Position numbers and translations under genes: made by a program. From NCBI RefSeq assembly GCF_003072505.1, contig NZ_NTGB01000001.1, positions 446,820 through 510,819 on the forward strand: a DNA stretch of 64,000 nucleotides. The letters run 5' to 3'. The notes under the pieces are model-generated. The model searched no databases. It had not been told where the DNA came from and saw only the letters and a program-made list of their open reading frames with translations. Below, piece by piece: positions 1 through 64,000 of the stretch. Numbering within the stretch: the first letter of the stretch is position 1; each line of letters opens with the position of its first letter. This DNA is from Polynucleobacter rarus (GTDB lineage: Bacteria > Pseudomonadota > Gammaproteobacteria > Burkholderiales > Burkholderiaceae).

Positions 1-28
1 CGATGATTTGTGATTGATTATTACTCAT
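1..28 (-). CDS. 5' end of a gene running off the left edge
   Basis: Only the first nine codons are inside the window, reading MSNNQSQII on the minus strand. The ATG has a good ribosome binding site (GGAAAG) four bases upstream, which is the main support. The first residues resemble the start of monomeric NADP-dependent isocitrate dehydrogenases (MSN..IIYT), but nine residues cannot prove this. No function is claimed. Confidence 0.3.
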
Positions 29-734
29 GTCTTTCCATTGGTGTCATTCAACTCTAAAAATGGATCAATTATTAACAGTAATTAAACATAGGACTACCTC
101 AATTCGCTTCTTCCATGAGGATTTCCCTTGGATAGGATTGGCTGATTCATCTGGGCCTAGTCCGAAATTTTAAACTGTCTCTATCTAGAACAAAGTTAGT
201 CTAGATAATTGAATTTATTTATCAATTTCTATCATAAAACCTAATAAGTCAGATTTCTTAAAATCACTAAAAGAGTCAGTGACAAAATGGCTCAAAATAG
301 TGATTTCTAAAGCTTTCCAATGATTGGAAAATGACTAAAAATATCATGAACTTGCGCCAAAAAGCACAGCTATGGCCATAGCGATACAGCTTGAATCATG
401 TTCTCACCGTCAAATCCGTCGATGAACTTGGAATACGAATACTCACATGACCTCAACTTTTCGAACCGCTTGGTATGGATCCGGTATGCTTGGTGGTGTG
501 GCAGATGCGCGACTAACCGTCGCCCTCTATTTCGATCAAACGGTTGGAATTACAACGGTAGCGTTGGAGAATGAAAATTCAACTTCACTTGCTTGAGCAA
601 GGTTAAATAATTTGTTCTGAGTATATGCAAAGAAATCAAGATTGAAGTTAGCAAAATATTATTAAGTAGTGGAAATTCAAATAGTTAAGAGTTATCAAAG
701 AAATACAAAATTCATGGTTTTTTGTGAAAATGGT
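29..734. other. intergenic region without a supported gene
   Basis: About 700 bases with no convincing gene. A plus-strand reading frame of 49 codons (447-596) has no recognisable motif and no clear ribosome binding site. A hairpin with 8-bp arms TATCTAGA/TCTAGATA lies at 182-207, and a perfect 14-bp palindrome GCTATGGCCATAGC lies at 369-382. The short frame may be a gene relic; I could not identify its parent. Confidence 0.4.
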
Positions 735-762
735 TTGAAAATGTGCTAAATAAGTGTATGAT
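735..762 (+). promoter_or_regulatory. candidate sigma-70 promoter of the binding-protein/GGDEF-EAL pair
   Basis: TTGAAA at 735-740 and TATGAT at 757-762 are separated by 16 bases. Transcription would start near 770, leaving a short leader before the ATG at 806. This is a sequence-pattern prediction only. Confidence 0.5.
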
Positions 763-805
763 TATTAAACAAAACTTATAAATTACATTTCGAAGGTGCA
801 GTAAA

Positions 806-1693
806 ATGACGCTAAATACACTTAAGATAGCATTTTGCTCCCTCTTATTGGGGGTTTTTTCCATTGCATCTTATGCAATGGATCTTCCTGAAATCAAGTC
901 TAAAGGTGAAATCAGACACCTTGGCATTCCTTATGCAAATTTCGTTACAGGAGCAGGCGACGGCTTTGACGTAGAGTTAATGCAAGGCTTTGCCAAACAC
1001 ATTGATGTAAAGTATGTTTTGGTTTACACCGATTTTTATTCAGTCGTTAAAGATCTTTTAGGTAAGAATGTATCTATTAGTAACGGCAAATCTTCTTTAG
1101 AGGGTAATTTTCCTATTAAAGGTGATGTTATTTCTACAGGTTTCACCTACTTACCATGGCGTGAACAGATTTTATTATTTTCTGAACCAACCTTCCCATC
1201 ACAAATTGTCTTGATTGCTAGAGCAGACAATCCCTTGAAGCCAATAGTTCCCTCTAGAATTCTAGTGAATGATGTGGACGAAACGAAAAAACTCATCGGT
1301 AAAAAATCATTATTAGTGATGGAAAAAACCTGCTTAGATCCGTCAAACTACGGATTGAGTGGAACTGGGTACAATATTATTCCCTATGTTAAAAGCCCTA
1401 ACATTAATGAGATAGTTCCCGCGTTAATTAATAAAGATGCCGAGTTGTCTTTACTAGATGTGCCCGATTTATTACTAGATTTAAGGAAATGGGCGGGGAA
1501 ATTTAAAGTGCTAGGCCCTATCTCAGAACATCAAGTTTTAGCGACTGCTTTTCCCAAGGATGCACCCCTGTTGAGAGATGAGTTTAATTTTTATTTGAGA
1601 CAAATTAAAGCTAATGGGACCTATGATCTTTTAGTTGACAAATACTATCCCGGAATCAGGAATTACTATCCAAACTTTTTCGCAAAAAACTAA
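806..1693 (+). CDS. periplasmic solute-binding protein, family 3
   Basis: 295 residues with a cleavable signal peptide (hydrophobic stretch about residues 8-22, ending in SYA before MDLPEI), so it should be periplasmic. The body has the layout of family 3 (amino-acid type) binding proteins: an N-terminal KGEIRHLGIPYANF-like strand, a central FTYLPWREQILLFSEP segment and a C-terminal DLLVDKYYPG helix. No ABC permease or ATPase gene lies next to it. It is followed after 15 bases by a membrane GGDEF/EAL protein, so it probably delivers a ligand signal to that protein rather than feeding transport. The ligand is unknown. A GAAGG ribosome binding site precedes the ATG. Confidence 0.8.
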   Translation: MTLNTLKIAFCSLLLGVFSIASYAMDLPEIKSKGEIRHLGIPYANFVTGAGDGFDVELMQGFAKHIDVKYVLVYTDFYSVVKDLLGKNVSISNGKSSLEGNFPIKGDVISTGFTYLPWREQILLFSEPTFPSQIVLIARADNPLKPIVPSRILVNDVDETKKLIGKKSLLVMEKTCLDPSNYGLSGTGYNIIPYVKSPNINEIVPALINKDAELSLLDVPDLLLDLRKWAGKFKVLGPISEHQVLATAFPKDAPLLRDEFNFYLRQIKANGTYDLLVDKYYPGIRNYYPNFFAKN

Positions 1694-1708
1694 TCGGATT
1701 TTGCAATA

Positions 1709-4528
1709 GTGTTTAAGATTCCTCCATTCAATGGTTTGAATACCTTTATGCAAAAAAAACGCGGTATCGCTACGCTTTTTTTAATATTGGTATTAATTTA
1801 TATTAGCTTTTTACTTATTTTCTTCTTGCAATCGCAGGGGAAATTAAAAGGGGTAGCTGAGGATCGTTTCTATTTTGAAACTAAAAACACTTCAACGATC
1901 ATAGCAAACTTCATAGAGGAACAAAAAAGCTTAGTTCAATCCGTTGCTTCTAGTAGTGAAATCGATAATTTCTTAACGAATCAGACTTTAGGAATGTCTC
2001 TAGAGTATGGGTTAAATGTCAACTTATTCGCTATTAAAACGAATTTTGAGAAGAAATTAGCATCCTTAAAATGGTTTGAGGAGCCCATTTATAGAAGAAT
2101 TATTTACATCGACGAAAACGATAAAATCCTAGTTGATACTAAACAACCCAATCAAGCTTCTGATTTTAATTTTGATAACAAGATGCCTTTAAAAAGCTTC
2201 ATGATTGATGAAGCTAATAAATACCTAATCTTACAAGCACCCGTTATGTATCGTGGTCTTGAAAAAGGGAGAGTTGTTACATTTACAAACTTAGATTTAC
2301 TCTTTAAACCGCTAGAGGTAAATTCAAAAGATCCTGATTTACATCAATTCTTCATTCTTAACGCGAATCAAAGACTCTTTAAACTCGGTAATGAAATCTT
2401 TCAACAAAAAGAAAGTCGCATATTAATCATTCCGAATGAAAAATTGACACCTTTTAAAAAGCAATATGAGTATTTGTTAGACTCTATTTTTTCTCCAGAT
2501 GATCCAGAAAATTTATTTATCCTAAAAAATAGTATTTCTGGTGAAAATTTTAAACTCATAACGGTTGTATCCCCAGACCGAATCTATGGGAAATTATCGT
2601 CAAATTTCTTTTTATATATCGCATCATTAGTGCCGATTATCTTATTTACTGGCTTGCTAATCTTTTTCAAGATGAAGAAAAAGACGATTGAACTCGAAAC
2701 GAACGCAGAGCTCTCAAGTCAAAATATTAATGCACTATCGTATTCAAATAATCTCTTAGCTGAAGAAATTTCGAGGAGAAACTTATTAGAAAATGATTTA
2801 CGTGAAAGTGAAGATCGTTATCGAACCTATATTGAGCATGCCCCAGAAGGAATTCTAGTATTTGATAAGGACTTTATCATCGTGGAAGTGAATCCTTCTC
2901 TTTGTGAAATATTAGGTCAGGATAAGAAGAGTTTGATTGGCCATTCGATTCACCATCTAACTAACGCTGAGGATAAAACTTCATTTTCTGATCAATTCAA
3001 AGACATTGTTATCCATCAAAAGGAAGTAGAGGAACTAAGTTTCTACACAAAATCGAATGAAAAATTATTAATGCAACTGAAAACCATGAGCTTACCCAAT
3101 GATTTAATGATGAGCTTTTGTGTTGATGTTACTAAGAAAAAAATCGATGAGGAAAATATTCATAAGCTTGCATATTACGATCCTCTCACTAACTTGCCAA
3201 ATCGAAGATTATTACAAGAGCGATTAGGTCAGGCACTATTTACAAGTAAGCGTGATAATGAGTATGTGGTCGTTATGATGCTTGATTTAGACGAGTTTAA
3301 GACACTCAATGATACGAAAGGCCATGATCTTGGGGATGCACTACTCGTAATGGTTGGCCAGCGCTTAAGTGAGTGCATGCGAGAGATTGATGTAGTTTCT
3401 CGAATTGGCGGCGATGAATTTGTTGTGATTGCAGATCGCCTAGGGTCTGATGTCAATCAAGCATTATTTGAAGCGAAAAAAATTGCCAATAAACTAATTC
3501 AGGAAATTTCCAAACCTTACCCCCTTGAGAAAAATAAACCTTATTACCATATGACTTGTAGTTTTGGTTTGACTTTATTTAAAGGTGCAGACTTATCGAC
3601 AGAAACCATCATGAAACAAGCTGATTTGGCTTTATATGAAGCAAAAAATGACGGTAGAAATAACTTTAAGTTTTTTAACCCAAAAATGCAGGAGGCTATA
3701 CATCAAAGAGTAACGATGGAAGAAGCTTTGCGTAGCTCTATAGAAAAAAATCAGTTGAAATTGTTTTGTCAACCTGTAGTGGATTCTTCTGGTGCTTTAA
3801 TTGGTGGTGAGGTGTTGTTACGGTGGTTTTTAAAGGATGATTCAGTTCCCCTATTGCCGAATGAGTTTATTCCCTTAGCAGAGAATAGTGGATTGATCGT
3901 GCCTATTGGCGATTGGGTTATTGAGCAATCATTTCAATATTTGAAAAAATGGCGCCCTCTTGCACATTCAAATAAAATGAAACTTTCCATCAACATCAGT
4001 GCCCGCCAGTTTTTGCAAACTGGCACTTTACAAACGACATTTGTCCAAAAAGTTAAACAATGGATTGAGAGGTATGGTGTTGATCCAAAACTAATTAAAT
4101 TTGAACTTACAGAAAGTTCAATTATGGAAAAGTTAGATGATGTGATTCCTAAAATGAATGAGTTAAGACAGTTAGGTATCGAATTTTCTTTAGATGATTT
4201 TGGTACAGGCTTCTCTTCACTTTCTTATTTAAAGCAATTACCAATTCAACAAGTAAAAATTGATCAAACCTTTGTTAGGGACATCAACACGGACGTGAAT
4301 GATGCTGCGATTGTTTCAGCGATTATTGCCATTTGTCAGTCATTAAAATTAGAGGTAGTTGCTGAGGGGGTTGAAAATGAATCCCAATTGCAATTTTTAT
4401 CAGAAAAAGGTTGCAATCTATATCAGGGTTACCTATTTGGAAGGCCAGTACCTATTGAACAGTTCAGTTCATCAATCAAGAAGAGAAGCGTATCTAAAGT
4501 GATTAATCCCAATCCAGCCTCATCTTAA
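1709..4528 (+). CDS. membrane-bound PAS-GGDEF-EAL cyclic-di-GMP enzyme
   Basis: 939 residues. A membrane segment at about 20-40 and another at about 298-318 flank a periplasmic sensor of about 260 residues. A PAS domain (about 370-485), a GGDEF domain (motif GGDEF near 567) and an EAL domain (from about 690) follow. The GGDEF motif is intact and has an RxxD inhibitory site five residues before it (REID). The EAL motif reads EVLLR, and the ligand motifs NISARQF, ELTES, DDFGTG and EVVAEGVE are present, so both synthesis and breakdown of cyclic-di-GMP are possible. The frame opens with GTG at 1709; an ATG lies at codon 14 (1748). Neither has a strong ribosome binding site, so translation may be coupled to the upstream binding protein. 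Confidence 0.9.
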   Translation: MFKIPPFNGLNTFMQKKRGIATLFLILVLIYISFLLIFFLQSQGKLKGVAEDRFYFETKNTSTIIANFIEEQKSLVQSVASSSEIDNFLTNQTLGMSLEYGLNVNLFAIKTNFEKKLASLKWFEEPIYRRIIYIDENDKILVDTKQPNQASDFNFDNKMPLKSFMIDEANKYLILQAPVMYRGLEKGRVVTFTNLDLLFKPLEVNSKDPDLHQFFILNANQRLFKLGNEIFQQKESRILIIPNEKLTPFKKQYEYLLDSIFSPDDPENLFILKNSISGENFKLITVVSPDRIYGKLSSNFFLYIASLVPIILFTGLLIFFKMKKKTIELETNAELSSQNINALSYSNNLLAEEISRRNLLENDLRESEDRYRTYIEHAPEGILVFDKDFIIVEVNPSLCEILGQDKKSLIGHSIHHLTNAEDKTSFSDQFKDIVIHQKEVEELSFYTKSNEKLLMQLKTMSLPNDLMMSFCVDVTKKKIDEENIHKLAYYDPLTNLPNRRLLQERLGQALFTSKRDNEYVVVMMLDLDEFKTLNDTKGHDLGDALLVMVGQRLSECMREIDVVSRIGGDEFVVIADRLGSDVNQALFEAKKIANKLIQEISKPYPLEKNKPYYHMTCSFGLTLFKGADLSTETIMKQADLALYEAKNDGRNNFKFFNPKMQEAIHQRVTMEEALRSSIEKNQLKLFCQPVVDSSGALIGGEVLLRWFLKDDSVPLLPNEFIPLAENSGLIVPIGDWVIEQSFQYLKKWRPLAHSNKMKLSINISARQFLQTGTLQTTFVQKVKQWIERYGVDPKLIKFELTESSIMEKLDDVIPKMNELRQLGIEFSLDDFGTGFSSLSYLKQLPIQQVKIDQTFVRDINTDVNDAAIVSAIIAICQSLKLEVVAEGVENESQLQFLSEKGCNLYQGYLFGRPVPIEQFSSSIKKRSVSKVINPNPASS

Positions 4529-4539
4529 ATTGAAGCTGG
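4514..4539 (+). terminator. hairpin after the GGDEF/EAL gene
   Basis: Arms around CCAGC/GCTGG lie across the stop codon, with an inner mismatch. A T-rich tract follows a few bases later (about 4549-4560). It is a weak candidate terminator between two converging genes. Confidence 0.35.
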
Positions 4540-4572
4540 GCTGACAGATTTTTGTTTCTTCGAAATCTAAGC

Positions 4573-5142
4573 TCAGCGCAAATTGGATACAACGATTTGT
4601 AACACTTTGATAATGATAAGTAGTACTAGTGGCGTGAAATCAAACCCACCAGAGCTAGGCATCCGCTTTCTGATTTGTTCTAGCAAGGGCTCTAAAATGT
4701 GGGCCGCTACTGCATAACTTGGTGAGCTTGGAGAAATCCAAGACAGAATCACAAATAAAAAAGTGATTCCAGACATAATCGAGAGAAATAATTGGACATA
4801 CTCTATCAAGGCGCCAAAAAAGATCGGTAAAAGAAGCCTAGACAGTTCACTAAATAGGGTATGGCTAAAAAGGGATAGGACGATAATTTTGGCGACCACA
4901 ATCAAATAACCTGAGACGAGGTAAACCAAATTCACTTTACCAGTATTCTGAATTACTTTTCGAATCGGTAATGTAAGCCAATTCGTTGCTGATAATAAGA
5001 AGGAGGCAATTTGGCTGCCAAAAAGCCCGTGTGCTCGGCCTAGATTGATTTTAAAAAAATCAAAATAACAGAGCATGAGGCAGGACCCTGCAACAACGGC
5101 AGAGGCGAGACCTACTAGAAGATCAACAATTTGGTACATCAT
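4573..5142 (-). CDS. YggT family integral membrane protein
   Basis: 189 residues, almost entirely hydrophobic, with two YggT units. The first has LPIRKVIQNTG near 57. The second has EPLLEQIRKRMPSSGGFDFT near 150-170, the family's hallmark loop of a proline-rich turn followed by a D-F-S/T-P segment. Four or more membrane segments are likely. The family is implicated in membrane or cell-division-associated functions and in osmotic resistance, but its biochemical role is not settled. It lies 23 bases downstream of cysK on the same strand and may be cotranscribed with it. Confidence 0.85.
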   Translation of the reverse strand: MMYQIVDLLVGLASAVVAGSCLMLCYFDFFKINLGRAHGLFGSQIASFLLSATNWLTLPIRKVIQNTGKVNLVYLVSGYLIVVAKIIVLSLFSHTLFSELSRLLLPIFFGALIEYVQLFLSIMSGITFLFVILSWISPSSPSYAVAAHILEPLLEQIRKRMPSSGGFDFTPLVLLIIIKVLQIVVSNLR

Positions 5143-5165
5143 TTCCTTATTATATAAGCGGTGAA

Positions 5166-6137
5166 TTAAAGAGCGATACCATTAGCATCAAATACCCCTT
5201 CAAACATGGCGGAACTGAGATATCTTTCGGCACTATCTGGTAACACCACAACAATTGTTTTACCGGCGTGTTCTGGGAGGTGGGCTAATCTACATGCTAC
5301 TGCTGCGGCAGCGCCACAAGAAATCCCGACTAAAATTCCTTCTTCCTTCGCGATTCGTTTAGCAAAGGCAATCGCTTCTTCACTGCTAACTTGTTCTACT
5401 TGGTCAACCATACTTAGATCAAGGTTATCAGGAATGAAACCAGCGCCAATCCCCTGAATCTTGTGCGGTGCTGGTTTTATTTCTTGACCACTTAGTTTTT
5501 GGGTAATGACTGGACTCGTTGTGGGTTCAACTGCAACAGAGAGGATTGCTTTTTTCATGGTGTTCTTGAAATAGCGTGAGACGCCCGTAATGGTGCCTCC
5601 GGTTCCAACCCCTGCGACAAAAATATCAACATTACCATCCGTATCTTCCCAAATTTCAGGTCCTGTGGTGGTTTCATGAATAGCAGGATTGGCAGGGTTA
5701 CTAAATTGTTGTAACAGAATATATTTAGGATCACTGTTGGCAATTTCTACAGCTTTAGCAATAGCTCCATTCATGCCCTTAGGGCCTTCCGTTAAAACTA
5801 ATTTAGCACCAAGAGCAGCCAATAATTTACGGCGCTCAAGACTCATGGTCTCGGGCATGGTTAAAGTAATAGGAATACCTTTGGCTGCAGCGACGAAAGC
5901 TAAAGCAATACCAGTGTTGCCACTAGTAGGTTCGACTAACTCTTTACCTGGTGTTAAAACTCCACGCTCTAGTGCATCATTAATCATGGAAGTACCAATC
6001 CGACACTTGACCGAGAAGGCTGGGTTACGCCCTTCGATTTTGGCTAATACGGTTGCCTTGGCACCGTCTGTCACTCGGTTTAAGCGAATCAGAGGGGTTT
6101 TGCCAATGGTTTGAGAATTGTCGGTAAAGTAGGCCAT
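5166..6137 (-). CDS. cysK: cysteine synthase A (O-acetylserine sulfhydrylase)
   Basis: 323 residues, normal length for CysK. It makes L-cysteine from O-acetylserine and sulfide in the cytoplasm. The pyridoxal-phosphate lysine is K44 in the segment PAFSVKCR. The substrate loop TSGNTG is at 71-76, and the glycine-rich phosphate-binding loop GTGGTITG is near 180. The C-terminal ISCGAAAA helix is also typical. The start has a GGAG ribosome binding site about ten bases upstream. Cysteine synthase B is a possible alternative, but length and loop sequences favour CysK. Confidence 0.93.
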
Positions 6138-6264
6138 CTAAAGTTTCTCCAAATAATGCAATTGTTTTTCTATCGAGTAATATTACCAAAAGAAAGTCGA
6201 TTTATTATTTTTATTAGAGATAACACTACATGAGTTACACTTTTACCAACTTTTTGGAGATAGC

Positions 6265-7239
6265 ATGTTGAACCTATTTAAAACCCTCGCAATGACTGCT
6301 TTAGTAGCTGGACTTGGTATATCGATGAACTCACAGGCTGATACCTATCCTAGTAAGCCCATTCGACTTATCGTTCCTGCTGCCGCAGGAGGAACGACGG
6401 ATATCGCAGCGCGGGTGGTAGCTGACGCATTAGCTAAAGAGCTTGGACAGTCCGTGGTGGTCGACATTAAAGCCGGTGCTGCAGCCATTATTGGTACGCA
6501 AGCACTAATTAGTAGTCCGCCTGATGGTTACACAATTATTATGGGTAATATTGGACCGAATGCGATCAATTACAGTCTATACAAAACATTGCCTTACAAA
6601 TTGGAAGATTTAGAGCCGATTACGATGGTGCTCGCCACTCCCAATGTTTTTGTAGTGAATGCTAATTTTCCAGCAAAAACAGTTGCTGAATTTGTCAGTT
6701 TAGCGAAGGCTAACCCTGGTAAATACTCCTTTGCATCCTCTGGGCGCGGTCAATCGATTCATATGTCGGGTGAAATGTTTAAATTTCAGGCTGGCATCGA
6801 TGTCGTGCATGTCCCTTATAAAGGGGCGGGTCCAGCACTTATCGATTTAATGGGTGGACAGGTCACCATGATGATGGATAACTTACCGAGTTCCATGCAG
6901 TTTATTAAGTCAGGCAAACTAAGGGCTTTAGCCGTAACAGGTAAAACTCGTAGCCCAGAATTACCAGATGTACCAACCATGATTGAAGCAGGTTTTCCAA
7001 ACTTTGAAGTGACAGCCTGGTTTGGATTGTTTGCACCAGCAAAAACTCCGAAACCAATTATTGATACTCTGTATGCCGCAACCAAAAAAGTTTTAAACAA
7101 CCCAGATGTCAAGTTACGTATTGTCGAGCTCGGTGGTTACTCACCCGCAGATACGCCAGCTAATACCAAATCCTTTGTTCTAGCAGAAAAAAAGAAATGG
7201 GAACAAGTGGTAATTAATGCTAAAGTTCAACCCGAGTAA
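6265..7239 (+). CDS. Bug-family (TctC-type) tripartite tricarboxylate receptor
   Basis: 324 residues with a signal peptide ending near SQA-DTYP. The mature protein starts with YPSKPIRLIVPAAAGGTTD, the strongly conserved opening of Bug receptors, and contains HVPYKGAGPAL. These periplasmic proteins bind carboxylates or other small organic molecules and were greatly expanded in Burkholderiales. No TctA/TctB membrane genes are adjacent, as is common for orphan Bug proteins. The ligand cannot be predicted from sequence alone. Confidence 0.92.
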   Translation: MLNLFKTLAMTALVAGLGISMNSQADTYPSKPIRLIVPAAAGGTTDIAARVVADALAKELGQSVVVDIKAGAAAIIGTQALISSPPDGYTIIMGNIGPNAINYSLYKTLPYKLEDLEPITMVLATPNVFVVNANFPAKTVAEFVSLAKANPGKYSFASSGRGQSIHMSGEMFKFQAGIDVVHVPYKGAGPALIDLMGGQVTMMMDNLPSSMQFIKSGKLRALAVTGKTRSPELPDVPTMIEAGFPNFEVTAWFGLFAPAKTPKPIIDTLYAATKKVLNNPDVKLRIVELGGYSPADTPANTKSFVLAEKKKWEQVVINAKVQPE

Positions 7240-7245
7240 TCTGAA

Positions 7246-7386
7246 TTAATACTATTTAGAGTAGTACATTTTAACTAGTATTAATGATTTTTATGTAGTT
7301 CTATAAACATCTTAAATCAGTTGAAAAGTGCTATTTCAAGCAATTTCGTTATAAATACAATAACTATTAATAGAGATTAGTATTAA
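7246..7386. repeat. TTAATACT/AGTATTAA repeat set upstream of the MarR-like gene
   Basis: TTAATACT at 7246-7253 is inverted as AGTATTAA at 7277-7284 and occurs again as AGTATTAA at 7379-7386, about 50 bases before the regulator's ATG. The first pair could be a hairpin after the Bug gene. The last copy could be a half-site for autoregulation. The motif is AT-rich, so chance is possible. Confidence 0.35.
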
Positions 7387-7434
7387 GGTTATTTCTATTT
7401 CCATCAAACAAAACTCATAATTGGAAAATTTATA

Positions 7435-7851
7435 ATGAATAATAGTCACAAGTACGAAGTATATTTGCAATTTATTGAGGCGTCGAGCGCCTTTAAAAAA
7501 CTCCCAGAGTTCCCGGAGTTAGATAGCATAGAAGTTGAGCTATTAAATACCATTGCAATTCGTTGGAGAACTAATCAGTCCTTACTCGTTAATGAAGCGA
7601 TTTCCCTAGAAAGAATTGGCTCAAGAGCCACGTTGCATTCTAGAATCAAAAATCTCGTGACTAAAGGCTATGTCGAATTTCATCAAGACATTGATGGTCG
7701 CAAAAAATTTCTAAAACCAACGATGCAAGCGAAGGGATATTTTTCCTCGCTTTCTCGTCTTTTGACTCAAGCCGTTGAGCAAAACGCAATCTCAGATCCA
7801 ATCACTTACAACAGAAGACGTACTGATTCGATGTCAGTTACTCTCAACTGA
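7435..7851 (+). CDS. MarR-like winged-helix regulator
   Basis: 138 residues. The central part has the layout of a MarR-type winged helix: helix IRWRTNQSLLVNEAI, recognition-helix-like segment GSRATLHSRIKNLVTKGYVE and wing FHQDIDGRKKFLKPT. There is no membrane segment or enzymatic motif. It stands alone between a Bug receptor and a terminator. The segment AIRWRTNQSLLV suggests a DNA-binding role, but ligand and targets are unknown. A distantly similar small regulator is encoded at 32123-32557. Confidence 0.65.
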   Translation: MNNSHKYEVYLQFIEASSAFKKLPEFPELDSIEVELLNTIAIRWRTNQSLLVNEAISLERIGSRATLHSRIKNLVTKGYVEFHQDIDGRKKFLKPTMQAKGYFSSLSRLLTQAVEQNAISDPITYNRRRTDSMSVTLN

Positions 7852-7891
7852 TTTTCTAAGTTAGATCTTAGTCGTTTACCAAACTGCTATC

Positions 7892-7926
7892 TCACTAGCT
7901 GATTGATTTTTTCAATCGGTTAGTGA
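7892..7926. terminator. bidirectional hairpin between convergent genes
   Basis: A 15-bp stem (7892-7906 with 7912-7926, two G-U pairs on one strand) encloses a T5 loop. It sits between the ends of the MarR-like gene and the DUF2069 gene and should end transcription from at least one side. A smaller stem, ATAATC/GATTAT, lies at 7986-8004. Confidence 0.6.
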
Positions 7927-8003
7927 AGGTTTAGTAAATGGATTAGTGAGTTGTCCTTTGGGCTAGCGTGAATTCAAATACTTGAATAATCATCTTTGGA
8001 TTA

Positions 8004-8378
8004 TTACTCTTCTTTTTTTGCTTTAGCTGCTTTTTTAAGCGGGCCTAAATGTTTTAAAACTGCAAAAAAAATGATGCTAGAAAAAATCAATTCAAGTCCT
8101 GCTAACCAGGGATTGAGTCCTTTTTCGAAAAGTCTAGAGACACCTTCTAAGAAATACAACAAGATGATCATTGATAGTGCTTGCAATTGATAGTTGGCAC
8201 CTCGGTACAGCCCAGGGAGAATCAATACAATGGGTAAACACTTTAAAACCATAAAAGAACCATGCGGTCTTAAGGGCGCTAAAAACCACTCCCAAGCAAT
8301 ACACAAGATGCAAAGCAGCACAGAAGTGATCAAGGCTGTCTTTTGGTAAAGATTTAAAGGGAACTTAAAAAGAGACAT
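8004..8378 (-). CDS. DUF2069 small membrane protein
   Basis: 124 residues with about four membrane helices (about 14-30, 38-57, 65-80 and 92-108) and a lysine-rich cytoplasmic tail ending KKAAKAKKEE. Length and pattern fit the DUF2069 family, which in betaproteobacteria is usually encoded beside wrbA and a yihY-like gene, as here. It starts eight bases after wrbA stops, so the two are probably one transcript. No biochemical function is known for the family. Confidence 0.75.
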   Translation of the reverse strand: MSLFKFPLNLYQKTALITSVLLCILCIAWEWFLAPLRPHGSFMVLKCLPIVLILPGLYRGANYQLQALSMIILLYFLEGVSRLFEKGLNPWLAGLELIFSSIIFFAVLKHLGPLKKAAKAKKEE

Positions 8379-8386
8379 GATTATTT

Positions 8387-8992
8387 TTACTTTTCTTGTT
8401 TAAGTAACTGGGCATATTTTGCCAATTGTTGACCCTGTGCAAGGGCCAGAATTCTTTCTTCTTTCGAAATCGCAAATTGGTTATCATTCCCTGCTACATG
8501 ACTAACACCATAGGGGGTACCACCTGAAGTGGTGTGATGTAATTCTGGGAGAGCATAGGGCAGACCCATTAGTAACATGCCATGGTGAAAAAGAGGGATC
8601 ATCATTGTCAGTAAAGTACTTTCTTGACCACCATGCATACTACTACTACTCGTAAATACACAAGCTGGTTTGCCAGTTAAGGAGCCTTGCAACCACTGTG
8701 CTGAACTACCATCTAAAAAATATTTCATGGCAGCGGCCATATTGCCAAAGCGAGTTGGGGAACCTAAGGCTAAGCCATCACAGTTGGCAAGGTCAGTATA
8801 GTCTGCATAAGGTGGACCACTTTGGGGGATCTCAGGTTCTGAAGCCTGGGTATTGGCTGAGACACTGGGTACCGTGCGTAAAATGGCATTTGCACCACTA
8901 ACAGATTCAATGCCCTCGGCAATAAATTCTGCAAGCTGATGCGTAGCACCATGACGAGAGTAATATAAAACTAATAAATTTACAGTTTGCAT
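8387..8992 (-). CDS. wrbA: NAD(P)H:quinone oxidoreductase WrbA
   Basis: 201 residues, the family length. It has a flavodoxin-like fold: the N-terminal FMN phosphate loop is YYSRHGATHQLA (about 10-21), the segment LALGSPTRFGNMAA (about 76-89) contributes to FMN binding, and TSSSSMHGGQESTLL (about 114-128) is diagnostic of WrbA. The enzyme reduces quinones by two electrons and protects against redox cycling. The divergent yihY-like gene starts 44 bases away. Confidence 0.92.
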   Translation of the reverse strand: MQTVNLLVLYYSRHGATHQLAEFIAEGIESVSGANAILRTVPSVSANTQASEPEIPQSGPPYADYTDLANCDGLALGSPTRFGNMAAAMKYFLDGSSAQWLQGSLTGKPACVFTSSSSMHGGQESTLLTMMIPLFHHGMLLMGLPYALPELHHTTSGGTPYGVSHVAGNDNQFAISKEERILALAQGQQLAKYAQLLKQEK

Positions 8993-9036
8993 ACCTGTAT
9001 GATAATTGAAATTCGAGATCTAAAATCTAAACGCTC

Positions 9037-9903
9037 ATGTTTGTAACTACCCTACAATTTAAAAAAATACAATACTTAGCCACCGTCTTCTACTTTTGGC
9101 GCAGGCGCTTTGCCTCGGCACAAATCAATCAAGTGGCGGCTAGTCTCGCTTACACCACCGTTTTGGCAATTGTGCCGATGCTCTCAATTGCTACTATTTT
9201 AATTGGTCAATTACCCCAGTTTATTGATTTAAGGGAAGCTATTCAAGGGTGGTTAAGCGCCACGCTCATCCCCGGGGTGATGAGCCAGAAAGTGACTACT
9301 TACATTTTGGAGTTTTCAGACCATAGTAAAGGCCTCACACTCTTTGGTTTACTCGGATTACTTATTACTGCTTTTTTAACGCTAATGACGATTGAAAAAT
9401 CGTTTAATCAAGTTTGGCAAGTGAAAGAAAAACGTTCATTTCTAAAAAAAGTGATTTTTTACACCGTGGTGACTGCTTTCGGGCCGATCTTTTTAGGCGT
9501 AAGTATTTACCTGACTTCACTGATCATGACTGCAACGCAAAGTTTGGGTTATGGTTTATCGCAACACTTGAATTTCCTTGATGTGATATATCCCTTCCTT
9601 CTCACTTGTATGCCATTTGTGATGCTCTACCGTTTTGGCCCCAATGTGCAAGTAAATACTAAAGATGCTTTGATGGGTGGAGTATTCGCTGCGCTGATGT
9701 TCGAAATGACTAAATACGGCTTTACTATTTTTATCTCTCAAGTCCCGCTATATAAAACTTTGTATGGTGCCTTTGCGATCGGACCCTTGTTTTTAGTGTG
9801 GATTTATCTGACCTGGTGGGTTACTTTAGCTGGGGCAGTGTTGACGGCTAGTTTGCCACAAATTCGTACTCACTTTTTCTCGCCGACACATTCATCTTTT
9901 TAA
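9037..9903 (+). CDS. YihY/UPF0761 family inner membrane protein
   Basis: 288 residues with about six membrane segments. The N-terminal signature QVAASLAYTTVLAIVPML and the C-terminal LYGAFAIGPLFLVWIYLTWW mark the YihY/BrkB family. Early annotation as ribonuclease BN is wrong for this family; RNase BN activity belongs to ElaC. The role is probably in envelope or transport functions and is not established. It is divergently placed from wrbA. No downstream partner is within 130 bases on the same transcript. Confidence 0.85.
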   Translation: MFVTTLQFKKIQYLATVFYFWRRRFASAQINQVAASLAYTTVLAIVPMLSIATILIGQLPQFIDLREAIQGWLSATLIPGVMSQKVTTYILEFSDHSKGLTLFGLLGLLITAFLTLMTIEKSFNQVWQVKEKRSFLKKVIFYTVVTAFGPIFLGVSIYLTSLIMTATQSLGYGLSQHLNFLDVIYPFLLTCMPFVMLYRFGPNVQVNTKDALMGGVFAALMFEMTKYGFTIFISQVPLYKTLYGAFAIGPLFLVWIYLTWWVTLAGAVLTASLPQIRTHFFSPTHSSF

Positions 9904-10033
9904 TATTTTTCATACTTTTCCTTCTTAGCAAGTCAAGATAAGTCTCTAGTTTTAGCGCCAAAATAGTGAATTAGACTTTACAGATGATAGAAGTCGGAAT
10001 AGACTTCAATAAACAATATCAAAGGAGATCTGT

Positions 10034-10489
10034 ATGAAAGTTAGTGATATTTTACGCGTTAAAGGCAACACCCTTTACACCGTAGCTCCCGACACTTCAG
10101 TCCTCACTGCGGTGCATATCATGGCGGAGCACGATATCGGATCCCTGATTGTGATGCAATATGGTGAACTCGTTGGTATTCTGACTTTTCGAGAATTGAT
10201 TGGTACTTTAGCCCATTCGCACGGCATACTAGGTGCCATCAAAGTCGGCGCAGTGATGGATGAGAGCCCTCTCATCTGTACCCCCGAAACAGAATTAGAC
10301 GAAGTCCGTCGTATGATGCTTAACCGTCATGCCCGTTATTTACCTGTAATGGAAAATAAAATGTTGATGGGCGTCATTTCTTTTTATGACGTTGCTAGAA
10401 CTGTCGTAGAAGCACAAGGCTTTGAAAACACGATGCTCAAGGCTTATATTCGTGATTGGCCAGAGGAAGCGTCTAAAGAGGCTACATAA
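10034..10489 (+). CDS. CBS-domain pair protein
   Basis: 151 residues made almost wholly of two CBS domains (about 8-65 and 78-135). The first includes TVAPDTSVLTAVHIMAEHDI and the second MDESPLICTPETELDEVRR. Tandem CBS domains bind adenine nucleotides and act as energy sensors or regulatory subunits. With no other domain, this protein presumably acts by binding a partner. The start has an excellent AAAGGAGA ribosome binding site. It lies directly upstream of aroC, but a functional tie is not evident. Confidence 0.85.
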   Translation: MKVSDILRVKGNTLYTVAPDTSVLTAVHIMAEHDIGSLIVMQYGELVGILTFRELIGTLAHSHGILGAIKVGAVMDESPLICTPETELDEVRRMMLNRHARYLPVMENKMLMGVISFYDVARTVVEAQGFENTMLKAYIRDWPEEASKEAT

Positions 10490-10531
10490 TAAATTCAAAA
10501 GCCTCAGAAATAAAATGCCATAATATAGGCT

Positions 10532-11641
10532 ATGGCAGGAAGCACTTTTGGACATCTATTTTGCACCACAACGTTTGGTGAATCCCACGGACCCGCAATT
10601 GGTGCCGTGGTGGATGGTTGTCCTCCGGGTTTAGAGCTGTCGGCCCAGGACCTGCAAATTGATTTAGATCGTCGCCGGCCAGGCACTTCTAGGCACGTGA
10701 CGCAGCGTCAAGAACCCGATCAAGTCGAAATTCTCTCAGGTATTTATCAAGGTAAAACGACCGGCACACCGATTGCTTTATTGATTCGCAATACAGATCA
10801 GCGTAGTCAAGATTACGGCAATATTTTAGATACTTTTAGGCCTGGTCATGCCGACTACACCTACCAACAAAAATACGGGATTCGTGATCCACGCGGAGGT
10901 GGTCGCTCTTCAGCACGTCTGACAGCTCCAGTGGTGGCCGCGGCCGGCATTGCCAAGAAATGGTTAAAAGAGCGTTACGGGATTGAGTTTATTGGTTATA
11001 TGTCCCAACTAGGTGATCTAGCCATTCCTTTTGAAGACGCGGTGCATATTCCGAATAATCCTTTTTTTGCTCCCAATCAAACGATGATCCCTGAGCTCGA
11101 GAGCTATATGGATCAACTGCGTAAAGAGGGTGATTCTTGCGGTGCCAAAATTACGGTTAAAGCGACCGGTATGCCAGTTGGTCTGGGTGCACCTCTCTTT
11201 GATAAGTTAGACGCAGATATTGCTTACGCCATGATGGGGATTAATGCTGTCAAAGGGGTCGAAATCGGCAGTGGTTTTGAGAGCGTATCACAGCGAGGCA
11301 GTTTTCACGGGGATAATTTAACGCCTGATGGATTTACCACGAATCATGCAGGTGGAGTGTTGGGCGGCATCAGTACTGGACAAGATTTAATCGTGTCGAT
11401 TGCCATTAAACCTACTTCGAGTATCTTGACCATGAAAGATTCCATTGACGCGGCTGGTAATCCCGTGAAGGTACAAACCAAAGGTCGCCATGATCCTTGT
11501 GTGGGTATTCGGGCCACACCGATTGCGGAAGCGATGCTGGCTTTAGTTGTCATGGATCATGTTTTACTGCATCGCGCCCAGTGCGCGGATGTGCAGTCGA
11601 GCACACCGATCATTGCTGCTCAAAATCCGCAAATCTTATAA
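10532..11641 (+). CDS. aroC: chorismate synthase
   Basis: 369 residues, normal length. It catalyses the last shikimate step, 5-enolpyruvylshikimate 3-phosphate to chorismate, using reduced FMN. Signatures visible are the N-terminal [18 protein letters not shown] (signature 1), the arginine-rich [17 protein letters not shown] and [15 protein letters not shown]. The C-terminal [17 protein letters not shown] is signature 3. The stop overlaps the ATG of the following MFS gene by one base (TAATG), so the two are translationally coupled. Confidence 0.96.
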
Positions 11642-12825
11642 TGCAGGGTTCGCAGCCTGTGCTGGCTAAGCACCATATTTTTTCGACGTTTTTCTTCTTT
11701 TATTTTGGCTATTTAGGGATTGTGAGTCCCTATATGAGTCTGTACTTTAATGATATTGGCTTTACTGCCATCCAGATTTCGATTCTGATGTCGATGTTGC
11801 AGTTCACCCGGATTATTGGTCCCTTTGCTTGGGGATGGATGGCTGATTATCGCCAAGACCGGATTGGTTTGATGCGCGTTACCGCAGTGCTTTGTGTGAT
11901 TGTCTTCCTCGGAATATTTGTTTCGAATCAGTTTTATTTCTTACTTGCTTGGATGTTTATTTTGAACACCTTCAGTAGCAGTCTGACACCACTGAGTGAA
12001 GCGGTGACGATTCGGGCACTGCAAAAAGTAAACGCCTTTGAGAGCAAATATGGCAGGATTCGTTTGTGGGGCTCGATTGGATTTATTCTGGCGGTCTCAG
12101 GCGGTGGTTTTTGGTTTGAAAAATTCGGTATCGCGACCTTACCCTATGTTGCGCTCTTTATCATGTGTGGAGTCTTAGTCAGTACCTGGCTGTTGTGGGA
12201 GCCACCGCATGAGGCGCATGAGAAACAAAAAGGGGAGATTCTGACAATCCTTAAAAAACCGGAAGTGATCTGGTTTTTTAGCTCGACCTTTTGCATGATT
12301 TTTGCCCACGCTAGTTATTACGTGTTTTATTCTTTATATCTCAGTAAGCTAGGTTATGGAACTCAGACTATCGGAGTTTTTTGGATGCTCGGCGTTCTAG
12401 CTGAAGTCCTCTTCTTCTACTACCAACGCTTTTTCTTAGAAAAGTTTGGCGCGCAACAGATTCTGATTGCTTGCTTTTTAGTAGCTGCAATGCGTTTTGC
12501 GACGATTGCTTATTTGCCGATTTTCGCTTTGTTATTATTTATGCAAATCTTCCATGCGATGACCTTCGGCGCGCATCACACATCTAGTCTGAGATTCTTG
12601 CAGCAGTGGTTTAATGGCCCAACACAAGCTAGAGGACAAGCTTTATATACTTCGATTTCTTATGGCTTAGGTGGCAGTATTGGTGGCTTTGCAGCAGGTT
12701 GGGTGTGGGACGTACTGGGCGCCGAGCATGTCTTTGGACTGTCAGCAATAGCGAGTTTGGTTGGTTACTTTGCAATCAAGCAGTCCATCAAAATTACGCA
12801 CTCTCACGGCCATCCCGCCTTTTAG
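11641..12825 (+). CDS. MFS transporter (HcaT/nucleoside-permease-like group)
   Basis: 394 residues and about 12 membrane helices, starting at the ATG that overlaps the aroC stop. The reading frame is open further upstream inside aroC, but that extension is not hydrophobic and is not expected. The opening FFFFYFGYLGIVSPYMSLYF and the loop FAWGWMADYRQDR match the MFS_1-like group that includes the phenylpropionate permease HcaT. This gene follows aroC in other Burkholderiales as I recall. The substrate is unknown. Confidence 0.85.
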   Translation: MQGSQPVLAKHHIFSTFFFFYFGYLGIVSPYMSLYFNDIGFTAIQISILMSMLQFTRIIGPFAWGWMADYRQDRIGLMRVTAVLCVIVFLGIFVSNQFYFLLAWMFILNTFSSSLTPLSEAVTIRALQKVNAFESKYGRIRLWGSIGFILAVSGGGFWFEKFGIATLPYVALFIMCGVLVSTWLLWEPPHEAHEKQKGEILTILKKPEVIWFFSSTFCMIFAHASYYVFYSLYLSKLGYGTQTIGVFWMLGVLAEVLFFYYQRFFLEKFGAQQILIACFLVAAMRFATIAYLPIFALLLFMQIFHAMTFGAHHTSSLRFLQQWFNGPTQARGQALYTSISYGLGGSIGGFAAGWVWDVLGAEHVFGLSAIASLVGYFAIKQSIKITHSHGHPAF

Positions 12826-12848
12826 GGAAGTTTTAGCACTTCCCTAAA
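12821..12848 (+). terminator. hairpin overlapping the MFS stop codon
   Basis: A perfect 10-bp stem, TTTAGGGAAG (12821-12830) with CTTCCCTAAA (12839-12848), has an 8-base loop. It lacks a T-run on the plus strand. It probably ends or stabilises the aroC-MFS transcript. Confidence 0.55.
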
Positions 12849-12878
12849 TGATGCCGTATTCATTTTTAATGCTTAATT

Positions 12879-12898
12879 CCCTCGCCTTTAGCCGAGGG
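12879..12898 (-). terminator. hairpin after the RidA-repeat gene
   Basis: CCCTCG (12879-12884) pairs with CGAGGG (12893-12898) just past the stop codon of the minus-strand RidA gene. The T-run is weak. Confidence 0.4.
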
Positions 12899-12904
12899 GA
12901 TATG

Positions 12905-14152
12905 TCAAGGTTTTGCAGCCGTTAAATCAACCTGAACTTTGCAACCAGGAACCAAGAACTTACCCACTTCTAATGTTGTTCTTGGCGGTGGAGATGGAAA
13001 ATATTCTTTCCAAATCTGATCGAAATAATAAAAGTCATTAAGGTCGGATAAAAAGACTTGTGCTTTGACAGTGTCTGCCAAATCAAAGCCGCCTTCGTGA
13101 AATAGCTTTTTTAAATTACTCAAAACATAACGGGTTTGTTTTTGAATCTCAGAGCCATAGTAAGGAAAAGCAGGATCCTGATGTGCTACCTGAATCATCG
13201 GTGTCTGATGATCAGAGGCAATTTGGCCACTGGCGTACAGGGTGTCATTGACAATGACGCCATTACAAAAGGATTGTTGCTGATTATCGCCGTCCAGAGT
13301 AATTTCTCTTTTAGGCGTATTCGGTAAAACACCCCATAAATCGATTTCGATCCGACATCCCGGCACTAATAATTTCTGAACCTCAACAATCGTCCTTGGC
13401 ACAGGCTTTTGAAAGAACTCTTGCCAAACTTGGTCAAAATAATAGAAGTCATTTAGGTCGGTTAAAAAGATTTGAGCTTTCACCACGTCTTTAAAGTCAC
13501 AACCAGCGGCGTCAAAGACGCTTTGAATATTACTCAAGATATATCTTGTTTGTTTTTGGATGTCTGAGCCATAGTAAGGGAAAGCGGGATCTTGCTTGGC
13601 CTCTGCAGCAACTCCAGTTTGATAGTCGGAGGCGATTTGACCTGCTGCATAGAGCACATTTTCGATCAAAATACCCTGTGAGTAATGGGCCATCGGAGTC
13701 GGTGTTTTTTTGCCAATAATGACTTGACGTGGCACTTTAGCTTGCACACCCCAGAGGTCGATTTCTACTTTACAGCCCGGTACTAATAAGCCACCTATTT
13801 CTACGGTAGTTCTGGGTGGTGGTGATGGGAAAAACTCTTTCCATACTTGGTCAAAGTAGTAGAAATCGTTTAAGTCCTTTAAAAATACTTGTGACTTCAC
13901 TACATCGTTAAAGCTACTCCCCGCGCTTTCAAAAACAGACTGGAGATTTTGCAGAATATATCTAGCTTGTTTTTGAATGTCAGAGCCATAGTAGGGGAAC
14001 GCTGGATCTTGTTTAGCTTCAGGAGCCACACCGGTTTGATAGTCTGATGCGATTTGTCCGGCGGCATAAATCGTGTTGCGATGCAGGACACCTTGGCAAT
14101 AGTGCGCCATTGGTTTTGGTGTTTTCAAGCCTTTCAGAACTTGGTTATTCAT
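12905..14152 (-). CDS. triple RidA-domain protein (three YjgF/YER057c units in one chain)
   Basis: 415 residues made of three RidA-like domains at about 1-138, 147-277 and 283-415. RidA proteins are normally about 130 residues and assemble as trimers. They hydrolyse reactive imines/enamines made by PLP enzymes, with active sites between subunits. Each unit here carries DPAFPYYGS(D/E)IQKQ and DLNDFYYFDQ(V/I)W. Each also keeps the substrate-carboxylate arginine in a PRT(T/I)(V/L)E context (R114, R253, R391) and ends VPGC(K/R). One chain could thus fold as a whole pseudo-trimer. Units 1 and 2 are most alike, and unit 3 lacks the Y-QTGVA segment. The enzyme activity is inferred. Confidence 0.85.
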   Translation of the reverse strand: MNNQVLKGLKTPKPMAHYCQGVLHRNTIYAAGQIASDYQTGVAPEAKQDPAFPYYGSDIQKQARYILQNLQSVFESAGSSFNDVVKSQVFLKDLNDFYYFDQVWKEFFPSPPPRTTVEIGGLLVPGCKVEIDLWGVQAKVPRQVIIGKKTPTPMAHYSQGILIENVLYAAGQIASDYQTGVAAEAKQDPAFPYYGSDIQKQTRYILSNIQSVFDAAGCDFKDVVKAQIFLTDLNDFYYFDQVWQEFFQKPVPRTIVEVQKLLVPGCRIEIDLWGVLPNTPKREITLDGDNQQQSFCNGVIVNDTLYASGQIASDHQTPMIQVAHQDPAFPYYGSEIQKQTRYVLSNLKKLFHEGGFDLADTVKAQVFLSDLNDFYYFDQIWKEYFPSPPPRTTLEVGKFLVPGCKVQVDLTAAKP

Positions 14153-14282
14153 TTTTCATCTCCCTTTTATTTTATTTATGTTGTTAAGTCTAATCGAAAT
14201 TAGCTTGGTATGTACAGAGCACTGATAGCAAACTTTTCCGAACCATATTATCTATTTGGGGACTTCAAAGTCCTATGGGAAT

Positions 14283-14426
14283 TTACAGGGGTACTTTTTG
14301 TGACTCATCAATTCCAAGCTTTTTTTGTAAAGATAGTGGAAGGACTTCTTGCGCAGATTTAAATTTGCGTAAATCTTCAGCACAAAGTTCTCGTACTTCA
14401 CCTGTTTTATTTATAAGTGACATCAT
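14283..14426 (-). CDS. small antitoxin-like protein (47 aa)
   Basis: The minus-strand frame starts with two adjacent ATG codons at 14426/14423 and reads MMSLINKTGEVRELCAEDLR..., ending LPLSLQKKLGIDESQKVPL. The pattern G-VREL-AEDL--FK-A-EVLP-SL--KLG is one I recall from short antitoxin-type proteins that usually continue into a CopG-like DNA-binding part. Here the frame stops after the linker, so it may be truncated. A GAAGAAG ribosome-binding-like sequence lies upstream and fits a TTG start at 14435 slightly better. No toxin is adjacent. Confidence 0.45.
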   Translation of the reverse strand: MMSLINKTGEVRELCAEDLRKFKSAQEVLPLSLQKKLGIDESQKVPL

Positions 14427-14633
14427 TTTTTTCAAAATATCTTCTTCTCTTTTTTAACCTTACACAAGGTAATGACTCTCCTGCTTTAATCTGTTACTAA
14501 ACACCACAATTAATGTAATGGGTCTTCGAGATAACTTTCATACATCATCATAAAAAAGACCATATTTTTTTTCAACTATTTCAAGGTGGTAAAGTATTCT
14601 CAATGAATGTTAATTCAATCACAGAGAAAACAG

Positions 14634-14882
14634 ATGACCTACATAATCTTGAGTGATATGTCAGCTAGCATCACTGAGCTCAAGAAAAATCCAATGCGGA
14701 CCGTTGCCGCGGGTGAAGGCTTGCCTGTTCTCATTTTAAATAGGAACGAACCAGTCTTTTATTGTATTCCCGCGCAAGCTTATGAGACGTTGATGGATTA
14801 TGTGGAAGATTTGGAACTTAACGCAATCGTCGACTCTAGAAAAGGGCAGGGAACCATGAGAGTGTCTTTAGATGACCTTTAA
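14634..14882 (+). CDS. orphan YefM/StbD-type antitoxin
   Basis: 82 residues from the ATG at 14634, which has an AGAGAAA ribosome binding site. An in-frame ATG nine codons earlier is less likely. The sequence LSDMSASITELKKNPM, VAAGEGLPVLILNRNEPVFYCIPAQAY is typical of the StbD/YefM branch of Phd antitoxins. These bind promoter DNA through the N-terminal part and a RelE-fold toxin through the C-terminal tail. A RelE/StbE toxin normally follows directly. Here a terminator-like hairpin overlaps the stop and no toxin frame follows, so this is an orphan antitoxin. It may act in trans on toxins elsewhere. Confidence 0.85.
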   Translation: MTYIILSDMSASITELKKNPMRTVAAGEGLPVLILNRNEPVFYCIPAQAYETLMDYVEDLELNAIVDSRKGQGTMRVSLDDL

Positions 14883-14906
14883 GCTAGACTTTTTTTGATC
14901 TAGCTT
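14881..14906 (+). terminator. terminator-like hairpin at the antitoxin stop
   Basis: AAGCTAGA (14881-14888) pairs perfectly with TCTAGCTT (14899-14906) around a T-rich 10-base loop. It would end the single-gene antitoxin transcript. From here to 15190 (about 280 bases) I see no gene or toxin relic. Confidence 0.5.
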
Positions 14907-15190
14907 TCAAATCATCCCCGACCTAAAGTGAATCGATACTCAAGTTAGATGATTCCAACTTTTTGGAGCAGTTCAGAGGAAAGGAAATCGCTTACTCTTT
15001 TCTGCTAAACCTTAGGTCCCAAGTTCGCTTTGTTTGCCAACTTTTTTGTCAAAGTCATTATTTTTTCATCGATATTAAAAATAACTTAACTAGCAATGTT
15101 TAATGATTTGCTAATTGCAAATATTAACCATGTATAAAGTGTGGATAAAAATTCTTAACACATAGAAAAAGTGTGTAAATTTAAGTGATC

Positions 15191-15595
15191 ATGACAGCAC
15201 AAACAATTTCAACTAAGGCTAATTCGGATATTTCCAAAGTAATCCTACAGACCGATGAACTAAGGTTATTTAAAAAAGCAGGTAAGCCTAATTACGATAG
15301 GGTTAAAGATATTTTGGGTTTCACAAAGCAGGATATATCCATAGCATCAGGTGTCCCTTTTGGTTCAATTCGTTTTGATGGTAAAGTTCCTGCTGAGCTC
15401 ACAGAGCGGTTTATTGAGTGGGCAACGGCAATTGCTCTTGTACATAGCTTTTTTAAGAACGAAACAAAAACTATACTTTGGTTTAAGGTCCCAAATCCTA
15501 TGCTTGGAGATGTCGCACCACGAGATATGATTAAACTTGGTCGCTTTAAGAGGCTACTGAAATTTATTCAATCAGCATTGGAAGACGTTCGCTAA
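15191..15595 (+). CDS. Xre/MbcA/ParS-type (DUF2384) antitoxin, no toxin visible
   Basis: 134 residues from the ATG at 15191; a GTG two codons earlier is also in frame. A helix-turn-helix-like part (DILGFTKQDISIASGVPFGSIR) comes first. The C-terminal toxin-binding region follows, with FKVPNPMLGDVAPRDMIKLGR, matching the W-NTPNP-LGG-P-D conserved in MbcA/ParS antitoxins. Such genes are usually followed within a few bases by a RES-domain NAD-degrading toxin. None is seen before the decayed antitoxin gene at 15684. The protein looks intact, so it may be an orphan regulator. Confidence 0.7.
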   Translation: MTAQTISTKANSDISKVILQTDELRLFKKAGKPNYDRVKDILGFTKQDISIASGVPFGSIRFDGKVPAELTERFIEWATAIALVHSFFKNETKTILWFKVPNPMLGDVAPRDMIKLGRFKRLLKFIQSALEDVR

Positions 15596-15683
15596 TTGGC
15601 GGACGAGGTCATTTACAAAAGATCAAATTCGAAATCTTAAAGAAGAATCATAGTAAGGACAAATTAAGTATGCAAACTCATTT

Positions 15684-15901
15684 TTAAGCCTTGGATAATC
15701 CTTTATAAAGACTTTCACTGGCTAACCAGACTCGTTCGCAACTTCAGCCATAACCTGTGCTTTGGCGATATGTCTAAGAGCACGGATAAGTTCATTCTTG
15801 TCACCATCTTCCAATACTTGTGACAAGTATTCAGCCAAAGCTTCTTTGCTATCTAAAAAACGGGTGATATCAAATGCTTTTAATTTAAGTGCTTGTTTCA
15901 T
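15684..15901 (-). pseudogene. decayed HigA-like addiction-module antidote gene
   Basis: The frame from 15901 encodes 59 residues (MKQALKLKAFDITRFLD... to VANESG) matching the N-terminal half of the antidote family that reads FD-AKYLDS-EA-AEYL----E-GD. It stops exactly where the next family residues should be GLSRESLYKALS. Those residues are present in a shifted frame directly afterwards (LASESLYKGLSKA, ending at 15684). A one-base deletion near 15724 therefore split the gene, and the rest of the recognition domain is gone. No HigB toxin is visible upstream. Confidence 0.7.
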
Positions 15902-15960
15902 TACTGATTATTCTATCAACAATAATCGGTAATAAAAACCTTGCTATTGAAGGGGTAATG

Positions 15961-15987
15961 ACTTGGTAAGCTATTTACTTACCAAGT
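15961..15987. terminator. strong hairpin after the ETF-QO gene
   Basis: ACTTGGTAAG (15961-15970) and CTTACCAAGT (15978-15987) form a perfect 10-bp stem with a 7-base loop. It lies 46 bases beyond the stop of the minus-strand ETF-QO gene. T-rich sequence follows on the plus side only, so it may serve both directions. Confidence 0.5.
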
Positions 15988-16033
15988 TTATTGATTCAGA
16001 GTTCAATTGATTGGGGACTAATCCCCAGTCCAA

Positions 16034-17728
16034 TTACATCCCAGAATAATTCGGACCACCGCCACCTTCAGGGGTTACCCAAACAATATTTTGGGTGGGG
16101 TCTTTGATGTCACAAGTTTTACAATGTACGCAGTTTTGCGCATTGATTTGTAAACGCTCAATTCCTTCTGTATTGACATACTCATAGACACCAGCAGGAC
16201 AATATCTTGCTTCTAGTCCAGCATATTTTGCAAGGTTCGTATTGACTGGCGTGTCAATATTCTTGAGCGTTAAATGCGCTGGTTGATTTTCTTCATGGTT
16301 CGTATTGGATAAGAAGACAGAAGAGAGTCGATCAAAAGTAATCTTGCCATCCGGTTTTGGATAGTCAATCGGCTGATGATATTCAGCATTCTCAATATAA
16401 CGATGATCAGCTTGTTTGTTCTTGAGAGTCCACGGCATTTTGCCACCAAGCAATTTTTGCTCAATCCCAACCATTACAGTACCCGTCAGAAGACCTTTGG
16501 CCATCCAAGGTTTAAAGTTTCTGGCTTTCGATAACTCTTGATGTAACCAACTTTGCTTAAACTGCAAAGGATAACTAGATAACTCATCCTGCGCGCGACC
16601 ATCAGTTACGGCTTCAAAGGCAGCTTTAGCTGCTAACATACCCGATTTAATTGCACTATGAGAGCCTTTAATCCGAGAGGCATTTAAAAAGCCAGCATCA
16701 CAGCCGACGAGAGCACCACCCGGAAATACGACTTTAGGCAAACTTGTAAGACCACCTGCTGTAATAGCTCGGGCGCCGTAGGAAAGACGTTTGCCACCTT
16801 CAAAGAAAGGTTTAATGGCAGTGTGCAGTTTATATCGCTGAAACTCTTCAAACGGTGAGAGGTAAGGGTTCTTATAGGATAAGCCGACGACCATACCAAC
16901 TGCCACTTGATTGTTTTCTAAATGATATAAAAACGATCCACCATAGGTATCGGATTTGAGAGGCCAACCTGCAGTGTGCACAACCAAGCCGGGCTGGTGT
17001 TTCGCTGGATCAATTTCCCAAAGTTCTTTGATACCAATTGCATAGGTTTGCGGCGCAGAATTTTTATCTAACTGGTATTTACTAATTAAGCGCTTACCCA
17101 AGTGACCACGTGCACCTTCTGCGAAGATGGTGTATTTAGCTCTGAGTTCCATCCCAATCTGAAAGTTCTCAGTCGCAATGCCGTCTTTACCAAGACCTTG
17201 GTTACCCGTTGCTACTCCAACTACACGTTGCTCATCATCATACAAAATCTCAGCAGCAGCAAAGCCTGGGAAAATTTCAACGCCAAGACCTTCCGCCTGC
17301 TCACCCAACCAACGCGTCACGTTAGACAAACTAACAATGTAGTTGCCATGGTTTACAAAACAAGCTGGTAAAAGGAAATTCGGGGTTTTAATGCCCAAAG
17401 ACTTGGTTAAGAATATAAAACGATCTTCGGTCACCGGCGTATTGAGCGGCGCACCTAATTCTTGCCAGTTAGGCAATAGTTCCGTTAAAGCGATTGGATC
17501 CATCACCGCACCGGAGAGGGTATGAGCACCAATTTCAGAACCTTTTTCTAGGACACAAACGGAGATTTCTTGGTTCTTTTGCTGCGCCAATTGCTTGAGA
17601 TGAATCGCCGTTGCTAGCCCAGCAGGTCCGCCGCCGACAATCACGACATCGTAGTCCATCGATTCTCTAGGGCCATGGGTGGCTAAAAGTTCTTGATTGA
17701 TTTTATTGAGGGTTGAATTGCTAAGCAT
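16034..17728 (-). CDS. electron-transfer flavoprotein:ubiquinone oxidoreductase
   Basis: 564 residues, the normal length. It passes electrons from reduced ETF to the quinone pool at the inner membrane during fatty-acid and amino-acid oxidation. The FAD motif is DVVIVGGGPAGLATA near 26-40. The [4Fe-4S] cluster ligands are in the C-terminal part (RYCPAGVYEY, then CVHCKTCDIKDP). The tail TPEGGGGPNYSGM is diagnostic. The first ATG is used, with a second possible start at MDYDVV (residue 24). An SDR gene and the SCOT genes follow divergently, giving the area an acyl-CoA/ketone-body theme. Confidence 0.95.
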   Translation of the reverse strand: MLSNSTLNKINQELLATHGPRESMDYDVVIVGGGPAGLATAIHLKQLAQQKNQEISVCVLEKGSEIGAHTLSGAVMDPIALTELLPNWQELGAPLNTPVTEDRFIFLTKSLGIKTPNFLLPACFVNHGNYIVSLSNVTRWLGEQAEGLGVEIFPGFAAAEILYDDEQRVVGVATGNQGLGKDGIATENFQIGMELRAKYTIFAEGARGHLGKRLISKYQLDKNSAPQTYAIGIKELWEIDPAKHQPGLVVHTAGWPLKSDTYGGSFLYHLENNQVAVGMVVGLSYKNPYLSPFEEFQRYKLHTAIKPFFEGGKRLSYGARAITAGGLTSLPKVVFPGGALVGCDAGFLNASRIKGSHSAIKSGMLAAKAAFEAVTDGRAQDELSSYPLQFKQSWLHQELSKARNFKPWMAKGLLTGTVMVGIEQKLLGGKMPWTLKNKQADHRYIENAEYHQPIDYPKPDGKITFDRLSSVFLSNTNHEENQPAHLTLKNIDTPVNTNLAKYAGLEARYCPAGVYEYVNTEGIERLQINAQNCVHCKTCDIKDPTQNIVWVTPEGGGGPNYSGM

Positions 17729-17892
17729 AAATATGTGGGTTGGCTAGTTGATTAACAGTGTAATTATGACATTTTCGGTGTACATTATCTTAAATTTTGA
17801 ACTTTCTCAAAAATACCAGTTTTAACGAAAATATTCATGCTCAACTTCAAAACAGAGTTCGATGCGTGGGTCACGATGCAAAGGAAATGATG

Positions 17893-18684
17893 ATGGCTTA
17901 TCAAATCGATTTACAAGGTAAGGTTGCCCTGATTACGGGCGCTTCAAGCGGCCTTGGAGCGCAGTTTGCTAAAACGCTTTCAAAAGCAGGTGCGACCGTT
18001 GTGCTAGCAGCGCGCAGATTTGATCGTTTAGAGGCGCTAGAGCGTGAAATTACCCTCGCAGGGGGTAAGGCGTACTGCGTAGGTTTAGATGTGACCGATA
18101 CCAACTCGATTGAGTCGCTCGTGAGTAATACCCTCAGCAAAGTGCCGCAAATCGATATTTTGGTTAATAATTCAGGGGTTTCGAGTACCCAAAGAATCGT
18201 GGATGTGACGCCTAAAGATTACGACTATGTCTTTAATACCAATACACGCGGTGCTTTTTTTGTGGGTCAAGCGCTCGGAAAATACATGATTGAACGGGCA
18301 AAAGTTGCCCAGGATGCTGGCAACCCAGCTCCAGCCCAACGCATTATCAATATTGCTTCAGTGGCTGGTTTAAAGGTTTTATCGCAAATTTCTACCTACT
18401 GTATGAGTAAAGCTGCCGTAATACATATGACGCAGGCCATGGCACTCGAGTGGGGCCGGTACGGTATTAATGTCAATGCGATCTGTCCTGGCTATATCGA
18501 AACGGAGATCAATGCCGAGCATTGGCAAACGGAATTAGGTAAAAAACTGATTCAAAAGCTACCCCGTAAGCGGGTAGGACAAGCCAGCGATCTAGACGGC
18601 GTCTTGCTACTTTTAGCAAGTGAGCAGTCTGGCTTTATGAATGGCTCGATTATTTCGGCGGATGATGGCCTGGTGATTACCTAA
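17893..18684 (+). CDS. short-chain dehydrogenase/reductase
   Basis: 263 residues from the third of three adjacent ATG codons (17887, 17890, 17893), which best fits the AAGGA ribosome binding site. The frame is open about 30 codons further upstream, without family similarity. The Rossmann motif TGASSGLG is at 15-22, the NNSG motif lies mid-protein and the catalytic Y169-x-x-x-K173 is in YCMSK. These support an NAD(P)H-dependent oxidoreductase of the classical FabG-like group. Proximity to ETF-QO and SCOT suggests a 3-hydroxyacyl substrate, but this is inference. Confidence 0.88.
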   Translation: MAYQIDLQGKVALITGASSGLGAQFAKTLSKAGATVVLAARRFDRLEALEREITLAGGKAYCVGLDVTDTNSIESLVSNTLSKVPQIDILVNNSGVSSTQRIVDVTPKDYDYVFNTNTRGAFFVGQALGKYMIERAKVAQDAGNPAPAQRIINIASVAGLKVLSQISTYCMSKAAVIHMTQAMALEWGRYGINVNAICPGYIETEINAEHWQTELGKKLIQKLPRKRVGQASDLDGVLLLLASEQSGFMNGSIISADDGLVIT

Positions 18685-18794
18685 GCGGAAGTCCATAAAA
18701 AGGCGGGTGTTTTGGGAAATGTTCGATAATGTACAAGTTTAGTAAATTTAAGAAAATCGCAAGAAAATTAATTAAGAGTTAAAAAGGACAAAGA

Positions 18795-19499
18795 ATGAAT
18801 AAGATATTTGGTTCTGCCAAGGAAGCATTAGCGGATGTGGTGAAAGACGGCGTGATGATCGCTTCAGGTGGTTTTGGTGTTTGCGGCATTGCTGAAGCCT
18901 TGATTCAGGGGATTAAAGATAACGGTTCGAAAAATTTAACCGTGATTTCTAATAACTGCGGTATTGATGGTTATGGTCTGGGCATTGTGCTCGAAAATGG
19001 TCAAATCAAAAAGATGATTTGTTCTTTTGTCGGCGGTAATGCGGAATTTGAGCGTCAATTTATTGCTGGTGAAGTCGAAGTGGAACTCACACCTCAGGGC
19101 ACGCTCGCTGAGAAACTGCGCTCTGGTGGTTGTGGTATTCCAGCGTTTTATACCAAAACAGGCGTGGGTACCTTGATTGCTGCTGGGAAAGAAACCAAAG
19201 ATTTTGATGGTGAAACCTATTTGATGGAAAGAACGCTCACGCCGGATGTCTCGATTGTGAAAGCTTGGAAAGCAGATAAATCTGGCAATCTCGTATACCG
19301 TTTAACGGCTAGAAACTTTAACCCCGTCGTCGCAATGGCTGGCAAAATCACCATCGCAGAAGTAGAAGAGATTGTTGAGAACGGTGAGTTAGATCCGGAT
19401 GAAATTCATACTCCTGGTATTTACGTGCATCGCCTAGTTTTAAATGCGACGCCTGAAAAGCGAATTGAACAACGTACGGTGCGTGAAGCTTCCGTCTAA
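18795..19499 (+). CDS. scoA: 3-oxoacid CoA-transferase subunit A
   Basis: 234 residues. With subunit B it transfers CoA from succinyl-CoA to acetoacetate or a similar 3-oxoacid. The glycine-rich ASGGFGVCGIAEALI (about 23-37) and SNNCGIDGYGLG (about 56-67) are the alpha-subunit signatures. RSGGCGIPAFYTKTGVGT is also conserved. It is followed after 34 bases by subunit B. A ribosome binding site AAAAGGACA precedes the ATG. Confidence 0.93.
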   Translation: MNKIFGSAKEALADVVKDGVMIASGGFGVCGIAEALIQGIKDNGSKNLTVISNNCGIDGYGLGIVLENGQIKKMICSFVGGNAEFERQFIAGEVEVELTPQGTLAEKLRSGGCGIPAFYTKTGVGTLIAAGKETKDFDGETYLMERTLTPDVSIVKAWKADKSGNLVYRLTARNFNPVVAMAGKITIAEVEEIVENGELDPDEIHTPGIYVHRLVLNATPEKRIEQRTVREASV

Positions 19500-19533
19500 C
19501 CAATAATAGCGATATTCAAAAGGAATTAATAAC

Positions 19534-20181
19534 ATGGCTTGGACAAGAGATCAAATGGCAGCACGTGCTGCTCAAGAATTACAAGATGGATATTATGTGA
19601 ACTTAGGGATTGGTTTGCCGACTTTAGTAGCAAACCATGTGCCAGAAGGTATGGAAGTTTGGTTGCAATCGGAAAATGGTTTGATGGGCATTGGTCCTTT
19701 CCCAACCGAAGCAGAAATCGATCCTGATTTAATTAACGCCGGTAAGCAAACTGTCACGACGCTACCGGGCTCTTCCATCTTCTCATCAGCTGATTCATTT
19801 GGCATGATTCGTGGTGGCAAAATTAACCTTGCGATTTTAGGGGCCATGCAAGTAAGCGAAAAAGGTGATCTCGCTAACTGGATGATTCCAGGCAAGATGG
19901 TCAAGGGTATGGGCGGCGCCATGGATTTGGTAGCAGGCGTGAAGAACGTGTTGGTGCTAATGGATCACGTGGCCAAGAAAAAAGATGGTACGATCGATTT
20001 AAAGATTTTGACTGAGTGCAGTTTGCCACTGACTGGTGTGCGCGTAGTTGATCTAATCATCACTGACTTGTGTGTCATCAAAATTGATGATAATGGGATG
20101 CATCTCATTGAATTAGCTCCTGGTGTGACGCAAGAGGAAGTGATCGAGAAAACAGGTGCAAAGCTGCAGATTGCACTGTAA
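19534..20181 (+). CDS. scoB: 3-oxoacid CoA-transferase subunit B
   Basis: 215 residues, full length. The catalytic glutamate, which forms the CoA thioester, is in [12 protein letters not shown] (about 48-59), the subunit-B signature. The N-terminal [18 protein letters not shown] and C-terminal [19 protein letters not shown] are typical. It forms the complete enzyme with the upstream subunit A. The CDF transporter gene starts 26 bases downstream and may share the transcript, without an obvious functional link. Confidence 0.94.
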
Positions 20182-20207
20182 ATTGTTGTTTAACTTTATA
20201 GGAATTC

Positions 20208-21194
20208 ATGCTGAATCATAGTCATTCTCACGACCACAAATCGCCTAAAAGTGTTTCAAAGGCGAGTTCAGCTGGATTGCACGCACATAAAGCGGGGGAT
20301 GCCAAGCATTCCCACGCTAAAGAAGTTTCTAGTCAAAAAGTTTTAATGATTGCCCTCATCATTACGCTGGGCTTCGCAGCAGTTGAAGTATTCGCTGGCT
20401 TTTTTGCCAACTCTCTCGCACTGATTTCTGATGCAGGTCATATGGTGACCGATGCAGCTGGGCTTTTACTAGCTGTGGTGGCACAGGTGATTTCGAAACG
20501 ACCACCGAGTGCTAAAAATTCGTTTGGTTTTGGCAGAGCTGAGGCACTCGCAGCGTTTGTGAATGGTCTTGCGATGGTATTACTCGTGATCTGGATTTCT
20601 GTTGAGGCGATATCTCGCTTTATTTCTCCGCATTTGGTGGCTGGAGAAACAGTGACCTTAGTCGCACTGCTCGGGTTGCTCGTCAATATCTTTGTTGCTT
20701 GGATGTTGTCACGCAATAACAATAGTATGAATACCAGAGCAGCTCTCGTGCACGTGATGGGTGACTTACTCGGGTCGGTCGCCGCGTTAATTGCGGGTAT
20801 CGTGATTCAATATACGGGTTGGATGCAGATCGATCCGATTCTCTCGCTCGTGGTCTGTTTACTCTTGATTAAATCGACAGTTTCGATTTTGGCAGAGTCC
20901 TATCATTTTTTAATGAAGGGTGTACCGAAGCATATCGACTTCCTGAAAGTGGGCGATGACTTAGTCAAAATCAATGGTGTGAATGCGATTCATGATTTAC
21001 ACATTTGGGAAATGACACCGGGCTATCCAGCATTGATTGGTCACATCGAAATTGATCACATCACGGAGTGGCCAAAAATCATGGATGATATCCGTGAGAT
21101 GTTGTTAAGCGAGCACGGGATTGACCACGTCACCTTGCAACCGGAAGTCCATCCAGCAGATCAAGTGCCGGAGCATTCGGCCCTAGCACTCTAA
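20208..21194 (+). CDS. cation diffusion facilitator (zinc/cobalt efflux, CzcD-like)
   Basis: 328 residues. A histidine-rich cytoplasmic N-terminus (HSHSHDH, later HAH and KHSHAK) precedes six membrane helices (about 45-225) and a C-terminal cytoplasmic domain. The metal-site motif reads SDAGHMVTDAAGL (about 73-85), with the partner site HVMGDLLGS in helix 5. The H-x-x-x-D arrangement is that of Zn/Co/Cd exporters driven by proton exchange. The C-terminal AIHDLHIWEMTPG is also typical. The exact metal is not predictable. Confidence 0.92.
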   Translation: MLNHSHSHDHKSPKSVSKASSAGLHAHKAGDAKHSHAKEVSSQKVLMIALIITLGFAAVEVFAGFFANSLALISDAGHMVTDAAGLLLAVVAQVISKRPPSAKNSFGFGRAEALAAFVNGLAMVLLVIWISVEAISRFISPHLVAGETVTLVALLGLLVNIFVAWMLSRNNNSMNTRAALVHVMGDLLGSVAALIAGIVIQYTGWMQIDPILSLVVCLLLIKSTVSILAESYHFLMKGVPKHIDFLKVGDDLVKINGVNAIHDLHIWEMTPGYPALIGHIEIDHITEWPKIMDDIREMLLSEHGIDHVTLQPEVHPADQVPEHSALAL

Positions 21195-21441
21195 GTTACG
21201 GCTCTATATAAGCAAATAAAAAAACTAAAGTAACTTTGCTTTCTATCAGATTTGATTTTGGACTCGATTGCACTATTTTTTATTTAACTCTAAAGACCTT
21301 AAATATTTACTGTTAAATCATTGATTCGTGATTTTCTGAGAGTAAAGTATTTAATATTGAATTGATAAATCAATGACTGATTTAAGCCGATTCAGTTTTT
21401 AATTTTTAGCAATGTTCAACTTAGTATGTGTGAGGGAAGTA

Positions 21442-22431
21442 ATGAGTACACCAATGTGGAAAAAATGGCTATCTAAAATCGCTGGTAATTCAGTTCAGGC
21501 AGCCTCTAATGGAGGACCGCAGAGTGATGTATCGAGTGCTTCTAACCCCTCGCAAAGCTCCTCTGAAACCCTCAATCCAGCCCCGCAGTTTGTGCAGTGT
21601 ATGAGTCCAGTCGGCTTGCATCAAATGGCCTACAGAACCTGGGGTAAACCGCAAAATCCGAAGGTACTGTTGTGTGTGCATGGTCTGACACGCAGAGGAA
21701 CTGATTTCTTTGCCTTAGCGCAGGCGATGTCGGATGAGTACTTCGTCGTCTGTCCTGACATTGTTGGGCGAGGAGACTCTGATTTTTTAACGAACCCAAT
21801 GTATTACGGAGTGCCGCAATATGTGAGTGATATCGTTACTTTAATTGCGCGCCTGGCTCCAAAACAATTAGATTTTTTTGGTACTTCCATGGGGGGACTC
21901 ATCGGGATGGTACTCGCAGGGATGGAGCATCAACCTGTGAGGCGCTTACTTTTAAATGATGTGGGGCCACGGATCGAGTTTGCTTTTTTAACGCGGCTGA
22001 TGACTTATCTAGGTAAGCCTGTGACTTTTAAAAGTGAGGCGGAGGGATTGCTTTATGTTAATTCCATCACAGAAACTTTTGGACGTCATACCCAAGAGCA
22101 ACTACGTCATTTGAACTTGCCACAATTAATCCAAAAAGATCAAGAGTGGATAATGCATTATGACCCTAAGATTTCTGTGCCATTGATGGCGCAAAATCCG
22201 ATGACGGCTGCTGCTGGAGAACTGGCATTATGGAAGTCTTTTGATAGTATTCAGATTAAAACGCTGGTCGCACGCGGTGTGGAATCAGACCTCTTGTCCC
22301 CTGATACGGTTGAAGAGATGTGCCGTCGTAATCCCTATGTTTCTGCTATCGAAATAGCCCAAGCAGGCCACGCCCCAGCTTTTATTTTGCCAGAACAAAT
22401 TGCCATCGCCAGAAAGTTTTTTTTAAGCTAG
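21442..22431 (+). CDS. alpha/beta hydrolase
   Basis: 329 residues from the ATG at 21442, chosen because GAGGGAAG lies just before it. An in-frame ATG at 21412 has no such site. The oxyanion segment VHGLTRRGTDF, nucleophile elbow GTSMGG and late histidine in GHAP give a complete Ser-Asp-His hydrolase layout. The first about 60 residues are serine/alanine-rich and low in complexity, and may be a flexible extension. The substrate is unknown. It precedes relA by 44 bases and a T-rich stretch. Confidence 0.85.
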   Translation: MSTPMWKKWLSKIAGNSVQAASNGGPQSDVSSASNPSQSSSETLNPAPQFVQCMSPVGLHQMAYRTWGKPQNPKVLLCVHGLTRRGTDFFALAQAMSDEYFVVCPDIVGRGDSDFLTNPMYYGVPQYVSDIVTLIARLAPKQLDFFGTSMGGLIGMVLAGMEHQPVRRLLLNDVGPRIEFAFLTRLMTYLGKPVTFKSEAEGLLYVNSITETFGRHTQEQLRHLNLPQLIQKDQEWIMHYDPKISVPLMAQNPMTAAAGELALWKSFDSIQIKTLVARGVESDLLSPDTVEEMCRRNPYVSAIEIAQAGHAPAFILPEQIAIARKFFLS

Positions 22432-22475
22432 GGGTTTTTTTTGAACTTCTTTTGGTTTTGGTTTAAATTGGTTAT

Positions 22476-24452
22476 ATGACCGATTTAAATCTTTCTGCTG
22501 TAAAGCAAAATATGCTAACCCAAACCATTGAAGACAAGGCTTGGTTTGATGAACCGATTGCACAGCATCTCGCCGGCATGCTGCTGATTGCGAGAATGTT
22601 AGAACTTGACAGTTCTACACTGATTGCGATTGAACATCTTACGAGTAAAGAAACACTGGCCAAACTGACCGAGCGTTTGGGGGAAGAACCAGCCCGCTTG
22701 ATCAAGGGTTTTCAGGCACTCGACTCGACGAGAACGAAAGCGGCGAGTGGTCAAGCCGAGAGTCTGCGAAAAATGCTGTTGGCTTTCTCACAAGATCTGC
22801 GAGTGGTGTTTATCTATTTAGTTGCCCGCTTACAAACTTTGCGATGGGTGACGAAAGAAAAACTACCGGTCGAGGAAAGTTGGGCGCAGGAGTTATTGGA
22901 GATCGATGCGACCCTGGCGAATCGTTTAGGAGTTTGGCAGATTAAGTGGGAAATGGAAGATTTAGCTTTTCGGATTGTGAACCCAGTCGCCTATAAAGAA
23001 ATTGCTAGCCTACTAGATAGTAAGCGCGTGGTGCGGCAGCGTTTTGTGGAAGATATTGTTGGGAAAATTCAGAACGAACTGTTTGTGAATCGGATCTCGG
23101 CAGAGGTCTATGGTCGGCCTAAACATATCTATAGTATTTTTCGGAAAATGCAGGGTAAGCATATCGACTTTTCGCATTTGTATGACGTAAGTGCCGTGCG
23201 GGTAATTGTGGATGATGTGAAAGATTGTTATACGTCGCTGGGTATTTTTCATCATTTATGGCAACCGCTAAGTAAAGAGTTTGATGATTACATTGCGAGG
23301 CCTAAACCGAACGGTTATCAATCACTGCATACGGTAGTAAAAGATGTGGATGAGGTGCCGTTTGAGATTCAGATTCGCACACAAGCGATGCATCATCAGG
23401 CTGAGTATGGGGTAGCTGCGCACTGGAAATATAAAGAAGGTAACTCCAATCCAAGTCATGGCCCAACTTCCTCACACAGCTCAAAAGGTACCATTAGTGC
23501 GGCCGAGGAATATGAGCGTAAAGTCGCCTGGGCGCGGCAATTAATTGCTTGGAAAGAAGATGCTTGGGATCAGTTAAAAGGTCAGGCAATTGATGAGCAA
23601 GTCTATGCCTTAACACCACTCGGCAGAGTGATTGCGATTGATCCTCATTCCACGCCACTGGATTTTGCTTATGCAGTGCATACCAATATTGGGCATCGTT
23701 GTCGGGGTGCCAAAGTGGACGGCGTGATGGTGACGCTCGATACGGTCTTGCACAGTGGTCAGACTGTCGAAATTATTACCGTGAAAGAGGGTGGGCCTTC
23801 TCGCGATTGGTTGTCACCAGATAAGGGGTATTTAGCCTCGCACCGCGCTCGCTCAAAAGTAAAAGCTTGGTTTAACGCCATTGACGCGCAAGCGGAACGT
23901 GATCCGAAAGTGCATGCTAAGGAAGCTAAAGAGGAGAAAGAGCCAGTCATTGAGCCAACGCCAATTGTGGATTTAATGATTAAGCCGAGTCGTAAGAAAA
24001 AGGATTCTGGTGATGTCTTAGTAGTGGGGGTTGACTCTTTACTGACGCAATTATCCAAGTGTTGCCGACCAGTGCCACCGGATGAGATTAATGGCTTTAT
24101 TACGCGAGGTCGGGGTATTTCGATCCACCGAAGTGACTGTCAAACCCTTAAGCAATTAATGCTGCGCGCACCAGAGCGGATTATTAAGTCAGCCTGGTCA
24201 GAAAGTACGTCATCGAACTCGATTTTTTCGGCAGAAATCGCGTTGATGGCAGTGGATCGTCACGGCTTGCTTAGGGATATTTCAGAAGTGTTTTCAAAGC
24301 TGAGAATCAATGTAGTAGGGGTGAATACGCTAAGTAGTAAAGGTATGGCTAGTATGCAGTTTTCGATCGAAATTCATAGTCTAGATGAGATCACACAGGC
24401 CATGAAACAACTCAATAGTGTAAAAGGCGTGACATCGGCTCAGCGAAAGTGA
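22476..24452 (+). CDS. relA: GTP pyrophosphokinase RelA
   Basis: 658 residues, somewhat shorter than E. coli RelA (744). It makes (p)ppGpp on stalled ribosomes. The N-terminal HD hydrolase region has lost the HD-x-x-ED motif. The synthetase domain keeps GRPKHIYSIFRKM (about 214-226) and PKPNGYQSLHT (about 277-287). The TGS domain starts with VYALTPLGRVIAIDP near 375, and a zinc-finger/ACT region closes the protein. Loss of HD residues and the QAMHHQAEYGVAAHWKYKEG segment mark it as RelA rather than SpoT. tRNA-Val follows 15 bases downstream. Confidence 0.93.
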   Translation: MTDLNLSAVKQNMLTQTIEDKAWFDEPIAQHLAGMLLIARMLELDSSTLIAIEHLTSKETLAKLTERLGEEPARLIKGFQALDSTRTKAASGQAESLRKMLLAFSQDLRVVFIYLVARLQTLRWVTKEKLPVEESWAQELLEIDATLANRLGVWQIKWEMEDLAFRIVNPVAYKEIASLLDSKRVVRQRFVEDIVGKIQNELFVNRISAEVYGRPKHIYSIFRKMQGKHIDFSHLYDVSAVRVIVDDVKDCYTSLGIFHHLWQPLSKEFDDYIARPKPNGYQSLHTVVKDVDEVPFEIQIRTQAMHHQAEYGVAAHWKYKEGNSNPSHGPTSSHSSKGTISAAEEYERKVAWARQLIAWKEDAWDQLKGQAIDEQVYALTPLGRVIAIDPHSTPLDFAYAVHTNIGHRCRGAKVDGVMVTLDTVLHSGQTVEIITVKEGGPSRDWLSPDKGYLASHRARSKVKAWFNAIDAQAERDPKVHAKEAKEEKEPVIEPTPIVDLMIKPSRKKKDSGDVLVVGVDSLLTQLSKCCRPVPPDEINGFITRGRGISIHRSDCQTLKQLMLRAPERIIKSAWSESTSSNSIFSAEIALMAVDRHGLLRDISEVFSKLRINVVGVNTLSSKGMASMQFSIEIHSLDEITQAMKQLNSVKGVTSAQRK

Positions 24453-24467
24453 TATAATTTCGTCTTT

Positions 24468-24544
24468 AGGCTCGTAGCTCAGTTGGTTAGAGCACTACCT
24501 TGACATGGTAGGGGTCGCTGATTCGAATTCAGTCGAGCCTACCA
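24468..24544 (+). tRNA. tRNA-Val (GAC anticodon), CCA encoded
   Basis: A cloverleaf folds with acceptor AGGCTCG/CGAGCCT. The D arm contains AGCTCAGTTGGTTAGAGC. The anticodon stem CTACC/GGTAG has loop TTGACAT and anticodon GAC, and the T loop is TTCGAAT. Discriminator A and CCA are encoded at 24541-24544. It follows relA closely and marks the left edge of the accessory region. Confidence 0.95.
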
Positions 24545-24565
24545 ATTATTTAAGCAATACATCTG

Positions 24566-24600
24566 ATGCGGGAACTTTAAACAGTTCTCGCATTTTTTAT
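24566..24600 (+). terminator. rho-independent terminator after tRNA-Val
   Basis: An 11-bp stem (ATGCGGGAACT with AGTTCTCGCAT, one G-U pair) and a 6-base loop are followed by T6 and further T/A bases. Confidence 0.85.
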
Positions 24601-24605
24601 TATTT

Positions 24606-24719
24606 CTAGTCTTCAATGTAAAACGTAGTGACGGATATCTGAGAAAACCAGCGCAACATCTTCATAGATACTTTCCGGCGCAACTTGAATGGGACGTTGG
24701 TATCTATACGAAAAATCAT
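24606..24719 (-). pseudogene. VapC (PIN-domain) toxin relic
   Basis: 37 codons starting 11 bases after the Phd-like antitoxin stops. The frame opens MIFRIDTNVPFKLRRKVS, matching the PIN-domain opening (hydrophobic-LDTNV-SELRR) with its first catalytic aspartate. The next residues, MLRWFSQISVTTFYIED, resemble the following VLAW...LYIS strand. It then stops, while VapC toxins are about 130 residues and need three more acidic residues. The toxin is therefore a truncated remnant and the antitoxin survives alone. Confidence 0.6.
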
Positions 24720-24730
24720 AGAGTTATATC

Positions 24731-24967
24731 TCACGTCAAACTATTGTTACGTTCAATCAAAACATCTTCATTGTCATAAAGTGGCGAATTACGCATAAAA
24801 TCAACTAGCGATTGATTAGCCCCCATCAAACGATCGTAATCTGATCGAGAAAGAATAACTGCAACTGAGCGACCTTGATTGATAATTTCTTGTGGCCCCT
24901 TAAGCTGCGCATCACGCAATACTGTGGAGAGCTTTGCTTTTGCTTCTTGAATTTGCCAATTGCGCAC
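24731..24967 (-). CDS. Phd/YefM-family antitoxin
   Basis: 78 residues. The N-terminus WQIQEAKAKLSTVLRDAQLKG, followed by PQEIINQGRSVAVILSRSDYDRL, is a standard Phd-fold DNA-binding dimer domain. The tail (about 55-78) would bind and block a toxin. The gene order, antitoxin then toxin, survives, but the downstream VapC-like toxin is reduced to 37 codons. It could still repress its own promoter or counter related toxins. Starts directly with ATG at 24967; the upstream TTTTA-rich sequence contains AAAGGGA as ribosome binding site. Confidence 0.85.
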   Translation of the reverse strand: MRNWQIQEAKAKLSTVLRDAQLKGPQEIINQGRSVAVILSRSDYDRLMGANQSLVDFMRNSPLYDNEDVLIERNNSLT

Positions 24968-25191
24968 AATAAATCCCTTTTATGACTTTAATTTAGATTT
25001 CAACATAAGTTTCAAATTGCTGTGCTGAATTTAATTTGGGGTTGCTAACGATAGCTTACTTCAAAATATAAGTGGTATGCACTTAGGCTTATTGCCTATT
25101 AATGATGAGGTGATTTTTCACGAGTTATAAATTAGGCTATTTTAGGTTCGAGATATTCTTCATCCAGTAGTATGTAAACGTATGATTTGTG

Positions 25192-25255
25192 ATCGTTTTT
25201 GTGCAAAAACTATCTTTTATTAATGTTTTTTAGCAAATATTATCGTTTTTGTGCA
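25192..25255 (+). promoter_or_regulatory. repeated operator-like motif upstream of the Fic gene
   Basis: ATCGTTTTTGTGCA occurs twice in direct orientation, at 25192-25205 and 25242-25255, exactly 50 bases apart. The first copy extends to GTTTTTGTGCAAAAAC, a near-perfect palindrome at 25195-25210. The second sits 10 bases before the ATG at 25266. A spacing close to five helical turns fits a dimeric repressor binding two sites. No repressor gene of obvious match is adjacent. Confidence 0.5.
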
Positions 25256-25265
25256 TAATAAGTGG

Positions 25266-26861
25266 ATGGGAAACGAAAATTCAATAGGTGGGGTATGGTT
25301 AGCTACCAATTACGGTATCGATCCAGTCATGCCATTCCAAACCCTTAGTCGCATTGGCAGTCGTCGTGCAACACAAGTATTAGATGATACTACTACAGAG
25401 ATCTACGTTGAAAGTATGCGACCTAGTGCTACTTTGCGTGGGCACTTGACTTTTCATCTCAAGCATGAAGTCCCTCACCTTGAGTTACTGTCTCAGTTAT
25501 TTAGAAAAATTCATCCACAAGAGCTATCAGACTGGGTCGCTGATGAGCCATCCGGTCAGTACGCTAAGCGAGCTGGTTTTCTTTATGAATTCTTGACTAA
25601 TAAAACACTTGAGATTCATGCAGAAGTGGCTGGTGGTTATATAGATGTCCTGGATGCTGCCAAACTAGTGGTGGCCTCACCAGATCAGGCTATTCCAAAT
25701 CGACGCTGGCGTGTGCGCGATAACCTACCCGGAACAACCTATTTTTGCCCTATTATCCGGAAAACGGCAGACTCCGTTAAAGCGATGAGTTTAGATGTAT
25801 CAAAGCTAATTAGCGATTTAGCACTTGAATTTGGTGAGGAATTATTAATGCGCTCGGCAGTTTGGATGACGCTGCGGGAAAGTAAATCAAGTTTTGCCAT
25901 CGAGGGTGAAGCTGATCAATCTGATCGTATTCAGCGATTTGCTGATGTGTTATCGCGCCGAACTGGTAAAGGGACCTGGCCGTTAGATCAGGCAACTCTA
26001 TCCGAATTGCAAGCTGAAATCCTTGGTAAGCGTACGACTTTAGAACAGTTTGGTGTGCGTGAGTCTCCAGTGTTCGTTGGGGAAGTTGCTCGGTATCAAG
26101 ATATCGTCCACTACATTGCTCCACCTGCAGAAGACATCAAATTAATGCTTGAGGGACTCGTTACCTTTTTGGAGCGTACCAAAGGACAGTCTCCTATAAT
26201 GCGTAGCGCAGTGGTAGCTTTTGGATTTGTTTACATTCATCCATTAGCAGATGGTAATGGCCGTGTGCATCGGTTCTTGATCAACGATATTTTGCGACGT
26301 GATCAAGTCGTGAAAGCACCGATGATCCTACCGATATCATCTTTAATAACAAGCGATCACACTGAGCGCCATTCTTATGATCGAGTTCTTGATGTCATTT
26401 CTAGCCCATTGATGCGCTCATTGGAGGGTCTTTATGAGTTTGCAAAAACTCATACGACCTATTCGGACGGTATTCGTTCAAATTTCGTATTTCATGGAGA
26501 TGATAAGGCAAGACATACCTGGCGATATCTGGATTTAACGAAGCATGTTATCTATTTAGCGCATGTGTTGGAACGCACAATCTGTGAGGATATGCGAGAA
26601 GAGTCCCGTTACTTGCGTAACCATTCACACGCAAGAATAGCAATCAAAGATATTGTCGAAATGCCTGATATACAAATTGACAGAGTCATTCGATCCGTAG
26701 AGTCTAATCACGGAAAACTTTCAAATATGTTGGGTAAAGAAATTCCAATCCTTCAAGAGCCTGGTATTTGGGACGACATTGTGAAAGCCATTGAAAATGC
26801 TTTTCAAGATGTGCCTGAAATAAATGTTGTGAGTAAGTACTCCATTGGAAATCAAAAGTAA
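25266..26861 (+). CDS. Fic-domain protein with its own inhibitory motif
   Basis: 531 residues from the ATG at 25266; a GTG five codons upstream overlaps the second operator-like repeat. Fic proteins usually transfer AMP from ATP to a target hydroxyl. The catalytic motif HPLADGNGR starts at H325. The autoinhibitory motif S-x-x-x-E-G is at 209-214 (SFAIEG), so this is a class II Fic protein that restrains itself. The N-terminal 200 residues resemble the part found before Fic in large chromosomal family members. The C-terminus has helical, DNA-binding-like features (HARIAIKDIVEMPDIQIDRV). The target is unknown. Confidence 0.9.
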   Translation: MGNENSIGGVWLATNYGIDPVMPFQTLSRIGSRRATQVLDDTTTEIYVESMRPSATLRGHLTFHLKHEVPHLELLSQLFRKIHPQELSDWVADEPSGQYAKRAGFLYEFLTNKTLEIHAEVAGGYIDVLDAAKLVVASPDQAIPNRRWRVRDNLPGTTYFCPIIRKTADSVKAMSLDVSKLISDLALEFGEELLMRSAVWMTLRESKSSFAIEGEADQSDRIQRFADVLSRRTGKGTWPLDQATLSELQAEILGKRTTLEQFGVRESPVFVGEVARYQDIVHYIAPPAEDIKLMLEGLVTFLERTKGQSPIMRSAVVAFGFVYIHPLADGNGRVHRFLINDILRRDQVVKAPMILPISSLITSDHTERHSYDRVLDVISSPLMRSLEGLYEFAKTHTTYSDGIRSNFVFHGDDKARHTWRYLDLTKHVIYLAHVLERTICEDMREESRYLRNHSHARIAIKDIVEMPDIQIDRVIRSVESNHGKLSNMLGKEIPILQEPGIWDDIVKAIENAFQDVPEINVVSKYSIGNQK

Positions 26862-26903
26862 CATTTCAATTCTATTTGATCGAACAAGATGTTCCATTAA
26901 TTC

Positions 26904-27188
26904 CTATGCTGCAATCTCTAAAGCCACCTTATTACCTGCTCGGGTAGCCAGCATGACGAGCATATCTAAGCTGAATTTGTCCCTCTTTCCACGAATTAAG
27001 TCTGATACTCTAGATTGACTGATTTGTAACACTGCAGCAGCCTCTGATTGTGTCCAACCATTTTTCGCGATCGAGTCTCTCACTTTCGCCATCAAATCAG
27101 CGCGCATCTTTAATACCGCTGACTCTTCTTTTGAGAAACCAAGATCATCGAAAACGTTACCACTTGATTTAATTATTTTTTCTTTCAT
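26904..27188 (-). CDS. XRE-family antitoxin (HigA-like)
   Basis: 94 residues. A helix-turn-helix (TQSEAAAVLQISQSRVSDLIRG, about 45-67) lies in the middle. The N-terminal half and the ending FSLDMLVMLATRAGNKVALEI match antitoxins paired with Gp49/RelE-like toxins. The ATG overlaps the toxin stop by four bases (ATGA), so toxin and antitoxin are translationally coupled in toxin-first order, typical of HigBA. It likely represses the shared promoter at 27509-27609. Confidence 0.9.
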   Translation of the reverse strand: MKEKIIKSSGNVFDDLGFSKEESAVLKMRADLMAKVRDSIAKNGWTQSEAAAVLQISQSRVSDLIRGKRDKFSLDMLVMLATRAGNKVALEIAA

Positions 27189-27508
27189 TTTTTCTCCTGT
27201 ATCCGCTTGTAACGGCTTTTTGCTTTTTCAATATCTGCTAACGCTGTTCTTGCAGTTTTCTTCTGAAAGACGTGCAAAACATAAACTCCACTAGAAAACT
27301 TTGCCACATAAATGACACGCCACTCACCAAGTACATGAATCCGAATCTCATAAGCTCCTGCACCTATATTGAGCATTGGTTTAAAGTCTGACGGCATGTA
27401 ACCACATTGAACTAAGTCCAGCTCATAACCTGCTTCCCGCCTTGCTTCTATGGGTAAATCCCTTAAATCGTCTAAAGCGGTACCAATAAAATACAGTTCT
27501 TTCCTCAT
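27185..27508 (-). CDS. RelE/HigB-like toxin (phage Gp49-like)
   Basis: 107 residues from the ATG at 27508 (MRKELYFIG...). The frame continues 20 codons upstream into the promoter region, but that part is not conserved. The fold signature is ELYFIGTALDDLRDLP, then IGAGAYEIRIHVLGEWRVIYVAKF and VYVLHVFQKKTARTALADIEKAKSRY. These match RelE-superfamily mRNA-cleaving toxins with basic residues (R and K in the C-terminal KKT/R-x-Y region). A relic of a related toxin is at 28763-28834. The module appears complete. Confidence 0.9.
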   Translation of the reverse strand: MRKELYFIGTALDDLRDLPIEARREAGYELDLVQCGYMPSDFKPMLNIGAGAYEIRIHVLGEWRVIYVAKFSSGVYVLHVFQKKTARTALADIEKAKSRYKRIQEKK

Positions 27509-27534
27509 TGATTTATTATATAAGTATTTATATA

Positions 27535-27599
27535 AATTTGCTAGTGTCAGCCAAAATAGACGTAACAAATTTGCGTAATAAAGCTTTATAAATTTGTTA
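27535..27599. promoter_or_regulatory. operator half-sites in the divergent promoter region
   Basis: TAACAAATTT at 27563-27572 is inverted as AAATTTGTTA at 27590-27599. A one-mismatch copy, AAATTTGCTA, is at 27535-27544. The set lies between the HigBA-like operon and the divergent XRE gene, so it can be bound by either the HigA-like antitoxin or the XRE protein to control both directions. Confidence 0.5.
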
Positions 27600-27609
27600 G
27601 GCTATCTGA

Positions 27610-28092
27610 ATGAATTCAAGGGAACTAGGATTAACAATAGCATTACGTCGTACTCATTTAGGCTTATCTCAAGAGCGATTGGCGAAGTTTTGTGGATTGA
27701 GTAGATTAACTATCTATCGTTTAGAAAGAGGCATATCAACTAATGTTGGTAGGGATGAATTTATTAGTCTATTGACCTTGCTGGGATTAAATAATATTCC
27801 CTTGAAGTCTAAACTTAATTTTAATTCTTTGGAAATGGTCTGCGTATCAGTAAGCGTTAGTTATAAATCATCTCTACACAGTACGGATTTATCTCTTGCT
27901 CTTGTAACAGGTGTTCTGCCTGAGAAAATCTATCCGCATATTGCAACTTTCCTAGATGAGACTCCTCTTTCATTAATTATTTCTGTTGTAGAAGCGGTTG
28001 CACAACTTAACCAAATCCCACCAAAATTAATTTGGAAAAATCTTATCGATTGGGCCCATGAAATGAACTCTCCAAGAATTGCTTGGCTTTAA
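27610..28092 (+). CDS. XRE-family helix-turn-helix protein
   Basis: 160 residues. The N-terminal 60 are a clear XRE domain (ALRRTHLGLSQERLAKFCGL and SRLTIYRLERG). The remainder has no motif that I can name. The C-terminal part (about 85-160) contains VTGVLPEKIYPHIATFLDETP and LIWKNLIDWA and could be a partner-binding or dimerisation domain. It is divergent from the HigBA-like module and shares its promoter region. It may be a regulator of that module or an orphan antitoxin. Confidence 0.75.
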   Translation: MNSRELGLTIALRRTHLGLSQERLAKFCGLSRLTIYRLERGISTNVGRDEFISLLTLLGLNNIPLKSKLNFNSLEMVCVSVSVSYKSSLHSTDLSLALVTGVLPEKIYPHIATFLDETPLSLIISVVEAVAQLNQIPPKLIWKNLIDWAHEMNSPRIAWL

Positions 28093-28291
28093 ATGATTGC
28101 GTAAGATGATAGGTACTTTTTAATTTTAAACAACCTAACCCTACTATTAGTAGGTGAAATTGCTTGAACGCTTTTTATGAAGTAAATTAATTGATATGGT
28201 TGGCCGTTTCTAATTTAAAAGATACGACTTCAATTATTGCCAAGGAGCCAATATGGAGTTAAAAATTAATAAAAATAGTTGAAAAGGAAAA

Positions 28292-28471
28292 ATGCTTAAA
28301 GTAATTATTCGCACCGAAAGCCTTGAAGACTTTTTTTATCTGGCTAGAAAGACTGCTCAGAAAGCAGATCGTGGTGAGTTCCTAAAAGAGGAAGTCACTT
28401 TTTCATTTGAAGATTCGAAGGAAATGTTTAAGGTTTTATCAGAAGTTCATAGACGAAGGGTGTTGAAATGA
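28292..28471 (+). CDS. short regulator fragment, HVO_A0114-like N-terminal part
   Basis: 59 residues behind an AAAAGGA ribosome binding site. The sequence (MLKVIIRTESLEDFFYLARKTAQ..., then TFSFEDSKEMFKVLSEVHRRRVLK) matches the leader of predicted antitoxin-type regulators I know as HVO_A0114-like. In those proteins the helix-turn-helix follows this segment. Here the protein ends where the winged helix should begin. An overlapping 12-codon frame starts at 28468 (ATGA overlap) and stops at 28506. The gene is thus probably truncated, although start and stop are clean. The 28093-28291 stretch before it holds nothing identifiable. Confidence 0.5.
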   Translation: MLKVIIRTESLEDFFYLARKTAQKADRGEFLKEEVTFSFEDSKEMFKVLSEVHRRRVLK

Positions 28472-28523
28472 GCTTACAAAAAATGAATAAAACACCTATT
28501 TGGTAAACATTAATAGTGTTCTT

Positions 28524-28757
28524 ATGGATACAGCTAAAATTTTCATGGATGGAAAAAATCAAGCCGTTAGGATTCCTAAGAAGTATCGTTTTAATGGAAC
28601 TGAAGTGACTATTCAACATTTCGCAGGTGGAGTTTTATTGTCGCCAAAGAAAAGCCTATTCGAGGGTATTACAGCGGCATTGGATATTCTGGAACCAGGC
28701 TTTGAAATTGAACGTCAACAAACACATAAAAAAATCCGGAGCAAGATTAAGGCCTAA
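28524..28757 (+). CDS. VapB-type (AbrB-fold) antitoxin without VapC
   Basis: 77 residues from the ATG at 28524. The opening MDTAKIFMDGKNQAVRIPKKYRFNG is the typical VapB swapped-hairpin DNA-binding domain. The C-terminal helix, about 45-77, is where VapC would be bound. A VapC gene should follow within a few bases, but the next 300 bases contain no PIN-domain frame on the plus strand. It is an orphan antitoxin. The frame is open eight codons further upstream from a TTG, without support. Confidence 0.85.
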   Translation: MDTAKIFMDGKNQAVRIPKKYRFNGTEVTIQHFAGGVLLSPKKSLFEGITAALDILEPGFEIERQQTHKKIRSKIKA

Positions 28758-28762
28758 CTGTT

Positions 28763-28834
28763 CTAAATGTAAGTAGTAAATAATTTAACCTTTAACTCAT
28801 CCAAAGTACTACCAATAAAATACTTTTTATAATT
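28763..28834 (-). pseudogene. relic of a RelE/Gp49-type toxin start
   Basis: Minus-strand codons read NYKKYFIGSTLDELKVKLF... and then stop. This parallels KELYFIGTALDDLRDLP at the start of the intact toxin at 27185-27508. The nearby AT-rich upstream sequence also resembles that of the intact gene. No ATG is present, so it is a short decayed copy. From 28835 to 29078 I see no gene. A hairpin TTTAAGGA/TCCTTAAA lies at 29021-29050. Confidence 0.45.
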
Positions 28835-29078
28835 AAATATTTATATCAGTTAATAAGAACTTGGATAGTACATTGGAAGTTTAAGATCATCTTCTTGATG
28901 TTTGGTAAGAAGGTCTCAGTTACTATGGATTTAAGTAATGTCAATGATTTTGCAAGAATCGTCTTTCTTCCAGAGTACTCATGGAATTACTCTCCCTAAT
29001 CTTTTATTGCAACATGTTCATTTAAGGAACCTCAAGTGATGCTCCTTAAAATTATCTGCTGTGATAAAAGATAATGAT

Positions 29079-29699
29079 TTACTTTACTGGATCGGGAGTT
29101 GCATAAGGACCATTGGGTAATTGATTTGGCCCAATTTGAAATACTTGCTGATTCGCCGCTTGTGCTAATGGCATGTAATTTGGGGCCGCTCTTGCAATTG
29201 CGGCGGTGATGATTGCACCGAGGATACCGCCACCTGAGTTCTGTGGTTGATAAACCATTTTTTTATTTTCACGCCAAATTTCAACTCCAGTTGAACTGAC
29301 TATCCGATAATCAAAATCAACAGTAATTGTCGTTGAGAGTACTATGTATTGTGCATCCCAACGATTAATCGTTACATAGAGAACAGCGTCAGCACCGAAC
29401 ATTCCTGCTAATTGAGGTGTTGGTATTAAATGTATTCTTTCGCCTTCATAGAGTCCTTCTTGTTCTAAGATGAACTTCGTCGTGTTCACTGGAAAAACAT
29501 AATACCCCTTGTTGGCAATTGGTATGGGTAGCGTTGTCGATAGATAAAGGGGAGCATCAACATCTAAAGTTTTATTTACGACAGGAACAACTAGAATGGA
29601 TCGAGGTGCGGCATTAGTAAATGCGGATAAATCCTTCTTTTGAACGTTAGCACAACCAAATAAACCGATGGTAACGATGATAATTAAAAGATACTTCAT
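29079..29699 (-). CDS. DUF799 (GNA1162-like) lipoprotein
   Basis: 206 residues with a lipoprotein signal peptide (LFGCANV, cysteine at 16). The body, NAAPRSILVVPVVNKTLDVDAP through GADAVLYVTINRWDAQY, is the DUF799/GNA1162 fold, which resembles the periplasmic TolB-like nucleotide-binding-type domain. It is the last gene of a four-gene coupled operon (CsgG-like, PEGA-like, DUF4810, DUF799). The known three-gene CsgG/DUF4810/DUF799 set in Neisseria and others is predicted to form an outer-membrane secretion or assembly complex. Confidence 0.88.
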   Translation of the reverse strand: MKYLLIIIVTIGLFGCANVQKKDLSAFTNAAPRSILVVPVVNKTLDVDAPLYLSTTLPIPIANKGYYVFPVNTTKFILEQEGLYEGERIHLIPTPQLAGMFGADAVLYVTINRWDAQYIVLSTTITVDFDYRIVSSTGVEIWRENKKMVYQPQNSGGGILGAIITAAIARAAPNYMPLAQAANQQVFQIGPNQLPNGPYATPDPVK

Positions 29700-30064
29700 G
29701 GGTTACTCTTTTCTATAAGCTTTGGTCTACTATCAAGATTTTTGATGATCAAATCCATTAAAGTTTTACTCTCAGGCCAAGTATCCCGCTCCTTTGAGTA
29801 ATACATTTTTGCTTTATCAGGTAATCCCTCTTGTAAATATAAAGTGCCTAATTCCGCATACATGCCAGGAGCTACGATCTGTTTATTTTGTTCGTTCAAA
29901 TCTACAGTAGCTTGAAGTTTGATTTGTAATGACTTTATTTGACTAGGGTCTTTATAAGCGTCATATAACCCCTTGTCATATCCATTCCAGTTATATTTAC
30001 CTTTTACTGCGCAACCACCCAATAAAGAGATCATGACAATAAAACAAATTGAAAATATACGCAT
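29696..30064 (-). CDS. DUF4810 lipoprotein
   Basis: 122 residues with a lipobox (LLGGCAV, cysteine at 18). The start of the mature part, KYNWNGYDKGLYDAYKDPSQI, is the conserved W-x-x-YD-x-LY of DUF4810. A tetratricopeptide-like helix pair follows (MYAELGTLYLQEGLPDKAKMYYSKERDTWPES). It overlaps the next gene by four bases (ATGA). It presumably anchors to the outer membrane and scaffolds the complex with the CsgG-like and DUF799 proteins. Confidence 0.88.
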   Translation of the reverse strand: MRIFSICFIVMISLLGGCAVKGKYNWNGYDKGLYDAYKDPSQIKSLQIKLQATVDLNEQNKQIVAPGMYAELGTLYLQEGLPDKAKMYYSKERDTWPESKTLMDLIIKNLDSRPKLIEKSNP

Positions 30065-30076
30065 ATTTAGACTTAC

Positions 30077-30403
30077 CTAGTGGATTAAGATTGTTTGATT
30101 AACGCCGTCACTTGCGTAAATTTTTTCTTCATAGATTTTTTGACCATTTAAATAAATAGCCAAAACATGAGGTCCCGGCAAGATTCGCATCATTGCATAA
30201 CCTTCTTGATATTCACGTGCTTGGCCCATATCGAGGTTATCTAACATTACCCGCCCCTCTAAAAATTCGATATTTTGAGCCTTAAAAGAAAGGCTAGGTC
30301 TCATATCTGAAATACTCTGTTTTTCAGTAGGCAGTTGAGTACATCCTGAAACATAGACATTGATGAGGAACATCATAAAAAACAACTTAAGGATATTTTT
30401 CAT
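30077..30403 (-). CDS. small lipoprotein with a PEGA-like domain
   Basis: 108 residues with a lipoprotein signal (YVSGCTQ, cysteine at 21). The C-terminal 60 residues (EGRVMLDNLDMGQAREY, then LPGPHVLAIYLNGQKIYEEKI) have the pattern of a PEGA-type beta domain: x-V-x-L-D-N-x-x-x-G-x, then a G-x-H-x-L glycine turn. The assignment is by pattern only. It sits between CsgG-like and DUF4810 genes, is not part of the usual three-gene set and starts with an ATGA overlap on the CsgG-like gene. Confidence 0.55.
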   Translation of the reverse strand: MKNILKLFFMMFLINVYVSGCTQLPTEKQSISDMRPSLSFKAQNIEFLEGRVMLDNLDMGQAREYQEGYAMMRILPGPHVLAIYLNGQKIYEEKIYASDGVNQTILIH

Positions 30404-31368
30404 TTTGAAACTCCGTCATATCGGATTTGTAAATCGCTGATTTTTTGGTTCGCAATTGAGCCATTTAAAATAGTGCCAACTGATCCTTCGTTGAGTTCAC
30501 CTTCTCCAAACAGAGCAGTTATTTTCATGGATGCGATGGTTTGCCCAGGTAAGGTGATTTCTGCTCCTGTCTGAGGAGATTTGATTTTTTCGCCCGAAGT
30601 CTCAATATTAAAAACCATTCCTTCTTTAATTCCTTGGCTCTTACCACCACCAATAAATATCTTGCTTCCATCAACCTTCAAAATGTAGGTGGCCCATGCT
30701 TGTTTATTGACTACAGCGCTGATTTTGGCAATGGCATCCGTAACTGCTTGGCGGATAGCGGTATCGCCGAGAGTCCCATCATAGGAGGCTTGTGAACCAA
30801 ATCCAAAGGTAGATGCGGTTTCATTTGAAGCTTCTCCAGCTCCAGAAGTAGCAAAGTAGACTTGCCCAGTTTTAGTGTCAACTAATCGAAAGTCGACTTT
30901 GGCAAAAGCTACTTGGCGTTTCATTTGAGAAGCAAAGCCTGATTCACCGATTGTCTTACGACCATACTCTGTTAAGGAGCCAATAATTAAGGTATCGACC
31001 CCAATGACATTTAACTTATTACCCGTCATTGCTGCCTCGTTGTAGACACGACCAATATCCGGTCGTTCGAACACCAGATAAGCGCCAGACTCAGTTAAGA
31101 CTTTACTTGTCATGTCAGTAACTTGCTTCCCTAGAGGGTCATTCATTTGATCTCTAAGTAATGAACGCCCATAGACCGTTTCATTCGTGATACGACCAAG
31201 TGCTATCTTACGTTTTAGGGTCGGCGTGGAGGGTGCTTGGTCTTTAATCAGCTGTTGGGCATCTTTTTGAGCTTTGATTGATTGAGGGCCTTCTTTTTGA
31301 TCAACTTGTGGTGCCTGCATCGCACAACCAGATAAAAGGGCAATAAGAATTAGCAAATATTTAGACAT
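30400..31368 (-). CDS. CsgG-family outer-membrane lipoprotein
   Basis: 322 residues with a lipobox (LLSGCAM, cysteine at 15). The CsgG fold is visible in KIALGRITNETVYGRSLL, GAYLVFERPD, VDTLIIGSLTEYGRKTIG, AFAKVDFRLVDTKTGQVYFATSGAGEA and the C-terminal domain (IGGGKSQGIKEGMVFNIE). CsgG itself is the curli secretion pore. Related proteins act in other export systems. There are no curli subunit genes nearby, so its cargo is unknown. It is the first gene of the coupled lipoprotein operon. Confidence 0.9.
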   Translation of the reverse strand: MSKYLLILIALLSGCAMQAPQVDQKEGPQSIKAQKDAQQLIKDQAPSTPTLKRKIALGRITNETVYGRSLLRDQMNDPLGKQVTDMTSKVLTESGAYLVFERPDIGRVYNEAAMTGNKLNVIGVDTLIIGSLTEYGRKTIGESGFASQMKRQVAFAKVDFRLVDTKTGQVYFATSGAGEASNETASTFGFGSQASYDGTLGDTAIRQAVTDAIAKISAVVNKQAWATYILKVDGSKIFIGGGKSQGIKEGMVFNIETSGEKIKSPQTGAEITLPGQTIASMKITALFGEGELNEGSVGTILNGSIANQKISDLQIRYDGVSK

Positions 31369-31447
31369 TACTCGATACCATTCATCGTGTTATTTACTAT
31401 TCCTACCTAACTCTTTTAATGGAGTTAAATAAGAATAATAAAGAGAG

Positions 31448-31481
31448 CTAAGCCGGGTAACTTGAAGTTTTTATGGCTTAG
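31448..31481 (-). terminator. nested hairpin after the outer-membrane protein gene
   Basis: CTAAGCC (31448-31454) pairs with GGCTTAG (31475-31481) and encloses the smaller inverted pair AACTT/AAGTT. It lies 15 bases beyond the outer-membrane protein stop. No T-run follows. Confidence 0.35.
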
Positions 31482-31495
31482 TATTTAGAGTTAAA

Positions 31496-32038
31496 TCAAA
31501 ATTTATAGCCGGCATTGAGACTAGGTCCTGTAATGCTTATGCCTTCGCGGTTGTAATAAGACATATAGTCTAGAGTTACATAAACATCATTATTGATATT
31601 TGCTTGAATACCGACCCCATAAGATGGGCTTGTACCACTTGTCCAAGCGCTACCGTAGTAGCTAGAGGCGGAAACTGTTCCATTTGTTGCGCCGACTTTA
31701 GCATAAAGGGACACAGTGTCGTTAATTTCTAAAGTTCCCTTACCATATATCCCATATGCATTTTGGACCTGTGCAGTAATGTTTGTTGAACGATAGTAAA
31801 AATTCGCAGAATTAACATTTCCACCAATCATTCCCTCTAAAGCTAAATTCTTATTAAAGTTATAACCTGCCTTTAAAGCCGCCAAGCCATTATTAATGCT
31901 CACTGAATCATCTTTATAGTAAGCTTGCATAAAGCCAACTTCCACATACGGGCCAGTCTCTTTTTTCTGTGAAGACTGTGCCATGGTGCTTGAGATTGCA
32001 CAAGATAGTAGGGCTGCTACGATAATCTTTTTTTTCAT
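31496..32038 (-). CDS. small outer-membrane beta-barrel protein
   Basis: 180 residues: signal peptide (SSTMAQ cleavage near 20) and alternating hydrophobic strands typical of an eight-stranded barrel. It ends in ...LNAGYKF with the C-terminal aromatic residue needed for BAM recognition. GPYVEVGFMQAYYKDDS and KLAGYNF-type turns resemble OmpW/OmpA-like porin families. It is encoded just upstream of the CsgG-like operon and shares GAGTTTCAAAATG around its start with the PEGA-like lipoprotein. A role with the CsgG complex is an inference. Confidence 0.8.
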   Translation of the reverse strand: MKKKIIVAALLSCAISSTMAQSSQKKETGPYVEVGFMQAYYKDDSVSINNGLAALKAGYNFNKNLALEGMIGGNVNSANFYYRSTNITAQVQNAYGIYGKGTLEINDTVSLYAKVGATNGTVSASSYYGSAWTSGTSPSYGVGIQANINNDVYVTLDYMSYYNREGISITGPSLNAGYKF

Positions 32039-32117
32039 TTTGAAACTCTTTCAGGGTTGACGGATTGTTGTGAAGATTTACTGATTGTTAATGAATTAAG
32101 TTCTTGACGCTATTGCA

Positions 32118-32735
32118 ATCGACTATGAACTTAGTGGTGAAGTATTGGTTGGATGTAAGTCAAATGGACTACTATCAAGTAATATGCTGGTAAAAGCAGT
32201 TTCTAAGTCTCCAGTAATTACACTAAATGCTTGAAGTAATTTTTCTGATGGAGTGATCAACTTCAAGCGAAAGTCAGCTGGGTTGTCATGAAGGTGAATC
32301 CATTTATTTTCTAGGAGTTTTCTGTAGTGATAACGATTACCCATTTCACTAAAAGATCCGCTGTTGAAGAGTTGTTTCACGGATAGTTTTTCATTCCTCA
32401 TATGGTGATACATCACAACCAAAAGAATTTGATAAGGAATAATGGAATGGGTAATAGGGAGATGTTCGTTGGTAACTTCTCTTACTTTTATCAGTAGATG
32501 AGTTACCTCATTGATTTTTTGTATATTCATATTTTCTTGAATGCTATTAAATCCCATAAGTAAGCCCTTCACAATAATTACTAACTACGAATATTAGGTA
32601 CGAAATTCAAGGGTATTACTGCATCAGGTAAACCCCTCTTGAGAACTCATAGTGGTGGCGAGCTCGCTCAAATAATGATCTACTGTATGAAGGAACAGTT
32701 CTCTATCGACTATGAACTTCGTACCGATATTTGAT
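32118..32735. repeat. repeats flanking the MarR-like gene
   Basis: ATCGACTATGAACTT occurs at 32118-32132 (inside the 3' end of the gene) and again at 32705-32719 (upstream of its start). GGTACGAAATTC at 32597-32608 is inverted as GAACTTCGTACC at 32713-32724. The repeat pair upstream of the start could be an operator. The distant copy suggests duplication or loop-forming control. The stretch 32573-32870 holds no gene. Confidence 0.5.
32123..32557 (-). CDS. MarR-like winged-helix protein
   Basis: 144 residues from the ATG at 32557, which has AAGGG eight bases upstream (a GTG five codons earlier is in frame). The segment IIPYQILLVVMYHHMRNEKLSVKQLF followed by SEMGNRYHYRKLLENKWIHLHDNPADFRLKLITPS has the layout of a winged-helix domain with a recognition helix and wing. 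It is distantly similar to the regulator at 7435. It is the nearest regulator to the outer-membrane protein and CsgG-like operon, which it may control. Repeats flank it on both sides. Confidence 0.55.
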   Translation of the reverse strand: MGFNSIQENMNIQKINEVTHLLIKVREVTNEHLPITHSIIPYQILLVVMYHHMRNEKLSVKQLFNSGSFSEMGNRYHYRKLLENKWIHLHDNPADFRLKLITPSEKLLQAFSVITGDLETAFTSILLDSSPFDLHPTNTSPLSS

Positions 32736-32870
32736 TGTTTAATGAAGGCTTTTTTGCCTTGTTATTTTTTTCTAATTAAATATTTTTTAATATTTCTTGA
32801 AGGTGGCTCATCTTTTGAGCCTACTATTCTTTAACTTAATACATAATGATTTGAATAAGGTAATTCATAA

Positions 32871-33359
32871 ATGGTCATCGTAGAAGGTAGTTGTATTGTG
32901 GTGCGTAAGGAAGCCATCCTAGAAAACTATCAAGGTGGAATGGCACAGTTTTTATTCGATATTCCTGACAGCAATACTTTGAGCCAAGATGATTATTTAA
33001 TGAGCTTTAGCTTCAAAGATTATCACCAGGCTAAATCGCATTATTTTTTAATTGCAAAGAAGGGACTAAAAATCACTGATTTCATGCCAGAGATTTCCTA
33101 TGCAGATGCAATTTTGTTTGACCAAAACTTTGGGCCAAGTCATCATGCCTCATGGATCAATTTTTCGTATGAAAAGATTGATGCAACGAATCGAGTCGGT
33201 ATTGCTCATTCAGTTCATGAAGAGGATGACTATTTCGATACCGAGAGTATGAGGAGGGCGAAGATTGCAGTGCCTAAGAATTGGGCCTATGAGAAGTCTG
33301 TTACACAGATGCTTTCTTATGAAAGGATGAATAAGTTCAAAAGTTTTTTAAATCATTAA
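32871..33359 (+). CDS. hypothetical protein, not recognised
   Basis: 162 residues, soluble, no signal peptide, with many aromatic and acidic residues (for example DDYLMSFSFKDYHQAKSHYF and SYADAILFDQNFGPSHHASW). No domain or motif that I can name. Its AAGG ribosome binding site and uninterrupted frame support a real gene. It is the first of three plus-strand genes of unknown function (32871-34276) that probably form one accessory cassette with the next two. Confidence 0.65.
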   Translation: MVIVEGSCIVVRKEAILENYQGGMAQFLFDIPDSNTLSQDDYLMSFSFKDYHQAKSHYFLIAKKGLKITDFMPEISYADAILFDQNFGPSHHASWINFSYEKIDATNRVGIAHSVHEEDDYFDTESMRRAKIAVPKNWAYEKSVTQMLSYERMNKFKSFLNH

Positions 33360-33432
33360 TGTAGGAGGGGCGGAGTTATTCCGAATTGCTAAGCCTGACA
33401 TATTGTCGAATTAGCTAAATAGGAGAAAGAAA

Positions 33433-33924
33433 ATGGAAACATTGCGTTGTCGTATCGGCGATTTGGCAGTTTTAGTAGGTTGTCATTTGCCAGAAAATAC
33501 CGGAAATATTGTGAGAATCATTGGTGTTGTAGGATATCAAAGTTGGTACGGTATTAACGGTCAAACTTTTGTTTGGACTGTTGAGGTATCTCATAATAGA
33601 CCTTTAGTATATGAAAACTGTAATAGAGGCTTATATACAAAAATGGTAGGTCCTGTCCCGGATCGGTTATTAATACCGATTGATTCAGATTCTGATTCTG
33701 ATTCAGATTCTGATTCAATTCAACTTGGTAAAGATATCGCCGTTGGAGTGCGTGAGTATTGTGAAAGATTGGAAGCACTCGAGCGTAGTCAAAAACTTAA
33801 AAGTACTTCGCTTACTTCGTCTAGCGAATATGAACCCTATGATCCCGTCGAAAATTGCATCATGCAGCATCCCGGATTGACTGAAGAGCAAGTGATTGCT
33901 ATGGCGGAGGCATTTGGGTTTTAA
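33433..33924 (+). CDS. hypothetical protein with an Asp-Ser hexanucleotide repeat
   Basis: 163 residues. The N-terminal 85 residues (RCRIGDLAVLVGCHLPENTGNIVRI to VPDRLLIPI) match a small beta-rich domain I recall from hypothetical proteins in phages and accessory DNA (GDLA-I---NIG-IV-V---). A run of six Asp-Ser pairs follows (residues about 84-95), encoded by six tandem hexanucleotides at 33682-33717. The C-terminal tail (TEEQVIAMAEAFGF) is helical. No enzyme motif. The AGGAGA ribosome binding site is strong. Confidence 0.7.
   Translation: METLRCRIGDLAVLVGCHLPENTGNIVRIIGVVGYQSWYGINGQTFVWTVEVSHNRPLVYENCNRGLYTKMVGPVPDRLLIPIDSDSDSDSDSDSIQLGKDIAVGVREYCERLEALERSQKLKSTSLTSSSEYEPYDPVENCIMQHPGLTEEQVIAMAEAFGF
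33682..33717 (+). repeat. six-unit hexanucleotide repeat (GATTCA/GATTCT)
   Basis: Six consecutive 6-bp units GATTC(A/T) code for (Asp-Ser)6. Because each unit is two codons, slippage changes only the linker length, never the frame. The two variants (third, sixth base) alternate irregularly. Confidence 0.9.
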
Positions 33925-33934
33925 TCTTTGCTAG

Positions 33935-33955
33935 GAGGCTCACGTAATGAGCCTC
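33935..33955 (+). promoter_or_regulatory. hairpin masking a ribosome binding site and start codon
   Basis: GAGGCTCA (33935-33942) pairs perfectly with TGAGCCTC (33948-33955). The stem contains most of the Shine-Dalgarno sequence GGAGG (33934-33938) and the second and third bases of the ATG at 33947. It could limit translation of the downstream gene until it is opened, for example by a ribosome finishing the upstream gene, whose stop is 23 bases before the ATG. Confidence 0.5.
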
Positions 33956-34276
33956 ACATTCTCCAAAATAACACCTTATCATCCTAGACACATTCCCATG
34001 AACTTTGCTGTTTTTTTTATCAGTTTTATTCTGCCACTGCAAGTACAAAGCATTGCTAATGAAAGCCAGATAGCGCCTCCCTATTGGGCCGTCAATACAA
34101 TCATTGATGCCTCGATTATTTTAGGATTGAAAAGTATGCGCAGTAAATTCCCCAGGTTTAATAACAATCCTGAGTTATCCCTTCGCGATGCCGATCAATA
34201 TGATTGGCCAAAGAGTCGTCGTCGACAGTTGATTGAGAACTATGTGCATAATCATTTCAACTATTCAGCGAAGTAA
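33947..34276 (+). CDS. hypothetical exported protein
   Basis: 109 residues. The ATG at 33947 has the GGAGG site. Starting at an ATG 17 codons later (33998) would give a clean signal peptide (NFAVFFISFILPLQVQSIA). No family was recognised. The C-terminal 70 residues are basic (SRRRQLIENYVHNHF). The region beyond 34276 up to 34390 contains no other gene. Confidence 0.5.
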   Translation: MSLTFSKITPYHPRHIPMNFAVFFISFILPLQVQSIANESQIAPPYWAVNTIIDASIILGLKSMRSKFPRFNNNPELSLRDADQYDWPKSRRRQLIENYVHNHFNYSAK

Positions 34277-34390
34277 TCTGTTCTATCAAGTTTTATCTCA
34301 TATTCCTATCGCCACTAATCGATTACGTTCTGTAATTGTTTCGTGGCTATTTTGGTTATTCATTCGTAGCAAATTTAGCAAAGTGATGTC

Positions 34391-36274
34391 ATGAAAGTAT
34401 TTTTTCAGTTTACGGCGAGTCTGATTGTTGCGACTACGCTCTTCCTTGGTGGCTTGGTAGCAGTCTTGCCAGGAGTGCAAGCAAAAAGTGAGCCAAACTC
34501 GCCGGTAAGCATTGAGCGATATATTATTAAAACGCATGTCTATGCAGATGGTAGTGATGTAGAAACCCGAGAAATCACCAAACTTATTCGCTCTCAGATT
34601 GCAATCGATACCGCTGCCCAAGCGGATATTTCTTTTAATAGCACCTTACAAAAGGTGGAGGTACTCGAAGCCTATACAACTTCAAGTTCGGGTCAGAAAA
34701 TACCTGTAGCAAGCAATGCGATTCGAGAAGTGGATGACGATATTTCTGGGGGAGCTCAACAATTTTCAGATCAAAAGCATCGCATCATCATTTTCCCGAA
34801 TGTTACCCCTGGGGCTAGAGTTACTTACAAAGTAAAAATCACTTCTCACACGCCTTTATTTGCTAAAAACTATCAGAAAGGAGTGTATTTTTCTCCGAGT
34901 TTAGAGATCCAACAGTTTGAATGGCATTTCTCTCATGATCCCCGTTTGATGATTAAAGTCGACGCTAAAAAAATACCGGGCGGACGACAAGCAGATGGTC
35001 CCAATGGGGAAAAGCAATATAAGTTTCATTATCAACATTTAAGAACGATCCCTAAAATCAATGGTGAGGTGGATTATGCCGATCATAGTCCTCATCTCAT
35101 TTTTTCTAGCTTTAAATCGCCGCTTGAGATTGGTAAATATTACGAGAACTCGATTCAATCTAAGCTAGTAGTTACCAAAAAGGTAACAGAGCTTGCCCAA
35201 AAAATCACTAAAGGGATTGATGATCCCCAGTCTCAAGCAATCGCACTTTATCAATGGGTATCTTTAAATATTCGGTACGTAGCGATCTTTTTAGGCGACG
35301 GTGGGATTGTGCCAAATGATGCCGATACAATCATTGATCGTCGGTATGGCGATTGTAAAGACCATGATTTGCTCTTGCGAGCATTGCTACTTGCTAAAGG
35401 TATTCCCTCAAGTTCCGCCTTAATTAATTCTGAATCTTCCTATCGGGTTGGTAAACTTGGCACGATTTACCCGTTTAATCATGTGATAACGTATCTGCCA
35501 AAGTGGGAGCAGTTTGTTGACTCCACTCTGGAAATTGCACCTTACGGCGTATTAGATTTTGCTGAGATGGATAAACCGGTAGTTTTAACTGCAATAGGCA
35601 AGATGGGGAGAACCCCAAAGCCCTCTGATCAAAATAATGGTTTCGTCTCAAAGGCTTACTTTCAAGTTGATGAACGGGGAGGAATTTATGGTAAATCCTT
35701 GATCAACTATATGGGCTCTGAAGAATTTGAAGCAAGATCGAATTTCTATACTTTTAGAAGAAGTGATGACAACCTTGAAGAAAAGAAATACCTTTCCTCT
35801 TATCGACAAACAGGTAATGGTTCCTTTAGTCCTTCAAATAGCCGTGATCTCAATACTCCTTTTAGTTTAGAGTCTAAATTTTATCTAGATCCGATTGTTA
35901 ACATGCCAGGACCTGGCGCTATGACTGTACCGATTGGTTTGTCATCGGGATACTTAGCGGATATTCCTTTTAACCAAATTACTGATGCTTACCATTTTCC
36001 TTACCGATGTTTTTCTGGCACCTTCTTAGAGATAAGTGAGATTCATTTTCCGAAAAAAGTAAAAGTGATTAAGTTACCCACTGGAGCCGATTACGCTGAA
36101 TATGGGGCATTATATGTATCCACCTATACTTTGGAAGACAATGTGGTGACGGTTAGCCGAATTCTGAAACTCAACCAAAAAAGTGCAGTTTGCCCCGCAG
36201 GTCCTAACAAGCGTGCAAAAAGAATCCATCAGGTCGTTCGTCGGGATATGTTGGCGCAAATCATGTATGAGTAA
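34391..36274 (+). CDS. DUF3857 and transglutaminase-like domain protein
   Basis: 627 residues with an N-terminal signal peptide (to about residue 30). A DUF3857 domain occupies about 45-230, a transglutaminase-like domain about 265-420 and a beta-rich C-terminal part the remainder. The papain-like triad is visible: C322 in RYGDCKDHD, the histidine in FNHVITYLP and the aspartate in FVDSTLE. Such secreted proteins are thought to process peptides or cross-link substrates in the envelope, but the role is unproven. Its 3' end is partly duplicated at 37256-37411. Confidence 0.88.
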   Translation: MKVFFQFTASLIVATTLFLGGLVAVLPGVQAKSEPNSPVSIERYIIKTHVYADGSDVETREITKLIRSQIAIDTAAQADISFNSTLQKVEVLEAYTTSSSGQKIPVASNAIREVDDDISGGAQQFSDQKHRIIIFPNVTPGARVTYKVKITSHTPLFAKNYQKGVYFSPSLEIQQFEWHFSHDPRLMIKVDAKKIPGGRQADGPNGEKQYKFHYQHLRTIPKINGEVDYADHSPHLIFSSFKSPLEIGKYYENSIQSKLVVTKKVTELAQKITKGIDDPQSQAIALYQWVSLNIRYVAIFLGDGGIVPNDADTIIDRRYGDCKDHDLLLRALLLAKGIPSSSALINSESSYRVGKLGTIYPFNHVITYLPKWEQFVDSTLEIAPYGVLDFAEMDKPVVLTAIGKMGRTPKPSDQNNGFVSKAYFQVDERGGIYGKSLINYMGSEEFEARSNFYTFRRSDDNLEEKKYLSSYRQTGNGSFSPSNSRDLNTPFSLESKFYLDPIVNMPGPGAMTVPIGLSSGYLADIPFNQITDAYHFPYRCFSGTFLEISEIHFPKKVKVIKLPTGADYAEYGALYVSTYTLEDNVVTVSRILKLNQKSAVCPAGPNKRAKRIHQVVRRDMLAQIMYE

Positions 36275-36452
36275 ACTTCGAATCAACAGTCTTCATCACT
36301 AAAATAAGCAATAAAAAAATCAATAAAAAAATCAATATTGCAAATTGAAATTCTTGAAGATTTTTCTTAAATTGTCTTATCACCTAAACCAAGGGTATCG
36401 TAAGTAGATTATTATTGTATAAAGTTAAATAATCAAAAAAAAGGAGATCAAT

Positions 36453-37255
36453 ATGAATAATCAAGATAATATTTCACGTCGCAATGCTATTAAACTTGGG
36501 CTTGGAACAGCTGCTGCAACCATGGTATCCGGCAGTGTATCAGCAGCAAATCCAACTGACCAAAAATCCATGTTTACAGTTCCCCAAGTATTTATTCCGA
36601 TTGCGGATCAAAAAGAACAATTTCCAGTTCGCAGAATTTACTGTATCGGTAGAAATTATGCGGCACATGCTATTGAAATGGGCTCTGACCCAACGCGTGA
36701 ACCACCATTTTTCTTCCAAAAGCCAACAGACGCGATTCAGTATGTAGCTCCTAATACCGTTGCTGATCATCCTTATCCAACGCTGACCAAAATTATCACT
36801 ATGAAGTTGAATTAGTTGCTGCAATTCATATTGGTGGTAAAGACATTAAACTCGAAAACGCTCTTGATCATGTTTGGGGTTATGCACTTGGATTAGATAT
36901 GACGAGAAGAGATTTACAACGCGGTATGGGCGATCAAAAGAAGCCATGGGAAATTGGCAAATCCTTCGATCATTCAGCACCAATTGGACCATTGTTTCCA
37001 GTATCAAAAGTAGGACATTTTAAAGAAGGCAATATTCAGTTGTCGGTCAATGGAGTTGTGAAGCAAAAAGCGGATTTAAAGCAAATGATTTGGTCTGTAG
37101 CAGAACAGATTGTCAAACTTTCAGAAGCGAATGAATTATTCCCTGGCGATATTATTTATTCAGGAACTCCAGAAAATGTGGGACCTGTGGTGCGAGGTGA
37201 CGTAATTCGTTGCCAGATCCAGAAATTGCCAGACCTTGTCATGAAGATTGTTTAA
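36453..37255 (+). pseudogene. Tat-secreted fumarylacetoacetate hydrolase family gene, frameshifted
   Basis: The opening SRRNAIKLGLGTAAATMVSG is a twin-arginine signal. The next part, VRRIYCIGRNYAAHAIEMGSDPTREPPFFFQKP, is a normal FAH domain start. After PYPTLTKIITMKLN the frame stops at 36815. The following FAH residues (HYEVELVAAI, then GGKDIKLENALDHVWGY and TRRDLQ) are in another frame. A one-base change near 36778-36790 therefore splits the gene. The rest (to ...GDIIYSGTPENVGPVVRGD and stop 37253-37255) is intact. Assembly error is possible, since no long homopolymer is at the break. Metal-dependent hydrolase/isomerase family; the substrate is unknown. An AAGGAGA ribosome binding site is present. 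Confidence 0.85.
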
Positions 37256-37411
37256 GTATCAACCTACACTTTAAAAGACAATATCAGCTCAGTTAGTCGA
37301 ACTCTGAAACTGAATCAGAAAAGTCCTGTTTGTCCCGCTGGACTGAATAACTGAGCAAAACGAATCCATCAGGTGGTTCGTAAGGATCTTCTGGTGCAGA
37401 TCATCGATGAA
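37256..37411 (+). pseudogene. duplicated 3' end of the DUF3857 gene
   Basis: Directly after the FAH stop, the sequence repeats about 155 bases of the end of the DUF3857 gene (compare 36116-36273) with many differences. Codons read VSTYTLKDN, VSRTLKLNQKSPVCPAGLNN, then a stop and AKRIHQVVRKDLLVQI. It lacks a start and is non-functional. It shows that the FAH gene sits between two copies of the same gene end. The next 190 bases (37412-37601) show nothing further. Confidence 0.8.
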
Positions 37412-37601
37412 TGTTTCTTAAAAGGCGATCTTGATTCTGAATGAGAATGCTCAACTCAGGATTACTCACTAATTCATTGTTGTTTCCAACTGGCTTGGAA
37501 AATAAAGTTCTAAGCACATCCCTTTCAATTGAGAACGGTATAAAAGTCGCTATTTAACTGATTGATTTTAATAAGTTAAATTATTAATAAGCCTAAAATT
37601 T

Positions 37602-37641
37602 ATAGCTATATTAAAAAGTCGCGACTTTTTAATATAGCTAT
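37602..37641. repeat. 40-bp perfect palindrome over the DUF4143 ATPase start
   Basis: The two 20-base arms are exact inverted copies (centre AAGTCG|CGACTT at 37621/37622). The ATG at 37640 begins within the last two bases. Such a long perfect palindrome is a strong candidate for a dimeric operator, or an mRNA hairpin covering the start. A shorter related sequence, AAAAGTCGCTATTTAA, is at about 37543-37558. Confidence 0.9.
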
Positions 37642-38788
37642 GTATAATAGTCAAATGCAGAGATATTTAGAGCAAATTGTCTTCAAAGATATTAAGAGAA
37701 AACTCGTTATTTTGACCGGTCCTAGACAGGTGGGTAAGACTTTTATGAGTCGACAATTAATGTCTTATTACCAAAATCCACTTTATCTAAACTGGGATAT
37801 ACCGGAGCATCGAGTTCGCCTGCAAAAGCAAGACTGGTATGACTTACATGATTTGGTCGTTATGGATGAAATCCATAAGATGGCCCATTGGAAGCAGTGG
37901 TTAAAAGGTGTGACAGATGCTAAAGCACCGGGGACGTCTCTACTCGTTACTGGCAGTGCACGCATGGAAACTTTTCGGCAAGCAGGAGAGTCCTTAGCTG
38001 GACGGTATTTTGCTTATAAGATGCATCCTATTTCTGTCAAAGAGCTTTGTGCCAATACTTCTAAAAGTCCTAGTGAAGCACTAGATCATCTGCTCGAGCG
38101 GGGAGGGTTTCCAGAGCCCTGTTTGGTAGAGGAAATCCTAGAAGTGAATAAGTGGCGATTGGAGTATTCCAAAGATCTATTACGAGAAGACATCTTAGAG
38201 TTTTCTAGGCTGCAAGAACTCAATACGATGAAGATCTTCATTGAAATTCTTCGCAGCCGTGTCGGCTCTCTTTTATCTCTGGCATCAATTGCGCGTGATA
38301 TTGGTTGCTCACCCATCACACTCAGTAAGTATTTAGATATTCTTAAAGCACTATTTGTGGTTTTTACTATTCACCCATGGACTGATAATGTTGGTAGGTC
38401 TTTGTTGAAAACACCTAAGGTTTATTTTTTCGATCAAGGACTCGTCAAAGGGGATGAGGGGGCTCGTTTAGAAAATGCGGTAGCTTACATGCTATTGAAA
38501 CACGCCGACTTTATCCGAGACACACAAGGGATAGAAACAGGCTTGCATTATTTGCGAACAAAGGACGGCGAAGAAATTGATTTTGCAATATCTCAAGACA
38601 ATCAACTAACGGATTTGATTGAGGTGAAATGCAGCGACAATAAGCCACACGCAACCTTGATTCGGTTTGCTGAAAAGTTTCCAAAGGCAAATGCAATACA
38701 ACTGGTTTACAACTTGAGATATCCGCAGAAAACGCGTGGAATACTGATTGAGGATATGGCCAAGTATTTATCTGAATTACAGGCTTAG
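37640..38788 (+). CDS. AAA ATPase with DUF4143 domain
   Basis: 382 residues. The Walker A motif GPRQVGKT is at 27-34 and Walker B LVVMDEIHK near 71-79. An arginine/sensor-type segment VTGSARMETFR is near 108. A winged-helix-like part and the C-terminal DUF4143 region contain a restriction-nuclease-like core (KDGEEIDFAISQ, then LIEVKCSDN), with D-x-x and E-x-K residues. These proteins are common in accessory DNA and their function is unsettled. The start codon overlaps the palindrome at 37602-37641 and no clear Shine-Dalgarno lies outside it. Confidence 0.9.
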   Translation: MYNSQMQRYLEQIVFKDIKRKLVILTGPRQVGKTFMSRQLMSYYQNPLYLNWDIPEHRVRLQKQDWYDLHDLVVMDEIHKMAHWKQWLKGVTDAKAPGTSLLVTGSARMETFRQAGESLAGRYFAYKMHPISVKELCANTSKSPSEALDHLLERGGFPEPCLVEEILEVNKWRLEYSKDLLREDILEFSRLQELNTMKIFIEILRSRVGSLLSLASIARDIGCSPITLSKYLDILKALFVVFTIHPWTDNVGRSLLKTPKVYFFDQGLVKGDEGARLENAVAYMLLKHADFIRDTQGIETGLHYLRTKDGEEIDFAISQDNQLTDLIEVKCSDNKPHATLIRFAEKFPKANAIQLVYNLRYPQKTRGILIEDMAKYLSELQA

Positions 38789-38921
38789 ATCGATCAAGTA
38801 GTATTTAGCCTTAATTAAAGCTGAGGGAAGAATAACTATTCCAGATATTGGATATCTCCCTAAAGCTGTCTTAAACATCAAGGCTAAATTGATTGCTTGT
38901 CTATTTCTGTAGATTCCTAGG

Positions 38922-39404
38922 TCAAGAAAACAACATGTTTCCCGTATCGCCAATTGTTGTAAAACGAGGAATAAGATGAAAATGTGGAGCTAGATAGAAG
39001 CGAATATTAACTTCCGTCCCATCGTAATCAAATTCAATAGCGTGGTTCTCTAGATGAAATGTTTGGTGGTTTTTAATAAAGTCAATTGCAGTTAAAAAAA
39101 GTAGCTTTTGTAATTTGATATCCATCTTAATTGGCGTCTCCCTGTCATTGTTATAAGCCATGAAAGAAATCACGCCAGGATGAATTTCGTGCAAGTTTAA
39201 AATACCGACCTCATGATTGATGCCTCTGAAGTCTTGACAGTTGTGGGTTACTAAAACCCAATCATTGTCTACAGCAAATTTAGCAATTTCGTAATCTTTA
39301 GCACCGACTAAGCCTTTGTCGTATACAGAAGCGGCCTCAGGACCAAAATTGTTAGCAATGATTACTAGATCATCTGTAAAGCATTCATCAATTAAAAATT
39401 TCAT
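38922..39404 (-). CDS. PIN-like (DUF5615-type) toxin-like protein
   Basis: 160 residues from the ATG at 39404 (MKFLIDECFTDDLV...). The first 13 codons of the longer frame are not conserved. Acidic residues in LIDECF, GAKDYEIAKFAVDNDWVLVTHNCQDF fit the Mut7-C/PIN-like nuclease fold of DUF5615. Those proteins pair with DUF433 antitoxins, as here, with a four-base overlap. The C-terminal extension (about 110-160) is longer than usual. Confidence 0.75.
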   Translation of the reverse strand: MKFLIDECFTDDLVIIANNFGPEAASVYDKGLVGAKDYEIAKFAVDNDWVLVTHNCQDFRGINHEVGILNLHEIHPGVISFMAYNNDRETPIKMDIKLQKLLFLTAIDFIKNHQTFHLENHAIEFDYDGTEVNIRFYLAPHFHLIPRFTTIGDTGNMLFS

Positions 39405-40054
39405 AACTTGAGTCCCCGAGTAGTTGATAGTAAAACTTTCCATTGAGGTTTTAATTCTGAAAGTCTTTTAGGGCGACCGTTAAATGGGTTGAGGTCGGTC
39501 CAAATGATTGCCGCCTGAATCAAATCGTCACTTTGAATAGATGGGAATTTTTCTCTGATTTGGGCAACTGATAAGCCTTCCTTTGCCCAAAATGAAATAA
39601 AAAATGCCGGGATGCGCGTGCCAATCACTACCGGCTCACCATGCATGACATCTGGAGATGTGACAATTTTCTGGAGACATTCAAATCGCTCTCTGACAGG
39701 GATTGCCATTTTACCCATGTCAATCATGATGTCATCAACAGTAATTCGCCAGAAATCATCATTCTTTGTTTCTGTTTTAAAAACTACAGGATCTTCCACC
39801 TTCGATAGGTTAGGCGTTCTCTGTAGAAATTGCTTAAGGACCTTAATCCGAAATCCTTTTTTATAGTTGGATCCTTTTTGGTAGTAAAAGCTTGCTAAGA
39901 CACAAGCGGCGAGACTAAAGGTTAGTCCCTTGTCTTTATTAAAAAAATCTTTAGGTAGAAATGCTTCTTCAACGATACGGTTGGCTTGAAGCTCAGTAAT
40001 ATTTGCAATGTACGCAGCCTCAGCTAGCTTTGCATTAAATCTAGAGTTTGTCAT
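39401..40054 (-). CDS. DUF433-containing antitoxin-like protein
   Basis: 217 residues, longer than the usual about 75-residue DUF433 antitoxins. The DUF433 part is at the C-terminus (about 130-190: SPDVMHGEPVVIGTRIPA, FFISFWAKEGLSVAQI and FPSIQSDDLIQAAI). The N-terminal about 125 residues could be a separate helical domain with no name that I can give (AEAAYIANITELQANRIVEEAF). It overlaps the next gene by four bases. Together they form a plausible toxin-antitoxin module. Confidence 0.75.
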   Translation of the reverse strand: MTNSRFNAKLAEAAYIANITELQANRIVEEAFLPKDFFNKDKGLTFSLAACVLASFYYQKGSNYKKGFRIKVLKQFLQRTPNLSKVEDPVVFKTETKNDDFWRITVDDIMIDMGKMAIPVRERFECLQKIVTSPDVMHGEPVVIGTRIPAFFISFWAKEGLSVAQIREKFPSIQSDDLIQAAIIWTDLNPFNGRPKRLSELKPQWKVLLSTTRGLKL

Positions 40055-40298
40055 TCATTGATTCCTTATAAAAGTAATTGATCAATCGGTGTTGGAGAGA
40101 TGGGTGGAGTTTTACTTTTTTGCATTGCCTTAAGTGCTCAAGTCTTAAGTTGAACTGGTCCCAAGTAGGGAAATACTTTTGAAGACTCAGAAGGATGGTT
40201 GATATTAAAAATTGATTCATTCATTCAATCGTAATTGAAGACATGAATAGACTTAAAAATTAATCCATAAAGGAAATAAGTTTTTAATGACTTAACGA

Positions 40299-41330
40299 TT
40301 ATTCAAAAAGAATGAGATATTTTTGGTTGATGGGTTCGTATTGTTTTTGCATGACCCATGCATTGGAATTAGCAATAGCTGCATTGTGGTAAGCCCAACT
40401 TGCAATCCTTTTATTACATTCCAAGTCTGATAAAAATCCTAAATGATGAATGTCATTATTTCTTTGAACATTAGTTGCTGCGTTGAACATCCAATTTTCA
40501 AGATGAGCTATACCAGCCAGCATATCTGACTTACTTCGATTGCAAGATGGACAGGTAAGTACTAAATTCTCAGCAATGTTTCTAGAATATTTTTTCCAAG
40601 GAATAAAGTGATCGACATCAGCTTTTGAATTCTGTGAGATATTTCTAGAGCAATAGAAGCATCTACCATCTTGGTAGTCCATTAGAAGAGGTCTCAATTG
40701 AATGAGGGTATCTCTTGAAGCACCAAATAAAAATGACTCTAAATCAGAATCTGAATTTAAAATTTGTTGATTTTTAGCATTAGTTTTGAGATGCGTCATC
40801 CAGCCATTTTTTGCATATTGAATAATGTATTCGCTGAATTTTCGAAGACAAAGGTGTGCCTCTTTGGAAAGGGTAAGACTCTTATTGTTTGAATACTTAT
40901 AGATGAATTGATTCTCATCTTCTTGAAGGTAAAAGATCGGATTCTGCCAAATAGTTGAAACAATGGAGTTTAATTTTCTTGTCCAAATAGAATGTGCTGT
41001 TACATCGGAAAACCTTTCTAAGCCAGTTGCCCTTTGAACATCTAACAGGATTGAAATAATTTTTGCTTGAGTACCATTATTTTGGTTTAGTACTCCAACA
41101 TTTTTTCCACTTGAGTATTCTTTTATTTGAGGCCAATAAAGTTCTGAAAAGCGGGTCGCAATCCTATTACTTGGTATGGTTAATTCTTTTTCTTTATCAT
41201 TACCAAGTTCAATGGCGAGATTTGTTAAGGTAATTAATAAGGCGTATTTATAGGTTGCACTAAATGAACTGTCTTCAAAGAGGGTTTGAATTTTTTGTAG
41301 AAATTCGATTTGAGATTCAGCGCTGACCAT
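40299..41330 (-). CDS. HNH endonuclease
   Basis: 343 residues. The C-terminal HNH domain is intact: zinc-type CFYC near 229, DVDHFIPWKKYSRN near 243 and NLVLTCPSCNRSKSD near 257. The N-terminal about 210 residues are helical with no named motif. It follows the HIT gene after 10 bases and is likely cotranscribed. HIT/HNH pairs occur in defence-related regions, but the biochemical target is unknown. The 244-base stretch 40055-40298 shows no other gene. Confidence 0.88.
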   Translation of the reverse strand: MVSAESQIEFLQKIQTLFEDSSFSATYKYALLITLTNLAIELGNDKEKELTIPSNRIATRFSELYWPQIKEYSSGKNVGVLNQNNGTQAKIISILLDVQRATGLERFSDVTAHSIWTRKLNSIVSTIWQNPIFYLQEDENQFIYKYSNNKSLTLSKEAHLCLRKFSEYIIQYAKNGWMTHLKTNAKNQQILNSDSDLESFLFGASRDTLIQLRPLLMDYQDGRCFYCSRNISQNSKADVDHFIPWKKYSRNIAENLVLTCPSCNRSKSDMLAGIAHLENWMFNAATNVQRNNDIHHLGFLSDLECNKRIASWAYHNAAIANSNAWVMQKQYEPINQKYLILFE

Positions 41331-41340
41331 TTTTAATTGA

Positions 41341-41721
41341 TTAATCCCAGTACTTTGCTTTTTCAGGAATAATCCATCTCACGCCACCTCTAGGATCGGT
41401 CTGATCATTTGTATATCTCGGGATTAGATGCATATGAAGATGTGGGACGGTTTGACCAGCTGATGGTCCATCATTGATGCCGATATTAAAACCATCTGGC
41501 TGAAATTCTGTATCAATCGTTTCTTTTGCATTGTCTAGCAAAGTTAGAAGAGCATCTCTTTCGACTTTAGTAATTTCAAAGAAAGAGCCTATATGTCTTT
41601 TTGGAATAATGAGAGTATGACCAGAGGAGATAGGAAATCCATCGCGAATGACGAAGCCAAATTCATTGGAATCAATGATTCGTTCAGGAGGTAACTTACA
41701 GAAAGGGCATTCTTTAGTCAT
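41341..41721 (-). CDS. HIT-family nucleotide hydrolase/transferase
   Basis: 126 residues. The histidine triad reads HLHMHLIPR (H94, H96, H98). CPFCKLPPERII at the N-terminus resembles the zinc site of Fhit/HinT relatives in bacteria. Members cut phosphoramidates, dinucleoside polyphosphates or adenylated compounds. The neighbouring HNH gene suggests a paired accessory function rather than housekeeping. Confidence 0.9.
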   Translation of the reverse strand: MTKECPFCKLPPERIIDSNEFGFVIRDGFPISSGHTLIIPKRHIGSFFEITKVERDALLTLLDNAKETIDTEFQPDGFNIGINDGPSAGQTVPHLHMHLIPRYTNDQTDPRGGVRWIIPEKAKYWD

Positions 41722-41893
41722 TAGGTACTAAATCTCGTCTCAAATTAGAAAGCAGCTTTTTATTGATTCTATTACTTTTGTTACTTTATCAAATCAAAAG
41801 ATCAAATTATGAGCGAGGAGATGCCGTTTGGGGCTTATCTAGTTATTCGCTTTGCTAAGCGTAAATAGACGCAAGTATCTAATAAAACAACCA

Positions 41894-43021
41894 TTATTTG
41901 CCTATTAGTTCTTGATGTAAGGTTGTTGCATCTCCAATAGATATATCCAATATTTGTTGTAGGTATCCTAATCCGGTACCTTTTTCTAATATTATTTTTT
42001 TTAGGGCATCAAAAAATGAGCTTTGAAAGATTTTATGTGATGTATCCATGTAAGTTTTGGGCTCAGGTGGCATTGGATTAAATAGAAGATGACTAACCAA
42101 TTGCCCGCGACTCATGCAGCGAGTGGCATGGATGGATTTGGAGTCCACCTTAAGTTCGGTGAGATTGAATGCTTTAGCATAGCCACAAACTTGCAGAAAA
42201 ACACTGTGCAATGAAATCTGATATTCATGTGCATATTCTTGCAAGACTTTAATTTGACTTGATGATGTTGGTTTAGTGATGGCCTTCAAATAAGCTTGTT
42301 CAGCTAACTCTCTCGGAAATAATAAGGCACCTGCGAAAGCATCCGCATAATCCTCACCCTCATTAGTACCGGCTAATTCTGGAGTAAAGACATGCGCTAA
42401 CTCGTGCGCCATCCAGAATTTAAAATCCTCAATATACGTATCAAGATTCAGGAATACGAAAGTGATCTTCTCCGATTTAAGCAAAATGTGTAAAGCATTT
42501 TCATGCTTCGATTTATTGCCCCACATCACCGGCACAATCACCGCATCATTATTTGAGAACTCCTTAATCAGTTGGTTATAACTGACGACTGAACAAGGTT
42601 TGATTCCTAACTTTTCTCGAACGCTTGCTACTGTATTTTGTAAATCAAAGTACTTCAGTGAAGGGGTATTAATTTTGGTGCGTAAAGATTTCAAGGGATA
42701 TAAATAGGGCACTAAGGGACGTAATAAAGCACCCGTGAGTTGAGCGCGCTCTATATGGTCTTGGGTAGTTTTGGTGCCGGCGCGTTTGCGAAAAGCGACC
42801 ACGGGAAGCTCAACATTCGGTGTATGTACCAAATCTGAAAATGGTAAAGAAAGGGTAAGGGAGAGTTTTAACAGCTTATCGGGTCTTGGAAAATCAACTC
42901 CCTTTAACCAGTTAGTAACTGCTTGAGAGCTGACGTTCAATTCTTTAGAAAGGCGCTTCTGATCCCAACCTTTAGATGCTAAGACGGACTTCACTGATTC
43001 AGTGTTGATGATTTGTTTCAT
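41894..43021 (-). CDS. XRE-ImmA/IrrE metallopeptidase regulator
   Basis: 375 residues. An XRE helix-turn-helix (about 14-45, with SSQAVTNWLKGVDFPRPDKLL) is joined to an ImmA/IrrE peptidase. Its zinc motif is HELAH in FWMAHELAHVF (near 211), with the third ligand in EDYADAFAGALLFP. Such proteins cleave partner repressors in response to stress or phage. No separate repressor gene is adjacent, so it may cut itself or a distant target. No clear Shine-Dalgarno is present. Tandem AAACTTGATT repeats lie 20-39 bases upstream. Confidence 0.88.
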   Translation of the reverse strand: MKQIINTESVKSVLASKGWDQKRLSKELNVSSQAVTNWLKGVDFPRPDKLLKLSLTLSLPFSDLVHTPNVELPVVAFRKRAGTKTTQDHIERAQLTGALLRPLVPYLYPLKSLRTKINTPSLKYFDLQNTVASVREKLGIKPCSVVSYNQLIKEFSNNDAVIVPVMWGNKSKHENALHILLKSEKITFVFLNLDTYIEDFKFWMAHELAHVFTPELAGTNEGEDYADAFAGALLFPRELAEQAYLKAITKPTSSSQIKVLQEYAHEYQISLHSVFLQVCGYAKAFNLTELKVDSKSIHATRCMSRGQLVSHLLFNPMPPEPKTYMDTSHKIFQSSFFDALKKIILEKGTGLGYLQQILDISIGDATTLHQELIGK

Positions 43022-43040
43022 CTTTATATTTTATTTTCAA

Positions 43041-43060
43041 AATCAAGTTTAATCAAGTTT
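43041..43060. promoter_or_regulatory. tandem 10-bp repeat upstream of the XRE-ImmA gene
   Basis: AATCAAGTTT occurs twice back to back. On the minus strand this is AAACTTGATT repeated, directly upstream of the XRE-ImmA start. A TTGATT to TAAAAT pair with 17 bases between them would put the transcript start at or very near the ATG, which suggests a leaderless mRNA. Confidence 0.35.
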
Positions 43061-43217
43061 TATCTGAACATGAATCCCTGTTCTTCTTAGGATTTGTTGG
43101 ATATGGATGAAGCTTTAAATGAAGAAGCGCCTCAAATTCAAGGAATATCACGAAAATTCGTTAAACTATCAAGATTGTGTTTGCCAAGGCTCTAAAATAG
43201 TGGTCTTGAGCAACATG

Positions 43218-43266
43218 GCGCGCAGAACCTCAAAGCTAATAGTCTCAGAGTAAATCGCGCTTTTTT
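43218..43266 (+). promoter_or_regulatory. attenuator-like hairpin in the thrS leader
   Basis: GCGCG (43218-43222) can pair with CGCGC (43256-43260), and TTTTTT follows at 43261-43266. Nothing else on the plus strand upstream needs a terminator, since the neighbouring gene is transcribed away. It therefore probably regulates thrS. The stem is short and only the GC part is strong. Confidence 0.45.
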
Positions 43267-43301
43267 ATTGCAAGTGCTCGTCAATCAATAGTGGAGTAAT
43301 A

Positions 43302-45230
43302 ATGGTTGTTGTAACCTTACCTGATGGATCAAAAAGAGAATTCCCAGAAGCTGTAACCGTTGCTGGTGTTGCTCAAAGCATTGGCTCTGGCCTTGCCAAG
43401 GCTGCTTTAGCAGGTCGTGTAAATGACCAGTTAGTGGATCTCAGTCATTTAATCACGCAGGACAGTAACCTCGCCATCATTACCGATAAAGATCCTGAAG
43501 GTCTTGAAGTCATTCGTCACTCGACTGCTCACTTATTAGCTTACGCAGTTAAAGAGTTGTATCCAAACGTACAAGTCACCATTGGTCCAGTCATCGATAA
43601 CGGCTTTTATTATGACTTCTCCTATAAAGAAGGATCATTTACGCCGGAAGATCTATTAAAGATCGAAAAGCGCATGACTGAGCTGGCTAAAAAAGATGAA
43701 GTCATCACTAGAAAAGTAGTATCCAGAGATGAAGCCGTTGCTCACTTCAAAGGCTTGGGTGAGAACTACAAAGCAGAACTGATTGAAGCCATTCCGGCTG
43801 ATCAAGATGTCTCTCTCTACACAGAAGGTAACTTTACTGATTTATGCCGTGGACCACACGTGCCGAGTACTGGCAAGCTCAAAGTCTTTAAATTAACTAA
43901 GGTAGCGGGTGCTTACTGGCGTGGTAATAGTAATAACGAAATGCTGCAGCGGATTTATGGCACTGCTTGGGCGAAAAAAGAGGACCAAGAAGCTTACTTA
44001 CATATGTTGGAAGAAGCAGAAAAGCGCGATCATCGTAAATTAGGTCGTCAATTAGACTTATTCCACTTCCAGGAAGAAGCTCCAGGCTTAATTTTCTGGC
44101 ATCCAAAAGGTTGGACCATTTGGCAGCAAGTTGAGCAATATATGCGTAAAGTCTACCAAGATCACGGCTATCAAGAAGTCAAAGCACCACAAATTTTAGA
44201 TCGCGCTCTTTGGGAAAAGTCAGGCCACTGGGAGAACTATAAAGAAAACATGTTCACCACCGAGTCTGAAAACCGCACTTACGCTTTAAAGCCAATGAAC
44301 TGCCCAGGCCATGTCTTGATTTTTAACTCAGGCTTACATAGTTACCGTGATTTACCGCTGCGCTTTGGTGAGTTTGGTCAGTGTGTTCGTAATGAACCTT
44401 CAGGTGCTTTACACGGATTAATGCGAGTGCGAGGTTTTACGCAGGATGATGGTCATATTTTCTGTACCGAAGATCAAATTCAGTCTGAAGTGGCTGCTTT
44501 TGATCAAGTCGTGCGCAGTGTCTATAAAGAGTTTGGTTTTACAGAAGTAGCAGTTAAGCTTGCTCTGCGTCCAGAAAAACGGGTAGGTGAGGACGCTATT
44601 TGGGATAAAGCAGAAAATGCCCTACGCTCAGCCATTAGCTTATCCGGTTCGAGCTGGGAAGAATTACCAGGCGAAGGCGCGTTTTATGGTCCAAAAATTG
44701 AATACCATTTAAAGGATTCGATTGGTCGTTCTTGGCAGTGCGGCACCATGCAGGTTGATTTCTCGATGCCAACGCGTTTAGGTGCTGAGTATGTGGCTGA
44801 AGATAACACTCGTAAGATTCCAGTGATGTTACACCGTGCGATTGTCGGATCTCTGGAGCGTTTTATCGGTATTTTGATCGAAAACCACGCTGGTGCGATG
44901 CCAACTTGGCTTTCTCCAACGCAGGTGGTGGTCATGAATATTTCTGATAATTCTGCAGAATATGCCAAAAAAGTGACTCAAATTCTCAAAAAACAAGGAT
45001 TTAGAGTCCATTGTGATTTGCGTAATGAGAAAATAACGTATAAAATACGAGACCATGCTCTTCAAAAACATCCTTATCTAGTTGTAGTGGGTGATAAAGA
45101 GCAGGAGAACAACTTAGTTGCTGTTCGTGCTAGAGGTGGAATCGATTTAGGCGTGATGTCAATCGAAGCTTTTGAGAAGAAGCTCTTTGAAGATGTTCAT
45201 CACCAGGCTCAACATTCAGAGAATGCTTGA
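43302..45230 (+). CDS. thrS: threonyl-tRNA synthetase
   Basis: 642 residues, the same length as E. coli ThrRS. The TGS domain (1-60), editing domain with [16 protein letters not shown] (near 70), catalytic core and anticodon-binding domain (about 540-642) are all present. Zinc-ligand context [10 protein letters not shown] and RFGEFGQC, as well as [13 protein letters not shown], are intact. It starts the translation-factor cluster thrS-infC-rpmI-rplT-pheST-ihfA. A GGAG ribosome binding site precedes the ATG. Confidence 0.97.
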
Positions 45231-45330
45231 GAATAAAAAACTAAAGAGTTATTTCCATAGGTCCAAGAGACTGGGCATGAAGAGGTTTTGTCTAAGTTAT
45301 TGATTATAAAAATAGAAAGAGGTAAGTAAT

Positions 45331-45852
45331 ATCGCTACAGATAAATTACACCGCATCAACAGGGAAATAACGAGTCCTGAGATTCGACTGATTGGTATGG
45401 AAGGGCAAGCATTAGGAGTTTTTAAGATTTTTGATGCGCAAAAGTTGGCTGAAGAACAAGAAACGGATCTTGTTGAAATTGCCCCGAATGCACAACCACC
45501 TGTATGTAAGCTGATGGACTATGGCAAGTTTAAGTATCAAGAAGCCAAAAAAGCACATGAAGCGAAGCTAAAGCAAAAAGTCATTCAGGTCAAAGAAGTG
45601 AAGTTTAGACCTGGTACAGATGACGGCGATTACGGTGTGAAGTTGCGAATGTTGATCCGCTTTTTAGAAGACGGCGACAAAACGAAGATAACACTTCGTT
45701 TTAGAGGACGCGAAATGGCTCACCAAGAAATTGGTATGAGAATGTTGGAAAGATTAAAGTTGGATTTAGTGGAACACGGCACAGTTGAGCAGTTCCCTAA
45801 AATGGAAGGAAGACAAATGGTGATGGTCTTAACTCCAACGAAGAAGAAATAA
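45331..45852 (+). CDS. infC: translation initiation factor IF-3 (ATC start)
   Basis: 173 residues when started at ATC 45331. The N-terminal [22 protein letters not shown] is the conserved IF-3 opening and lies upstream of the first ATG (45397), which would cut off 22 essential residues. There is an AGAGGT ribosome binding site before the ATC. E. coli infC starts at AUU, and IF-3 itself rejects such codons, so low IF-3 raises its own synthesis. The same autoregulation is inferred here. The C-terminal domain contains [14 protein letters not shown]. Confidence 0.93.
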
Positions 45853-45920
45853 ATCGCAGTAAAGAATGTTAGTAAAGATTAAGAATTAAAAAAGTAGTAC
45901 CAAAAAGATTGCAGTATTGA

Positions 45921-45966
45921 GATGATGCGAGTCATCTGAATCGGCAACATTGAGCTAAAACTCAAT
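45921..45966 (+). promoter_or_regulatory. structured leader upstream of rpmI-rplT
   Basis: The 194-base gap between infC and rpmI holds hairpins GATGA/TCATC (45921-45936) and ATTGAG/CTCAAT (45949-45966). In E. coli, ribosomal protein L20 represses rpmI-rplT by binding such leader structure. The present fold is not shown to match that site. Confidence 0.35.
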
Positions 45967-46046
45967 ATAAGTGTGGCTGGGTTTTAAAAGTGTAATCGTA
46001 AAAAATTACCACCTGAGCGATACAAATTAGTGAAAGGGAGCATTTC

Positions 46047-46244
46047 ATGCCCAAGATGAAGAGTAAAAGCAGTGCGAAGAAGCGCTTTGTGGTTCGCGGA
46101 AGCGGATCGATTAAGCGTGGTCAAGCCTTCAAGCGCCATATCCTAACGAAGAAAACTACTAAGACGAAGCGCCAATTACGTGGTTCAGCAGAAGTTCACG
46201 AGACAAACGTGAAAGCTGTCCGTGCAATGTTGCCTTACGCTTAA
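46047..46244 (+). CDS. rpmI: ribosomal protein L35 (bL35)
   Basis: 65 residues, the family length. The sequence ([20 protein letters not shown] and [16 protein letters not shown]) is L35. It is a small, very basic 50S protein. It precedes rplT by 23 bases with a GGGAG ribosome binding site upstream. Confidence 0.96.
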
Positions 46245-46267
46245 ATAATCGAAATTAGGAGAATCAA

Positions 46268-46633
46268 ATGCCAAGAGTAAAACGTGGGGTCACAGCACGT
46301 GCCCGTCATAAAAAAGTAACCGACGCAGCTAAAGGCTACCGTGGTCGTCGTAAAAACGTATTCCGTATTGCTAAGCAAGCAGTTATGCGCGCTGGCCAAT
46401 ATGCCTACCGCGATCGTCGTAACAAAAAGCGTGTGTTTAGAGCACTATGGATTGCGCGTATCAACGCTGCAGCCCGTCAGTATGATCTATCCTATAGCGT
46501 CTTCATCAATGGTTTGAAGAGAGCCTCGATCGAAATGGACCGTAAAGTTCTTTCCGATATGGCGATCAATGACAAGCCTGCCTTTGCTGCTCTCGTAGCA
46601 AAGATTAAGACTGTCTTAACCGTTCAAGCGTAA
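46268..46633 (+). CDS. rplT: ribosomal protein L20 (bL20)
   Basis: 121 residues (usual about 118). The opening [16 protein letters not shown] and [15 protein letters not shown] are diagnostic. L20 binds 23S rRNA early in 50S assembly and in other bacteria represses its own operon. The extra residues are at the C-terminal tail. Confidence 0.97.
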
Positions 46634-46644
46634 TCCCGCCTGTT

Positions 46645-47703
46645 ATGGTTGATTTAGATCAACTAGTCGCACAGGCCAAGCAGAGTTTTACCGAAGCGGT
46701 AGACTCTGCTGCGCTCGAAGATATCAAAGCCAAATATTTGGGTAAGTCCGGTGCACTCACCGAGTTGCTCAAAGGTTTAGGCAAGATGGACCCGGATACG
46801 CGTAAAACCGAGGGTGCCAAGATTAATGCTGCCAAAGTCGCCATCGAGACAGCTTTGCAAGACAAAAGAAATGCAATCGCTGAGGCGATTTTGCAATTAC
46901 GCCTTTCCCAAGAATCTATTGATGTGTCCTTACCAGGTCGTGGTCAACACGTCGGTAGTTTGCATCCGGTCATGAGAACTTGGGAGCGCGTCGAAGAAAT
47001 ATTTCATTCCATCGGTTTTGAAGTGGCTCAAGGCCCTGAAATCGAAAACGATTGGTATAACTTTACCGCTTTAAATAGTCCTGAAAATCATCCTGCACGT
47101 TCCATGCAAGATACCTTCTATGTAGAAGGTAGTGACAAGAACGGTAAACAGTTACTTCTCAGAACCCACACAAGTCCAATGCAAATTCGTTTTGCCAGCC
47201 ATACGGTTGCAAGACATTTAGCGGCGCATGGTAATTTAGATACGCTGCCGGATATTAAAGTCATTGCTCCCGGTAGAACCTACCGCGTGGACAGTGATGC
47301 AACGCATTCCCCAATGTTTCATCAAGTAGAAGGTCTTTGGATTGGTCGTGAAGTATCCTTCGCGGCGCTCAAAGGAATTTACACGAATTTCTTAAAAGCC
47401 TTTTTCGAAGATGATGCACTCCAGTTGCGTTTTAGACCTTCTTATTTCCCCTTCACCGAGCCTTCTGCTGAAATCGATATGGCCTTTCCGTCCGGTAAAC
47501 TTGCCGGTCGTTGGTTAGAGATTTCTGGTTCTGGGCAAGTTCATCCCCAAGTGATTAAAAACATGGGCCTCGATCCTGAAGTCTTTATTGGCTTTGCTTT
47601 TGGTTCTGGACTCGAGCGCTTAACTATGTTGCGCTATGGGGTGGATGACCTGCGACTTTTCTTTGAAAACGATACTCGATTTTTAGCGCAGTTCCCTGCT
47701 TAA
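46645..47703 (+). CDS. pheS: phenylalanyl-tRNA synthetase alpha subunit
   Basis: 352 residues. An N-terminal coiled coil (1-90) precedes the class II catalytic core: motif 2 region [14 protein letters not shown] and motif 3 [33 protein letters not shown] lies just before the core. The start ATG is 12 bases after the rplT stop, with a weak ribosome binding site, so coupling to rplT translation is likely. PheT follows after 20 bases. Confidence 0.97.
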
Positions 47704-47723
47704 ATAAATACCGGAGTACTTCT

Positions 47724-50207
47724 ATGCAATTTTCAGAATCATGGCTACGCCAATTTGTTAATCCACCGATTAACACTGAGGAACTAAGCCATTTATTAAC
47801 CATGGCTGGACTTGAGGTAGAAGAAACCCGCGCCGTAGCGCCACCTTTTAGTTCGATCGTTATTGCTGAGATTTTAGAAGCCACGCAACATCCGGATGCA
47901 GACCGCTTGAGAGTCTGTAAAGTTTCTGTTGGTGCATTGTCCACGGAACCACTACAAATCGTGTGTGGCGCTCCGAATGCCCGTCCTGGTATCAAGATTC
48001 CGTGTGCAATGGTCGGTGCCTTGCTACCTCCTGCTGAGGAGGGTGGTAAGCCCTTTGCGATTAAAGTGGGCAAACTACGCGGCGTTGAGAGTTACGGCAT
48101 GTTGTGTTCCGGTCGTGAACTCGGCCTGGGTGATGATCATGCAGGGATTTTAGAATTGCCAGCAGATGCACCACTTGGTCAAAGTATTCGTGAGTATTTG
48201 AATCTTGACGATACGATTTTTACGATTAAGCTCACGCCAAATAAAGCAGACTGTTTATCCGTCTTAGGTATTGCCCGTGAAGTATCTGCCTTAACTGGTG
48301 CTCCGCTTGAAACGCTGGCGATCGTACCCATTAAAGAAACTTGTAATGACACCGTTAAGGTAAAAGTAGAAGACGCCGATTTATGTGGTCGTTTTGCGGG
48401 TCGTGTGATTAAGGGTGTGAATGCCAAAGCGACTACTCCTAGTTGGATGGTACGTCGTTTAGAGAGTGCTGGTCAGAGAAGCATTTCTGCACTAGTGGAT
48501 ATTTCGAATTACGTGATGTTAGAAGTAGGTCAGCCTACTCACGTGTTTGATTTACACAAAATCACCGGTGATATTACTGTGCGTTGGGGCAAGCCTGATG
48601 AGAGCGTGAAATTACTCAATGGTCAAACAATACAACTCAAAGACGTGATTTTGCCAGTTGGTGTTGTAGCAGATAGCACTGGGATTGAGAGTCTGGCTGG
48701 TGTGATGGGTGGTGACGCGAGTGCGGTGACCTTAGACACAACCGATATCTATTTAGAATCTGCTTTTTGGTGGCCATCTGCGATTCAAGGACGTGCTCGT
48801 GCTTTGAACTTTTCGACTGATGCAGCCTACCGTTTTGAGCGTGGGGTAGATCCTAGCTCAACGGTGAAATATTTAAATTATTTGACGCAGTTGATTTTAC
48901 AAATCTGTGGTGGCGCAGCAGGTCCCGTCTCTGATCAAGTTTTATCCTTACCGAAGCGCCCGCCAGTGGAGCTGCGTGTGGCGAGAGTGGCGAAGATTGT
49001 GGGGGTGGAAATTACTGCGCAGCAAATCGCTGAATATTTTGATCGCTTAGGTTTTGCCTATGCCAGAAAACAGCCAGGTACTCCACAAGAAATCTTTGTT
49101 GTAGAACCTCCAGCTTATCGTTTTGATTTATCGATCGAAGAAGATTTGATTGAAGAGATTACGCGTATTTACGGTTTTGAGAATATTCCGGAGATTGCAC
49201 CGCAAGCCGCACTAGTTGTTAAAGAAACTAATGAAAAACAGCGCTCGATCCATCGCTTTAGACATGCCTTAGCGGCAGCAGGTTATCAAGAGGTGGTGAA
49301 CTACGGCTTTATTGATCAAGCTTCTGAATCACAATTTGCGGGTAATGAATCAGCAGTAAAAGTCTTAAATCCGATTGCTGAACAGTTTGCTGTGATGCGT
49401 AGTAACTTGTTAGGGTCTCTCTTAAATAATCTGAAAACCAATGTGAGTCGCAAAGCAGCTCGCGTGCGTTTGTTTGAAGTAGGACGCGTTTTTAGTAAAG
49501 ATTCACAGGTAGAAGATTCTGAAACGACCACGATTGGTAATCGTCAGACCTTGATGATGGGGGCGATTGCTTATGGTAGTTTATTTAGTGAGCAGTGGGG
49601 TCAAAAAGGGATTAATGCCAGACCCGTTGATTTCTTTGACGTGAAAGCGGATCTTGAGAATTTATTAGCACCTCTGACCATTAGGACGGTGGCTTTAACG
49701 GATCATCCAGCTTTTCATCCGGGTCGCGCGGCTAGTATTGAGGTACAAACTACAGTTAATAACCAAGCGACTTGGCAAAAAGTAGGTGTCATGGGTGAAC
49801 TGCATCCTAAATGGCAGCAATCTTTGGAGCTATCTTCTGCACCGGTGATGTTTGAAGTGGAATTGGCAGCAGTGTCAGAACTGAGTCTGCCAAGCACTTC
49901 TGAGTTGAGTCGTTTCCCGGCAGTGAAACGGGATTTAGCGATTGTTTTGAAGTCGAGTGTTCCGGCTGGTGAAGTCTTATCTGCCTTACAAGCAGCAGCG
50001 CCGAAGCTGGTGACAGAGATCGTTTTATTCGATGATTTCAGGCCGACTCAAGAGCGTCCAGGTGGAATGAACTTGGATGAAAAGAGCTTAGCCTTTAGAC
50101 TGACCCTCGAGAATTTAGAACAAACCATGCAAGATCAAGAGGTTGAAGGGGTCATTTCAGGGATATTAGAGAAAGTTCTTGTTCAATTTTCTGCGAGATT
50201 GCGGTAA
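47724..50207 (+). CDS. pheT: phenylalanyl-tRNA synthetase beta subunit
   Basis: 827 residues (E. coli 795). Domains in order are a core and tRNA-binding EMAP-like domain (about 39-150, EILEATQHPDADRLRVCKV), B3/B4 editing domain (about 210-390), B5, catalytic-like domain and C-terminal FDX-ACB anticodon domain (SRFPAVKRDLAIVLK near 735). It forms the alpha2-beta2 enzyme with PheS. Confidence 0.96.
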   Translation: MQFSESWLRQFVNPPINTEELSHLLTMAGLEVEETRAVAPPFSSIVIAEILEATQHPDADRLRVCKVSVGALSTEPLQIVCGAPNARPGIKIPCAMVGALLPPAEEGGKPFAIKVGKLRGVESYGMLCSGRELGLGDDHAGILELPADAPLGQSIREYLNLDDTIFTIKLTPNKADCLSVLGIAREVSALTGAPLETLAIVPIKETCNDTVKVKVEDADLCGRFAGRVIKGVNAKATTPSWMVRRLESAGQRSISALVDISNYVMLEVGQPTHVFDLHKITGDITVRWGKPDESVKLLNGQTIQLKDVILPVGVVADSTGIESLAGVMGGDASAVTLDTTDIYLESAFWWPSAIQGRARALNFSTDAAYRFERGVDPSSTVKYLNYLTQLILQICGGAAGPVSDQVLSLPKRPPVELRVARVAKIVGVEITAQQIAEYFDRLGFAYARKQPGTPQEIFVVEPPAYRFDLSIEEDLIEEITRIYGFENIPEIAPQAALVVKETNEKQRSIHRFRHALAAAGYQEVVNYGFIDQASESQFAGNESAVKVLNPIAEQFAVMRSNLLGSLLNNLKTNVSRKAARVRLFEVGRVFSKDSQVEDSETTTIGNRQTLMMGAIAYGSLFSEQWGQKGINARPVDFFDVKADLENLLAPLTIRTVALTDHPAFHPGRAASIEVQTTVNNQATWQKVGVMGELHPKWQQSLELSSAPVMFEVELAAVSELSLPSTSELSRFPAVKRDLAIVLKSSVPAGEVLSALQAAAPKLVTEIVLFDDFRPTQERPGGMNLDEKSLAFRLTLENLEQTMQDQEVEGVISGILEKVLVQFSARLR

Positions 50208-50244
50208 TATTTAATTTCTTACAAGAAAACATATAGAGAAAACC

Positions 50245-50556
50245 ATGGAAAACACATCAACCACGATTACGAAAATAGAGCTTTCCGAAGCGATCTTTGA
50301 TCATGTCGGCCTTAACAAGCGTGAGGCGAAGGAAATGATTGACTCGTTTTTTGAGATCATTGCGACAAATTTAGAGCGGGGCGTGGATGTGAAAATTTCC
50401 GGTTTTGGTAATTTTCAGTTGAGAAATAAAACTGCCAGACCAGGCCGAAATCCGAAAACAGGTGAGTCTATTCCGATTAGTGCTAGAAGAGTTGTAACCT
50501 TTCATGCTAGCCAAAAATTGAAGGATGCAATTGACTCTAATGAACCAAGCAAGTGA
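50245..50556 (+). CDS. ihfA: integration host factor alpha subunit
   Basis: 103 residues. The DNA-bending arm segment [20 protein letters not shown] includes the intercalating proline. The opening [29 protein letters not shown] is HU/IHF. Its place after pheT, as in E. coli and most proteobacteria, identifies it as IhfA. It overlaps the next gene by 17 bases. Confidence 0.95.
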
Positions 50557-50923
50557 AATTCCTGTAAAAGACTTAAAGTCCGTTTTACAGCAATCGCTTC
50601 CGCCGATACCAGCAAAACGGTATTTTACGATTGGTGAAGTGGGAGACTTGTGTGCGGTCAAACCTCATGTTCTAAGATATTGGGAACAAGAGTTCAATCA
50701 GTTAAAACCACAGAAAAGGCGAGGTAATCGTCGCTATTATCAACACCATGAGGTGGTATTGATTCGACGTATTAGAGACTTACTTTACAACGAAGGATTT
50801 ACAATCCATGGGGCGAAGAATCGTCTACAAGAGTTAGAGAGTCAGTGGCAAATCAGGTCAGAACTTGAGGCTGTTTTAAGTATTCTAAGTAGCACTTCTG
50901 AGAAAAAGAAAGTTACAAACTGA
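50540..50923 (+). CDS. MerR-family transcriptional regulator
   Basis: 127 residues from the ATG at 50540; an ATG five codons earlier is in frame. The winged helix reads [25 protein letters not shown], with wing [14 protein letters not shown] coiled-coil helix follows (about 75-125). There is no C-terminal sensing domain with metal or ligand residues, so the signal is unknown. A small MerR protein in this place is usual in Burkholderiales between ihfA and tRNA-Pro. Confidence 0.88.
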
Positions 50924-50940
50924 TATAATCAATTTTCAGT

Positions 50941-51017
50941 CGGGGCGTAGCGCAGCCTGGTAGCGTACTTGCATGGGGTGCAAGGGGTCGTGTGTTCGAA
51001 TCACACCGTCCCGACCA
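50941..51017 (+). tRNA. tRNA-Pro (GGG anticodon), CCA encoded
   Basis: A cloverleaf folds with acceptor CGGGGCG/CGTCCCG (one G-U pair). The anticodon stem CTTGC/GCAAG has loop ATGGGGT and anticodon GGG. The T loop is TTCGAAT. CCA is at 51015-51017. It borders the second accessory region. Confidence 0.95.
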
Positions 51018-51026
51018 ATTAAATCG

Positions 51027-51186
51027 GGCTCTTCACCATAATCGGGGGATGAGCATTTATCAAACACGATTAATCACTCCACTCCAACCACACAAAGCCA
51101 AGACTCGGCTCTTCACCATAATCGGGGGATGAGCATTTATTAAACACGATTAATCACTCCACTCCAACCACACAAAGCCAAGACTC
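51027..51186. repeat. two tandem 80-bp copies of a transposase gene end
   Basis: Copy 1 (51027-51106) and copy 2 (51107-51186) differ at one base (C/T near 51061/51141). Both carry the C-terminal codons of an ISL3-type transposase on the minus strand and end in GGCTCTTCACCATAAT. The same 16-mer, also in the same direction, is at 51498-51513. Confidence 0.85.
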
Positions 51187-51513
51187 TGAGTCGGTAGTTT
51201 TGGAAATTTCTAAAACCAAAAGCTCTTCTAGAAATCATTTCCATTTTAGTATGGAAGCCTTCAGTAATGCCATTGGATTTAGAAAACCGCCACATCCTAA
51301 TGATCGGCTCTAACCAAGAACGAATTGTCTGGGTAATGATTTTTGCCGGACTTTCCTCAAATTGATCGAGTAATTGTAGAAATTCTGGAATATATTTTTT
51401 GCCTTTTTAGCGGGGACTATTTTTAGAAGTAGGAATGAGTTGCGCCTCTGCTTCGCTTGATAAAGGGCCTGGAGAATCGGGAACTTCTCTAAATATTGGC
51501 TCTTCACCATAAT
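51140..51513 (-). pseudogene. ISL3-family transposase remnant
   Basis: Minus-strand codons give SWLEPIIRMWRFSKSNGITE, GFHTKMEMISRRAFGFRNFQ and NYRLRVLALCG, the highly conserved end of ISL3 transposases. Upstream, KFPILQALYQAKQRRN is in another frame, so the gene is frameshifted near 51400. It also lacks its N-terminal half. The stop is at 51140-51142. The remnant begins in an end-type sequence (51498-51513), which marks a rearranged element. It is not able to transpose. Confidence 0.75.
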
Positions 51514-51677
51514 TGCCTACAGTAACGGAAGCGATTCAATCCTCAATTCCAAGTTAGATTACACAGATATCCTTTTGGGATTATATTTCTAATAACTCAA
51601 TTGAATGTTGGAAGCTCAATCAATGAGCTTCAAATGAAATATATTTATTAATAATCTAATTTTTAGTAAATTTTTAT

Positions 51678-53789
51678 TTGATTTTTCAAGCTTGCGTTAG
51701 TATTAGGATTATCCATAAATATATAAATTGGAATGATTTTATCTTGGCAGATGGTAATTTAGAAGATGTCGATTCAAATCAAAAGGGTTTTAGCTCCTTA
51801 TTGAAATTTGCCGTCCTTGGAAATGTAACTGTTGCAATTGTTAATAGATTGAACCGAGGAGATTTGATTAATGCTCAAGATAAAAATGGATTAACTGTCT
51901 TGATGTATGCAGCCAGAAAAGGAAATTTGGAGGTAGTAAACCTTTTATTATCTTTTGGGGCTGATCCAATCATTAAAAATAATGCCCATCAGACTGCTAT
52001 TGAACTCTCTGAAATTGCCGGTTTTGTTGAGGTTACTCAAGCACTAACTGCCCAATTTTCAAAAACTGAGGACTCTATTGATTCCCATACACAGTCAGAA
52101 TTTTTTGACTTAAGCGGTTGGCTAGAAGATTCCGAAATTCTACTCCCTTCACACGAAATTGAAATTGGCACTGAGTCAAATAGGATTCAGAATAAAATTC
52201 TTTCTCACAAACCTATTGATCAGGATGAAGAATGGACTGATATAGAAATTGAATTACCTGGAAAAATAGCTTGGGTCAGGAAAAAAGAGCAGCTATCTTT
52301 TTCTGATAAGGCCCTGATAAAAGAGGCAATTTATCTGGGTTATTCCAACGGGGCCATTCCAATATCCTTGTTAGAGAAAATAGCACTAGATGAGAAAGAT
52401 GAGCTCGATGAGGTTTTTTTAGATACATTAGTTTTAGCTTTTGAGGATTTGGAATTTAAAATACAGTACTTCTTTTATGTGGATGTAGAACTTAAGGTTT
52501 GGCTTGAAGATGACTATTTAGATGACTTGTACGACCAATTAATTTATTTCATCGATAACAATCTTCAAGATGAATCATGGTTTTATCGTAGCTTGACTAT
52601 CCCACTTGAGGGAGGAAGTCTACTAACTCGTGAGGAGGAGATTGATCTAGGAAAACAAATTGATAGTAGTTACGAAGAATGTATTAATAGTATCGTAAGT
52701 AATCGACTGGCTATAAGTATTATTGCGGATGATTTTAAAAAAGTCTTGAATGGCTCTCTTGAGATTGAAGAGATGATTTCTGAAAAAGTAGAAGTGGTAG
52801 ATGAAGACGATAGTTTGATCCAAAATCAACTATTAACCCCTCTAGATGATTCAGTTGAAGAAGAGCGAAATGAAACTAATACATTTGATCCTCAAATTAA
52901 AGAATTTTTAGGCTTGGTTGAGCGTGATAATGAAGAGTCATTTCAATATGCAATTCATAAGCTTTTATTTGACCTTAATATCAACTTTAAATATATACAG
53001 AATCTAATATTCTTTGGGCAATTAAAAGATGCAACTTTATCCTCTCATATTGAGGATGCTCTAAAGGCTCGCAATAAGCTGGTTACATCGAATTTAAGGC
53101 TTGTTTCCCATGTATCTAGAGTTTATAGATATACCGATCTTCCTTTTTCTGACCTAGTTCAAGAGGGTTTTATTGGATTAATTAAAGCTGCTGAAAGATA
53201 TGAATACAAGCGAGGTTTTCGATTTACTACTTATGCTACATGGTGGATTCGTCAGGCGGTTAGTCGAATGGTTCAGGATAAATCAAGAACGATCAGACTC
53301 CCAGTTCATTTAGGGGATTTACTAAACAAAATTGATCGTGTAGAGCGAGCACTCATTGATGTTCCTCTCCATAAAAAGAATAACAAAATTGCCGAGGTGC
53401 TAGGTATCTCGGAATTGAGGGTTCAAAGGGCAAAAAGCGCAAAATTTACAATGATTTCAATTGATTCTGAGGACCCAAATGACCAAATTTGCCTTGATTC
53501 CCTAGGATTGCCTTCACATGAGGATGAGTCTGCATTGTCAAATTGGATGTTAAGACGATCATTTGAATCTATATTTAAAAGTATGGATCCAAAAGAGGTT
53601 GGAGTTATTAAGAAAAGGTTTGGTTGGTATGACGGAGTCCCACTTACCCTTGAAGAGGTTGGAGAGTTGCATGGTGTAACTAGGGAGAGAATAAGACAGA
53701 TTGAAGCAAAGGCTTTTAAAAGGCTTCAAGGTCCTTCGGCCCTGAGGCACTTAGGATTAATCTCTAATAAGCCTATATCGGAATCGTGA
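51678..53789 (+). CDS. ankyrin-repeat/sigma-70 fusion protein
   Basis: 703 residues when started at TTG 51678; another TTG is at 51744. No ATG lies upstream of the ankyrin part. About 50-125 hold two or three ankyrin repeats (NGLTVLMYAARKGNLEVVNLLLSFGADP). A middle region of low similarity follows. Sigma region 1.2 (LTREEEIDLGKQID, about 316-329), region 2 (NKLVTSNLRLVSHVSRVY to TTYATWWIRQAVSRMVQ, about 464-535), region 3 and region 4 come next, with region 4 at about 620-690 (LTLEEVGELHGVTRERIRQI). The -35 contact residues of region 4.2 and Q of WWIRQ (region 2.4) match housekeeping sigma. Region 1.1 is absent and ankyrin repeats stand in its place. The stop overlaps the next gene's ATG by one base. 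Confidence 0.9.
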   Translation: MIFQACVSIRIIHKYINWNDFILADGNLEDVDSNQKGFSSLLKFAVLGNVTVAIVNRLNRGDLINAQDKNGLTVLMYAARKGNLEVVNLLLSFGADPIIKNNAHQTAIELSEIAGFVEVTQALTAQFSKTEDSIDSHTQSEFFDLSGWLEDSEILLPSHEIEIGTESNRIQNKILSHKPIDQDEEWTDIEIELPGKIAWVRKKEQLSFSDKALIKEAIYLGYSNGAIPISLLEKIALDEKDELDEVFLDTLVLAFEDLEFKIQYFFYVDVELKVWLEDDYLDDLYDQLIYFIDNNLQDESWFYRSLTIPLEGGSLLTREEEIDLGKQIDSSYEECINSIVSNRLAISIIADDFKKVLNGSLEIEEMISEKVEVVDEDDSLIQNQLLTPLDDSVEEERNETNTFDPQIKEFLGLVERDNEESFQYAIHKLLFDLNINFKYIQNLIFFGQLKDATLSSHIEDALKARNKLVTSNLRLVSHVSRVYRYTDLPFSDLVQEGFIGLIKAAERYEYKRGFRFTTYATWWIRQAVSRMVQDKSRTIRLPVHLGDLLNKIDRVERALIDVPLHKKNNKIAEVLGISELRVQRAKSAKFTMISIDSEDPNDQICLDSLGLPSHEDESALSNWMLRRSFESIFKSMDPKEVGVIKKRFGWYDGVPLTLEEVGELHGVTRERIRQIEAKAFKRLQGPSALRHLGLISNKPISES

Positions 53790-55270
53790 TGCAACTAAAT
53801 AAATTTAGATCAGCACCACCAAATGCATCCGCAATGATTGAAACATTGCGTGGCTTGGGATATTCCACGGGGGCTGCATTAGCAGATATTATCGATAACT
53901 CAGTCTCTGCTGGCGCTAAAAATATTTGTCTTAAGTTTATTTGGAAGGGCACCGAGAGCTCCATTTTGGTGGTGGATGATGGTTACGGCATGAATGATAA
54001 TGAGCTTGAATTAGCAATGAGACTTGGGGATAAAAATCCTACCTCCCAGAGAAACCCAAATGATCTGGGGAGATTTGGAATAGGGTTGAAGTCAGCCTCC
54101 TTTTCCCAGTGTAGACGGTTGACAGTCGGCTCGATGAAGGACGGTGTTTTAAGCTGTTTGCGCTGGGATCTAGACTATCTTGCCAATAATGCTTACGGGG
54201 GCTGGCATTTATTAGAAGGTGCTGATCCGAACTCTGGAGGGTTGATAGTCGAAAACATGCCAACCCCTAATGGTTCGGTAGTTTTGTGGGAGGTAATGGA
54301 CCGTATCGTCACACCCGGCTTTACTGAGCAAGAGTATCTAGATTTGATTGAAAAGGTTGATCAGACCTTGGGCATGATTTTTCATCGCTTTATAGAAGGC
54401 TCCTACCCTAGGCTCAGGCTGACTATTAACGAAGTACCAGTAAGGCCGTGGGATCCGTTTATGAGTAATAACTCTTTTACTATGGCTTCTCCTGAAGCGT
54501 CATTTAGAACTGCTTCTGGAGTTGTTAAGATTAGAGGTTATGTTCTACCTCACAACGACCAGCTGACAACTGAGGAATATGAGCGTTGGGGTGGGCCGGA
54601 TGGTTGGAATTCACAACAGGGATTCTATGTTTACCGAAATGATCGGCTTTTAGTTTCTGGTGGTTGGCTGGGTTTAGGCGGACGAAGGGCATGGACTAAA
54701 GAAGAGTCACATAGACTTGCTCGAATATCATTAGACATTACAAATACATCCGATGTTGATTGGAAGATTGATATTCGGAAGTCAATAGCGCGCCCACCAC
54801 TTTCAATTAGGCCAATGCTAATAAAAATTGCAGAAGATATAAGAGCAAAGGCGAGAAGAGTCTTTGCCCACAGGGGCTTGTATAACAAGAGCACGCATAT
54901 AGAGGAAATACATAATGCGTGGAGATCTGAGGTTTTCAAAGGTGGAATCCGTTATCGAATAGACACAGATCACCCTGCTATTAAATCCATCATTGAATCC
55001 TCTGGGGAATTGAGTCCACAAATTAAAGTACTACTGAGGATTATTGAAGAAACTGTCCCCGTGCAAAAAATATGGCTTGATACTGCTGAGGCCAAAGAAA
55101 CCCCAAGAACTGCCTTTGCTGAGCAGCCATCCGAAAGCGTGGTTGAGGTCCTCACTGCAGTATTTGAGGATTTAACTTTAAGGCGTGGTATGTCCTCAGA
55201 GTTGGCGAAAAAGACATTGTTATCTAGTGAGCCCTTTAATCTTTACCCTAATTTAATTTCAAATTTATAA
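53789..55270 (+). CDS. MORC/MutL-like GHKL ATPase
   Basis: 493 residues from the ATG at 53789 (a GTG one codon earlier is less likely). ATP-binding motifs are LADIIDNS (31-38), DDGYGM (64-69 with VV before) and LGRFGIGLKS (94-103), the Bergerat fold of Hsp90, MutL and MORC proteins. The C-terminal part has no endonuclease motif that I recognise. Iyer, Abhiman and Aravind (2008) described such ATPases in predicted restriction-modification systems with Z1 proteins. It probably senses or clamps DNA for the nuclease step. It ends nine bases before the Z1 gene. Confidence 0.85.
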   Translation: MQLNKFRSAPPNASAMIETLRGLGYSTGAALADIIDNSVSAGAKNICLKFIWKGTESSILVVDDGYGMNDNELELAMRLGDKNPTSQRNPNDLGRFGIGLKSASFSQCRRLTVGSMKDGVLSCLRWDLDYLANNAYGGWHLLEGADPNSGGLIVENMPTPNGSVVLWEVMDRIVTPGFTEQEYLDLIEKVDQTLGMIFHRFIEGSYPRLRLTINEVPVRPWDPFMSNNSFTMASPEASFRTASGVVKIRGYVLPHNDQLTTEEYERWGGPDGWNSQQGFYVYRNDRLLVSGGWLGLGGRRAWTKEESHRLARISLDITNTSDVDWKIDIRKSIARPPLSIRPMLIKIAEDIRAKARRVFAHRGLYNKSTHIEEIHNAWRSEVFKGGIRYRIDTDHPAIKSIIESSGELSPQIKVLLRIIEETVPVQKIWLDTAEAKETPRTAFAEQPSESVVEVLTAVFEDLTLRRGMSSELAKKTLLSSEPFNLYPNLISNL

Positions 55271-55279
55271 AGTTTAAAA

Positions 55280-58168
55280 ATGAGCGCAAATATAGAAAAT
55301 TTAACTAGCGTAATTAATATTACCCAAACCCTTCTGATGAGGGTTAAGGATAAAAGTTTAATTACTCCCTCACTAATCCAAGAAAAAATAAAGCTCGCAT
55401 TTGCAATGGATCCCTCTATGGCAGAGGGAGTAGAGTTAAATGAAGTTGTTGAGGAGTTAATTCGGCGTTTCAGTCGATGGATTGGAACGGACTCAACGAT
55501 TTCTGATAAAAAAAGTGAGCCATGGATTACTGGTGAAAGAAAGCAAGATTGGAAATACTGGCAACGTTATGCAACTTGGCTTGAACAGCAGATTTCAGCT
55601 CCTGCCGTAGAAAAATTAGATAAAACCACGGATGAAATTTTAGATTTATTGGCTGATCCAAAAAGAGATGGCGGTTTTGATCGCCGTGGATTAGTCGTTG
55701 GACATGTTCAATCTGGTAAGACAAGTAACTACACGGCATTAGTCGCAAAATCTGCAGACGCCGGATATAAATTAATTATTGTTTTGGCGGGCATGCATAA
55801 TAATTTACGTTCTCAAACCCAAATACGCCTAGAGGAAGGATTTCTAGGTTACGAAACGTCTTCGAGTGGCGATCCAGCAAATCCAATTGGTGTTGGTGTT
55901 GGAGAGATTGATTCTGATATACAGCTATCTCCCGCTTGTTTCACAACTCGACTTGATAATGGAGATTTCAATACTAGAGTAGCCAATCATTTGGCAAATC
56001 GACCAGAGGAGCGACCATGGTTGTTTGTGGTTAAAAAGAACAAAACCGTATTAAATCGGCTGCTCAAATGGATTAAGAACCACGTTGCTGATGCTACGGA
56101 TGAGAATCAGCGTAAATATGTTTCTAAATTGCCGCTAATGATTATTGATGATGAGGCAGATCATGCTTCAGTGGATACGGGAGAGCAGGTTCATTTTTCG
56201 GACGGCACTTTGGATGAGAATTATCAGCCTAAAGCGATCAATGCGGGCATTCGAAAAATTCTCAATTCATTTTCAAAGTCGGCTTATGTTGGCTACACCG
56301 CAACACCGTTTGCCAATATCTTTATTCATCGAAAAAATAAAACTGTTGAAGAAGGTGAAGACCTATTTCCATCTGCATTCATTAAGAATTTAGGTGCCCC
56401 ATCAAATTACATTGGCCCTGCAAGAGTATTTGGTCTCCAAGGTGAGGAGGAGCGCATTGGTGGGATGCCTGTCATACGTTCAATTATTTACAAGGGTGAA
56501 GCTGAAGAGCTTAAGTGGATACCCTTAAAGCACAAGAAGGATCATCAACCGCTATGCAATGGTGAAGATCGCATCCCCAAGAGTCTTGAGGATGCTGTTA
56601 ATTCCTTTTTTTTAACATGTGCCGTTAGATATTTGCGCGGTCAAGAGGATAAACATTCTTCAATGTTGGTTCATGTAACCAGATTTAATCTTGTGCAAGA
56701 GGCTGTATATAACCAAGTTGAGAAATATGTTGCCCATATTAGACAGAGAATAACTTGGAAGATCGATAACGAAAAGGTCATAGATACGCTAAAGGATCTG
56801 TGGCTAAAGGACTATGCTCCAACCTATAAAAAGTTTGAGGACATCGCCTCTAATGATAAGTATTTAGAATTGTCTCAAACATTTCCAATTTGGGATGAGG
56901 TTCTAAATATTCTGCCAAGAGTGTTGTCTGATATCAGCGTTAGGATGATTAATGGGAGCGCTAAGGATGCGTTGGATTACACTACCCATGTCCAAAAAGG
57001 TCTAAAGGTTATAGCGATTGGTGGTGATAAGTTATCACGAGGTTTAACTCTCGAAGGACTATGTGTCAGTTATTTTATTCGTACATCAAAAATGTATGAC
57101 ACTCTAATGCAGATGGGGCGGTGGTTTGGTTATCGGCCGGGCTATGTAGATGTTTGTCGCCTATACATAACTGAGGATTTGATTGGATGGTTTGCAGATA
57201 TAACCGATGCAGCTGAAGAGTTAAGGGAAGAGTTTGATCTTATGGTTGAGAGTGGTGGATCACCTCTTGATTATGGTCTTAAGGTGAAGTCCCACTCAGT
57301 ATTGATGGTTACATCACCTCTGAAGATGAGGACTGCCGAAACACTATATTTATCGTTTAGCGGAAGCTTATTGCAAACAATTGCATTCTTTAAAGAAAAG
57401 AATAAGCAGCTTTTGAATTTGGCGGCCTCAAATCATTTAATTACCTCTATGGGTGAGCCATCACAGAAAGGTATTAAGTTGAGTCGCCCTAGTGGTAGGA
57501 ACGAAGAATTACGTAATAGTTATTTATGGGTAGGGGTTGATCCTATAAAAATTATCGACTTCCTGAGTGAATATGAGTCTCACCCAACCTCGATTAGAGT
57601 TAATAGTCAAATGATTGCTAATTTTGTTAAGAAATTATTAGTCGCAGATCAATTAAAGGATTGGAATGTTGTATTAATGGGTGAGGGTAGTGGCGCTGCA
57701 TATACATTCGAAAGCGGCTTAAAGATTGATAGTATGAAAACTCGAAAACATAAAAGTGTTGAGGGTAAATATTCAATTGGAGTTCTAACCGACCCTAGTG
57801 ATGAAGCCGTTGATTTAGATGAGACTACTTGGTCAGCCGCTTTAGAAGCTACTAAAAAGGCTTGGATGCTTGACCCTGCCAGAAGTAATCTGGTGCCACC
57901 AAAAATCCCTGGCGGTATTTATATCCGAAAAATCAAAGGTCTTGGGTATGAAGGTCATGCACCTATTAATAAGGGCTTATTGATTCTTTACCCGCTTGAT
58001 TCAAGTAAGGATGCAATCAAGGATTCAATGTTTGAAGATGTTGGCTATCGGGACCCCGTTATGGGCTTTGCAATCAGCTTTCCATCCACTAAAGCAAGTG
58101 AAGATGGCGTTAAGGTGGAATACCAAGTGAATCAAGTATTCTGGGAGGAGTTTGGTGAAGCTGATTAA
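55280..58168 (+). CDS. Z1-domain superfamily-II helicase-like protein
   Basis: 962 residues. Motif I is GHVQSGKTSN (141-150), motif II is IDDEADHAS (289-297) and motif III TATPFANI (340-347). The Z1 domain carries LSRGLTLEGL (about 585-594) and QMGRWFGYRPGYVDVCRLY. Z1 is the hallmark of the MORC-associated systems and is thought to translocate on or unwind DNA. The start is at ATG 55280. The gene overlaps the next by 14 bases. Confidence 0.93.
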   Translation: MSANIENLTSVINITQTLLMRVKDKSLITPSLIQEKIKLAFAMDPSMAEGVELNEVVEELIRRFSRWIGTDSTISDKKSEPWITGERKQDWKYWQRYATWLEQQISAPAVEKLDKTTDEILDLLADPKRDGGFDRRGLVVGHVQSGKTSNYTALVAKSADAGYKLIIVLAGMHNNLRSQTQIRLEEGFLGYETSSSGDPANPIGVGVGEIDSDIQLSPACFTTRLDNGDFNTRVANHLANRPEERPWLFVVKKNKTVLNRLLKWIKNHVADATDENQRKYVSKLPLMIIDDEADHASVDTGEQVHFSDGTLDENYQPKAINAGIRKILNSFSKSAYVGYTATPFANIFIHRKNKTVEEGEDLFPSAFIKNLGAPSNYIGPARVFGLQGEEERIGGMPVIRSIIYKGEAEELKWIPLKHKKDHQPLCNGEDRIPKSLEDAVNSFFLTCAVRYLRGQEDKHSSMLVHVTRFNLVQEAVYNQVEKYVAHIRQRITWKIDNEKVIDTLKDLWLKDYAPTYKKFEDIASNDKYLELSQTFPIWDEVLNILPRVLSDISVRMINGSAKDALDYTTHVQKGLKVIAIGGDKLSRGLTLEGLCVSYFIRTSKMYDTLMQMGRWFGYRPGYVDVCRLYITEDLIGWFADITDAAEELREEFDLMVESGGSPLDYGLKVKSHSVLMVTSPLKMRTAETLYLSFSGSLLQTIAFFKEKNKQLLNLAASNHLITSMGEPSQKGIKLSRPSGRNEELRNSYLWVGVDPIKIIDFLSEYESHPTSIRVNSQMIANFVKKLLVADQLKDWNVVLMGEGSGAAYTFESGLKIDSMKTRKHKSVEGKYSIGVLTDPSDEAVDLDETTWSAALEATKKAWMLDPARSNLVPPKIPGGIYIRKIKGLGYEGHAPINKGLLILYPLDSSKDAIKDSMFEDVGYRDPVMGFAISFPSTKASEDGVKVEYQVNQVFWEEFGEAD

Positions 58169-59150
58169 TGAATTTTTAGGAGCATGGAAAACATTTGAGG
58201 CTTCCACCACTGAAAATGGCTGGCAGGTAATTCCTGTTACAAGCTTTTTGAATTGTCGCTTGTTGGCGGGCATGGCCTTTCCTCGGCTTAGCGAAGCGGC
58301 AATTTTTAACTTTGAGATAGCAACTTTGCCAAGAGCTGAGCTACTGCCCAGTGGGAAGGGCTTCTCTGTTGAGCCTGTAGATATTGAGGGAAAAAGATGG
58401 CTTGCACTTACTAGATCCCAAGACGGAAAGCTTGATCTATATGTCGCAATGCTAGAAAACCTTTTTGAACTTATAGAGGAGCTGAGTACTGTAAAAGGAG
58501 ACATCCTTTTACATTCTTTTTTGGATAGGGTTTCAGCCTGGCAAGATTTCATGAAGAAGGGACGACAGAATCTCACAATAGAAAGTCAAACCGGACTCTT
58601 TGGAGAGCTCTCTTTTCTGAAGGATTTGCTTGGCTTAGGGCTTAAAGAGGGGGCTATTAAAACTTGGGATGGTCCTCTGAATGGATTGCAAGATTTCCAT
58701 ATTGGCTTTGGAGCAATTGAGGTCAAATCTACTATTTCGCAAGATGGATTTATTGCAAAGATAGGTTCATTAGATCAGCTAAGTGATAGTACATATAAGC
58801 CCCTTTATCTAGTCGGTAAAAGATTAGCACTATCCCCAAATGGGACAACGTTACCAATGTTAATCGATGAAATACGCATTGCTTTAGCTGGGGATCTAAG
58901 CTTGTTAAGTAATTTTGAGAGTAGATTATTGCGCTCAGGATATTTAGATACACATTCCGGTGCCTATGATCGCTTTTTAGTAGTGGAAAAATCTTTAATG
59001 TATGAGGTAGATGAAGACTTTCCTAGATTGACGCCACAATTGGTTAATCCTTTGGTGAAATCTGCAAGATATGAAATAGATATTAGTTCCCTGCCAGCCA
59101 AGAGTTTAGACATAATGGAAATACTAAATAAATTAGGAGTAAGCATTTAA
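58155..59150 (+). CDS. PD-(D/E)XK motif protein (DUF4420-like) nuclease
   Basis: 331 residues from GTG 58155, which has GGAGGAG just before it; a TTG at 58152 is possible. A PD-(D/E)XK active site is readable: D180 in QDFHIGFG and E189-V-K191 in AIEVKS. TGLFGELSFLKDLL precedes it. The family is annotated as restriction-endonuclease-like in Z1 clusters. It presumably supplies DNA cleavage. The stop overlaps the AIPR ATG by one base (TAATG). Confidence 0.88.
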   Translation: MKLINEFLGAWKTFEASTTENGWQVIPVTSFLNCRLLAGMAFPRLSEAAIFNFEIATLPRAELLPSGKGFSVEPVDIEGKRWLALTRSQDGKLDLYVAMLENLFELIEELSTVKGDILLHSFLDRVSAWQDFMKKGRQNLTIESQTGLFGELSFLKDLLGLGLKEGAIKTWDGPLNGLQDFHIGFGAIEVKSTISQDGFIAKIGSLDQLSDSTYKPLYLVGKRLALSPNGTTLPMLIDEIRIALAGDLSLLSNFESRLLRSGYLDTHSGAYDRFLVVEKSLMYEVDEDFPRLTPQLVNPLVKSARYEIDISSLPAKSLDIMEILNKLGVSI

Positions 59151-60943
59151 TGGAATTACTAGAATTCTTAAATCAGTTACAGGATGAGGTTCATCAAGAT
59201 ATTGAGAGCCGGATCAAATCAAATGAAGATGGTTTTCCATTCCCGGAGCTAGTATTTTCGGAAAAGGTAATGAAGCACATGTCCGAAATTGGAATGACAT
59301 TCGATCCGGATATTTGTCACTACTCTGGAAAAGTTGGAAATGCAAATTTACGATTAACCGGCTTCTCACTTTCTGAGGATATGGAGCAACTAGATTTATT
59401 CGTATGCCTTTATAGTGACACAAGAGAAGTTCAACAAATTTCTGAAACAGAAACTAAAACCGCAGCTGAACAGTGCCTGAGATTTTTAGCAAAGTGCGCT
59501 GACGGTCAGTTGGCTGCAACAATGCATGAATCTCATGATGCCTATGCCTTTGTCTTAACAATTGAGCAATGCTACTCATCCTTAGAGCAAGTTAGGGTTT
59601 ATGTATTATCTGACCGCGTAGCTAAATCCAAAAACTTTAAGTCTCGTGAAATCGGCGGGAAAACAGTGAAGTTGGAGGTTATGGATATTGAGCGCTTATT
59701 TAGACATTGGTCTGAAGGTAAGCCTAGAGATGAATTGATTGTGAACTTTGAGGATGTGTCTGGTACAGCGCTACCTTGTGTCTACGTCCCTGGGCAGATA
59801 GATGATTATGACTACGCTTTAACGGTAATTAATGGAGAAGCCCTACGGTTCATTTATGAAAAATATGGACCTAGATTGCTGGAGGCTAACGTACGGTCAT
59901 TTTTAAGCTCTACCGGGAAAATCAATCGAGGTATTAGAGATACTTTGAGGAGTGATCCTGAAAAGTTCATGGCTTATAACAATGGAATTGTTCTAGTTGC
60001 CGATGAAATAATGCTGGGGAAAACTACAGATGGAGGCCCAGGTATTAAAGGGTTGAAAGGTATGCAGATTGTTAACGGTGGTCAAACAACCGCATCAATC
60101 TATTTCTCAAAGAAGAAATTCCCAGAGATTAATTTAGCTAGCGTCCGAATTCCCGCAAAAATTATCATTCTTAAATCTACCAGCCCGGAAGACGAAGAAT
60201 CATTGGTGTCGGATATTTCAAGATATGCTAATAGTCAAAACTCAGTTAGGCAATCAGATTTAGCCGCTAATAAGCCATTCCATGTCGAGATTGAAAAGCT
60301 CGCATCTTCAACCTATTGCCCAAATGGCATCGGGCGTTGGTTTTATGAAAGAGCTGCGGGTAGTTACAATACCTTGCTCAGTCGTGAAGGTAATACTCCA
60401 GCAAAACTGAAGACACTGAAAACAGATGTTATCCCATCTTCGAGGAAGATCACAAAAACTGATTTGGCAAAATATATGCTTACTTGGGATAGAAGACCTG
60501 ACTTGGTGAGCTTAGGTTCGCAAAAGAATTTTGAAAAATTTATGGACTATATCAATACAGGCCTTGATGGGAATCCCTTCCCTACGCCAACTGTCTCTGA
60601 ATTTAAAAATATGGTTTCAAAGGCCATTATTTATAAGAAAACTAGTGCGTTAGTTAGACCAATGTTCCCAGCCTTCCAAGGAAATGTGGCCACATATCTA
60701 GTTGCTATGCTCTCTGAGTTTTATGGAAGTAAATTTAACTTTGATCGCGTTTGGACAAATCAAGATATATCCACGGAACTTAGAAATCAACTAAAAATTT
60801 GGGCTGGAGAGGTTAATACTGCTCTTCATAAGTCATCGGCTGGCCGAATGATTTCAGAGTGGGCTAAAAAATCTGAATGCTGGGAGGCGGTTAAGGAAGG
60901 GAAGTATTCTCCACCGGCTGATAACATACCTGAGTTTAATTAG
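59150..60943 (+). CDS. AIPR-family protein
   Basis: 597 residues. The AIPR core is FMAYNNGIVLVADEI (about 274-288), followed by GMQIVNGGQTTASIYF (about 304-319) and VSDISRYANSQNSV. AIPR proteins are linked to abortive-infection and restriction systems and may act in DNA recognition or in regulating the nuclease. This is the last gene of the five-gene operon. Its stop overlaps that of the opposing methyltransferase gene by four bases. Confidence 0.9.
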   Translation: MELLEFLNQLQDEVHQDIESRIKSNEDGFPFPELVFSEKVMKHMSEIGMTFDPDICHYSGKVGNANLRLTGFSLSEDMEQLDLFVCLYSDTREVQQISETETKTAAEQCLRFLAKCADGQLAATMHESHDAYAFVLTIEQCYSSLEQVRVYVLSDRVAKSKNFKSREIGGKTVKLEVMDIERLFRHWSEGKPRDELIVNFEDVSGTALPCVYVPGQIDDYDYALTVINGEALRFIYEKYGPRLLEANVRSFLSSTGKINRGIRDTLRSDPEKFMAYNNGIVLVADEIMLGKTTDGGPGIKGLKGMQIVNGGQTTASIYFSKKKFPEINLASVRIPAKIIILKSTSPEDEESLVSDISRYANSQNSVRQSDLAANKPFHVEIEKLASSTYCPNGIGRWFYERAAGSYNTLLSREGNTPAKLKTLKTDVIPSSRKITKTDLAKYMLTWDRRPDLVSLGSQKNFEKFMDYINTGLDGNPFPTPTVSEFKNMVSKAIIYKKTSALVRPMFPAFQGNVATYLVAMLSEFYGSKFNFDRVWTNQDISTELRNQLKIWAGEVNTALHKSSAGRMISEWAKKSECWEAVKEGKYSPPADNIPEFN

Positions 60944-62445
60944 TTGCCTAGAAAAGCGTAAACAATTTCAGCAATCTTTTTTGCTAGCAACGGCGGGACG
61001 GCATTGCCAACTTGACCATACTGAGAGGTTTTATTTCCTTCAAAATAGTAGTTATCTGGAAATGTTTGAAGTCTGGCAGCCTCTCTTACAGTCAAACTTC
61101 GTGCTTGAGACGGATCGGGATGAATGTAGTAGTGTCCATCCTTAGAGATGTGAGAAACAATAGTTGTACTGGGCTGGTCTCCTAGCTGCACTCTAAATCG
61201 ATCTTGAAAAGGCGCATCAATTGAACTAGCATTTTGATGATTGGGTAACAATTTAGGCGGTAGCTCCCTAATTTTGGGCGATCTTTCTAGTACTTTCGCG
61301 TAATTTGATAACAGAAAGTATCTCTGAATATCTGAGCGCATATGTGATCTAGATTGGTGTTGAATAACCCCGTTTAGCTTTGGATCTATTAACCAGTCAT
61401 TTAGTTCAGAGTTCTTTAAAGCTTTTGGCTTACCTTTACAAAAAGGTGATCCAGCATTCATTATTTCAAGGCTTAGTTGGGCATTTCGCTCCATTTCAGC
61501 AATTAAAGTCTTTTTAAGTTCTGGATTCCAACCGCTTAACATTGATTTAGTGCCTTGCACGGCCTCATACCACTCGTTCAAAGAGTCCTTCTCTTGAGAG
61601 AGTTTGCTTCGTATATGGGGCATTGATTTCAATACATCATTAACAGTTACCATTTGATCTTCTTGTCGAAGAGTGAGGTGCTTCTTTTTAGCTAAATCTT
61701 TTCTCACCCCAAATAAGATGACTCTATGCCGAGCCTGAGGAATGCCGTAGAGCTCAGATTTAATGATGAAATCTCTTGGTTCAAGCTCATCTGATGGAGT
61801 GTCAAGTGTTAGAGATCTAATTTCATATTCCAACCCCGTTTTGGGATTAGAAAGATCGGTAATGATTTTTTTAAAAATCAGTTCACCATTAAGTTTTGAA
61901 GAAAGCATCCCCTTTACATTTTCCATAATAAATACGGGGGGTGCATGATGTTCAATAATACGTAAATATTCTTTATATAGCAGGTGTCTTACATCTGACT
62001 CATACTTTTCAATATTGTTCATCATCTTTGATCTACCGGCAATAGAATAAGCTTGGCACGGAGGACCACCAATTAATACCCATTTCGATTGCCCCTTAAC
62101 CCCAGATTTAATCCATCTATCAATATCTAAAGTGGGGGTAACTCCTAATGTTGCATTCCTTGCTTCATTTGTAGCTTCGTCAAAATGACTAGCAACTACG
62201 ATATCTTTATAAAACTCTTGTCTTAAAATATGCCCAGTTATGAAGTCGTAGTAAGAATCTGGCACCCTATTTCCAAATGCCCTAAATAATGCCCTGAGCA
62301 TTAGTGTTTGATATGCGCTTTGTTCTTTTTCGACTGAAAGTTTTAGCTTGAATGCAATTTCTCCATTCTTCCTTAAAGATGAGAAACCTTCTCCCAGCCC
62401 CCCTGGCCCAGCAAACAAATCGATTACGGGTATTGGTTCTGACAT
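60940..62445 (-). CDS. DNA (cytosine-5) methyltransferase
   Basis: 501 residues. Motif I is DLFAGPGGLGEGF (9-21), motif IV GGPPCQAYS with catalytic C130, motif VI MENVKG with E175 and motif VIII QARHRVILFG. Motifs IX and X are REAARLQTFPDNYYF and YGQVGNAVPPLLAKKI. The variable target-recognition region lies about 250-440; the recognised site cannot be read from sequence. It is convergent to the operon and presumably protects host DNA from the nuclease side. A Vsr gene is not seen. Confidence 0.93.
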   Translation of the reverse strand: MSEPIPVIDLFAGPGGLGEGFSSLRKNGEIAFKLKLSVEKEQSAYQTLMLRALFRAFGNRVPDSYYDFITGHILRQEFYKDIVVASHFDEATNEARNATLGVTPTLDIDRWIKSGVKGQSKWVLIGGPPCQAYSIAGRSKMMNNIEKYESDVRHLLYKEYLRIIEHHAPPVFIMENVKGMLSSKLNGELIFKKIITDLSNPKTGLEYEIRSLTLDTPSDELEPRDFIIKSELYGIPQARHRVILFGVRKDLAKKKHLTLRQEDQMVTVNDVLKSMPHIRSKLSQEKDSLNEWYEAVQGTKSMLSGWNPELKKTLIAEMERNAQLSLEIMNAGSPFCKGKPKALKNSELNDWLIDPKLNGVIQHQSRSHMRSDIQRYFLLSNYAKVLERSPKIRELPPKLLPNHQNASSIDAPFQDRFRVQLGDQPSTTIVSHISKDGHYYIHPDPSQARSLTVREAARLQTFPDNYYFEGNKTSQYGQVGNAVPPLLAKKIAEIVYAFLGN

Positions 62446-63024
62446 TCCACGCCTTATATTATCTATGGTTGATCACAACTTTCCATAAATTGCTCAATGG
62501 CTTTAATTAATTTTTAAGCTTTGGACTAATTTTAATTAGAATTTTAAATTTTAAAGCACATCTTAACATTTGATCAGAAAATGTTTGGTTTAATTTATAA
62601 GGTCTTGAAATTCTCACCGTAAACATCCACAGGATAACTGGATATAGAAGTAGCTTTGGATTATCACAAGGTTAGAAAATCTTTTTAGTTAATAAAATTA
62701 GAAATTTAAATGTGTTGGAAATATACTGTAATAGCCCCAACCGAACATAGTTTTTAAAGTATACGATTAGGCGTGAGTCTAGTCATATTACTAATAAAGC
62801 GTTCGCTAGCGTAAAGATAAACCCTTTTTAATATCTTAACTGGAACATTTCTAGTGGAGTTAATTCTCTATGAACATCTCGTTGAGAGAAGCATAAGGAC
62901 AGTCTGTATTTTGAATAATGGCAATGTTAAACCGATTGATGTATAAATCGTAAGAAAGCTAGGATCATCAAGTGAGCTTCTGAATTGATAGTCTATAGCT
63001 AATTACTGTAAATGAGTTAATCAA
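62446..63024. other. AT-rich intergenic region
   Basis: About 580 bases without a supported gene on either strand. It contains the promoter side of the minus-strand methyltransferase. An inverted pair TTCTCT/AGAGAA lies near 62866-62889. No transposase or tRNA piece is seen. Confidence 0.4.
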
Positions 63025-63965
63025 ATGATACTAAAATTTCACGCTCCCCATCCATGGCCCCAAATTAAAAAATATACCTCAAAACAAAAAAGTTGGGTAG
63101 CCGTACCTTTTTTAGGAAAAGGCTCTGCAATTGACCTACCAATGACTAAAGGAAGTGTGTTGGTTACTCGTTTTAATCGTGAGTCAATTAAGGCAGGACA
63201 AGTTAACCCATCAGAAGTTTTGAAATTAATTAATCGGGGCGTTCAAGTTTATAACTACTCGTCACTACATGCCAAAGTTTACGTATTAGGGCGAAGATTG
63301 TTTGTGGGATCCCCAAATGTATCTAAGACCTCCCAAGGCTTATCTGAAGCATGTATCGAAACCACAGATTTGGGGTTGATTAATGATGCAAAATTTTTCA
63401 TAAAGGAATTATGTGGTGATTTAATTACTGTTGAGTTGCCAAATCATCAATTCCACTTTATAAACAGGAAGACAGTTTTTTCTTTGGAGGCTCAAATTTA
63501 AATCAAAAAAAGAAAAAATCTAATAGGTCTCCGGTATGGATTGCGTCAGTTATAAGTGCGGATTGGTCTCAAGAAGCTATGGCAGTAGACAAGTTAGCTG
63601 TAGTGAAGGCAAATGAATTAATTCTTGATAAGGAAAAATTTAAGCTAGATAAAATATTTTGGGACGGTTCGGAGAATGTTTCAGTCGATGATTTGATAAG
63701 TTGGCGGTGGTCTAAGGGAAGAGGTTTTGAATTTCAGTGTCCCTCTAGAGTTATCTTAATTGAAGATATAAAAGAAACTGGCGAGAAATTAATCTATGTT
63801 GAAAAAATAAAAGGTGCAAAAAATATATCCTCTACAGTAGTTCGTAAGCAACTAAACCGAATCAACACTACTATTCTTTTTAGCGCTCATGGAGCAAGAA
63901 AAATTGCTTCTGAGCAAAAGGCTGTTGATTTTTTAAAGCTTTGGGCTCAATTTAGAGGCGATTAG
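63025..63965 (+). pseudogene. phospholipase-D-like nuclease gene, frameshifted
   Basis: The first frame (63025-63501, 158 codons) holds one complete HKD-type motif, SSLHAKVYVLG (H82, K84) with GSPNVSK (95-101). It then runs into residues LPNHQFHFINRK that do not look conserved and stops. The other frame gives AKSSIPLYKQEDSFFFGGSN, then RSPVWIASV, which fits the Y-x-x-x...GG...P-W region expected for these proteins. It continues to the stop at 63963-63965. A one-base change near 63432-63445 thus splits one gene of about 310 codons. Sequencing error is possible. It may have been a nuclease accessory to the neighbouring system. Confidence 0.7.
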
Positions 63966-63990
63966 GCTCATTCATTGAGCTTTCTTTTTG
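63966..63990 (+). terminator. terminator after the phospholipase-D-like gene
   Basis: GCTCA (63966-63970) pairs with TGAGC (63976-63980) with a 5-base loop, followed by TTTCTTTTTG. Confidence 0.6.
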
Positions 63991-64000
63991 ATTAAATAAT

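Follow-up and report, generated by a model that had tools for sequence, protein, structure and literature searches.

A three-unit Rid protein of Polynucleobacter rarus, probably a covalent pseudo-trimer with one conserved, altered unit

A minus-strand gene of Polynucleobacter rarus encodes a single chain made of three Rid (YjgF/L-PSP) units. We consider it probable that its product is a pseudo-trimer of the 3x-RidA type, with two clefts of the usual kind and one conserved but changed cleft, and that the gene is accessory and probably catabolic. The three units, their conserved residues and asymmetry, purifying selection on every unit and a patchy distribution were all observed. The architecture itself has been in print since 2015, and single-chain proteins with the same overall fold have already been solved. 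What is new here, judging from aligned sequences, is that one of the three units keeps changed pocket residues across close relatives.

In the window (the whole stretch of DNA analysed, 64,000 nucleotides), the gene lies at 12905-14152 on the minus strand and, according to its open reading frame and translation, encodes 415 amino acids from an ATG at 14152. A putative ribosome-binding-like GGGAG, read from the sequence, is found 5' of this ATG (14160-14164, minus strand). Unit 1 (13736-14152, minus strand; residues 1-139) has the pocket residues Tyr18, Arg114 and Glu130, and unit 2 (13316-13735, minus strand; residues 140-279) has Tyr157, Arg253 and Glu269. Unit 3, taken together with the stop codon (12905-13315, minus strand; residues 280-415), keeps Arg391 and carries Phe295 for Tyr and Gln407 for Glu. 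Pfam model PF01042 (Ribonuc_L-PSP) matches the 415-residue chain in three stretches with a whole-protein E value of 3.2e-73, and a profile built in this analysis places three domains at 2-139, 141-278 and 284-415 of the stop-to-stop frame. Local alignment scores between the units (554, 440 and 415) are far above the maxima obtained from 500 shuffles each (63, 51 and 57), so the repeat is not due to chance. Protein identity is 73% between units 1 and 2, 55% between units 1 and 3, and 53% between units 2 and 3. The architecture is therefore confirmed by Pfam, the profile and the unit alignments, as the original prediction had it: three RidA-type units, diverged from one another, each retaining the key arginine. 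The NCBIfam model TIGR00004 (curated cut-off, 106.25 bits) gives 232 bits for the whole protein, which is a sum over three units; scored singly, the units reach 90.5, 81.7 and 65.5 bits, each below the cut-off.

An assembly artefact or a recent, neutral tandem duplication could in principle produce such a gene, and two fragments with like units at contig ends (loci L017 and L020) are what such an origin might leave behind. We regard it as hardly conceivable: the window units share only 57-67% of their bases, they are under purifying selection (see below), and 10 other contigs, each from a different genome or bin (L006-L015), carry the full chain, which shows that it is not an artefact of assembly.

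The original prediction also held that no three-unit case had been described, and this proved wrong. Niehaus et al. (2015) named this architecture "3x-RidA", with EF_0115 of Enterococcus faecalis as an example, and passages of that paper (PMC4433059) state that its authors presume covalently linked trimers and that RidA fusions of two or four units exist but are rare. Three-domain RidA proteins had thus been described already, which at least in part refutes the claim of novelty. No second paper that, judged by its listing, deals with three-unit RidA proteins was found in the one open-access library searched (most subscription journals lie outside it), and the term 3x-RidA occurred in PMC4433059 alone within that library.

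A tandem of three RidA-type domains in one chain is common to EF_0115 and the window protein. The three-unit protein encoded in OR846589.1 (host E. faecalis), which we take to be of the EF_0115 type, is 22.8% identical to the window protein and differs from it in several respects: in the alignment, Lys replaces the key Arg of its unit 1; the Tyr is missing from all units, and Gln occupies the Glu column in 3/3 units; and it is without the 12-residue insert found in the window units. The E. faecalis gene lies, by reading, near a putative aminotransferase-type regulator or enzyme and an ornithine cyclodeaminase (L034, 4795-7259), neighbours suggesting amino acid metabolism.

Structure prediction was carried out with AlphaFold2. 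A 7-row alignment yielded a best model with a mean pLDDT of 71.9 and a pTM of 0.62 (the other four: 58.1, 48.8, 48.3 and 45.7), and a 15-row alignment yielded one with a mean pLDDT of 73.3 and a pTM of 0.77 (the other four: 31.6-36.0). These alignments are shallow, and only the best of the five models is usable. If single units alone had been placed with confidence, we estimate that the pTM would have stayed near a third to 0.4; the value of 0.77 thus implies that their mutual arrangement is modelled too, and the best model packs them within one chain in the manner of chorismatase. The top five Foldseek matches of the predicted model were chorismatases, over 376-380 alignment columns and ahead of single Rid chains. 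On structural re-alignment, the chorismatases 5ag3, 5a3k and 4bps matched the predicted chain from end to end (Z 23.5, 23.3 and 22.9; rmsd 3.1-3.2; 280-283 residues aligned; 11% identity), FBXO22 (8ua6) gave a Z of 15.9, and single Rid chains matched units 1, 2 and 3 at a Z of about 14-15. Cyanuric acid hydrolases were absent among the matches listed in structure searches with the predicted model, which carries no weight as negative evidence. By sequence, 53 PDB entries matched the window protein at E <= 0.001; none exceeded 165 residues and none was a chorismatase. The chemistry of chorismatases differs from that of the Rid type.

The pTM value and the whole-chain match to chorismatases support the view that one chain would pack as a covalent pseudo-trimer, a prediction taken from one good model of five. 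The covalent trimer that had been proposed for this protein is thus favoured by the predicted fold and by the chorismatase match, and weakened by only one of five models having folded well. In such a pseudo-trimer, the three units would surround a central barrel and three clefts would lie between neighbouring units. Passages of PMC11185555 describe the FIST domain of FBXO22, the chorismatases and the cyanuric acid hydrolases as having a pseudo-threefold fold that could derive from the YjgF trimer. For the cyanuric acid hydrolase AtzD, with its 'Toblerone' fold, an origin by concatenation of YjgF-type monomers has been published (passages of PMC3758960); as described there, AtzD differs in that its active site lies within the central barrel, and in having a metal site and four-stranded repeat units.

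Compared with E. coli RidA and TdcF, each window unit has, in the alignment, 12 extra residues ahead of the first long helix. The insert stretches cover residues 43-56 of unit 1 (13985-14026), 182-195 of unit 2 (13568-13609) and 320-333 of unit 3 (13154-13195), all on the minus strand, and each contains QDPAFPYYG. According to passages of PMC6742747, the 2-aminomuconate deaminase AmnE (PDB 6IZH) is a homohexamer in which a loop, Lp2, joins two trimers; AmnE has an insert at the Lp2 place and the key Arg in common with the window units, and is a single-unit protein, unlike the window chain. Two Rid genes on plasmids, which we take to encode 2-aminomuconate deaminases because they lie among meta-cleavage genes, have 10 residues at this place compared with 12 in the window units, with unlike letters. 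An insert positioned like the loop that holds the AmnE hexamer together (as passages of PMC6742747 describe it) would suit a concatemer without an intrachain trimer, either with its units joining those of other chains or with pseudo-trimers stacked back to back as in AmnE. We think this rather improbable, as the best model packs the units within one chain in a chorismatase-like manner, and stacked pseudo-trimers would in any case extend, not contradict, the covalent pseudo-trimer that we favour.

How the clefts would be built can be proposed from TdcF, whose inter-subunit pocket is described, in published passages, as lined by seven conserved residues, Tyr17, Gly31, Asn56, Asn88, Arg105, Pro114 and Glu120, with Asn88 orienting Arg105. 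These passages indicate that the Arg face and the Glu face come from different subunits; Tyr17 and Gly31 presumably go with the Glu face, judging from the same passages and from the description of the AmnE cleft. Each cleft of the pseudo-trimer would then combine an Arg105/residue-88 face from one unit with a Tyr17/Gly31/Glu120 face from the next. The Arg105 equivalent is present in 3/3 window units and in every readable unit of 14 loci, and Gly31 and Asn56 are likewise kept in all three window units; the Pro114 column holds a Val beside a Pro, an assignment that is uncertain. At the archetypal RidA footprint residues (Tyr17, Ser30, Asn88, Arg105, Cys107 and Glu120; PMC6435465), units 1/2/3 read Y/Y/F, A/A/S, D/D/D, R/R/R, T/I/T and E/E/Q, respectively. 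The window units share with E. coli RidA and TdcF the fold and, throughout, Arg105, Gly31 and Asn56; units 1 and 2 also share Tyr17 and Glu120. They all differ in that the E. coli proteins are single units forming homotrimers, are without the insert, and have Asn88 and Cys107 in place of Asp and Thr/Ile. The latter replacements, together with the scores of the units below the TIGR00004 cut-off, suggest that the substrate may not be that of RidA. In the likely chemistry, the Arg would hold the carboxylate of an imine or enamine, which is hydrolysed to a 2-oxo acid and ammonia, and the two clefts with Arg, Tyr and Glu would most likely act in this way on amino-acid imines or enamines.

The third cleft is where the Phe/Gln face of unit 3 would meet the Arg face of a neighbour. 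Among close relatives (the window, L006-L014 and L016), the Gln407 codon (12932-12934, minus strand) corresponds to Gln in 11/11 readable third units, and the Phe295 codon (13268-13270, minus strand) to Phe in 10/11 and to Leu in 1/11 (L006). The 10 close-clade sequences in which units 1 and 2 are both present have Tyr and Glu in these units, as do the last units of the more distant relatives L015, L017 and L020 (3/3 readable); in L015, all three units have them. With the Arg and Glu faces coming from different subunits and with unit 3 changed, one of the three clefts should differ, and it would probably have a somewhat different substrate preference or rate. Non-equivalent sites had been part of the original prediction: at the residue level, this is supported by the Tyr17 and Glu120 columns of unit 3 throughout the close clade. 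The distinctive point is that one unit of the three differs and remains different across close relatives.

These changes need not alter function. In passages of PMC4433059, Ala at the Tyr and Glu positions of Salmonella enterica RidA has little effect, and other Rid subfamilies usually have Phe in place of the Tyr. In our alignment, the Tyr column likewise holds Phe in E. coli RutC, an active enzyme that deaminates 3-aminoacrylate (passages of PMC8113886), the E. faecalis protein has Gln in the Glu column, and L041, a single-unit Rid protein of the genus, has Ala there. It is accordingly conceivable, though somewhat unlikely, that unit 3 has diverged by drift in minor residues with no functional effect, giving a covalent trimer with three like-working sites; its retained Arg fits this as well. 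The near-invariance of Gln and Phe among close relatives, the low dN/dS of unit 3 and its long branch before the clade (0.61; see below) speak against drift. One inherited ancestral change would look the same, so that conservation is not decisive between drift and the changed cleft that we favour.

Selection was examined in the window gene and L006-L014. Mean dN/dS values for units 1, 2 and 3 were 0.058, 0.031 and 0.054, from 42, 39 and 44 of 45 pairs with dS between 0.02 and 2.5; as mean dS exceeds 1, these ratios are rough. All three units are under purifying selection in the close clade, and unit 3, with its value of 0.054, is not decaying.

Two trees of the units were made. Both omit the units of L006, L009, L011, L013 and L016, which are nearly identical to others, as well as the first units of L017 and L020, which are partial. 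In the first, with 46 rows, the window units, units 1 and 2 of L033 and units 3 of L021 and L036 were unplaced. The second was made without 12 of the 46 rows, which had long branches (all units of L021, L033 and L036; L008_single, L005_single and EcYjgH). There, support for the 23 rows of the window family as one group is 92/97 (not starred). A branch of 0.61 leads to a starred group made up of the window clade's third units, whereas L015 has its units 1 and 2 placed among the first and second units (93/91, likewise without a star). Unit 3 thus seems to have separated from the other units before the divergence from L015. The units of L015 are 81-87% identical in protein, and the two partial units of L017 agree at 93/93 residues and 275/279 bases, which indicates that units were homogenised or newly copied in those lineages and diverged in the window clade. 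The contigs carrying L017 (1-700) and L020 (1495-2001) end inside like Rid units, and the number of units there could differ from three. A single triplication ancestral to all three-unit Rid proteins was considered and is unsupported, as the E. faecalis units form a clade of their own (100/100 in the first tree, 100/99 in the second), a pattern that homogenisation within lineages could mimic.

The distribution of the gene is patchy. The source genome (G000; 3.16 Mb in 2 contigs) was placed with Polynucleobacter, and 12/186 genomes of the genus, the source genome among them, match the protein at E <= 1e-30; these 12 genomes measure 2.5-3.2 Mb, and the matches in G513 and G515 are partial, at contig ends. 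A named relative is P. kasalickyi (L007; 91% identity). In the class sample, 3/369 genomes matched at E <= 1e-30, namely the source genome, G091 with a 168-residue fragment (65%) and G011 with a distant three-unit protein. At E <= 1e-25, 2/299 genomes of the family sample (the source genome and G939 with a distant three-unit protein) and 1/398 of the phylum sample (the source genome) matched. A scan of genome contigs gave 13 loci, with the full chain in 10. One of the sequences, L013 (87%), comes from a bin titled Thermoflexus hugenholtzii, a title at odds with its neighbours and kin that looks wrong. No relative of the window protein was found in the viral contigs scanned. In plasmid and phage records, 825 and 25 match, respectively, and our statements rest on the matches listed (40/825 and 10/25): among these, most show three pieces confined to some 350-500 bases of continuous sequence, the pattern expected when a single-unit gene is matched by all three units. 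Four of these records were inspected (H24, H28, H38 and H48), of which one has a three-unit gene; a Sinorhizobium record among those inspected has two adjacent RidA genes that are not fused. Additional fusions may occur among the other records.

Distant three-unit Rid proteins were found at L021 (genome G011), L033 (G421) and L036 (G939), each with three domains, one of those of L036 being weak (E 0.036). The Arg is missing from the aligned column in some or all of their units; in L033, which is 29% identical to the window protein, it is absent from the third unit in the alignment. Against the PDB, L021 and L033 gave Rid-type matches only (E <= 0.01). Genome G421, a member of the genus, carries both a close three-unit protein and the distant L033. 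Single-unit genes are also present in the genus: TIGR00004 matches at E <= 0.001 in 101/101 genomes of at least 95% completeness, and a single domain scores above its cut-off in 1/101 (L041), which makes a standard single-unit RidA the exception in this genus. In the source genome, a single-unit Rid gene (L004; C1:1476229-1476576) is broken by one in-frame stop. P. kasalickyi has an unbroken single-unit Rid frame of 163 residues (L044), with no orthology to L004 implied.

Gene neighbourhoods bear on function. At L012, the three-unit gene is followed after 8 bp by the start of a D-2-hydroxyacid dehydrogenase gene (Pfam), whose homologues adjoin the three-unit gene at L013 and L014; such a neighbour would fit reduction of a putative 2-oxo acid product. 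At L015, the genes ending 37 bp upstream are read as a putative liv-type ABC transporter, and the L020 fragment has alongside it a Peripla_BP_6 binding protein from the same cluster as that of L015. TctC-receptor homologues occur at 8/15 loci compared. An FrsA-like hydrolase adjoins the gene at L008-L011; it was rejected as a specific partner, since the genome of origin has eight homologous places beyond the window. The three-unit genes of the window, L006, L007 and L016 share a neighbouring transporter/aroC segment, with no informative partner there. A shared operon as a clue to the substrate was likewise rejected, because the neighbours fall into several unrelated sets (L008-L011; L012-L014; L015 and L020; none for the window). 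Within the genus, the gene would be accessory with a likely catabolic role, the differing neighbour sets indicating no single substrate.

The protein might instead be no imine deaminase of general metabolism but specialised for catabolism, for example as a deaminase of the aminomuconate type or as an enzyme for a ring-cleavage product; we think this unlikely, though several points are in its favour. The insert is of the AmnE type and 6izh matches the window protein at E 2.2e-10; moreover, L010 has nearby a CnbZ homologue (325 bits, cut-off 220), an aspartate dehydrogenase (402 bits, cut-off 253) and an RraA-like protein. However, many ordinary Rid chains score better than 6izh, the plasmid genes of the aminomuconate type are no closer to window unit 2 (30-31% identity) than E. 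coli RidA and TdcF are (31%), and the neighbours vary from locus to locus.

Other features of the window were recorded. A convergent ORF at 11497-12825 (plus strand), by reading a putative MFS transporter, adjoins the three-unit gene; its TTG start overlaps an aroC-like frame (10532-11641), and the true start is probably further in. Upstream of the three-unit gene are two small antitoxin-like ORFs. The first (14637-14882, plus strand) has a sub-threshold match to Phd/YefM antitoxins (25.4 bits, cut-off 29.8) and homologues in L006 and L018. The second (15185-15595, plus strand), for which Pfam gave no match at E <= 1e-4, is 73% identical to a small protein adjoining a RES-domain protein in P. 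kasalickyi (L007, 3288-4691). A homologue of that RES-domain protein was not found in window positions 5000-27000, and the small protein is possibly the orphan antitoxin of a RES-type pair. Farther away, positions 53786-62445 encode a HATPase, a Z1-domain protein, a DUF4420 (PD-(D/E)XK-like) protein, an AIPR abortive-infection protein and a C5 cytosine DNA methylase, a cluster that looks like a phage-defence island.

A further step is possible, if doubtful: the Rid trimer, once joined into one chain, may have become a protein with two canonical clefts and a changed one with a role of its own, in substrate or in regulation, and thus an intermediate toward the unequal sites of chorismatase-like proteins, with L015 representing the state of three like sites. 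The family would in any case offer a natural series, with three like units in L015 compared with a clade that has kept two pocket changes in one unit. With such a series, one can test if an interface site becomes free to change once a homotrimer is fused.
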